The notes beneath the pieces are model-generated. The model searched no databases. It was not told where the DNA came from and saw nothing but the letters and a program-made list of their open reading frames with translations. Below, piece after piece: positions 1 through 41,310 of a stretch of 41,310 bases of DNA; positions within the stretch are counted from its first letter, which is position 1, and the number at the start of each line of letters is the position of its first letter. The position numbers and the translations under genes were made by a program. Source of the DNA: Rhizomicrobium sp. (lineage in GTDB: Bacteria; Pseudomonadota; Alphaproteobacteria; Micropepsales; Micropepsaceae); assembly GCA_031291635.1 (NCBI GenBank), contig JARLIR010000088.1, positions 1 through 41,310 on the forward strand, given 5' to 3'.

Positions 1-54
1 GGGAGCAGAAACGTCCTCTTGCAGGGCCTCGCTTGGCGCAATCATTATTCTATT

Positions 55-67
55 TGTCCGTCGGACA
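55..67. promoter_or_regulatory. 13-bp perfect dyad TGTCCG-T-CGGACA upstream of the first pentapeptide gene
   Basis: Read directly: ...tatttgtccgtcggacatt...; function unknown. Confidence 0.35.
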
Positions 68-268
68 TTTTCTTCTCCGACCACATTACCCGCGATCACT
101 CTGCGTTCCGGTGGTGAAGAAAGTGTTGTCTAAATAGTCGAGTCAATAATTCGGTAAACAATTCCGCTAACGGTCGTGTCGCGTTTGAGACAACGAACGG
201 GGAGTTAAGTATTCTCGGCTAGTCTCACGCCACGCTATTCGAGCAATGCGGCCTTCGGAGTCATCTTC

Positions 269-1369
269 ATGTCGTCACCCGCCGCAACTACGGTTAATGC
301 AATCAACGTCAACACGCATGCGCGCCGGGAAATCGAAAGCATCCTCGCCGCGCATCAGGCGTTTGTGGACAACCGCCTTAACGGTCGGCGTGCGCAGCTG
401 ATGTCGCGCGATCTTTCGCGCTGGGATCTGTCGAGCCGCGTGCTCGCTGGCGCCGATCTTTCCGGCACAACTTTTTCCAATGCCAATCTCAAATTCGCCA
501 ATCTGTCGGGTGCTACGCTTTACTGCTGCGAGATGATCCGGGTCGATGCGCGCTGCGCCAATTTCTCCAACGCCGATATGCGCGGTGTTACCCTGCAAGG
601 CAGCAATCTGTCTCAATCACGCCTCGATAAGGCCGATTTCCGCGCCGGGCGTCTGATGAAGACGACCCCTGCGGGCAAGGAATCCATTGTTGACCGCAAC
701 AGCGTCGCGATGGGTGTCGATTTTTCCTATTGCTCCTTGAACGGCGCGACTTTTGAGGGCGCTGACCTCAATCAGGCCGATTTCACCGGTGCTGTGATCA
801 TCGGCACCAAATTCAAAGGCGCGCGCATGGCTGGCGCTGTGTTTGAAGGCGCCATCCTCAGTGATGTCGATCTCACTGAGATCAATTTGCCGCCAGAGGC
901 ATTGAAAGGCTGCATGTTGCCGCCAGGCGAAGCCGCGCTCAATCAACGCGGCGCTGTGCTCTTCCAGCTCAAATCGCATAACAGCTGGGTGGAGTCCGAT
1001 GGACGGCTGGGCACCGTTGCCGTTCTCGACGGAATGGATTTGCGTCCCGTGGGCCGGGCGATCGGACGCTTCAAGTTGACCGCCATATCGGCGCGCCGCG
1101 TGATTGCCGCGGGGATCGATTTTTCCTGTACCGAACTGCAAGGCGCCAATTTCGAAGGCGCCAATTTCGAAGGCGCCGATTTGCGTGGCGCAAGCTTTGA
1201 AGGCGCCGACCTGCGCGGCGTGCGCTTCAAAGGCGCCAAGCTGCATCATGCGCGCTTTCTCGGTGCCGACATGCGCCCCCTGGCGCTCAAGACCGGCGAA
1301 GTGCTGGCCTGCGATCTAACAGAGACAGGCTTTACCCCCGAGCAGCGCGCCGAAGCGGTGTTCGTCTAA
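269..1369 (+). CDS. pentapeptide-repeat protein (366 aa), paralogue 1
   Basis: Runs of A(D/N)LxG / FEGAxL pentapeptides (e.g. GANFEGANFEGADLRGASFEGADLRGVRFKGAKL). Confidence 0.9.
   Translation: MSSPAATTVNAINVNTHARREIESILAAHQAFVDNRLNGRRAQLMSRDLSRWDLSSRVLAGADLSGTTFSNANLKFANLSGATLYCCEMIRVDARCANFSNADMRGVTLQGSNLSQSRLDKADFRAGRLMKTTPAGKESIVDRNSVAMGVDFSYCSLNGATFEGADLNQADFTGAVIIGTKFKGARMAGAVFEGAILSDVDLTEINLPPEALKGCMLPPGEAALNQRGAVLFQLKSHNSWVESDGRLGTVAVLDGMDLRPVGRAIGRFKLTAISARRVIAAGIDFSCTELQGANFEGANFEGADLRGASFEGADLRGVRFKGAKLHHARFLGADMRPLALKTGEVLACDLTETGFTPEQRAEAVFV
1138..1242 (+). repeat. 15-bp tandem coding repeat (ggcgccaatttcgaa-type units) in pentapeptide gene 1
   Basis: caaggcgccaatttcgaaggcgccaatttcgaaggcgccgatttgcg... 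read directly. Confidence 0.8.
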
Positions 1370-1774
1370 CACCACCCCGTTCTGGGCCTGCGATGTGAAG
1401 ACTTGCCGCGGTTAGCCTGGGCTTTTTACCGCATCCTGTGGAAACTACGGACTTTCCTGCGGCGGAACATCCGTACGCGGAAGTCCCAGCTATCGATTCG
1501 GTAACCTTAAGGACATTCTCCTCCTGTGCTCAATCGAGGGGATCGGATGAAAAACGAAACGGCCATGGTGTTCGCACCGCCAGTACGTTTTTCGCCCTCG
1601 ACCGGGGCGCGCGCAGCCCCTCTCACGCTGCAATACGTCTTATAGCGCGTTAGCTTTTCGCGCCCTGCGCCGGACAGCCAATTCGCAACAATCGCTACTA
1701 TCGCCGCCCTCGGGCGGGAGTGCCAACACTGTCGCGTCGGCGGGCTGCGGTCCGCTGGCTTAAGGGATTGCGTC

Positions 1775-3430
1775 ATGCATAAAGCATTCGAGATCGCGAT
1801 GGGTGCCTATATCTACCTTCTGGGCGCCGTTTCTGGTTTGGGTCACTGGCTTGGTACGGATTCCGACCAATCCTACACCACCGCAGCGCTCGTGGTCTCC
1901 AGTGTGCTACTGGGCCTGTTCTGCTGCGTCTGGGCGATCATCACCCAGCTGCGCCACAAATCCTATCGCCAGGCGATGCGCGGCGCTCTGGCCCGTGCCC
2001 AAGCCGATATCCGCTTTCGCGAAACCATGATCTCGGCCTGCCCCGAAGCCATCGCGGTGCTCGGCACCGATATGAATGCCCCGCTCAGCTATCGCGGCGG
2101 TTCGGGTTTGCTGCAAGCCTGCCTGGAAGGCCCGGATGCGCCGGTATTGGCAGCCAAACTCGAAACCCTGCTCGCCAACGGCATGGCCTTCTCTCTTTTG
2201 GTCCGTACCTCTAGCTTTCCGCAAGTGGCCGTGCGCGGTGCCGCCGTGGGGTCCCGTGCGGCCGTCTTCTTTCGCATCGATAAAGATGCTGCCGAGCCGG
2301 AAGGCGATTTCTCCGCCGTGCTCGATGCCCTGCCCATCCCCGTGTGGATCCGCAATCGTCATCTGGTGCTGACTTGGGCCAACCGCGCCTTTCTGGCCGC
2401 TACCGGTTCGGCGACACTGCGCGAAGCCCTGTTGTCGGATGCGCATCTGGATCGTTCGGAACGTGATCTGGCCCGCGGCACCACAGAGGGTGGCGAAGTC
2501 GTGGCCGTGCGCCGCTTCGCCGTCATTCAAGGCGAGCGCCGGGCGCTCTCCATCGACATGCGCCGCCTGCGCGACAAATCCGTAGCGAGCTTTGCTCTCG
2601 ATCACACCGACATAGCCAAGGCGGAAGCCAAGCTGCAACTCGGCGTCGACGCCTTTGGTGCCGTTCTCAACACGCTGGATACGGCCGTGGCGATTTTTGG
2701 GACCGATCAGCGCCTGGCCACCTACAACAGCGCCTATGCACGGATGTGGAATCTGCCCGAACAATGGCTTGAGACCCACCCCAGCTTGAGCGATGTGCTC
2801 GACCGCTTGCGCGAAACGCGTCGCCTTCCCGAACAGCGCAACTTCGCCGCCTGGAAGCAAGAACACTTGGCGCAGTTCGATGCCGCCAATCACAATGTCA
2901 CCGAGACTTGGCACCTGCCGATGGGCATCAGCGTCGACGTCCGCTCCGTACCCTACCAGCTCGGCGGCGTGGTCTACCTGTTCCGCGACATCAGCGAGCG
3001 CCTGCGTAAAGAAGAGACCTATCAACTGCTGGTCAATTCGCAGCGCGCCGTGCTCGAGACCATTGCCGACGCCACCGCCATGTTTGGGCCGGATGGCCGT
3101 CTCAAGATCCACAACGAAGCTTTTGCCAAACTGTGGCAGCTTGAAGAAAATGAACTGAGCGGCGAGCCGCATTTATCCAAGGTCGCCGACCTCTGCGCCG
3201 ATCGCACCGGACGCGATGGCATCTGGAGCATGATCGCCGCTGGCGTCAACGCCCCAGATCCGGAACGCTTCGGCGAGTGGGGCCAGATCCGTCGCGCCGA
3301 TGGCCGCTGCCTGACCCTGTCGCTGGTGCGCCTGCCCGATGGCGCCACGTTGGTATCGTTCACCGATATGACTGACGTGCAGCGCTTCCAAAGCGTGCTG
3401 GCGGAAACCAAAGTGATCGCGGCGGCATAA
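1775..3430 (+). CDS. membrane-anchored multi-PAS (PAS_7-like) protein without C-terminal kinase/output domain
   Basis: Two N-terminal hydrophobic segments, then repeated PAS-like blocks (AVLNTLDTAVAIFGTDQRLATYNSAYARMW; AVLETIADATAMFGPDGRLKIHNEAFAKLW); ends ...FTDMTDVQRFQSVLAETKVIAAA*. Confidence 0.75.
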   Translation: MHKAFEIAMGAYIYLLGAVSGLGHWLGTDSDQSYTTAALVVSSVLLGLFCCVWAIITQLRHKSYRQAMRGALARAQADIRFRETMISACPEAIAVLGTDMNAPLSYRGGSGLLQACLEGPDAPVLAAKLETLLANGMAFSLLVRTSSFPQVAVRGAAVGSRAAVFFRIDKDAAEPEGDFSAVLDALPIPVWIRNRHLVLTWANRAFLAATGSATLREALLSDAHLDRSERDLARGTTEGGEVVAVRRFAVIQGERRALSIDMRRLRDKSVASFALDHTDIAKAEAKLQLGVDAFGAVLNTLDTAVAIFGTDQRLATYNSAYARMWNLPEQWLETHPSLSDVLDRLRETRRLPEQRNFAAWKQEHLAQFDAANHNVTETWHLPMGISVDVRSVPYQLGGVVYLFRDISERLRKEETYQLLVNSQRAVLETIADATAMFGPDGRLKIHNEAFAKLWQLEENELSGEPHLSKVADLCADRTGRDGIWSMIAAGVNAPDPERFGEWGQIRRADGRCLTLSLVRLPDGATLVSFTDMTDVQRFQSVLAETKVIAAA

Positions 3431-3463
3431 GGCCGGTTAGAACCTTTACAGCACCCCCTCTTC

Positions 3464-3493
3464 ATGGCCGGGCTCACCCCCGGCCATTTTTTT
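3464..3493 (+). terminator. Rho-independent terminator after the PAS gene
   Basis: ATGGCCGGG-ctcacc-CCCGGCCAT followed by T7. Confidence 0.85.
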
Positions 3494-3584
3494 GTGCCGT
3501 GCGTTAAAGCGTCAGAAGGAGGAAAACGCGGCGCGAGCCCGGCGCGGACGCGTCAGGGCTTCAACGACAGTGTGATTTGGGAAA

Positions 3585-4184
3585 TTAGTGGGCGCCCCAC
3601 CATTGCGCTACTTTGCGGTCGATGATCGACCCCAGGGACGCGGAGCGGAGCGGAACAGTGCTCGAGCCCAGCGTGGTGCGCAGACCGTAGTCGCGCATGG
3701 ACGCCAGCCAGCGCTGACGCTGCTCGAGCGGAAGCGACGAGACGCAACCGATCAGAACAGGTTCTTCAGCAATCAAGCCCGGCAGCTCCAGCATCAGCAT
3801 CTCTTTGCCACCAGGCCGCAGCATGCTGCGATAGGCGAAAGCCGGCATGTCCATGGTGACAATGACATGCGCCTTGCGGCTGGCGCCGGGCTGCGCCAAA
3901 TAAGAAAACAGCAGGTGCAAACCTTCCGGCGGCTGACCGAACCACAACGGATAGACGACTGCGAGCCGGTCGGCCCAAGCCATGTCGTCGACCATCGCCT
4001 TCGCGCTGTCGCCGCAACCGTGCTTGAGATCTTCCAGGGTGGTTTGCGAACAGGCGCCAACATCGAGGCGGCGTACTTGCCAGCCACCAGCCTCAGCGCC
4101 ACTTTGGTAGGCGGCGCTCAAACCTGCACAAAAACGTTCCATCCGAGGATCTGGATGACCGTTGATGATGAGCAATGTCTTCAT
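3585..4184 (-). CDS. NAD(P)H dehydrogenase (quinone)/flavodoxin-fold oxidoreductase
   Basis: MKTLLIINGHPDPRMERFCAGL... with ADRLAVVYPLWFGQPPEGLH; likely start at internal ATG 4184 rather than the 4346 ORF start. Confidence 0.8.
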   Translation of the reverse strand: MKTLLIINGHPDPRMERFCAGLSAAYQSGAEAGGWQVRRLDVGACSQTTLEDLKHGCGDSAKAMVDDMAWADRLAVVYPLWFGQPPEGLHLLFSYLAQPGASRKAHVIVTMDMPAFAYRSMLRPGGKEMLMLELPGLIAEEPVLIGCVSSLPLEQRQRWLASMRDYGLRTTLGSSTVPLRSASLGSIIDRKVAQWWGAH

Positions 4185-4213
4185 CCACAACCTTTCAGAT
4201 CGCCGCGCGAACG

Positions 4214-4609
4214 CTAGGCGGTCATTTTCTCCATCGGATAATTGTGGCGCTTCAACACTTTTCCTGCCGCGCAAAGCGATTGCACCCAGCGTAAAATGCG
4301 CAAGGGACTGCTTGTGCGCACGATGACGTCCATCACGCCTTCGCAATCCAGCGTGACGGGATCCACTTCGCGACCAGGATCGACGATCAAAAGTGCCGGT
4401 GTGGTGATGCCATAGCTACGAAAAAGACGCAGGGTGCGAAATCCGGCACCTTGCGGCATGTCGATGACCAAACAAACGGCGTGATCATAGATGTAGCCGT
4501 TGCTCGCATCGGGCGATTGCGGCGTCCACACTTGCAAGCCGCAACGCTCCAAGATCGAGCGCAACACATTTTCCGGGTTGCCCGAAATTAAACAAATTCC
4601 GAGAGCCAT
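4214..4609 (-). CDS. degenerate receiver-like (pseudo-response-regulator) protein
   Basis: MALGICLISGNPENVLRSILERCGLQVW...CLVIDMPQGAGFRTLRLFRSYGITTPALLIVD; receiver-like pattern but no acidic pair after strand 1. Confidence 0.5.
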   Translation of the reverse strand: MALGICLISGNPENVLRSILERCGLQVWTPQSPDASNGYIYDHAVCLVIDMPQGAGFRTLRLFRSYGITTPALLIVDPGREVDPVTLDCEGVMDVIVRTSSPLRILRWVQSLCAAGKVLKRHNYPMEKMTA

Positions 4610-4773
4610 CAACGCCCCCTGTTCGCTCCGCGCCGTCATGCTAGGGGATGCGCTACAGCCCAGTAAGATGGGGTTTTTGCCTATCTGCTGTTGTTGCAAT
4701 CTGCCACACACTCGCCACGCATTCGCCGCAGTGCACGGGTAAACCCCGCGCCATACACCTTCCCGTGTGTTTT

Positions 4774-4801
4774 ACATACGGTCAATTACGGTCGTGTATG
4801 T
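4774..4801. promoter_or_regulatory. candidate operator: TACGGTC direct repeat (10-bp period) inside an ACATAC...GTATGT dyad
   Basis: acatacggtcaattacggtcgtgtatgt read directly between divergent genes. Confidence 0.4.
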
Positions 4802-4850
4802 TTTCGCCTGCCGGTGTATTCCAAAGCACATCATCCGTCGAAGGACGTTC

Positions 4851-5468
4851 ATGAACAGCAACGCACCCATATGCATCGTCGATGACGATGACGATGTTAG
4901 AAATTCGCTACGCGTTCTTTTGGAAGCCGCGGATTTCCCCGTGAAAGATTATCCGTCCGCTGATGCGTTTCTCAGCGACGATGTTTTTTCCGCCTCGTGT
5001 TTGATTGCCGATGTTTGCATGCCCGGTATGGACGGCCTTGCGCTTCAACATGAAGTGTCGCGCCGCCGCCGGGACCTTCCGGTGGTGTTTTTGTCGGGCT
5101 TAGGCGAAGTGGGCGCTGCGGTACAGGCGATGAAGGCCGGTGCAGTCGACTTCCTCGAAAAGCCGCTCGACGGCGATGCTTTTCTGGCCTGCATCCGGCG
5201 CGCCCTGGCAAGAGGCGCTCACGATCGCACAGTGATCGCGCAAACCAAAACCGCGCGCCGCCTTATCGCCAGTCTCACACCACGTGAAGCCGATGTGATG
5301 GAGAAACTGGTGGACGGCCTGTCGAACAAAGCGGTCGCCCAGGACCTCGGCATTTCGCCGCGCACGGTGGAAGTCTATCGCGCCCAAATTATGAATAAGC
5401 TGAAAGCTGGAAACCTGTCCGACATCGTGCGCATCGCCATCGCTGCCAAAGCCGAAATCGCCCTATAA
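4851..5468 (+). CDS. FixJ/LuxR-family response regulator
   Basis: Receiver ICIVDDDDDVRNSLRVLLEA...ADVCMPGMDG...FLEKPLD plus HTH LTPREADVMEKLVDGLSNKAVAQDLGISPRTVEVYRAQIMNKL. Confidence 0.9.
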   Translation: MNSNAPICIVDDDDDVRNSLRVLLEAADFPVKDYPSADAFLSDDVFSASCLIADVCMPGMDGLALQHEVSRRRRDLPVVFLSGLGEVGAAVQAMKAGAVDFLEKPLDGDAFLACIRRALARGAHDRTVIAQTKTARRLIASLTPREADVMEKLVDGLSNKAVAQDLGISPRTVEVYRAQIMNKLKAGNLSDIVRIAIAAKAEIAL

Positions 5469-5537
5469 GTATAAATCGCAATGGGCGCGGAAACCGTTCC
5501 TTAGAGTGCCCACCGGATACTGTCCCAAACTCGGGGC

Positions 5538-6650
5538 ATGACCATGGCAGCAACGGTCGCACATGACGGGGTAAAGGGCGCCCGCGCCTTTTCACCGGAA
5601 GAGCTAGCAGACGTTCTGCGGGACCATGCGACCTATATGTCCCATTTGCAGGGTGGCAAGCGTGCGAATTTGCGCTTCGCCGACCTTCGACTCGCGAAAC
5701 TGGCCCATCGCGAGCTCTCGGACGCAGATCTTTCCGGCATCAATCTGCAAGGCGCGGATCTGAGCTATGCCGAATTCATCAGCGCCGACATCCAATGTTC
5801 CGATATCCGTCATGTCCAGGCGCGTTGCAGCAACTTTTCCCATGCCGATATGCGCGGCACGATTCTGAACGGCAGCAATTTCAATCGAGCAAAACTAGAC
5901 TACACCGATTTGCGACCAGGCCGCCTTCTCAAGATGAATCCAAGCGGCGTTGTCAAAGAAGTTCTCGAACGCTGCGGTTCTGCCGAGCACACTGATTTCA
6001 GCGAGTGCTCGCTCTTCGGTGCCTCTTTCGAAGGTGCCAAATTGCAAGGAGCCAGTTTTCGTGGCGCCATCATCCACGCCACGCGCTTTAAAAATGCAGT
6101 TCTTACAGGGACCGATTTCGAAGGGACCCTCTTAAGTTACGTAGTGCTGGACGATTTGCATCTCTCGGAAGCCGTACTCAAGACCTGTATCCTGGCACCG
6201 CCCACCGGCGATCCTGCCGCCGCACGGGTGCGCCTCACGCGTCTGCTCCAAGAGCACCAGCGTTGGATTGAGAGCGACTCACGTGCCGGACACTGCGCCG
6301 TTCTCGATGGCGAGGATTTGCGCTCATTGGGACAAAGCCTTAGCGGCTTTAAGCTCACTGCTGTTTCAGCGCGCCGTTGCATCGCCGTCGCAGCCAGCTT
6401 CGCTGGTGCAGAGCTGCAAGGCGCCAATTTCGAAGAGGCCGATCTGCGCGGTGCGAATTTCGAAGGCGCCGATCTGCGCGGTGTCCGTTTGCGCGGCGCC
6501 AAGCTGTCCCATGCCCGCTTCCGCAATGCCAATATCGGCAGTCTCCTGCTGCGCTCCGGAGAGCGTCTCGATTTCGATATCTTCCGCGCAGAGATCAATG
6601 AGGACCAGCTTTCCGAGGTCCGCGGCGCCAACACCACGCTTCACGGTTGA
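5538..6650 (+). CDS. pentapeptide-repeat protein (370 aa), paralogue 2
   Basis: ADLSGINLQGADLSYAEFISADI...GANFEEADLRGANFEGADLRGVRLRGAKL; same architecture as 269..1369. Confidence 0.9.
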   Translation: MTMAATVAHDGVKGARAFSPEELADVLRDHATYMSHLQGGKRANLRFADLRLAKLAHRELSDADLSGINLQGADLSYAEFISADIQCSDIRHVQARCSNFSHADMRGTILNGSNFNRAKLDYTDLRPGRLLKMNPSGVVKEVLERCGSAEHTDFSECSLFGASFEGAKLQGASFRGAIIHATRFKNAVLTGTDFEGTLLSYVVLDDLHLSEAVLKTCILAPPTGDPAAARVRLTRLLQEHQRWIESDSRAGHCAVLDGEDLRSLGQSLSGFKLTAVSARRCIAVAASFAGAELQGANFEEADLRGANFEGADLRGVRLRGAKLSHARFRNANIGSLLLRSGERLDFDIFRAEINEDQLSEVRGANTTLHG

Positions 6651-6914
6651 TCGCCAAACGCGACGCGTCTGCTCCACTTACAAACGCGGTGCGGAGCTTT
6701 GGTCCGCCGAGTCGATTATGGCTCGCGAATAACACCGGGAGTTGAGCCTCAAGAAAGAGCTCCGTATACGGGATATTGTGCCTACCGCGCCAGCGCAGCC
6801 TCAACCTGCAGTTTAAGCCCCCGACATTCGAAATCACTGCGCCGTTGCGCGACTCTCTGGCACGCGCTCTTTTCTACTCGGGCTCCGTAACGACAAGCGG
6901 AGGGGGAGAACACG

Positions 6915-7304
6915 ATGTCGCCGAAAGCTGCCAACTCGATCGACGCCCATGTCGCGGGAAGGCTACGTACGTTTCGCCGTCAATTGGGCCTGTCCCAAGC
7001 CGACGTTGCCGCCAAACTTGGTGTCACCTTCCAACAGGTTCAAAAATACGAAGCCGGTATCAACCGGGTCGGCGCCGGCCGCCTGTTCCAGCTCGCCTGC
7101 CTCTACGGCATGCCGGTGCAGGAGTTCTTCCCGCGCGGGCTGGTAGCTGCCGACGCCGCCAAGCGCACCGCCAAATCCGAAGAGATCGCGGCCTTTGCTG
7201 TCAGCGCCGATGGTCTCAGGTTATGTGAGGCCTTCGTTAAAATCACAAACCCCAAGCAGCGCCGCGTCGTGCTCTCGCTGATCGAGGACATGACCGAGCG
7301 CTAA
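6915..7304 (+). CDS. XRE-family HTH transcriptional regulator
   Basis: VAGRLRTFRRQLGLSQADVAAKLGVTFQQVQKYEAGINRVGAGRLFQLACLYGMPV. Confidence 0.9.
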   Translation: MSPKAANSIDAHVAGRLRTFRRQLGLSQADVAAKLGVTFQQVQKYEAGINRVGAGRLFQLACLYGMPVQEFFPRGLVAADAAKRTAKSEEIAAFAVSADGLRLCEAFVKITNPKQRRVVLSLIEDMTER

Positions 7305-7311
7305 TGCAAAG

Positions 7312-7332
7312 AGGGCCCGCATGACGGGCCCT
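7312..7332. terminator. possible bidirectional terminator between convergent genes
   Basis: AGGGCCCG-catga-CGGGCCCT; no clear T-tract. Confidence 0.45.
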
Positions 7333-7343
7333 GCTCCGATCCA

Positions 7344-9281
7344 CTATTTTGCGCTCTGTATGGGCGGAAAAGTCCCAGCCCAAACGCTGTAGACGGCATT
7401 GGGATCGATAGCCCCCGTCGTCCAACTGGTGTTGCTGGCGTTCAACACGACCGCGGCTGCGCCCGTCTGATTGGTCGTGTAGGGCGTTTTCCAGATCGAA
7501 CCCGGATTGGTCGGGTTGGTGGCAAAAGCCGCCCAGGCCGCATTCACCGATGCCGCAAAGTTCTTGAGCTGTGGCGTCACCCGGCTGCTGAATTGCGACG
7601 GCACCACGATGCTCAGAGTATCGAACACATAAGGCAGCTCGCTGCCGTGACAGACGAAATTGCCGATATTGGGATCGCAGGCGCCGTTATCGATGTCGAC
7701 CCAGGTTCCGTTGACCTCACTGCCGTAGATGTCCATGACCGGCGCTTGATTGAAGTAATAGGCATAGGTCGCCGACACGCCGCCACTAGCGAGGGCGCTG
7801 TTCGCCATCACGACATTGCCGATCGAAAAGTCGTAATCGAGCACGACGTTGGATGCCACTTGGCCATAGCGGTTGTAGTAGGGCGCGTTAGGCTGATAAT
7901 CCGGCGGCGTGGTCTTCGACACTTTGTAGCGCGAATTCTGCTTGGCCAGGCTGCTGGCGGTGCCAAGCTTCTGGAAGCCACCATCGACCACCGCGCCGTA
8001 GACGAGCGCGGACGGGCTGTTGGCCGGTTTTTTGCCGACCTTAGCCGCCACCAGCGCCGCAAACACGGCCCCCTCGTCCTGATTGATGCCGAAGACGAAT
8101 GGCTTGGGCACCGTGCCGCTGGCATAGCCCTGATAAGGCTGCCCCGTGATGAAGCTGCCATCGATCACAGGCTGAAATGGCAACCCTCGCAGCCCCATAT
8201 ACCCAAGGGCGACGTCCGCCTTGCCGTTATTGCCGAGAAGAAAACTATTCTCGGCGCTAATGATGTCCGCCACCGGCGCGGTGAGCGGATTGAATTTGGG
8301 TTTGATAAGACAGGACTGTCCCGACAGCTTGCACAATGTGGTAAGATATTGGTTGCCGATCGCGCTCGGCCCCTTGTCGCCCACTTTGCTGTAGAGAAGC
8401 CCAACCGGGTTGCTCTCCATGATCGCGGCGTTGAAGAGCGTGGTGCTCGAGGGTATGGCGAAAAGGTGCAGGCCGACCGACATGGCCCCGGCACTCTCGC
8501 CAAAGATCGTAATCTTGCTCGGGTCGCCGCCGAAGGCGCTGATGTTGTCATGGACCCAATTGAGGGCCATCTGTTGATCGAGGATGCCGTAATTGCCGGT
8601 GGCCTTGGCACCGAATTTGTTGCCGACCAAAAAACCCAGCGCACCCAAACGATAGTTGAGTGTCACCAGGATGACTTTTTGGGAGGCAAAGGCGGCGCCG
8701 TTATAGACCGGCAGCGAACCAGCCCCGTCGAGGAAGGCGCCACCGTGGATGAACACCATCACCGGATAGGTATTGGCAGCGGGCGGCTGATTGTTCGGCG
8801 TGGGCGGAATCCAGACATTGAGGAATTGGCAGGTCTCCGCCATGTCCAAAATAGAGCCTTCGGGCGCTTTGGCTTGCGGGCAAATTGGCTTGAAGTTTGT
8901 CAGCGTCGTCTGCGCCGGAAGCTTGAACGCTTGAGGCGGTTGCCAACGCTCGGCGCTCGCATACTGAATGCCGGGATAAGCAACTCCGCTTGGTCCATTG
9001 GCACCATTGGCGATCACACCGCAAAGCTGCGCATTGCCGCCTGCAGTCCATTTCGGATTGGTTAGGCTGATGCAGATTGGTTGTGCGGGCGGTGAAAACG
9101 GATTGAACGCAGTCGGCGCAGCCGCGCGAAACAGATGCGAGCCCACTGGCTCGGCAAATTGCGCGGCTTGCACTGCTGTGGTGGATTTGGCGGATTTAAC
9201 GGCAGGCGTTGATTTTGCAGAGGCGGGAACAAGCAAGAGTAAACAGGCGGCAACTGCCGCCCTGAACCGGTGCGCTCTCAT
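7344..9281 (-). CDS. secreted type-B carboxylesterase/lipase family protein
   Basis: Signal peptide; YPVMVFIHGGAFLDGAGS; nucleophile motif FGESAGAMSVGLHL. Confidence 0.9.
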   Translation of the reverse strand: MRAHRFRAAVAACLLLLVPASAKSTPAVKSAKSTTAVQAAQFAEPVGSHLFRAAAPTAFNPFSPPAQPICISLTNPKWTAGGNAQLCGVIANGANGPSGVAYPGIQYASAERWQPPQAFKLPAQTTLTNFKPICPQAKAPEGSILDMAETCQFLNVWIPPTPNNQPPAANTYPVMVFIHGGAFLDGAGSLPVYNGAAFASQKVILVTLNYRLGALGFLVGNKFGAKATGNYGILDQQMALNWVHDNISAFGGDPSKITIFGESAGAMSVGLHLFAIPSSTTLFNAAIMESNPVGLLYSKVGDKGPSAIGNQYLTTLCKLSGQSCLIKPKFNPLTAPVADIISAENSFLLGNNGKADVALGYMGLRGLPFQPVIDGSFITGQPYQGYASGTVPKPFVFGINQDEGAVFAALVAAKVGKKPANSPSALVYGAVVDGGFQKLGTASSLAKQNSRYKVSKTTPPDYQPNAPYYNRYGQVASNVVLDYDFSIGNVVMANSALASGGVSATYAYYFNQAPVMDIYGSEVNGTWVDIDNGACDPNIGNFVCHGSELPYVFDTLSIVVPSQFSSRVTPQLKNFAASVNAAWAAFATNPTNPGSIWKTPYTTNQTGAAAVVLNASNTSWTTGAIDPNAVYSVWAGTFPPIQSAK

Positions 9282-9333
9282 GAATAACCCCCAGGATGCG
9301 TTCTACAAAGTCGTCAGAAACGCACGACGCGAG

Positions 9334-9349
9334 CTAGTATAGCTCTAAA
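9334..9349 (-). promoter_or_regulatory. TTTAGAGCTATACTAG motif upstream of the carboxylesterase, shared with the cyo upstream region
   Basis: Plus strand ctagtatagctctaaa; nearly identical copy at 13635. Confidence 0.4.
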
Positions 9350-9472
9350 GTAGACAAGTGTATACCTTGGGTTGTTTTTGGACTCACCCACCCAGAGAGA
9401 CAACGCATAGTTGTTCGCAGGCCTCTGGCACTAATCGGCACTGGCTGCGTGATGCCAAAAATGGAAACGGCG

Positions 9473-9506
9473 CGCCTGTTAGGACGCGCCGCTTCCTTTT
9501 TCGATG
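9473..9506. terminator. terminator downstream of cyoD
   Basis: GGAAaCGGCGCG...CGCGCCGcTTCC flanked by A/T runs. Confidence 0.7.
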
Positions 9507-9515
9507 CGCTCGGGT

Positions 9516-9875
9516 TTAGTCCGACGGCATCATCCCGGGCATCATGTTCATGTTGAGATGATACATGATCCACAGCGAGCCCAGCAGCAGTATGCCGACG
9601 ATCACCAAGGTGAAGACAAAGGCGGCGTTGTTCCAGAGCTGACCGGAGCTGGCGTTCATGTGCAGGAAGAACACCAGATGCACGACGATCTGCACCAGCC
9701 CTAAGCCGACCACCACGGGGATGACAGCGGCGGCGGGCATAACATGGCTCATCACCAGGCCGAAGGGGATCGCCGTCAGGATCACGGCCAGCGCGAAACC
9801 GATGAGATAGGACTTCACCGAGCCATGACCGGCGCTGGCGTCGTCATGCGGGGGATGTTGCACAGGCGCGTTCAT
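9516..9875 (-). CDS. cyoD: cytochrome o ubiquinol oxidase subunit IV
   Basis: SVKSYLIGFALAVILTAIPFGLV...VVHLVFFLHMNASSGQLWN; follows cyoC. Confidence 0.92.
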   Translation of the reverse strand: MNAPVQHPPHDDASAGHGSVKSYLIGFALAVILTAIPFGLVMSHVMPAAAVIPVVVGLGLVQIVVHLVFFLHMNASSGQLWNNAAFVFTLVIVGILLLGSLWIMYHLNMNMMPGMMPSD

Positions 9876-10501
9876 CAGGCGGCTCCCATCAGATAGACGA
9901 TGCTGAAAACCCCGATCCAGATGATGTCGAGGAAATGCCAGAACAGGCTGAGCAACAAAAGCCGCGTCTGATTGATTTCATTCAGGCCGCGCCGGGCCAG
10001 ATGGGCGAACATCACGCCCATCCAGATCAGGCCCGCGGTGACGTGCAAGCCGTGCGTTCCCACCAAGGTGAAGAAACCGGAGAGGAAAGCGGACCGGCCC
10101 GGCCCTGCCCCTTCGGCGATCAGCTTGGCAAACTCGTTGATTTCCATGCCGATGAAGCCGAGGCCGAGCAGAAAGGTCAGCGCCAACCAGCCATAGACAC
10201 TTTGCAGCTTGTTCTGGCTGACGGCGATCATGGCGAGACCATAGGTCAGGCTTGAGATCAGCAGCAGCGCAGTTTCGATGGCGACGTAGTTCAGCTCGAA
10301 GAGCTCGCGCCCATTCGGTCCGCCCGCCAGATTGCCGCGCAGCACGGCAAAACCCGCGAACACGGACGCGAACAGAATGCAGTCGCTCATCAGATAGATC
10401 CAGAAACCGAGCGGCGCTTTGCCGGCTTCCGAATGGGCTTCACCGTGACTGTCGCCGTGACCGACGAGGGTGCCGTCAAGCGGCGCGGTGTGTATGTTCA
10501 T
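9875..10501 (-). CDS. cyoC: cytochrome o ubiquinol oxidase subunit III
   Basis: [24 protein letters not shown]...[15 protein letters not shown]...[18 protein letters not shown]. Confidence 0.95.
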
Positions 10502-12503
10502 CGGTCTTCTCCGGCAGTTGCAGGAAATGTTCGCTTTCTAGACGCGCGATTTCGCCCGGCGGCACGTAGTAATCGCGCTCCTCATTGAAGCTGTGCCAGA
10601 TGGCCAGCCCCAACATGACGAGAAGGGTTGCAATCACCAGCCACCAAATATGCCAGGTGAGCGCAAAGCCCAGCCCAATGGACAGCACGCCGAGGATAAC
10701 GCCAGTGCCGGTATTCCGCGGCATGTGGATGCGCTGATATTGCGGCTGCAGCGTCGGCACCGTGCCGGACTGTTTCATCTCCCAGAAGGCATCGATGGTG
10801 TGCACGTGCGGCACGCGGGCGAAATTGTAGAAAGGCGGCGGTGACGAGGTCGCCCATTCCAAGGTGCGCCCGCCCCAGGGATCGCCAGTACGGTCGCGCA
10901 GCTTCTCGCGATTGACGATGCTGACGATGATCTGCGCCACGGTCGATAGAATGCCGATACAAACCAGCCCGGCGCCGATAGCGGCCACGATCAGATAGAT
11001 GTGCCAGACCGGATTGTTCACATGGTCGAGGCGGCGGGTCATGCCCATCAGGCCGAGCGCGTAGAGTGGCATGAAGGCGAGATAGAAGCCCACCAGCCAG
11101 CACCAGAACGAGACCTTGCCAAGGCGGGGTTCGAGCTTGATGCCGGTCGCCTTGGGGAACCAATAGGTGAAGCCCGCCATGACGCCGAAGACCACGCCGC
11201 CGATGATGGTGTTGTGGAAATGAGCGACCAGGAAGAGCGAATTGTGCAGCACGAAATCGGCACCCGGAACGGCCAGCAAGACGCCGGTCATACCGCCGAT
11301 GGCGAAGGTGACAATGAAGCCCAGCGTCCACATCACCGGCACGTCTATCCGCACGCGGCCGCGATACATCGTGAACAGCCAATTGAAGATCTTCACGCCC
11401 GTCGGGATGGAGATGATCATGGTGGTGATGCCGAAGAAGGCATTCACATTGGCGCCCGAGCCCATGGTGAAGAAGTGATGCAGCCAGACGACGAAGCTGA
11501 GCACCGTGATGCAGACCGTGGCGTAGACCATCGAGGTGTAGCCGAACAACGGCTTGCCCGAGAAGGTGGCCGTTATCTCGGAATAAATCCCAAAGCACGG
11601 CAGGATGAGAATGTACACCTCGGGATGGCCCCAAGCCCAGATGAGGTTGACGTACATCATCGGGTTGCCGCCGCCGTCATGCGTGAAGAAATGCATGCCG
11701 AGATAACGATCGAGACCCAGCATCGCCAGCGTCACGGTGAGGATCGGAAAGGCGGCGACAATCAGCATGTTGGCGCAGAGCGTGGTCCAGGTGAAGACCG
11801 GCATCTGCATCAAGCCCATACCGGGGGCACGCATTTTCAGGATGGTGACGATCAGATTGACGCCGGAGAGTAAGGTGCCAACGCCGGATATCTGGATCGC
11901 CCAAATATAGTAATCGACACCGACGCCCGGCGAGAAGGCCAGTTCTGACAGCGGCGGATAAGCCAGCCAACCGACATGGGCGAACTCGCCCACGGCCAGC
12001 GAGATATTGACCAGCATGGCGCCGGCCACCGTCAGCCAGAAGCTGAGCGAATTCAGATAGGGAAAGGCGACGTCACGCGCGCCGATCTGCAGCGGCATGG
12101 CGATGTTCATCAAGCCGATGACAAAGGGCATGGCCATGAAGAAAATCATGATCACGCCATGGGCCGTGAAGATTTGGTCGAAATGATCGGGCGGCAGATA
12201 GCCCGCGGCGCCCGCCGAGGCCATCGCCTGCTGGCCGCGCATCAACAACGCATCCGAGAAGCCGCGCAGCAGCATCACCAGCGCCAAGATGATGTACATC
12301 ATGCCGATCTTCTTGTGATCGACACTGGTCAGCCATTCATCCCACAACCATTTCCAGCGGCCGAGATAGGTCAAAACCACCAAAACGCTCAGGCCCGCCA
12401 CCACCATGCCAGCGACGGCGCCCATGATGATGGGTTCGTTGAGCGGCAGGGCGTCCATGGTCAATCGGCCGACCATCATTGTTTGTATATCGCCTGCGGT
12501 CAT
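10476..12503 (-). CDS. cyoB: cytochrome o ubiquinol oxidase subunit I
   Basis: [66 protein letters not shown]. Confidence 0.97.
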
Positions 12504-12507
12504 GGCG

Positions 12508-13578
12508 TCAACCTTTGGTGTTTGGATTGATGGTTTTAGCGGGATCGAGGCAGAGCGGCTTGCCGGGCGATTGATCTTTCATCGCGGCCATGGTGACCGC
12601 ATCGTCCGTACACACACCACCTTCGGCGCAGCGATTGAGGATGCGGTAATACAGGCCATCCCCGACTTTGCCATATTGGGTGACGGCGTGGGTGCCGCGC
12701 GTCATCAGCTTGATATAAGCGGGCTGATCCAGCACCCCGCCTTGCTTGGCTGTCGCCACCCAGGCTTTGAAGGCGGCGCCGTCCATCGCCTTGGCGACGA
12801 AATGCATATCGGCAAAGCCGTGACCGGAATAATTCGCCGACATGCCTTCAAATTCGCCGGCGTGGTCGGCTTTCAGATTCAGCACCGATTGCATCCCCGG
12901 CATGGTGTAAACCTGCGTGCCGAGCTGGGGGATGAAGAAGGCATTCATCACACCCGAAGAGGTCAACTTGAAATGCACGGTGCGGCCCGCCGGGATCACC
13001 AACTCATTGACCGAAGCGACGCCGTATTCGGGATAGATAAAGAGCCACTTCCAATCCAGCGAGACGACCTGGACTTCCAGCGGCTTACCGTTCGAGGCGA
13101 TGGGCTGGCGCGGATCGAGCGTGTGGGTGGTGATCCACGTCACCGTGCCGAGAATGAGAATGATAATACAGGGGATTGTCCACACCACGACTTCGATGGC
13201 AGTAGAATGGCTCCAATTGGGGGCATAGACAGCCTTGGTGTTGGAAGCGCGATAGCGCCAAGCAAAAGCCAGCGTCATCACAATGACCGGCACCACCACC
13301 AGCAGCATGAGGCCGACAGCGAGCAGGATAAGATTCTTCTCGCCCTCGCCGACCGGACCTTTGGGGTCCATCACGGCCCATTCACAACCGCTGAGGAAAA
13401 CCGAGGCGAGCGCCAAAAGCCCAACGCGAGAAACCAGCTTGGCCTTACCGGCCCAATCAAAACACTGCACGCACAAAGCTCCCAACCCATGACTGGCCAA
13501 CGCAACCACCGGCCATGAACGTGACCGCGTGAATATCGAACAGGCAAAACCATCCCAAGCTATAGGCACGCTGCCCAA
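12508..13578 (-). CDS. cyoA: cytochrome o ubiquinol oxidase subunit II (lipoprotein); true start may be internal
   Basis: Lipobox-like [14 protein letters not shown]; ...[26 protein letters not shown]...; precedes cyoB. Confidence 0.92.
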
Positions 13579-13634
13579 ATTATTTGCGCCAAATTCTCAG
13601 AACGACTCTCTGCGAGACGATAAACATGGTTCCT

Positions 13635-13649
13635 TAGTACAGCTCTAAA
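13635..13649 (-). promoter_or_regulatory. TTTAGAGCTGTACTA motif upstream of cyoA
   Basis: Plus strand tagtacagctctaaa; compare 9334-9349. Confidence 0.4.
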
Positions 13650-13916
13650 CAGCGACACCAAATTCATGCAAACAATCGGCCATTTCGTCGCAGCACAGCG
13701 TCGTGATGCGAGCGAGACGAAACTGCAACAGGAATTGGGGCGAGATCGTGGCGAGAAAATTCGCAGCGCGTGAAGCGTGCTCCTACAAGCAAAGCGGCAG
13801 ACACAAGTCAGAGTGGTGGGAGACTGTTCGCCAAAATCGGGGAAAGTCTGGAGAAGGGGGCGGTGGCTGTCGAGGGCACAGCGCGTGTCCCCTGGCCGAA
13901 TTGTCCAAGACAGACA

Positions 13917-15737
13917 CTAGACTGCAGGAGCCACCAAGGCGCGGGCCGGCTTCGGCGCGGTTGCTACCTGTTGAACCACGACGCTCAGAAGCAAGTTTTC
14001 GTGGTCGACCACATAACGTCGCTGAAGAAGGAAATCGAGATGCTGTGCGGCCGCTTCGGGTAATCCCTCGCGCGCACGCGGACGCTCCAAATGCGCCACC
14101 GCGTTGACCGCTTCCGGAGACAGCACGACGAGCGGTTCGCGTGCGATGGGCCTTGTGTCGATGACGACTGCGGCGCCGTTTGCCCCCGTCTCCAGGTGCA
14201 GGAGCGGCCGAGACCGCGTGCCCTGCCACAGAGCTTTCCAGTGGTTCACGCTGTCGCAAAATTCTCTCACCAGCACTGCGTCGTCCAGAAACTCCGTCGT
14301 GTAGATACCGTCGAAGTGATAAGCGATCTCGTCGAGCGGTGCGTCTGACGGATAGAGACCGCGGTAGATATCGAACGGCTTGATCGCGGGAATACCCATG
14401 CGCTCGTGATCATTAAAATTCGGACTGAAGCGATCCATCATGATTTCGGAGAGGCCGTCCGGCGGACGCAGATGCATGATGGCGGGGAAAAGCGCGAGCA
14501 TGTCGCGATAGTTCTGCTGCGTCTCGCCCGGAAAGCCGTAGATCAGGTTCCAACCAGCACGCATGCCAAGTTTGGCGCTGCTGCGTAACAACATGATATT
14601 CTGGTGCGCGGAAATGCCCTTACGCATCAGCCTTAGGACCGGCGTCGACAAGGATTCGACGCCCGGCTGGATGCTGTATATGCCAGCCTTTTGCATCAAG
14701 GCTACCTGCTCTTCCTTGAGATTTGCCTTCGTCTCGTAGAAGAGTTTGGGCTGGCGCGGCAGGGCCGCTAAATGCGGCAGCACCGTTGAAAAGTAAGAGA
14801 GCGGGATGATGTTGTCGGCTGTGCGAATTGGCCGACCGCCCCATTGCTCGTCGAGGGCGACAAGCTCCCGCACCACCCGCTCCGGCCTCTTTTCACGGAA
14901 GTTCATGCTTGCCTGGTTGAGGCCGCAAAACGTGCAGTGATGCTTGGCGCCCCACCAACAGCCGCGCGACGACTCATAGGTTATGTAGCCCGGCAGATCC
15001 GGCGGTAGCCGTCCTGCATCTTGCTGTTCGCGCATTGCGGCGATGAAGTCGGAGAAATCGGCATCTGGCGAATCGTCCATGTTCTGTATCGGCGCGCACC
15101 CGACAATGCGATCACTAGGACGCAGGCCGCGGTGCAGGTAGGCTTCGCAGAAATCGGGAAACGCGGTGTCCGCCTCGCCGTCGAAAAAATAATCGACGCA
15201 ATCGAAAACCTGTGCGAGCCCCTTTGCCATCACGCCGGTGACGTTGGCACCGCCCATGACAATCAACGCCTCAGGCAGAACCGCGCGTACCCGGCGCGCA
15301 ATGGCGAACGCCGACATATTCTGCTGAAACATGTTGGTGATGCCGACGATACGCGGCTTCCTGGCGGCAATCGCTTGCGCGACCTCATCCAGGTGCGGTC
15401 CGACAGCAGGCGCGACGGTCGCGATCAATTCGCGCACTTTGGCATGCTCAATGCCCTCGGGAATCCGCGCCAGGACCTCTGGCGGATAAGCGTGCGGCTT
15501 GAATATGTACTCGCCCGGCTGCTTGCGCACCAACGTCTTGCAAACCGTTTCGTAGGTGTCATAGCCAATGCGTGCCGCCATCAGTACGCTGGCATAAAGC
15601 GCGCCGACCTGCAGGCCCCGCTGGCGACAGGCGGCAAGCAGAACAGACGTGCCGAGCGGCGTCAAATTCAGTGTATCGAACGCAGGTATGACGAGACAGA
15701 TGTCGGTAGCTGTCTCCAATTCCCTTGGTTTTTCCAT
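13917..15737 (-). CDS. B12-binding radical SAM protein, RiPP-maturation radical SAM protein 1 type (TIGR03975-like)
   Basis: N-terminal cobalamin-binding-like region; signature YESSRGCWWGAKHHCTFCGLN (CxxxCxxC-type cluster); GWNLIYGFPGET. Confidence 0.85.
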   Translation of the reverse strand: MEKPRELETATDICLVIPAFDTLNLTPLGTSVLLAACRQRGLQVGALYASVLMAARIGYDTYETVCKTLVRKQPGEYIFKPHAYPPEVLARIPEGIEHAKVRELIATVAPAVGPHLDEVAQAIAARKPRIVGITNMFQQNMSAFAIARRVRAVLPEALIVMGGANVTGVMAKGLAQVFDCVDYFFDGEADTAFPDFCEAYLHRGLRPSDRIVGCAPIQNMDDSPDADFSDFIAAMREQQDAGRLPPDLPGYITYESSRGCWWGAKHHCTFCGLNQASMNFREKRPERVVRELVALDEQWGGRPIRTADNIIPLSYFSTVLPHLAALPRQPKLFYETKANLKEEQVALMQKAGIYSIQPGVESLSTPVLRLMRKGISAHQNIMLLRSSAKLGMRAGWNLIYGFPGETQQNYRDMLALFPAIMHLRPPDGLSEIMMDRFSPNFNDHERMGIPAIKPFDIYRGLYPSDAPLDEIAYHFDGIYTTEFLDDAVLVREFCDSVNHWKALWQGTRSRPLLHLETGANGAAVVIDTRPIAREPLVVLSPEAVNAVAHLERPRAREGLPEAAAQHLDFLLQRRYVVDHENLLLSVVVQQVATAPKPARALVAPAV

Positions 15738-15792
15738 AGAACGGCTGCCTCGCCACGAGGGAAGTCGGACTGTGTACTGTTCCGCGCCTTAC

Positions 15793-15805
15793 AGCAACCG
15801 TTGCT
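15793..15805. promoter_or_regulatory. dyad AGCAAC-C-GTTGCT upstream of the radical SAM gene
   Basis: acagcaaccgttgctcg read directly. Confidence 0.35.
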
Positions 15806-16087
15806 CGTATTGGGCCACTGCTATTCCAATAGGTTGGTATAAACTAGGCGATGACTACCAATGACGTCGACGCGTTGGCCCAGCGAAATACTGTTCTGAC
15901 CTCCGCGTCGTGGGCTTTCTGTCCGGAGGGCAGGCAGCAGCGACCGGGATGGTGAGCCTTGCCGAAGACGGCCGGCATAGCCCCCTTCGTCCGAAGGAAT
16001 TTGATGATGCACAAGGGATGCCGGGCACCTTGGGGCGGGCGACGGAAGCTGTGTGCGTTCCAAGGCTGGTGAAAATTGGTGAATAGC

Positions 16088-16125
16088 AAAACAGCGGCCT
16101 ACATTTCTGCAGGCCGCTGTTTTTA
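16088..16125. terminator. bidirectional Rho-independent terminator after rpsI
   Basis: AAAACAGCGGCCT-acatttctgc-AGGCCGCTGTTTTT. Confidence 0.9.
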
Positions 16126-16148
16126 TCGGATAAACTGAAGCAGTAAGA

Positions 16149-16646
16149 TCAGCGCTTGCTGAACTGGAAGCTACGACGGGCTTTCGGGCGACCGTATTTC
16201 TTACGTTCCACGGTACGCGGATCGCGGGTCAGGAAGCCACCGGGCTTCAAGGCGACGCGCAAAGCGGGCTCGTAGTTCACGAGAGCGCGGGAAATGCCAT
16301 GGCGCACGGCGCCGGCTTGACCGGAGAGACCGCCGCCACACACCGTGACGACGACATCGAACTGGCCATCGCGATTGGCAGCGATCAGCGGCTGACGCAA
16401 CACCATGCGCAGCACGGGACGGGCGAAGTACACCTTCTCGTCCTTGCCATTGATAGTGATCTTGCCAGTGCCGGGCTTCACCCAAACGCGGGCGACGGCA
16501 TCTTTACGACGACCGGTGGCATAGGCGCGGCCCTTGGAGTCGCGCTTGCCGATGCCGTCCGGCGAAGCCTGGCCGGAGGGAGTTACCACCTTGGCCTTGA
16601 TCAGCGTCGTCTTCAGATCGCCGAAGCTCTTCACATCTTCCGACAT
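16149..16646 (-). CDS. rpsI: 30S ribosomal protein S9
   Basis: [27 protein letters not shown]...[19 protein letters not shown]. Confidence 0.98.
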
Positions 16647-16647
16647 C

Positions 16648-17124
16648 TTAGGCTGCCTTCACGTGATAATTGGTGTTCTTGGGATTGAGCTTGGCGACAT
16701 CCAGCACTTCCGGCTGCTGGGCGCTATGGGGATGCTCGGCGCCAACATAGACGCGCAGATTGCCCATCTGGCGGCGGCCCAACGGACCACGCGGCAGCAT
16801 ACGCTCAATGGCCTTTTCGACGATGCGCTCGGGATGCTTGCCGCGCAGAATGTCTTCCGCCCAACGCTCCTTGATGCCGCCGATATAGCCGGTGTGGTGA
16901 TAGTAGACCTTCTTCTTCACCTTCTGGCCGGTGAGAAGGATCTTCTCAGCGTTGATGATGATGACGTTATCGCCGCAATCCATATGGGCGGTGAAGGTGG
17001 GCTTATGCTTGCCACGAAGGCGCAGCGCGACGAGAGCAGCGAGCCGGCCGACGACCAAACCAGTGGCGTCGATCAGGATCCATTTCTTCTCGATCTCGGA
17101 GGCTTTGGCCGAGTAAGTTGTCAT
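16648..17124 (-). CDS. rplM: 50S ribosomal protein L13
   Basis: [29 protein letters not shown]...[17 protein letters not shown]; start ATG at 17124. Confidence 0.98.
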
Positions 17125-17152
17125 GGGTATGAAATCCATTAGAGCGGCGCGT

Positions 17153-17181
17153 CCTATACGAAGGACGTTGCACGCCGTCAA
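17153..17181 (-). promoter_or_regulatory. sigma70-like promoter of rplM-rpsI
   Basis: Minus strand TTGACG-17 nt-TATAGG, about 29 nt upstream of the rplM ATG. Confidence 0.65.
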
Positions 17182-17214
17182 GCGCAATGGGCTGGATTTG
17201 CGGTGTTTTTTTGC

Positions 17215-17236
17215 GTGCGGTATGATGATACCGCAC
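17215..17236. promoter_or_regulatory. perfect 9-bp dyad GTGCGGTAT-gatg-ATACCGCAC upstream of the rplM promoter
   Basis: Read directly; lies upstream of the predicted -35. Confidence 0.45.
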
Positions 17237-17433
17237 CTCTGCAGGCCTCTGTGGGAAGCTCTGCGAACCACCCCGCCGCCACCACGCTGTATCGCAGAAG
17301 GTGCCCGATCGCGCGGGAATAGCCCACATTTTCGGGCAAAACACCACCTTGACGCAGGCACAGACAAACTCAACTATCGCGCGCAATTTCGCACCACACC
17401 AACATGGCGTGGTTCGCAACCAAGGGGGCTACA

Positions 17434-17853
17434 ATGGACATGGTGACGGCTGTAAAAACGTGCCTGGGCAAATATGCTGACTTCCAGGGCCGCGCGAGGC
17501 GCTCGGAATATTGGTTCTTCGTGCTGTTTGAGGCCCTGGTGATGCTTGCCGCCATCATCATCGGTGCCGTCATCGGAGTCTCGGGCGGCCAAGATACCAT
17601 GACCGTCACGATGTTCGCCATCGCCGGGCTCGCCGGGCTGGCCTTGTTCCTGCCGTCGCTGGCGGTTGACGTCCGCCGCTTTCACGATCTTGGGCAAACG
17701 GGCTGGCTGGTTCTGGTTTTCGCCATCGTCGGGGCCATCCCCTTCGTCGGGGTCGTTACCAGCCTCGGCAACCTGATCTGGTTCTGCATGCGCGGGACGG
17801 TCGGGGCCAACAATTATGGCACTGATCCCTACGACACGGCGCCTAGCTTCTGA
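17434..17853 (+). CDS. DUF805 membrane protein
   Basis: CLGKYADFQGRARRSEYWFFVLFEAL...DVRRFHDLGQTGWLVL. Confidence 0.9.
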   Translation: MDMVTAVKTCLGKYADFQGRARRSEYWFFVLFEALVMLAAIIIGAVIGVSGGQDTMTVTMFAIAGLAGLALFLPSLAVDVRRFHDLGQTGWLVLVFAIVGAIPFVGVVTSLGNLIWFCMRGTVGANNYGTDPYDTAPSF

Positions 17854-18406
17854 TCCAATCCAGCAGCCGCCCCAGCCACGTGCGGTAACGGACTCGCCGC
17901 CGCGGCGGGGCCGTGTTTGGCGCTGCCGCCGCGATCACCGGTGCAGGGCGGGGCGACCATGCGCAACGGACGGCACCGGTATCGACCGTGAAAGGCACTT
18001 CCGCCAGGGTTTGCTCCAAGCTGCGATCTCTGGCGGCGCGGTAATCGAGATTGACCTTGAGGCAAAACTGCGCGTCATGCAGGAAATGCAGCGACGAAGC
18101 GTTGGCGAGCTCGGTCTTGTAAAAATTGTAGTCGTCAAATGCGGTTTGCGGGCTCACGCGGGTGAAATAGGCCAGCAAAGCGGCATCGGCCTGCTGCAGG
18201 GCGGTTTGATGCGAGAGCACAAAATTGTTGTAGGAGGCGACGTCGTGGCACTCAAAGGCGGCCACCATCATCTCTTGCTGAAGCGCCGCGGTCTGCATCG
18301 CCACCGCATCTTGCGGCAGCGCGCAGATGCCTGCCGCCCCGGCTTGACCAGCCAAGAGCGCGAGGGCAACCACACAGGGAATTTGTTTGCGCAACCCGGC
18401 CCCCAA
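17843..18406 (-). CDS. hypothetical secreted protein
   Basis: Signal peptide-like VVALALLAGQAGAAG; 4+ Cys; no family recognised. Confidence 0.6.
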   Translation of the reverse strand: MGAGLRKQIPCVVALALLAGQAGAAGICALPQDAVAMQTAALQQEMMVAAFECHDVASYNNFVLSHQTALQQADAALLAYFTRVSPQTAFDDYNFYKTELANASSLHFLHDAQFCLKVNLDYRAARDRSLEQTLAEVPFTVDTGAVRCAWSPRPAPVIAAAAPNTAPPRRRVRYRTWLGRLLDWIRS

Positions 18407-18456
18407 AAGCTGGCTCCAGCTTAAGGAGGGGCCGCGGTGGCGGCAAGAATGTGCGC

Positions 18457-19158
18457 TTAGCTTCGCGGTGGAATATTCAATCCGCGTTCAACAGCAGGGC
18501 GCTGCAAGCATTCGCCTAGCCAGCGCGCGACATTGCTGAAGCGGTCGTAGCCGACAAGCTCGCCTGCCCCATAAAAGCCGACCAGATTGCGCACCCAGCC
18601 GACGGTGGCGATGTCGGCGATGGTGTACTCGTCCATGATAAAACTGCGCTCGGACAGACGTTGTTCCAGCACGCCGAGCAGCCTCACCGATTCATCGACG
18701 TAACGCTGGAGCGGACGCTTGTCCTCGATCTCCTTGCCAGCGAATTTGTGGAAATAGCCGACTTGGCCGAACATCGGGCCGATAGCCGCCATCTGGAAAA
18801 ACACCCACGCGATGGTCTCGTAGCGAGAAGCGGGCGCGGCGGGCAGGAATTTTCCGGTTTTTTCGGCGAGGTAAAGCAGGATGGCGCCGGATTCGAACAG
18901 CGCCAGCGGTTTTCCCTCGGGACCGTTGGGATCGAGAATGGCGGGAATCTTGCCGTTGGGATTGAGAGAAAGAAATTCGGGCGTCCAGGTCTCATTGGCG
19001 CCGATGTCGATTTTGTGCACCTCATACGGCAGCCCGATTTCCTCCAGCATGATCGAAACCTTCACACCATTGGGCGTGGGCAGCGAATAGAGCTGCAGAA
19101 TCTCCGGATTTTTGGCGGGCCATTTGCTGGTGATGGGAAATTGGGAAAGATCGGCCAT
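18457..19158 (-). CDS. glutathione S-transferase family protein
   Basis: LYSLPTPNGVKVSIMLEEIGLPYEVHKIDI...NPNGKIPAILDPNG...LFESGAILLYLAEKTG. Confidence 0.92.
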   Translation of the reverse strand: MADLSQFPITSKWPAKNPEILQLYSLPTPNGVKVSIMLEEIGLPYEVHKIDIGANETWTPEFLSLNPNGKIPAILDPNGPEGKPLALFESGAILLYLAEKTGKFLPAAPASRYETIAWVFFQMAAIGPMFGQVGYFHKFAGKEIEDKRPLQRYVDESVRLLGVLEQRLSERSFIMDEYTIADIATVGWVRNLVGFYGAGELVGYDRFSNVARWLGECLQRPAVERGLNIPPRS

Positions 19159-19316
19159 GGGGGCACCTCTGGGTCTGAACACTGGATGTAAGTCCGCGTC
19201 AGCGCTTCTTCAAGGATAGAGCGCTGGGTCAAGGACAGTGCCAAAGCGCCCCCTTGGGCTTTGCCGCCACATCCCCTACATAACAGCTTGCATTCCCGCG
19301 GCAGAACGGACGAGCC

Positions 19317-19874
19317 ATGCCCACCTATTCCGACGACCTGATCAAGAGCATCCTGCGCTCCAACCGTTTCATTGCCATGGTGGGGGCCAGCGGCAATGAG
19401 ATGCGGCCCAGCTACTTCGCCATGAAGTACATGCTGGACAAAGGCTTCCGTGTCCGCCCGGTCAATCCCGGTATGGTGGGCAAGACCATTCTCAACCAAG
19501 AGGTTTATGGCTCGCTGAAGGATGTGCCCGCCCCTATCGAGATCGTGGACATTTTCCGCAGCGCCGAATTTGCCCCCAAGATCGTGGCCGAAGCCATCGC
19601 GGAAAAAGACCGACTCGGCATCAAGGTGATTTGGATGCAGCTTGGCGTCATTAACGAGGAAGCCGCCAGGACGGCGGAGGATGCGGGCTTTACCGTCATC
19701 ATGGATCGCTGCCCCAAGATCGAATACGGCCGCCTCTCCGGAGAGATCAGCTGGATGGGGATCAATCGCAAAACCATCGACAACCGCAAGCCCAAGCTGT
19801 TCCAAAAAGGCGGCGCGCTGATGCTGGATGACAAGCCGCGGTTAAACGCGGCGCCCGCGAAGACCGCGGATTGA
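19317..19874 (+). CDS. CoA-binding domain protein
   Basis: FIAMVGASGNEMRPSYFAMKYMLDKGFRVRPVNPG...IKVIWMQLGVINEEAARTAEDAGFTVIMDRCPKIEYGRL. Confidence 0.85.
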   Translation: MPTYSDDLIKSILRSNRFIAMVGASGNEMRPSYFAMKYMLDKGFRVRPVNPGMVGKTILNQEVYGSLKDVPAPIEIVDIFRSAEFAPKIVAEAIAEKDRLGIKVIWMQLGVINEEAARTAEDAGFTVIMDRCPKIEYGRLSGEISWMGINRKTIDNRKPKLFQKGGALMLDDKPRLNAAPAKTAD

Positions 19875-20015
19875 CCACCATTCTGTTGTGGAACCGGCGT
19901 CATTTTCGGACGCGGATGAGAAGACGGCTTGTCCCCCCTCCCCCCGGGCGGTACAGCATATTTCGACCAACACTGATCAAAAGGTTTCGCGTGAAGCGAC
20001 CACTAGGAGCGGACC

Positions 20016-21287
20016 ATGGCTGAATTCGGCTTCGATACTCTCAGCGTCCACGCGGGCGCGCAGCCCGATCCGGCGACCGGCGCGCGGGCAACGCCGATCT
20101 ATCAGACCACGGCCTTCGTCTTCGAGGATTCCGATCACGCCGCAGCGCTTTTCAATCTGCAGGTCTTCGGCAACATCTATACGCGCTTGATGAACCCGAC
20201 CAATGCGGTGCTAGAAGAACGCATCGCGGCGCTGGAAGGCGGCCGGGCCGGTCTCTCGGTGGCCTCGGGCCATGCGGCGCAGCTGGTCGCCCTCTACACT
20301 CTTATGGCGCCGGGTAAAAACATCGTGTCGGCGCGCCAGCTTTATGGCGGCTCGATCAACCAATTCAGCCAGGGTTTCGCCAAATTCGATTGGCATGTGA
20401 AGTGGGCCGATGGCACCAAGCCGGAAACCTTTGCCGAGCTGATCGACGAGAACACCCGCGCAGTCTACATCGAGAGCCTAGCCAATCCGGGCGGCATTAT
20501 TTGCGACATCGAAGCTATCGCCAAGATCGCCCACGCGGCTGGCGTGCCGCTGGTGGTCGACAACACCCTGGCCTCGCCTTACCTCATTCGCCCCATCGAA
20601 TACGGCGCCGACATCGTGCTGCATTCGGCCACCAAATTCCTTGGCGGCCATGGCAACTCCATGGCTGGTGTGATCGTCGATAGCGGCAAGTTCGATTGGG
20701 GCAGCGGCAAGTTCCCCACCATCTCCGAGCCCTGCCCGTCCTATCACGGCATGCGCATGTGGGAGACCTTTGGCGACATGGCCTTTGCCATTGCTTGCCG
20801 CGTTCTGGCCTTGCGCGATCTGGGTCCGGCGCTGTCGCCGCAAAACGCTTTCTATATCTTGCAAGGCGTCGAGACGCTGGGTCTGCGCATGCAGCGCCAT
20901 TGCGACAATGCTTTGGCGGTGGCGCGCTGGCTGAAGGCCAATCCGAAAGTGGCTTGGGTCAATTACGCGGGCCTCGAAGACAATCCCTGCTACGAACTTC
21001 ACAAGAAGTATTGCCCGCTGGGTGCCGGCTCGGTCTTCACCTTTGGCGTCAAAGGTGGCTATGAGGCGGGCATGAAGATCGTCAATTCCGTGCGCCTCTT
21101 CAGCCATCTCGCCAATATCGGTGACACCCGCAGCCTGATCATCCATCCGGCCTCCACCACCCATCGCCAGCTCGAATCCGAAGACCGCGCCAAGGCCGGT
21201 GCAGGCGACGACGTGGTGCGCCTCTCCATCGGCATCGAGAACGTGGCCGACATTATTGCCGATTTGGATCAGGCGATGGCCGACTAA
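20016..21287 (+). CDS. O-acetylhomoserine aminocarboxypropyltransferase/sulfhydrylase (PLP, Cys/Met metabolism)
   Basis: [33 protein letters not shown]...[35 protein letters not shown]. Confidence 0.93.
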
Positions 21288-22333
21288 GCCGCCTTGTGGC
21301 GGAGCTCAAACACCAACCAGATCGCGGCGCTGAATAAAAGCGCCGCGATCACTTGGTGCGTTGCCGCGAGCACGACCGGCACTTGAAAGAGCAGCGTCTC
21401 GATCCCAATGACGATCTGCACCGCAGTGACGGCGACGACGGCGGTGGAAGCCCGCCTTGCCATGACGGGAAGCGGGGATTTGTTGCGGGTCCGCAGCCAG
21501 CTCCACAACACCCAAGCAAAAACCGCTACCGCATAAGCAATCATGCGATGATCGAATTGGGCTAGGCCCGGATTTTCGAAGGCACTCAGCCAGCCATCCG
21601 AGAAGGGATTTTCGGGTAAGAAATTGCCATCCATCGACGGCCAGCTGTTGTATTTCAGCCCGGCATGCAGCCCCGCCACCAAGGCGCCGAGCATCATCTG
21701 CAGGAAGACCAAAGCAGCAAAGACTGAGGCCCAGCGGCTGGCGGGGGTCGGCGCAATGCGTTCCCGTCCGCGCAGATATTCCAGCGCCACCCACAGCAGC
21801 GCGCCGAGCAAAAGCACCGCGAAGCCGAGATGAATGGCGAGACGATATTGCGACACGGCTACGCGCACCTCCAGCCCGCTCTGAACCATCCACCAGCCGA
21901 CGAAACCTTGCAGGCCGCCGAGTACGAACAGAAGCAGCATGCGCGGCCAGTCTTCACGCTTGATGGCGCCGGTAACCGCGAACCAGGCGAAGGGCACGAG
22001 AAAGACAAAGCCGATGGCGCGGCCGAGAAAGCGATGCGCCCATTCCCACCAGAAGATCGCCTTGAAGCCCTCGAGAGTCATTCCGACATGTTCGTGGAAT
22101 TGCGGAATGCGCTGGTATTTGTGGAAGGCATCCATCCAGGCGTCGTGGCTCAGCGGCGGAATGGTGCCGAGGATGGGTTTCCACTCAGTGATGGAAAGGC
22201 CTGAGCCGGTCAGCCGCGTCAGTCCGCCAAGGGCCAGCATGGCGATGACCAACGCCGCAAGGCTCAGCAGCCAAACCCCGACGGCGTTGCGTCCAGGCCG
22301 TTCGAGAGAGATCGTTGACGTCGCGGGCATCAT
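21284..22333 (-). CDS. ctaA: heme A synthase (CtaA/Cox15)
   Basis: GGLTRLTGSGLSITEWKPILGTIPPLS...WWEWAHRFLGRAIG; HQVIAALLFSA. Confidence 0.93.
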   Translation of the reverse strand: MMPATSTISLERPGRNAVGVWLLSLAALVIAMLALGGLTRLTGSGLSITEWKPILGTIPPLSHDAWMDAFHKYQRIPQFHEHVGMTLEGFKAIFWWEWAHRFLGRAIGFVFLVPFAWFAVTGAIKREDWPRMLLLFVLGGLQGFVGWWMVQSGLEVRVAVSQYRLAIHLGFAVLLLGALLWVALEYLRGRERIAPTPASRWASVFAALVFLQMMLGALVAGLHAGLKYNSWPSMDGNFLPENPFSDGWLSAFENPGLAQFDHRMIAYAVAVFAWVLWSWLRTRNKSPLPVMARRASTAVVAVTAVQIVIGIETLLFQVPVVLAATHQVIAALLFSAAIWLVFELRHKAA

Positions 22334-22386
22334 GCTTTTGATTGATAGGTGATCCGGAGCCCGGGGGTCAATTCTCGAATAGGCCG

Positions 22387-22605
22387 ATGATGAGCCCGCA
22401 TCTCAAAAAGCTGATCGGAACGATTGTCACCCTCGTCTGGCTCGTCGTCTACAGCCTGATCGCGATGGGTGTGGGGGCGCATCTGCTGCCTCACGCTGGG
22501 GCGCTAGTGACCTTCCTCTACTATCTTGTGGCGGGCACCATCTGGATCATCCCCGTGGGTTTGATGCTGCCTTGGATGTATCGCGAGCCGCCCAGGAAGG
22601 GCTAA
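22387..22605 (+). CDS. DUF2842-like small membrane protein
   Basis: MMSPHLKKLIGTIVTLVWLVVYSLIAMGVG...YYLVAGTIWIIPVGLMLPWMYREP. Confidence 0.7.
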   Translation: MMSPHLKKLIGTIVTLVWLVVYSLIAMGVGAHLLPHAGALVTFLYYLVAGTIWIIPVGLMLPWMYREPPRKG

Positions 22606-22789
22606 GCCCTGCGGCATATCGGTTGAAAACGTTAACAAGACGAGCCAAATCTTAACGCACCAGCTTCCTGGCGGGCTTTGCCTGCCTTTTTCTCGGGCAA
22701 ATAGTAATCTTACTGACCAGAGAATTTGGCAGTTTTACAACACGTTAAGCTAATCCCCCCAATATGGCTGGCCGCAAGGGAGTTTGGCG

Positions 22790-23593
22790 ATGAGTGCGGT
22801 GGGAAAGCCCAAGATCGTTCTGCTCGGTCAGAAAGATCCCTATAAAGAAGTTGAACTCACGGCCGATGAAGGCGCGTTTGAGTCGTGGTTGGCTGTTGCC
22901 CAGGATATGTGGGGCCTCGCCAATCTTTCGCCTTTTGACAGCATTTTTGCCTCGCGCGCCATCGGCACCATCGTGCCGACCCAAGGCGGTAATTTTGGCG
23001 TTCTGACCTATCAGCTCGGCTATCGCCTCTTCACCTTTAGCCGCGAAGGCGGCATCTGGATCGATGCCTTTGAAGCGGAATCCGCCCTCTCGAAACTGGA
23101 AAAACGTCCGAAGGACAAGGTTAAACTCGCCACCTGGAAGCCCGGCAGCAAGCAACTCGCTGGTAAGCGCATGACCCATATGGCGATCCTGTCGCCATCA
23201 CGGATGCCCGGCACGCTCGGCGAAATGGTAAGAGAAGCTGCTGGCGCCCTCAAGAAAGATGCCCAGGTCTTTGTCGCCGACATGATGTGCGGCCCCAAAG
23301 GTAAACCCTGCATCCTGTGGAAGCACCGGCCGGAGGAATACCGCGCCAATCTCGAAGCTGCCGGTCTCAAATTCTATTCGGAAATGGATATTACTGGCGA
23401 TGTGCGCGTTGCGTTGCTGCGCGGTCTGCACAATTCGCTGAATATGGTGGCCAATATCCGCAAGCTGCGTGAGCCCTGGAAGGGCCAGCGCTTCAAGGCT
23501 TTCGAGAAGGAATTGGAAACGGTCATCGCCTTGCACATGGCGATCGAACGCGGCGAGGCCGTCGCGATGGGCATGTATTACACCAAAGTATAG
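22790..23593 (+). CDS. methyltransferase-like protein with degenerate SAM-binding half
   Basis: C-terminal half resembles class I SAM methyltransferases (MTHMAILSPSRMPGTLGEMVREAAGALKKDAQVFVADMM...NLEAAGLKFYSEMDITGD); no VLDxGxGxG motif. Confidence 0.5.
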   Translation: MSAVGKPKIVLLGQKDPYKEVELTADEGAFESWLAVAQDMWGLANLSPFDSIFASRAIGTIVPTQGGNFGVLTYQLGYRLFTFSREGGIWIDAFEAESALSKLEKRPKDKVKLATWKPGSKQLAGKRMTHMAILSPSRMPGTLGEMVREAAGALKKDAQVFVADMMCGPKGKPCILWKHRPEEYRANLEAAGLKFYSEMDITGDVRVALLRGLHNSLNMVANIRKLREPWKGQRFKAFEKELETVIALHMAIERGEAVAMGMYYTKV

Positions 23594-23625
23594 CCCAATC
23601 GCGCCGGCTCTTCGTCGCTCGTGAT

Positions 23626-24228
23626 TTACTTCGCGGACTTCAGATTCGCGTTGGCGAAATTCCAGTTCACGAGATTGGACAGGAACGTCTTGACGTAATC
23701 CGGGCGACGGTTCTGGTAATCGAGATAATAGGCGTGTTCCCAGACATCGCAGGTCAGCAGCGGCACCTTGCCGTGCACCAGTGGCGTGTCGGCGTTGGCG
23801 GTGCCCACAATCTTCAGGGCATCACCATCGAGGACGAGCCAAGCCCAGCCGCTGCCGAACTGACCGACTGCAGCTGCCGAAAAGGCTTCCGCAAAGGCGT
23901 CATAACCCTTGAAGTCCTGTTCGATACGTTCGGCGAGTTCACCGGTCGGCTTGCCGCCACCATTGGGCGTCATCGAGTTCCAAAGGAACGTGTGATTCCA
24001 CACCTGGGCGGCATTGTTGAACAGCGCCTTTTTGTCGGGGGCTGCCGCAGCGGCGCGCACGATCTCTTCCAGAGACTTGTCCGCCAGCTCTGTGCCCGCG
24101 ATGAACTTGTTGGTGTTCGTCACATAGGCGGCGTGATGTTTGTCGTGATGGAACTCTAGCGTCTGAGCGCTGACGTAAGGGGCAAGCGCCTCTTTGGCAT
24201 AGGGCAGAGCGGGAAGTTCAATGGTCAT
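23626..24228 (-). CDS. sodB: Fe/Mn superoxide dismutase
   Basis: LPYAKEALAPYVSAQTLEFHHDKHHAAYV...QVWNHTFLWNSM...DVWEHAYYLDYQNRRPDYV. Confidence 0.96.
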   Translation of the reverse strand: MTIELPALPYAKEALAPYVSAQTLEFHHDKHHAAYVTNTNKFIAGTELADKSLEEIVRAAAAAPDKKALFNNAAQVWNHTFLWNSMTPNGGGKPTGELAERIEQDFKGYDAFAEAFSAAAVGQFGSGWAWLVLDGDALKIVGTANADTPLVHGKVPLLTCDVWEHAYYLDYQNRRPDYVKTFLSNLVNWNFANANLKSAK

Positions 24229-24404
24229 GTCATTCTCCAATGCGTACGGCGGGTTCCACCAGCGGCACGAACTGCCGCGACTTCGACATTAGAGTTATTA
24301 CAAGCAAGGCGCCGAATTTTCAACGAAATTGGGCACTTTGATGGCAGAGCCTGAAACGAAAAACGACGCAGTGGTTGCGCCGCTTTCCTGACTGTCATGA
24401 CAGA

Positions 24405-24593
24405 TCAGTCGGTCTCGGTAGGGCCCGGTGCAACGCAAGCGGCTGGCGCCAGCGATCCGAGCTCCTGGCAGAGCTTCTCGGCATCATGATCCATCCCGGC
24501 CCACCGCAGCTTGGCGATGAGTCCCTTCAGCCCGTCCACATCTTCGGACGTCGCCGCACTTTGATTACGCTCTTGATCAGACCCGTGAAACAT
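24405..24593 (-). CDS. small protein (62 aa), unknown function
   Basis: MFHGSDQERNQSAATSEDVDGLKGLIAKLRWAGMDHDAEKLCQELGSL...; strong SD ggagg-cattt-ATG. Confidence 0.5.
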   Translation of the reverse strand: MFHGSDQERNQSAATSEDVDGLKGLIAKLRWAGMDHDAEKLCQELGSLAPAACVAPGPTETD

Positions 24594-24861
24594 AAATGCC
24601 TCCAGATACGCTCTATTTGCTCGTTGTTGCGAGCATGTTTTTTCGTTCGTTACCGCGCCAAACAGGCCAGTCCGCCCTTTTACAACAGATCAGGCCATGA
24701 CAAACAGCCGGGGCTGTGCTTGCGTTGACGCATCCCGTTTTCAAGCAAGATCAAGCCGAATTGAAGACCAGCCCGTGGCCGTTCGGTGAATTCGCTCGAA
24801 CACCCCCGGGGGCTATGGCATAAGGCTGAGGGGGCGGCCACAGCGCCGGGCGGGGGACAGC

Positions 24862-25596
24862 ATGGCCCGTAAGAAGGACAAATTCGTTCTGGACGACGCT
24901 ATGATCGTCCGGACCATCGAACGCTTGCACGAACGCATCGAAGCGCGCTTTGCCGGCTCGGGTTTGGGGCGGGTTTGCGCCGAGCTGATTGAGGTTGGAC
25001 GGCAAACCGCCAAGCGCGCGCCGGCGCTCCATCACGTCTTCCTCAGCACACGGCTGATTAGTGTGGTTTTGGTGGGCGTTTGGCTGTGTGTGCTGGTCTA
25101 TCTCGGCAGCTTCGTGAATTGGCGCGACGTCTTGCATCGAGTCGATGTCGTCAGCCTCGCCCAAGCTCTTGAATCCGTCGTTAATTTGTCGATCTTGATG
25201 GGGGGCGCCATCTGGTTCATCTGGACGCGCGAAACCGCGCTCAAGCGTCGCCGTGTGTTCCGCGCCCTTTATCAACTGCGCGCGCTGGCCCATATCATCG
25301 ATATGCATCAGCTCACCAAGGATCCCTCGGTTGAGTTCGGCACTCACACCGTGACCTCGGTGTCGCCCAACCGCGTTCTGACGGATTTCGAATTGTCGCG
25401 CTATCTCGACTACTGCACCGAGATGCTGGCGCTAATTGCCAAGCTGGCCGCGCTCTATGCAGGACAAACCGAGGATAGTGAAATCCTCGCCGCAGCCAAC
25501 GATGTCGAAAACCTTACCACCAATCTCGGCCGCAAAATTTGGCAGAAGATCATGATCATCAGCCAGCTCGCCGATACCGCAACAGCCAAGCCATAA
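24862..25596 (+). CDS. hypothetical membrane protein (244 aa)
   Basis: Two hydrophobic segments (LISVVLVGVWLCVLVYLGSF; VNLSILMGGAIWFIW); codon-biased ORF. Confidence 0.65.
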   Translation: MARKKDKFVLDDAMIVRTIERLHERIEARFAGSGLGRVCAELIEVGRQTAKRAPALHHVFLSTRLISVVLVGVWLCVLVYLGSFVNWRDVLHRVDVVSLAQALESVVNLSILMGGAIWFIWTRETALKRRRVFRALYQLRALAHIIDMHQLTKDPSVEFGTHTVTSVSPNRVLTDFELSRYLDYCTEMLALIAKLAALYAGQTEDSEILAAANDVENLTTNLGRKIWQKIMIISQLADTATAKP

Positions 25597-25612
25597 GTAT
25601 CGGAGCCTCCCA

Positions 25613-26530
25613 ATGCGCTATGTGCTCGCCTTTGTATTGCTGTCCACCGGCGCTTTTGCCGAGTGTCCTGCTCCCATACCGGCGCAGCGGGACATCATTG
25701 CCGACAGCTATTACGACGATCCGCCGGTCTATTCTCATATCGACCCGGTGAAACATGCCGCTTATGAAGCGGCGGTAAAGCCGTTGGACAACTATCTTCG
25801 CACCGTCGCCAAGCTGGCGAGCGAAGGCCAGAAGACTTGCGCGGTGCGCTGGCTGGTGAGCTGGTCCGAAGGCGATGCCATGCTGGGCCGCATCGAGAAA
25901 GAGCAAGCCCACTACGAGCGCAAATGGATTCTCTCGGGCTTAGCGCTCAGTTACGCTAAGGTGCGCGACGCGGCATCGAACGATCAGCGGGCCGCCATCG
26001 ACACTTGGCTGCAAGCGGTTGCCGACGGCGTGCGTAGCCATTCGGATGCATTCAAGGGCGTGCGCAACAACCATTATTATTGGGAAGGCTTAGCGGTCGC
26101 AGCCACCGGTGCGGTGACGGGCAATGCTAAGGATGTCGCCTGGGGCCATAAGGTCTTCAACGACGCCATGGCCGACATCGCGCCTGATGGCACGCTACCA
26201 CCCGAGATGCGCCGCGGCGGACGCGCCCTGCACTATCACCTGTTCTCGGCGGCGCCTTTGGCGATGCTGGAATCGATCTTGGACCTCAACGACCCGAAGT
26301 TTGTGAAGCTGGCAGATTTTTGTCGCGCCGCGGTGGCCAATACCGATCTTGCGGCCAAACAGGCTGGTGTTCCCCAAATCGGAATCTTGGATGACGATTC
26401 GGATTGGGTTGCGGTTTATCTGCGGCGCCATCCCTCTGCGCTGCCGCTCAAGGAGACGCGCATACCTTACGTCGACCGGTTGGGCGGTGATGTGAGCTCG
26501 GCAAACCCGTTGGAACACCCTGTTAAGTAG
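25613..26530 (+). CDS. alginate lyase (PL5-like) family secreted protein
   Basis: Signal peptide; RNNHYYWEGLAVAATGAVTGN...PDGTLPPEMRRGGRALHYHLFSAAPLAMLES resembles AlgL motifs. Confidence 0.8.
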   Translation: MRYVLAFVLLSTGAFAECPAPIPAQRDIIADSYYDDPPVYSHIDPVKHAAYEAAVKPLDNYLRTVAKLASEGQKTCAVRWLVSWSEGDAMLGRIEKEQAHYERKWILSGLALSYAKVRDAASNDQRAAIDTWLQAVADGVRSHSDAFKGVRNNHYYWEGLAVAATGAVTGNAKDVAWGHKVFNDAMADIAPDGTLPPEMRRGGRALHYHLFSAAPLAMLESILDLNDPKFVKLADFCRAAVANTDLAAKQAGVPQIGILDDDSDWVAVYLRRHPSALPLKETRIPYVDRLGGDVSSANPLEHPVK

Positions 26531-27830
26531 GCGTATCCGGCATAGAGATGACGCGTACGTCGCGGTGCGGATAAGGCATCGCGATGTTCGCCGCCTTGAA
26601 GCGGTCCCAGACAGCCAGAAGCACGTCGCTTTTGACGGAGGCGATGCCGGAGCGGGGATCGGCAATCCAGAAATACATTTCGAGTGTGATGGCGCTGTCG
26701 CCGAACTCTTTGAGTACCACCAGCGGTTTGGGATCACTAAGCACGCCCGAAACAGACTGGATGGCTTGGGTGCAAACGCTCATCGCCTGATGCGGATCGC
26801 AGTCATAAGAAATTCCCACCGAGACGCTGAGCGCCAGCTTGGCGTCGGAATAGCTCCAATTCTCGACCCCGTTTTCGAGAAAATGATCGTTGGGGATGAG
26901 GTGCTCGACGCCGCCCAGCGTACGCAAAGTGACGTAGCGGGCGCCCATGCCGGTGACCAAGCCATAGGTCTCTTTGTAGGCCAAGACGTCGCCGGGCTTG
27001 ATGGTCTTGCCGATCAGCAAACTGAGACCAGCCACGAGGTTGGCGACGATACGCTGCAAGCCGAGACCAACACCAAGACCGATGGCGCCGAAGGCCACCG
27101 TCAAGGTCGTGAGATCAACACCGACCGTCTGTAATGCGATGACCACCGCCAAGGACGGCAACAGGATTTGCAGAAGCTGGCTGAGCAAGACCTGCAGGGA
27201 AGGTGTCAGCGATTGCGCGTTGACGATCTGGCGCTGCAGGAAGGAATAGAGAAGCCGCGTCAACCACAGCAGCAATACCAGCAAACACATCGCAGTCGCG
27301 GCGTCGAGCAGCGTCACGTGATGCAGCTTGCTGTCATAGACCAGGACGCCGCTCATCCAGGCCGTGATGGGACGGTAGAGGTCCAAAATGTTGAGTGCGG
27401 CAATGCTCCAAGCGGCCAGCGAAATGGCGATGGAAGCAGCGTGGCTGCTCACTGTGAACGACAACAGGCGGATACAAATCCAGGCGAAAACGAGATCGAT
27501 GGCCGCGCCAGCAATATGCGGCGTGACATCAAGGGCGAGCGCCGTCCCCGCGCCCAGCCATAACAAAACGAGCCAGATGACCGGCATGGCGACGTATTGG
27601 CTGAGGCGGACAAAATGGGCTGCCCAGCTTCCGGGCAAGCTCTTGGCAGCGAAGCGTTCTAAGGCGGCCTGCGCCCGCTTGGAAAGCCAATAAGCCACGA
27701 CACCGCTGAGCGCGATGCCGCCCAACTGCCCGAGGAACAGCGGCGTCTGCACTTGTTGCAGCAGTTTGTGCGGCGTCTCCGAGAGCAGCCGGGCCAGATC
27801 AATGGATTGCAGATATCCCGCCATGGCCAT
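26523..27830 (-). CDS. MscS-family mechanosensitive channel
   Basis: VAFGAIGLGVGLGLQRIVANLVAGLSLLIGKTIKPGDVLAYKETYGLVTGMGARYVTLRTLGGVEHLIPNDHFLEN. Confidence 0.93.
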   Translation of the reverse strand: MAMAGYLQSIDLARLLSETPHKLLQQVQTPLFLGQLGGIALSGVVAYWLSKRAQAALERFAAKSLPGSWAAHFVRLSQYVAMPVIWLVLLWLGAGTALALDVTPHIAGAAIDLVFAWICIRLLSFTVSSHAASIAISLAAWSIAALNILDLYRPITAWMSGVLVYDSKLHHVTLLDAATAMCLLVLLLWLTRLLYSFLQRQIVNAQSLTPSLQVLLSQLLQILLPSLAVVIALQTVGVDLTTLTVAFGAIGLGVGLGLQRIVANLVAGLSLLIGKTIKPGDVLAYKETYGLVTGMGARYVTLRTLGGVEHLIPNDHFLENGVENWSYSDAKLALSVSVGISYDCDPHQAMSVCTQAIQSVSGVLSDPKPLVVLKEFGDSAITLEMYFWIADPRSGIASVKSDVLLAVWDRFKAANIAMPYPHRDVRVISMPDTPT

Positions 27831-27832
27831 TT

Positions 27833-29290
27833 TTAAGAGGAGGCCCCCAGCTTTAAGACGGCATCGACCATGGCATCGACATCACGAAACTTGGTGCGGT
27901 GATTGACGAAAGCGGCACGGATAGCGAGCTTGCCAGCGATGGTGGTGGTCGAGGGCGCGGCGATACCGGACTCGTGCAAATCGACCACGATCTTGGCATT
28001 GGTGGCGTCATCGTTGCCATAGCGGAAACAGACGATGTTGAGCTGGGCGGGAGTCAGCAGCTCCAATTGGGGCTCGGCCCGTACACGCGCTTCCAGATGG
28101 CGGGCCAAGGCGCAGCTATGGGCCACGACCTCGCCCATCTTGGTGATGCCGAAGGTTTTCAGTGTGAACCAAGTCTTGAGGGCACGAAACCCGCGCGACA
28201 GATCGGGCCCGAAATCGGAGAACCACGGCGCCCCCGCCGCCAAGCCTTTGGCATTGGGCCGCAGATAGGCTGCAGGGCTGGCAAAGGTGTCACGGTGGAG
28301 CTGGCCATTGCGCACCAGCACAAAGCCCGCGTCGTAAGGCACTTGCCCCCATTTGTGAAAATCGAAAGCGACGGAATCGGCAAGTTCGATGCCCTTTACC
28401 AGCGGCTTGAGTTCTGGCGACAGCACCGCCATGGCACCAAAGGCACCGTCGATATGGAAGTGCATATCCTCGGCAGCGCAGATGGCAGCGATGGTTTCGA
28501 GTTCGTCGATGGCGCCGGTATCGACGGTTCCAGCGGTGCCGACGATGAGAAAAGGCTTCAGCCCAGCCGCGCGGTCCTCGGCAATGGCCGCCCGCAGTTT
28601 GCTCAAATCCATCCGGCCATGCGCATCGGTGGGGATCGGGCGCAAGGCATCAGTGCCCAGGCCGCTCAAATCCATGCCGAGCGGAATGCAGCGATGGGCC
28701 GCGACCGAAGCATAGGCTCGAAGCGTGGCGCCAGCTTCGCCAAGACCTTTGGCCCGCACGCCTTTGCCCAAAGCGCGTGTGCGCGCCACCAGGATGCCAA
28801 TCAAATTGGCAAGCGAACTGCCGGTGACGAAAAGACCGGTGGCGCCTTCCGGAAAGCCCAAAAGCGTGCGTGACCATTCGACGATCTGGCGTTCCACTTC
28901 GACCGGCATGTGATCGCGTCCGCCGAGATTGGCGTTGAGCCCGCCAGCCAGCATTTCCGCCAGCATGCCGACGGCGGTCCCGCCCCCTTGCACCCAGCCC
29001 ATGAAACCGGGATGCACGTTACCGGCGGCGTAAGGCAGCACTTCTTCGGCGAATTGCGCATAGACCTCGGCGAGTTCCGTGGGCTGCTGGGGCAACGCGG
29101 CGCGAAAATGGGCGCGGATTTCATCAGGGATCGGCTGCCATACCGGGCGCTGGCGGATTTGCGCGATGTAATCCAGCATATCGTCGAGCATGACGTGCGC
29201 GTTCGCCCGCAGCTCATCCCAGTTCTGGGGATCGAGGTTCGGCTCAGTTTCTGTCACGGGCGTTTCGGGCGGCAAAGCGGGAGTGTCCAT
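27833..29290 (-). CDS. pyridoxal-dependent decarboxylase (group II / aromatic-L-amino-acid decarboxylase family)
   Basis: VHPGFMGWVQGGGT...FHIDGAFGAMAVLSPELKPLVKGIELADSVAFDFHKWGQVPYDAGFVLV. Confidence 0.93.
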   Translation of the reverse strand: MDTPALPPETPVTETEPNLDPQNWDELRANAHVMLDDMLDYIAQIRQRPVWQPIPDEIRAHFRAALPQQPTELAEVYAQFAEEVLPYAAGNVHPGFMGWVQGGGTAVGMLAEMLAGGLNANLGGRDHMPVEVERQIVEWSRTLLGFPEGATGLFVTGSSLANLIGILVARTRALGKGVRAKGLGEAGATLRAYASVAAHRCIPLGMDLSGLGTDALRPIPTDAHGRMDLSKLRAAIAEDRAAGLKPFLIVGTAGTVDTGAIDELETIAAICAAEDMHFHIDGAFGAMAVLSPELKPLVKGIELADSVAFDFHKWGQVPYDAGFVLVRNGQLHRDTFASPAAYLRPNAKGLAAGAPWFSDFGPDLSRGFRALKTWFTLKTFGITKMGEVVAHSCALARHLEARVRAEPQLELLTPAQLNIVCFRYGNDDATNAKIVVDLHESGIAAPSTTTIAGKLAIRAAFVNHRTKFRDVDAMVDAVLKLGASS

Positions 29291-29388
29291 AGGGGCGCTT
29301 TATATAACATCATGACCCTGGGTCGAGGGTTTTGCCGCCGCCCCCCCGCGCGATACAACGGCAACGCAGCAGCAGCTTGGAGAATACC

Positions 29389-30267
29389 ATGAAGATCGGA
29401 TTCATCGGTTTGGGCGGTATGGGCGCCGGTATTGCGGCCAATATCCTGCGCGGCGGCCACGAAGTGGTAGCCTGGAACCGCTCGCCTGGGCCGCTGGCAG
29501 CCCTGGTGGCGCAAGGCGCGATTGCGGCACCCACAGCACAAGAAACCCTCGAAACCGACATTGTTTTTTCGATGCTCGCCAATGACGGCGCTTTGCAGGA
29601 TGTGGGCCTTGACGGTCCCTTGCTGGCGAAAGCGTCTCGCGGTCTCGTGCATGTGAACATGGCGACGGTCTCGATCGCCTTCGCCCGAACGTTGCAGAAG
29701 ACGCACAAGGCGTTCGGCATTGGCTACGTCGCCGCGCCAGTATTCGGGCGGCCCGACGCGGCGGCGGCCGGTAAACTGACCGTGATCGCCGCGGGAGCGC
29801 CCGCCGATATTGCTCGCGTTGAGCCCATTTTGGTGATGTTAGGTGCTAAATATGCCTGCGTCGGCCCTGATCCGGTGCAGGCCAATCTGTTCAAGATTAC
29901 CGGAAATTTCATGATCGCGGCAGCGATCGAAAGCATGGGAGAAGCGGCGGCCTTGCTGCGCAAAGGCGGGGTCGATCCAGTGCTATTTTTTGACGTCATG
30001 ACCAACGCCAATTTCTCGGCGCCGGTCTACAAGATCTACGGCAAGATCATCGCCGATCAGGCTTACGACAAAGCCGGATTCAAACTCAGCCTGGGCTATA
30101 AAGACGCCGGTCTGACGCTGGCGGCGGCCAAAGAATTGGAAGCCCCGATGCCACTGGCCAGCATGGTGCATGACCATTTCATCGAAGCGATGGCGGTGGG
30201 CTGGAGCGAGAAGGATTGGGCGGCACTGGCGCGGCTGGCGGCGGAGCGTGCGGGGCTGAAGGACTGA
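29389..30267 (+). CDS. NAD(P)-dependent beta-hydroxyacid dehydrogenase
   Basis: MKIGFIGLGGMGAGIAANILRGGHEVVAWNRS...APVFGRPDAAAAGKLTVIAAG. Confidence 0.92.
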   Translation: MKIGFIGLGGMGAGIAANILRGGHEVVAWNRSPGPLAALVAQGAIAAPTAQETLETDIVFSMLANDGALQDVGLDGPLLAKASRGLVHVNMATVSIAFARTLQKTHKAFGIGYVAAPVFGRPDAAAAGKLTVIAAGAPADIARVEPILVMLGAKYACVGPDPVQANLFKITGNFMIAAAIESMGEAAALLRKGGVDPVLFFDVMTNANFSAPVYKIYGKIIADQAYDKAGFKLSLGYKDAGLTLAAAKELEAPMPLASMVHDHFIEAMAVGWSEKDWAALARLAAERAGLKD

Positions 30268-30347
30268 GGCGTCATAACCCTTCATCTGGCGTGCATAATT
30301 GCGTATGAGGGGGCTGGCGCGATCCTGGCGCCGAGATTGAGCGTGCG

Positions 30348-31202
30348 ATGACGAAAGAAAACTTCATTCTGACGGTTTCCTGCCCCGACAAGCGCGGGAT
30401 TGTGGCAAGCGTCAGCCGTTACCTTTTCGACATGGGTTGCAACATTCTCGATAGCGCCCAGTTCGGCGATCTCGACAATGGCCGCTTCTTCCTGCGCATC
30501 TCCTTCGCTTCGGATATGGGGGCACGCCTCGCCCAACTGCAGGAGGGCTTTGCGCCCATCGCCGCCGAATTTGACATGACCGCCGCAATCCATGACGGCG
30601 CGGTCAAGACGCGCACGCTGATCATGGTCTCCAAATTTGGCCATTGCCTGGTGGATTTACTTTATCGCCACCGTATCGGCGCCTTGCCAATCGAGATTCC
30701 GGTGATCGTCTCCAACCATCGCGAATTCGCCGACATCGCCGCGGCGCATGGCATTCCCTTTCGCTATCTGCCGGTCAGCAAGGACAATCGCAAAGCACAG
30801 GAAAACACCTTGGCCGAGATCATCGCTGAAGAGCGCATCGATCTGGTTGTGCTGGCGCGCTACATGCAAATCCTGTCGCCGGAGTTGTGCGCGGAGATGC
30901 CGGGGCGGATCATCAATATCCACCATTCCTTCCTACCGAGCTTCAAGGGCGCCCGCCCCTATCACCAAGCCTATGAGCGCGGCGTCAAGTTGATCGGGGC
31001 GACGGCGCATTACGTGACGGGCGATCTCGACGAAGGTCCGATCATCGAACAATCGGTCGAGCGCGCCACTCATGCCATGTCGGGCGATGATCTGGCAGCG
31101 CTCGGCCGTGATATCGAGAACAAGGTGCTGTCCCGCGCCGTGCAATGGCACGCCGAGCATCGCATCCTGGTCAACGGCCGCAAGACCGTCGCCTTCACCT
31201 GA
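30348..31202 (+). CDS. purU: formyltetrahydrofolate deformylase
   Basis: ILTVSCPDKRGIVASVSRYLFDMGCNILDSAQFGD...LARYMQILSPELCAEMPGRIINIHHSFLPSFKGARPYHQAYERGVKLIGATAHYVT. Confidence 0.95.
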   Translation: MTKENFILTVSCPDKRGIVASVSRYLFDMGCNILDSAQFGDLDNGRFFLRISFASDMGARLAQLQEGFAPIAAEFDMTAAIHDGAVKTRTLIMVSKFGHCLVDLLYRHRIGALPIEIPVIVSNHREFADIAAAHGIPFRYLPVSKDNRKAQENTLAEIIAEERIDLVVLARYMQILSPELCAEMPGRIINIHHSFLPSFKGARPYHQAYERGVKLIGATAHYVTGDLDEGPIIEQSVERATHAMSGDDLAALGRDIENKVLSRAVQWHAEHRILVNGRKTVAFT

Positions 31203-32603
<1,401 letters not shown>

Positions 32604-32960
32604 AGGATACCTTTGGGGAAAGCCCCGTAAAATGCGCTGGCGGATGTACAAGAGCCCAGGCACCACTGTCCAGCGATTCGAAACATTCGTCAGCGGCTAC
32701 TCGGTGTGCCGAAACGCCCTGCGAATCAATCAATACTTACTTGCACAACTCTTACGGGCGGCCGGGACCACTGGTCTTGATTTGATTTGTTCCCGCGTGC
32801 AACAGGTCTTATCACAGCTTTACCGCGCTTGCGCCTCCATATGTCGCGTGACCAACTGTACGGAATCGACCAGTTTGCGTTGCTTAGGGTTATCGGCGTG
32901 GATACGATCACACCTTCGGCGAAAAGTACCCCGCAGCAGGATTTTCTCACAGAAATGCTT

Positions 32961-33446
32961 ATGGAACAAACCTCGACGCGGCGCGAGCGAAAGTCTGCGC
33001 CCACTACGACATCCGAAAAACCGGCGCTCCGTCACAACAAGCTTGTTGACAATGTCGGCTATCAACTCCGCACGGCCTATGTTGCCGTTCGCCGGCACTT
33101 CGAAGCCGCGATGGAAAAGCTCGATCTCACGCAGAAGCAGACTGGCGTGCTGTGGCTGATCGAAGCCAACCCGGCCGTCTCGCAGATCGCGCTGGCCAAC
33201 GAGCTCGGCATGGACCGCGCTTCGATGATGGCGATCGTTGACCGTCTCGAAGAGCGCGGCCTCATTGTGCGCAAGCGCTCGACCGAAGACGGCCGCCGTC
33301 AGGAACTTTACACGACCGCTAAGGGCCGCAAGGTTCTGACCCAGGCCAAGGCAGCGATCCACGAACACGAAAAATGGATCTCTTCCAAATTCACCAAAAG
33401 CGAACTCGCCGCTTTTGTCGACGGTCTGAAGCGCTTCACGCGCTAA
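32961..33446 (+). CDS. MarR-family transcriptional regulator
   Basis: LDLTQKQTGVLWLIEANPAVSQIALANELGMDRASMMAIVDRLEERGLIVRKRSTEDGRRQELYTTAKGRKVL. Confidence 0.92.
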   Translation: MEQTSTRRERKSAPTTTSEKPALRHNKLVDNVGYQLRTAYVAVRRHFEAAMEKLDLTQKQTGVLWLIEANPAVSQIALANELGMDRASMMAIVDRLEERGLIVRKRSTEDGRRQELYTTAKGRKVLTQAKAAIHEHEKWISSKFTKSELAAFVDGLKRFTR

Positions 33447-33467
33447 TCCGTATTGTCCTATGTGAAC

Positions 33468-33499
33468 ACAGAACGAAGCAGCACGCTGCTTCGTTCTGT
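33468..33499. terminator. perfect 15-bp inverted repeat after marR (terminator or operator)
   Basis: ACAGAACGAAGCAGC-ac-GCTGCTTCGTTCTGT; only two T residues follow. Confidence 0.6.
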
Positions 33500-33718
33500 T
33501 CGCATGTTTGGCCAAACCCAAAAAGAGCCCCAGCTTAACAAGGGTGCTCCAACATATCTTGGGCATGGTTGGCAGGCTTCAGGTGCGTTGCGCGCCTGCC
33601 CTTCGGTATCGCCAGGCGCAGATAAACATCGGTTGCGCACAATATTTTATCCCGTACTGGTTGCGTTTTTATATTTGTAGGTGTCGAATACGGCCTCGCG
33701 GCTCATCATGGAGTTTCC

Positions 33719-35032
33719 ATGTTCGGCAAGACCTATAGCGGCCCCGGCTTGATCCCTTGGATTCGCCAGTTGTTGTTTGGGCCCCCCGCGAAACCCTCTG
33801 GCCGCGAAAAACCAGGTGATGCCCTTCAGAGCGATGTGACACAGATGAACCGCGCGACGCTGAACACGCCACGCCGGATTCTGCTAGTGGGTTTCCTCGT
33901 TCCCCTGGTGGCGTTGTGGCATCTTTCCAACCCCCTCAAAGATGCGAAGGGCGCGTCGAAGGCGTTTGCGCTGGTCCCGGGCTGGGAAGCCTACATTTCC
34001 GCGGTCGGTGTTGCGCTTCTGATAGCCGCCGCCGCAGCGCTGGTTGGTATCTTCGCCGGTTTCCTGCTCGGCCTGCCGCGCCATGCCCCAACAGCTTCCG
34101 ATGCAAAGGCGGTGGCGCAGGACAATTCCTACGGCACCAACCTCGAACAGATATCGGATTGGCTCACCAAAATTTTGCTGGGTGCCGGTCTGACGCAAAT
34201 TACCTCGATTTCCGAATTCATATGGAAAACCAGCGATGGTGCCGCCAAGGCCCTGAACGGGATCCCTGGCGTGACGCAAATTTTCGCGGCAGAGATGATT
34301 TTTTTCTCGGTTGCCGGCCTTTGGTATTCCTATCTCTGGACGCGTTTCTATGTCGGGCCCGCCTTCGCGGAAGCGGAGCGCATCAGCAGCTTGAAACAGA
34401 TTCTCAGCCAGCGGGAAAAGGAAAGCCGTGCCGATTCCGAAGCTCTGAGCACAGTGGGCGCCCAACTTACGGGACAGCCGGACGAAATACCGACGCAGGA
34501 TCAGCTCAACGCGGCCATTGTGGCGGCTTCGACCGACACAAGGGCACTTATCTATTTCCGCGCTCAGCGAACGCGGATTCAGAGTCTTGTCGGCGGTGAC
34601 GACGCCTCCAAGCGGCAGATGGAACGGACCATTCCGGTTTTTCGCGCCTTGATCGCAAGCGACAGCGACAGACTCTATGCCTCCAATCACGCCCAATTGG
34701 CCTGCGCGCTCAAAGATTCTACCCCACCAAAGTGGGAGGAAGCCGAAGCCGAATTCAGCGAAGCCATCTTGATCCGGGACAAATGCCAGCGCCCCGCGGA
34801 AGGAGAGCAATGGCTGAGCTACGAGGCCAACCGCGCCATCTGTCGCATCAATCTGGACCAAAAATTCAAGACCGGCGCCAAAGCCGATCCGTCGTGGAAA
34901 CAGAAGATCGTTGACGATCTTAAAGTCGCCAAGGCGGATGCCAGTTGGCCAAGCATCAGCAAAGAGGCCGCCAAATGGGCCGCCGTCAATGAGGTCGATC
35001 TCAACGCCCTCGACAAGCCTGCCGCGAATTGA
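33719..35032 (+). CDS. uncharacterised membrane protein with C-terminal TPR-like region (437 aa)
   Basis: Hydrophobic segments; motif SYGTNLEQISDWLTKILLGAGLTQI; helical-repeat-like YASNHAQLACALKDSTPPKWEEAEAEFSEAILIRD; SD ggag before ATG. Confidence 0.75.
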   Translation: MFGKTYSGPGLIPWIRQLLFGPPAKPSGREKPGDALQSDVTQMNRATLNTPRRILLVGFLVPLVALWHLSNPLKDAKGASKAFALVPGWEAYISAVGVALLIAAAAALVGIFAGFLLGLPRHAPTASDAKAVAQDNSYGTNLEQISDWLTKILLGAGLTQITSISEFIWKTSDGAAKALNGIPGVTQIFAAEMIFFSVAGLWYSYLWTRFYVGPAFAEAERISSLKQILSQREKESRADSEALSTVGAQLTGQPDEIPTQDQLNAAIVAASTDTRALIYFRAQRTRIQSLVGGDDASKRQMERTIPVFRALIASDSDRLYASNHAQLACALKDSTPPKWEEAEAEFSEAILIRDKCQRPAEGEQWLSYEANRAICRINLDQKFKTGAKADPSWKQKIVDDLKVAKADASWPSISKEAAKWAAVNEVDLNALDKPAAN

Positions 35033-35149
35033 GCCGATCACAACGACGTGATCTTTCCGCCCAGATGGAGCAATGGCCCAGAGCGGAAGCTCTCGCGCCA
35101 AAGGAAAAACGCCGGTAAGGTTCGGCGCGTCACAATTTCGAGTTGCTCT

Positions 35150-37201
35150 ATGCTCACCTTGCGTTCTGCCGTGCTCGCCGCGGCCGCTTTCATTGCGATC
35201 CCCCTGCCCGCTGGCGCCGAACCGTTCACGGCCAAGCTGATGGCGACCTTGGACCGGATCGATGATCCGCGCGTTTCGCCGGATGGGCACTATGTTCTCT
35301 ATGATCTGCGCACGGTCGATTATGACGCCAACAAATCAGCGCATGCGCTGTGGCTGGTCGATTTGAAGAGCCACGCCGGGCGGCGGTTGGCGGCGTCGGA
35401 TGGCGGCACCTCGAGCGGGCGGTGGGCACCGGACGGCAGCATATATTTTATCTCCAGCCGTAACAAAGACGGCATTGGCCAAGTCTTCCGCACCGATGTG
35501 AAGGGTGACAAGGCGGTGCAGGTAACACAGGCCGAACTCGATGTCGGCGCCTTCAAGCTGTCGCCCGATGGCAAGACGCTGGTGATCGCCCAAGCCGTCT
35601 TCCCGGATTGCCCCGACATCGCTTGCACGGTGGCGCGGACCAAAGCCAAAGAGGCTTCCAAGCAGAGCGGCGTCGTCTATGACCGCGTCTTCATCCGTCA
35701 TTGGGACACATGGGCCGACGGCACGCGCAATCATCTTTATGCACTGGCTTTGAATGGCGATGGTGTGGCCGCTGGCAAAGCGGTGGCGCTGATGGCGGGC
35801 TTCGATGGCGATGCCCCGACCAAGCCCTTCGGCGGCGATGGCGATTTTGATTTTTCGCGCGACGGCAAGACCATCGTGTTCTCGGCCAAGCTGGCGGGCA
35901 AAACCGAACCCTGGTCGACCAATTACGATTTGTGGGCGGTACCTGTAGATGGCTCCAAAGCGCCGCAGGATTTGACGGCGAGCAATCCGGCTTGGGATGG
36001 CGCACCCGCGTTTTCGCCCGACGGCAAATGGCTCGCCTATTCCGCCATGAAACGCCCGGGCTTCGAGGCTGACCGCTTCGGCTTGATGTTGCGCAATGTG
36101 GCGACGGGCGAAACCCATGAAGTGGCGCCGCAATGGGACCGCTCGGCCGATGCTGCGGTGTGGTCGCGCGATGGCAAGCGCTTGCTGGTGGCCAGCGATG
36201 ACGTCGGCCAGCACCGCGTTTTCTCGATTGATCCTGCTACCGGCAAGGTCACGGCCTTGACCGGCCAAGGCCATGTCGGCGCTTTCGATGTGGGCCCGAA
36301 AGGCATCGTCTTCGCGCAAGACAGCATCACCAGCCCGGCACAGCTTTTTGCGGAAAGCTATGGCGGCAAAGCGGTGAAGTTGACGAACGTCAATGCCGAC
36401 AAACTGAAAGGCGTAGCGATGGGCGCGGCGGAGCAGTTCAGCTTCACCGGCTGGAATGGCGAGACCGTGCATGGCTATGTCATCAAGCCCGCGAATTATG
36501 AGAAGGGCAAAAAATATCCGGTGGCCTTGTTGATCCATGGCGGGCCGCAAGGCTCGATGGCCAATGATTTCCATTACCGCTGGAATCCGGAAGTCTATGC
36601 CGGTGCGGGTTATGCGGCGGTGATGATCGACTTCCACGGCTCGACCGGATACGGCCAAGCTTTCACCGATAGTATCAGCCAGCATTGGGGTGATCGCCCG
36701 CTGGAAGATCTGCAAAAGGGCTGGGCGGCGGCGCTTGGCAAATACGACTTCCTCAATGGCGACCGCGCCTGCGCGCTGGGCGGTTCCTATGGCGGCTTCA
36801 TGGTCGATTGGATCGCCGGCAATTGGAACGCGCCGTTCAAATGCCTGGTCAGCCATGACGGCGTCTTCGACAGCCGCGGCATGGGCTACGCCACCGAAGA
36901 ACTGTGGTTTGACGAATGGGAGCATGGCGGCGCGGTCTATGATGTGCCGCAGAATTTCGAGACCTTTAATCCGCTCAACCACGTCAAGGAATGGTCGAAG
37001 CCGATCTTGTTCGTGCAGGGCGGACGCGATTATCGCATTCCGCTGGATCAAGCGATTGGTGGCTTCACCATGGCGCAGCGGCGCGGGGTGGAGAGCAAGC
37101 TGCTCTACTTCCCGGATGAGAACCATTGGGTGCTGAAACCGCAAAACTCGGTCGAATGGCACGACACGGTGCTGGGTTGGCTGGATCAGTGGACGAAGTA
37201 A
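35150..37201 (+). CDS. S9 family peptidase (prolyl oligopeptidase/acylaminoacyl peptidase-like), secreted
   Basis: Signal peptide; WD/PD40-like blocks; YPVALLIHGGPQGSM; ALGGSYGGFMVDWIAGN; GGRDYRIP; ENHWVLKP. Confidence 0.95.
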   Translation: MLTLRSAVLAAAAFIAIPLPAGAEPFTAKLMATLDRIDDPRVSPDGHYVLYDLRTVDYDANKSAHALWLVDLKSHAGRRLAASDGGTSSGRWAPDGSIYFISSRNKDGIGQVFRTDVKGDKAVQVTQAELDVGAFKLSPDGKTLVIAQAVFPDCPDIACTVARTKAKEASKQSGVVYDRVFIRHWDTWADGTRNHLYALALNGDGVAAGKAVALMAGFDGDAPTKPFGGDGDFDFSRDGKTIVFSAKLAGKTEPWSTNYDLWAVPVDGSKAPQDLTASNPAWDGAPAFSPDGKWLAYSAMKRPGFEADRFGLMLRNVATGETHEVAPQWDRSADAAVWSRDGKRLLVASDDVGQHRVFSIDPATGKVTALTGQGHVGAFDVGPKGIVFAQDSITSPAQLFAESYGGKAVKLTNVNADKLKGVAMGAAEQFSFTGWNGETVHGYVIKPANYEKGKKYPVALLIHGGPQGSMANDFHYRWNPEVYAGAGYAAVMIDFHGSTGYGQAFTDSISQHWGDRPLEDLQKGWAAALGKYDFLNGDRACALGGSYGGFMVDWIAGNWNAPFKCLVSHDGVFDSRGMGYATEELWFDEWEHGGAVYDVPQNFETFNPLNHVKEWSKPILFVQGGRDYRIPLDQAIGGFTMAQRRGVESKLLYFPDENHWVLKPQNSVEWHDTVLGWLDQWTK

Positions 37202-37212
37202 TCTATCTCATT

Positions 37213-37293
37213 CGTCATGGCCGGGCTTGACCCGGCCATCCATCTTTACACTGGCATCCGCCTGGATGGCCGGCTCGGAGGCCGGCCATGACG
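37213..37293. repeat. nested palindromic intergenic element
   Basis: CGTCATGGCCGG...CCGGCCATCCA - spacer - TGGATGGCCGG...CCGGCCATGACG. Confidence 0.85.
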
Positions 37294-37298
37294 GCTTG

Positions 37299-39110
37299 TC
37301 ACTTCCCTTCGATCTCCTCCCGTAACGCTTCCAGTTCCAGCCAGCGGTCTTCGCAGGCGGCGCGGTCGGTTTCGGCTTTGGCGACTTTGGCGTTGAGCTC
37401 GGTGACCTTTTTGGGATCGCGGGCGTAGAGCGCGGGGTCGGCGAGTTCGGTGTGCAATTTGGCGATCAGGGCCGTCAGCTTTTCGATTTCGCCCGGCAGC
37501 TTTTCCAGCGCGTGCTTGTCGTTGAAGGAGAGCTTTTTGCGCGGCGCTTCGGCTTTGGCGCGTTCGCGCGCGGCGGCTTTGTCTTTCTTCTCCGCGCTCT
37601 TATCGGCTTTGGTGGTTTCGACACCGCCGCCGCGCTGGGCGACCATGTCGGAATAGCCGCCAGCGTAATCGGTGAACTGCCCATCGCCTTCGGCAAAGAT
37701 GATCGCCGTCACGGTGCGATCCAAGAAATCGCGATCATGGCTGACCAGCAAAACTGTGCCGGGGTATTCGTCGATCATCTCTTCCAAAAGATCGAGCGTC
37801 TCCAGATCCAGATCGTTGGTGGGTTCGTCCAGCACCAGCAAATTGCCCGGCTTGGCGAGCGCTTTGGCTAGGAGCAACCGCGCCCGCTCGCCACCCGACA
37901 AGACATTGACCGGCGTGCGCGCCTGCTCCGGCGTGAAGAGAAAGTCCTTCATGTAGGAGATGACGTGACGGGTCTCGCCGCCGACTTCGACCTTGTCGCC
38001 GCCACCGGTCAGCACGTCTTGCAGGCTGGCGCTGCCATCGAGCAGCTTGCGGGTTTGATCCAGCGTCACCAGCGCCAGATTGGTGCCCAAAATGATGCTG
38101 CCGGAATCCTGCGCCAAGCGCCCGGTGAGGAGATTGAGCAAAGTGGTTTTGCCCGCGCCATTGGCGCCGATCAGGCCGATGCGGTCGCCGCGCAAGATGC
38201 GGGTGGAAAAGCCCGAGACCACGACCTTGTCGCCATAGCTTTTGGAGATGTTGCGGGCTTCGATCACCTTGGTGCCGGCATTGCCTGCTTCGCTGGAGGA
38301 GAAATTCACCTGGCCCAATTGGCCCTGGGCTTCGCGATGCTCTTTACGCAGAGCACCCAGCTCGGCCATGCGGCGGACGTTGCGCTTGCGCCGCGCGGTG
38401 ACGCCATAGCGTACCCAATGCTCTTCGGCCGCGATCTTGCGGCTGAGCTTTTGGCGGTCGCGCTCTTCTTCTTCCAGCAGCTGATCACGCCAAGCCTCGA
38501 AACCGGCAAAACCGCGATCGAGCCGCCGCGTCTTGCCGCGATCGAGCCATACGGTGGCGCGCGACAGATCGGTGAGGAAGCGGCGGTCATGGCTGATGAG
38601 AACCAGAGCGCCGCTCATGGTTTGCAGCTCCTCATCCAGCCATTCGATGGCAGGCAGATCGAGATGGTTGGTCGGCTCGTCCAGCAGCAGGATGTCGGGC
38701 TTGGGCGCCAGCACCCGGGCCAGCGCGGCACGGCGTGCTTGCCCTCCGGACAGCGTCTCCACACCCTCGGTGCCCATCAGCCCCAGCTTGCCGAGCAGAT
38801 AATGCGCCCGGGCCGGATCGTCGCCATGGTTCAGCCCCGAAGCCACATAGGCGAAGGTGTCGGGATAGCCCGACAGGTCCGGCTCTTGCGGCAGATAGCG
38901 GATCGTGGCGCCCGGCTGGGCAAAGCGGCGGCCGCCATCGGGCTCCAGCATCCCCGCGGCGATCTTGAGAAGGGTCGACTTGCCGGAGCCGTTGCGGCCC
39001 ACCAAGCAAAGCCGCTCCCCGGCTTCGACGAAAAGCTCGGCCCCATCCAGGAGGTCCGAGGTGCCAATGGTCAGGCGGATGTCTTGTAGCGTCAGTAAAG
39101 GTGCGGGCAT
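37299..39110 (-). CDS. ABC-F family ATPase (Uup-like)
   Basis: Two ABC cassettes: GRNGSGKST, LSGGQARRAALARVLAPKPDILLLDEPTNHLDL; GANGAGKTT, LSGGERARLLLAKALAKPGNLLVLDEPTNDLDLETLDLLEE. Confidence 0.95.
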   Translation of the reverse strand: MPAPLLTLQDIRLTIGTSDLLDGAELFVEAGERLCLVGRNGSGKSTLLKIAAGMLEPDGGRRFAQPGATIRYLPQEPDLSGYPDTFAYVASGLNHGDDPARAHYLLGKLGLMGTEGVETLSGGQARRAALARVLAPKPDILLLDEPTNHLDLPAIEWLDEELQTMSGALVLISHDRRFLTDLSRATVWLDRGKTRRLDRGFAGFEAWRDQLLEEEERDRQKLSRKIAAEEHWVRYGVTARRKRNVRRMAELGALRKEHREAQGQLGQVNFSSSEAGNAGTKVIEARNISKSYGDKVVVSGFSTRILRGDRIGLIGANGAGKTTLLNLLTGRLAQDSGSIILGTNLALVTLDQTRKLLDGSASLQDVLTGGGDKVEVGGETRHVISYMKDFLFTPEQARTPVNVLSGGERARLLLAKALAKPGNLLVLDEPTNDLDLETLDLLEEMIDEYPGTVLLVSHDRDFLDRTVTAIIFAEGDGQFTDYAGGYSDMVAQRGGGVETTKADKSAEKKDKAAARERAKAEAPRKKLSFNDKHALEKLPGEIEKLTALIAKLHTELADPALYARDPKKVTELNAKVAKAETDRAACEDRWLELEALREEIEGK

Positions 39111-39715
39111 GGGGCTCGAATAGCCGATTGCGCGCGCAATGGCACGCTGAATACGCCTGTTTTGGCTGGACAAATTCGGGTGGGGCGACGGCGGCCAGGG
39201 CGCGGGCGGCGATTTCGGCGTTTACCCGGGCGATGACGGCCTCAGCATGGGCCATGAGGGCGGCACAGCGGGCCTCGTAATCCAGCACATCAGGATGGGG
39301 CGGACGCTTGGCGGCATTGCGATTGCCCAAAGGGGCACCGACGCGGCGCGGGGACGCGCCGGAGGGCTGATGGGGCTTGGGTTGGCACGGTTTGGGCCGG
39401 GACTGGCGCTCGGGTTGGGGCGCAAGATAATTGCTATAGGAGGCAGACAGGGGGGAGAGGGGGGTACCCTCGCCCGCTGCGAGGATCAAAGGCAGCCGCA
39501 CGCGCGACCGCCGCCGCCTGACGGGACGCGCCCTCGCCTCCAACAAAATCTCCGGCACCTGCGACCGCATCACCCTGCACCTCGCCCGATAAATCCACCG
39601 CAGCGATATGGGAAGCGCGGCAGCGCGGTTCAAGCGAAGTGAGATGCGGGTGCAAAGATAGATCGGCGGAAAGGAGGCGGACAGGAAAGGGACATGGATG
39701 GGGTCATAGCAATCC

Positions 39716-39745
39716 CCTCGCCCGGCGCGCTGACGGTTCCTGCGA
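39716..39745. repeat. 30-bp interspersed motif, copy 1
   Basis: cctcgcccggcgcgctgacggttcctgcga; 26/30 identical to 40852-40881. Confidence 0.7.
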
Positions 39746-39767
39746 CGGAGCGTGTTCGAACACATTC

Positions 39768-39809
39768 TCCCTCGCCCCCTCTTCCGGGGGAGAGGGTTGG
39801 GGTGAGGGG
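39768..39809. repeat. GC-rich hairpin repeat, forward copy
   Basis: tccctcgccccctcttccgggggagagggttggggtgagggg. Confidence 0.8.
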
Positions 39810-39899
39810 TGGTGGGCGTGCAAACACACTCTCGAAAGAAAAGCGCTGACGATATCGGCATCATGCTTCTCGCGCGAAAGCAGTTGTTTGATACTGGCA

Positions 39900-39941
39900 C
39901 CCCCTCACCCTAACCCTCTCCCCCGAAGTGGGGGCGAGGGA
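39900..39941. repeat. GC-rich hairpin repeat, inverted copy of 39768-39809
   Basis: ccccctcaccctaaccctctcccccgaagtgggggcgaggga. Confidence 0.8.
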
Positions 39942-39951
39942 ATGTTTGCGT

Positions 39952-40629
39952 CTACGCGCCGACGCGGATGGTGTCGGCGTGCCAGGGATAAGGCGCGACC
40001 GTGGTTGCGGCGGCGGCACCGGCGATTTCGCCGGCGAAGCCGTGATTGACATCGCGGTGATGGGCTTCGTCGGCGCGCACTACCAGCACGACATCACGCA
40101 GCGTGGCGTTTTCGGCCAGACCCCAATAATGGCGGGCGATGGCGGGCGCGGGCAGATTGGCGCTGCGGCCTTCGTCGATTTCCTTCAGATACAGCGTGTA
40201 GCTGATGACCGCCTCTTCCTCGAAATAGCCCACCACGCGATGGGCGGTTTTGCTGCTGATCAGATAGAGCGCGAAGAAGAAGAGATAAAAGACCCATTGC
40301 ACGCTGACGATCATGAAGCGCTCGAAACCGGTGGGCTGTGCCACTTCGATGAAGGTCATCAGATGCATGCGCTCATTCTCGGCCTCTTCGAGCAGAGTGC
40401 GGATCCATCCCCTGTCGTCCTTCATGCGGCGCAGGCAGCTCAGATGCGTCAGCGTTGCACCCACCATGCCCGGCACCGCCGCCACCGTCTCGAGCACGAT
40501 GGCGCGATGGCCATAGCGCTTGGCAAAGAAAAGATCGGCGGAGAAGCGGAGCACCTTGGTGATGGCGAGGGCGCAGCGGTCGGAAAAATCGCGCGGCGTG
40601 TGATGAACGGTTGTGTCAATCTGAGTCAT
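39952..40629 (-). CDS. alternative oxidase (AOX, di-iron quinol oxidase)
   Basis: [54 protein letters not shown]; canonical Glu/His di-iron motifs. Confidence 0.93.
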
Positions 40630-40754
40630 GATAGCTCCGGTGCAGTGGGCGCAGCGTGAAATTCCTGCCGGTGTCGCTTCCGGCATGGCCACCGCTATAA
40701 CATGTGCGTAAAATACCTGTTTATACGGAGTACCCCTAAGGGCCCGTGGCAAAT

Positions 40755-40769
40755 CGTCTATTTGAGACG
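40755..40769. promoter_or_regulatory. dyad CGTCT-atttg-AGACG upstream of AOX
   Basis: aaatcgtctatttgagacgtag read directly. Confidence 0.3.
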
Positions 40770-40851
40770 TAGCGGGTTCGGGAAGGCCGAAAGCCCCTCC
40801 CCGGTTTGTGCGCATTGCCAGAGTGCGTACAGGATCAGAGGGACACTTATC

Positions 40852-40881
40852 CCTCGCCCGGTGCGCTGACAGCTCCCGCGA
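40852..40881. repeat. 30-bp interspersed motif, copy 2
   Basis: cctcgcccggtgcgctgacagctcccgcga. Confidence 0.7.
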
Positions 40882-40892
40882 GGAACCCTACA

Positions 40893-40925
40893 TCTCCTTC
40901 GCTCCCACTTCGGGGGCGAGGAGAT
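40893..40925. repeat. GC-rich hairpin, diverged copy
   Basis: tctccttcgctcccacttcgggggcgaggagat. Confidence 0.6.
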
Positions 40926-41002
40926 GGCTTCAGCAATGGCGGGCACGTTGAAGCAGCCGAAGCGGCGATCATCGCTCCGCTTCAGCCGCCTCTTGTTTTG
41001 CG

Positions 41003-41173
41003 CTATTTGTGCTCGTTCTTGGCCACGTCCACCAGGGTACCCAGCCGCGTGTTGATCGAGAAAATCACCACCCAGATCTCGCACACCACGCGCCAAAAAA
41101 GCGCGCCAACAACGCCATACAGCAATCCAACAATGACGGAGACGACTCCGAAACTAGAGCCGCCATAGCCGCC
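41003..41173 (-). pseudogene. C-terminal remnant of a DUF4282-like membrane protein
   Basis: Minus-strand frame reads GGYGGSSFGVVSVIVGLLYGVVGALFWRVVCEIWVVIFSINTRLGTLVDVAKNEHK*, with an in-frame stop just upstream and no ATG. Confidence 0.6.
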
Positions 41174-41257
41174 TTAGAGCCGATCCAAGAAGTTGTTGTG
41201 TCCCGAGAATCGGATGTGATTCTGTAGTTGGCGGTGATTCTTTTGGGAGTGCCGCCA

Positions 41258-41310
41258 ATGTGGAAGCCTGAGCATCGCAAAGCCGCGTGCCGGAAGGGAC
41301 TTCGTTACGA
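41258..41310 (+). mobile_element. 5' end of an IS5-like transposase gene (runs off the window)
   Basis: ggagtgccgccaATG; MWKPEHRKAACRKGLRY... matches the typical MWxxEHRxxxxRxGLRY start of IS5-family transposases. Confidence 0.65.

Follow-up and report, generated by a model that had tools for sequence, protein, structure and literature searches.

A 41,310-nucleotide stretch of a Rhizomicrobium sp. genome (contig JARLIR010000088.1; genome G000; the whole stretch is hereafter called the window) carries two pentapeptide-repeat genes bracketing a set of genes of signalling type, which raises the question of whether they constitute one redox- or stress-responsive module with the pentapeptide proteins as its outputs or partners, as the original prediction proposed. 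All seven predicted genes were confirmed at their positions. The two-domain pentapeptide-repeat protein penta1 (269-1369, plus strand, 366 aa; Pfam Pentapeptide, 2e-51) is followed by a PAS-only protein (1775-3430, plus strand, 551 aa; PAS_7/PAS_8), a flavodoxin-fold NAD(P)H/quinone-type reductase (3588-4196, minus strand; Pfam Flavodoxin_2, 9e-11) and a degenerate, FixT-like single-domain receiver (pREC; 4214-4609, minus strand), the receiver fold of which was recovered with AlphaFold2 and Foldseek. A divergent promoter region (4610-4850) separates pREC from an orphan FixJ-type response regulator (4851-5468, plus strand; Response_reg and GerE domains), and the second two-domain pentapeptide-repeat protein, penta2 (5538-6650, plus strand, 370 aa; Pfam, 3e-43), begins after the predicted spacing of 69 bp. 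Further downstream lie an XRE-type HTH regulator (6915-7304, plus strand), a constant neighbour kept in the related genomes G010 (91%), G007 and G032 and with its start visible in G019, and a cyo-type quinol oxidase operon (9516-13578, minus strand; COX1, 1e-145; COX2 with COX_ARM), which borders the site in G010, G032 and G007 as well. The dN/dS values of 0.07-0.30 indicate purifying selection on every comparable gene of the site.

Comparison of neighbourhoods in related genomes upheld the predicted linkage for the signalling genes, which form a true conserved module, but not for the pentapeptide genes, which are optional neighbours. Among 14 loci with a PAS-only gene, a Crp/FixK gene adjoins it in 11, a homologue of the flavodoxin-fold reductase stands beside it in seven and FixL in five, and FixJ is found no more than about 6 kb away in ten, at several different sites; the FixL, FixJ, FixK, PAS and reductase genes are all five consecutive in G013 and G002. 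The FixL encoded beside the PAS-only gene of G027 aligns with heme-PAS FixL structures and has kept the heme His. The conserved neighbourhood shows that the ancestral set of the genus comprised FixL, FixJ, FixK, a kinase-less, DivL-related membrane PAS array and a flavodoxin-fold reductase, and this clustering supports a role in redox or stress signalling. The ancestral cluster shares with the alphaproteobacterial FixLJ-FixK(-FixT) oxygen systems FixL with its heme PAS, FixJ, the FixK-type Crp and single-domain receivers, whether within it or next to it, but adds the kinase-less DivL paralogue and the reductase, whereas the window differs from these systems in having neither FixL nor FixK.

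Only the promoter region of FixK (Crp/Fnr) is left in the window, while the gene is intact in G019 and G032; the window genome assembly is 82% complete, and FixK or a further FixL could sit on its missing contigs. The gap between penta1 and the PAS gene (1370-1774) contains the promoter of the lost Crp/FixK gene, represented by a 37-bp block (1470-1506, plus strand) that is 84-92% identical to the blocks upstream of crp in G019 and G032 and to its counterpart retained by G007, with weaker matches in G027 and G028. In shape, this block appears to resemble FixJ-dependent fixK promoters. The promoter has outlasted the loss of the gene in both G000 and G007, and in the window its remnant now immediately precedes the PAS gene. 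The 4610-4850 promoter region is about 80% conserved, with G010 only. No FixJ sites were recognisable in the FixJ and pentapeptide promoters, the candidates showing no clear excess over shuffles or no conservation; the ACATACGGTC repeat before FixJ was rejected as a regulatory site on the same grounds, and no FixK box in clear excess over shuffles was found before the cyo operon.

The regulator of the window matches Response_reg (4.5e-21) and GerE (7e-21) and retains its phosphorylation residues (DDD, the D in LIADVCMP and the K in LEKP); its score against the NCBIfam FixJ equivalog, 222.6 bits, lies below the curated cut-off of 255, and it is therefore named FixJ-type and not FixJ proper. Together with the orthologues found at this site in G010, G007, G019 and G032 it forms a clade (support 100/99) that joins the PAS-linked FixJ of G027 and G028 weakly (59/82). 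No cognate FixL is adjacent to it at the window site. Elsewhere in the same genome, an orphan heme-type FixL is located on contig C167 and a paired FixL on contig C261. An orphan heme-type FixL without FixJ is found in G000, G010, G019, G007 and G032, and its counterpart in G027 has FixJ and FixK beside it; the paired FixL of the same five genomes lacks the heme His. The C167 orphan is a candidate for pairing in trans with the orphan FixJ.

Neither HisKA nor HATPase was detected in the PAS-only protein, which has a single strongly hydrophobic segment (residues 38-56) and aligns over its full length to the N-terminal two thirds of proteins of about 820 aa; these homologues carry the SYELRTPL motif with Tyr at the phosphoacceptor site. 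In the phylogenetic tree, the PAS-only proteins form a clade apart from DivL (support 100/99). Because of the Tyr motif and the tree, a DivL parentage was assigned, and the protein, a membrane-anchored PAS array, is classed as a paralogue of the pseudokinase DivL that has no kinase part. It shares with DivL the N-terminal TM segment and the PAS array, with homology over about 510 residues, but falls outside DivL itself in lacking the CA domain and the DHp domain with its Tyr phosphoacceptor, the two domains through which DivL docks DivK~P (PMC4211667). In 24 genomes of other families, the frames containing the PAS match measured at least 560 aa, and most exceeded 700 aa. No description tying the DivL family to FixLJ-FixK oxygen signalling was found in the literature searched.

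The degenerate receiver has no Pfam match and possesses neither the acidic pair nor the Lys; Cys 6, 23 and 46 are invariant in three orthologues, while its other Cys residues vary. The hhalign comparison gave 85% with a single-domain receiver standing beside FixLJ and 0.8% with FixJ; on the latter value, the idea that pREC arose by duplication of the FixJ receiver was rejected. In predicted fold and profile, pREC resembles the single-domain receivers beside FixLJ pairs and may be considered FixT-like, a likeness of architecture and a short profile match with no FixT sequence compared directly. Like the FixT/Osp single-domain receiver inhibitors, it consists of one receiver domain without an acidic pair, a feature reported for FixT (PMC9430884), and its relatives stand beside FixLJ; unlike them, it is very diverged, and it lacks the strict four-Cys Fe-S motif that is unique to Caulobacter FixT (PMC7078487).

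The gene order and orientation of the window are repeated in G032 and G019 (where a contig break falls within PAS) and, in part, in G010 and G007, a recurrence that is more than chance. Turnover among these five close genomes is high, with penta1, penta2, a LysR-type gene, the reductase, pREC and Crp gained or lost. The nearest relative, G010, has penta1 and FixJ but no reductase, pREC or penta2, and its PAS gene is reduced to a scar; G007 has PAS and FixJ, an N-terminal remnant of crp and no pentapeptide gene at the site; and in G032 the LysR-type gene stands where penta2 would. The PAS scar and the crp remnant are stepwise losses. Such turnover could also mean passive accretion next to the cyo operon, at a hot spot of gene gain where unrelated single genes have come together and only Crp-PAS(-reductase) functions jointly; this appears rather unlikely to us, given that FixJ keeps close to the PAS gene at several sites and that G000, G019 and G032 have kept order and orientation.

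That the PAS protein, pseudo-receiver and FixJ have both pentapeptide proteins as dedicated outputs or partners, as originally predicted, is quite improbable. Some links hint at it: each of the four genomes in which penta1 occupies the site also has FixJ there, with both genes under purifying selection (orthologues in G010, 82%, G019 and G032; dN/dS 0.13-0.26); FixJ and penta2 are closely spaced in G019 too, the only genome with a penta2 orthologue in the equivalent position, and are probably co-transcribed as one operon in these two genomes; and across 37 genomes, PAS-only genes tend to be found where pentapeptide genes are (8/6/5/18; one-sided Fisher p = 0.034, relatedness ignored). However, the original prediction counted dispersed pentapeptide genes unlinked to PAS or FixJ against itself, and this is largely what the genus presents: of 29 copies in 13 of the 37 genomes, 23 are unlinked, and the six near PAS or FixJ all derive from this single site by descent. 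The contents of G007, G010 and G032 described above likewise argue against dedicated outputs, and a separate promoter serves the PAS gene. The conserved non-coding element upstream of penta1 (113-175; GGTGAAGAAAGTnTTnnCTAAAn..ATCGAGT..CGGTAAACAATT), present as a single copy each in G000, G010, G019 and G032, was rejected as a pentapeptide regulatory element, since G007, which has the TetR-Sel1 gene and no penta1, keeps it too; it most likely belongs to a divergent TetR-Sel1 gene lying immediately beyond the contig end.

The two pentapeptide proteins are indeed paralogues of the same layout (44% identity, with a shared H-x-x-W cap motif); no signal peptide or TM segment was seen in penta1, and the AlphaFold2 model of penta2 (pLDDT 92) comprises two beta-helices with a helical linker between them. 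Gyrase protection under stress control by DNA mimicry of the Qnr/MfpA type, which the original prediction mentioned as background on the repeat family, is highly improbable. The repeat family is the same, and local Foldseek matches to QnrB1 and MfpA were obtained, but the best scores fall far under the curated family cut-offs (Qnr, 69.8 of 240; MfpA, 58.8 of 360), whole-chain TM (by query) to Qnr/MfpA is 0.11-0.30, and net charge is near zero (+0.9 and -2.4, whole-protein figures and not surface potentials; pI 7.6 and 6.5). The proteins share the right-handed beta-helix repeats of cytoplasmic HetL, Qnr and MfpA, but differ from them in their near-neutral charge and in having two beta-helix domains, both of which bear a helical cap (the central cap with the H-x-x-W motif).

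The explanation that we favour, at about an even chance, is that the locus represents a reduced and rearranged FixLJ-FixK-type oxygen/redox regulatory cluster. With FixL absent and FixK deleted, the fixK promoter has come to lie immediately ahead of the PAS gene. FixJ would be phosphorylated in trans, with the C167 orphan as the best candidate kinase, or be active unphosphorylated, and would drive the operon that it shares with penta2 and perhaps the PAS promoter too. The PAS protein may be a membrane-bound, non-catalytic adaptor sensing a redox ligand or a partner, the reductase may belong to the same pathway, and pREC may restrain a FixL-type kinase in the manner of FixT. The pentapeptide proteins, which have no demonstrated part in signalling, would be cytoplasmic beta-helix scaffolds recruited late to the site in one clade. 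A bolder and distinctly unlikely extension would make the kinase-less DivL paralogue a permanent membrane-bound part of oxygen signalling through FixLJ-FixK that outlived the FixL and FixK of its cluster in one clade and gates a FixL/FixJ pair split between two distant sites, with the FixT-like receiver as brake and the beta-helix proteins as an added output.

On the favoured reading of a reduced FixLJ-FixK-type cluster, the cell-cycle pseudokinase family DivL becomes linked to oxygen signalling, and the five close genomes represent a FixLJ-type cluster disintegrating gene by gene, in which a surviving promoter, a scarred gene and two orphaned two-component halves make the rewiring of a signalling pair directly testable.

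Neighbourhood comparison within the genus, based on 37 genomes (G000, which contains the window, and 36 others) and read from draft assemblies with a simple ORF-based gene caller, upheld one part of the original prediction, the linkage of PAS and FixJ genes, but not the inclusion of pentapeptide-repeat genes. In the 14 genomes where the kinase-less PAS-only gene (1775-3430, +) has a readable context, 11 show an adjoining Crp/FixK gene and 10 a FixJ gene no more than about 6 kb away, and the flavodoxin-fold reductase (3588-4196, -), FixL and 370-aa pentapeptide genes occur at the locus in 7, 5 and 3, respectively. The genes are consecutive as FixL-FixJ-Crp-PAS-reductase in G013, and the order in G002 is Crp-PAS-reductase-FixL-FixJ. 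Since each genome carries about four FixJ-type genes, we estimate chance FixJ-PAS linkages at well under one in fourteen.

The window is the whole of contig C202 of an 82% complete assembly (3.5 Mb, 267 contigs), and its seven genes were confirmed where originally placed; the encoded proteins suggest an alphaproteobacterium. The site is common to five genomes and lies between a TetR-Sel1 gene (found in four; in the window it would fall beyond the contig end) and an XRE-type regulator gene (HTH; 6915-7304, +), near the cyo quinol oxidase operon (9516-13578, -). The window reads penta1 (269-1369, +), PAS, reductase (-), the degenerate receiver pREC (4214-4609, -), FixJ (4851-5468, +), penta2 (5538-6650, +) and HTH. 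G032 has penta1, Crp, PAS, reductase (-), pREC (-), FixJ, a LysR-type gene and HTH; G019, on two contigs broken inside PAS, has penta1, Crp, PAS, pREC (-), FixJ, penta2 and the HTH start; G010 has penta1, a PAS scar, FixJ, HTH, an esterase and cyo; and G007 has PAS, FixJ, HTH and cyo, with no pentapeptide gene at the site. In G010, the closest relative (penta1 82%, HTH 91%), the scar matches window positions 3026-3170 at 81%, which points to loss of PAS in that genome, while dN/dS values of 0.13 for penta1 and 0.17 for FixJ place these two genes under continued selection. A large type-B carboxylesterase (7344-9281, -; COesterase, 1e-76) between HTH and cyo is shared, among the compared genomes, with G010. 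The TetR_N/Sel1-repeat protein (L056:738-2270; also L054, L057 and L083) is unusual, has a hydrophobic stretch and is encoded divergently from penta1; a conserved non-coding element of ~60 bp, single-copy per genome, accompanies its gene.

Residues ~35-545 of the PAS-only protein are homologous to ~820-aa proteins that almost all members of the genus possess; SYELRTPL, the Tyr-for-His mark of DivL, appears in several of these proteins (DivL biology after PMC4211667). The two forms split cleanly in the tree, and the PAS-only protein differs from DivL as a paralogue without the kinase.

The window cluster has no FixL. In G000, contig C261 carries a FixL-FixJ-receiver set. At the position of the heme His in FixL structures, the FixL of this set has Tyr, as do the counterparts in G010, G007, G019 and G032. 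A second FixL on C167 (L147:6257-7414, -) retains the heme-His region (QHDDY...IGREV); no FixJ or FixK was found beside this heme-type FixL in G000, G010, G019, G007 or G032, and FixJ then FixK follow its counterpart in G027. The C167 gene adjoins an open frame of ~917 aa that is also FixL-like. Because the orphan kinase and the orphan regulator occur in the same five genomes, we infer that they may work as a pair in trans.

A 37-bp block (1470-1506) persists in the penta1-PAS gap; its counterpart lies directly upstream of crp in G019 and G032 and before a crp remnant in G007. Comparable promoters stand before crp in G027 and G028; those in G002, G013, G034 and G023 are looser matches. As these promoters only partly match the described FixJ sites, TAAGTAATTTCCCTTA and GTAMGTAG (PMC4999443), FixJ is a putative regulator of them.

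The AlphaFold2 model of pREC has a receiver-like fold of moderate confidence (pLDDT 72.5, three sequences), and its top Foldseek matches are receiver domains, including FixJ-N (TM 0.67/0.71). The resemblance of pREC is to the single-domain receiver adjoining FixLJ in G027 (85%, E 5.6e-6 over 37 columns), not to FixJ. pREC lacks the acidic residues and the Lys of receivers; its closest working model is FixT, a FixL inhibitor consisting of a single receiver domain that likewise has no acidic pair (PMC7078487, PMC9430884).

Penta1 and penta2 (44% identity) share a layout of beta-helix, helical linker with H-x-x-W and second beta-helix, are near neutral in charge, showed no transmembrane segment, and score far below the curated cut-offs of Qnr and MfpA. 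Their placement in separate sub-clades, both of which have relatives at other sites, rules out a fresh local duplication. Contig C260 of G000 encodes a third full-length paralogue, and C132 a diverged relative of ~435 aa (L038:5465-6760, -); the latter type is widespread, absent from few members of the genus, and is found in synteny with genes for a probable surface protein of 1100-1250 aa and an alpha/beta-hydrolase-like protein. The 370-aa type numbers 29 copies in 13 of the 37 genomes (E below about 1e-46) at several unrelated sites, such as beside mutL (named by sequence, without a family scan) in G027, G028 and G022; in G027 and G028 (L058, L059) the genes next to the probable mutL form a tandem pair.

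This distribution speaks against the original proposal that the pentapeptide proteins belong to a signalling module: six of the 29 copies have PAS or FixJ nearby, and all six go back to descent at the shared site, which in G007 lacks them. A possible link is supported only by the FixJ-penta2 spacing, which in G000 and G019 is short enough for a single operon, and by the consistent pairing of penta1 with FixJ. A FixLJ-FixK-type cluster that has been partly dismantled and includes a kinase-less paralogue of DivL accounts for the locus better than a signalling module built on pentapeptide proteins.
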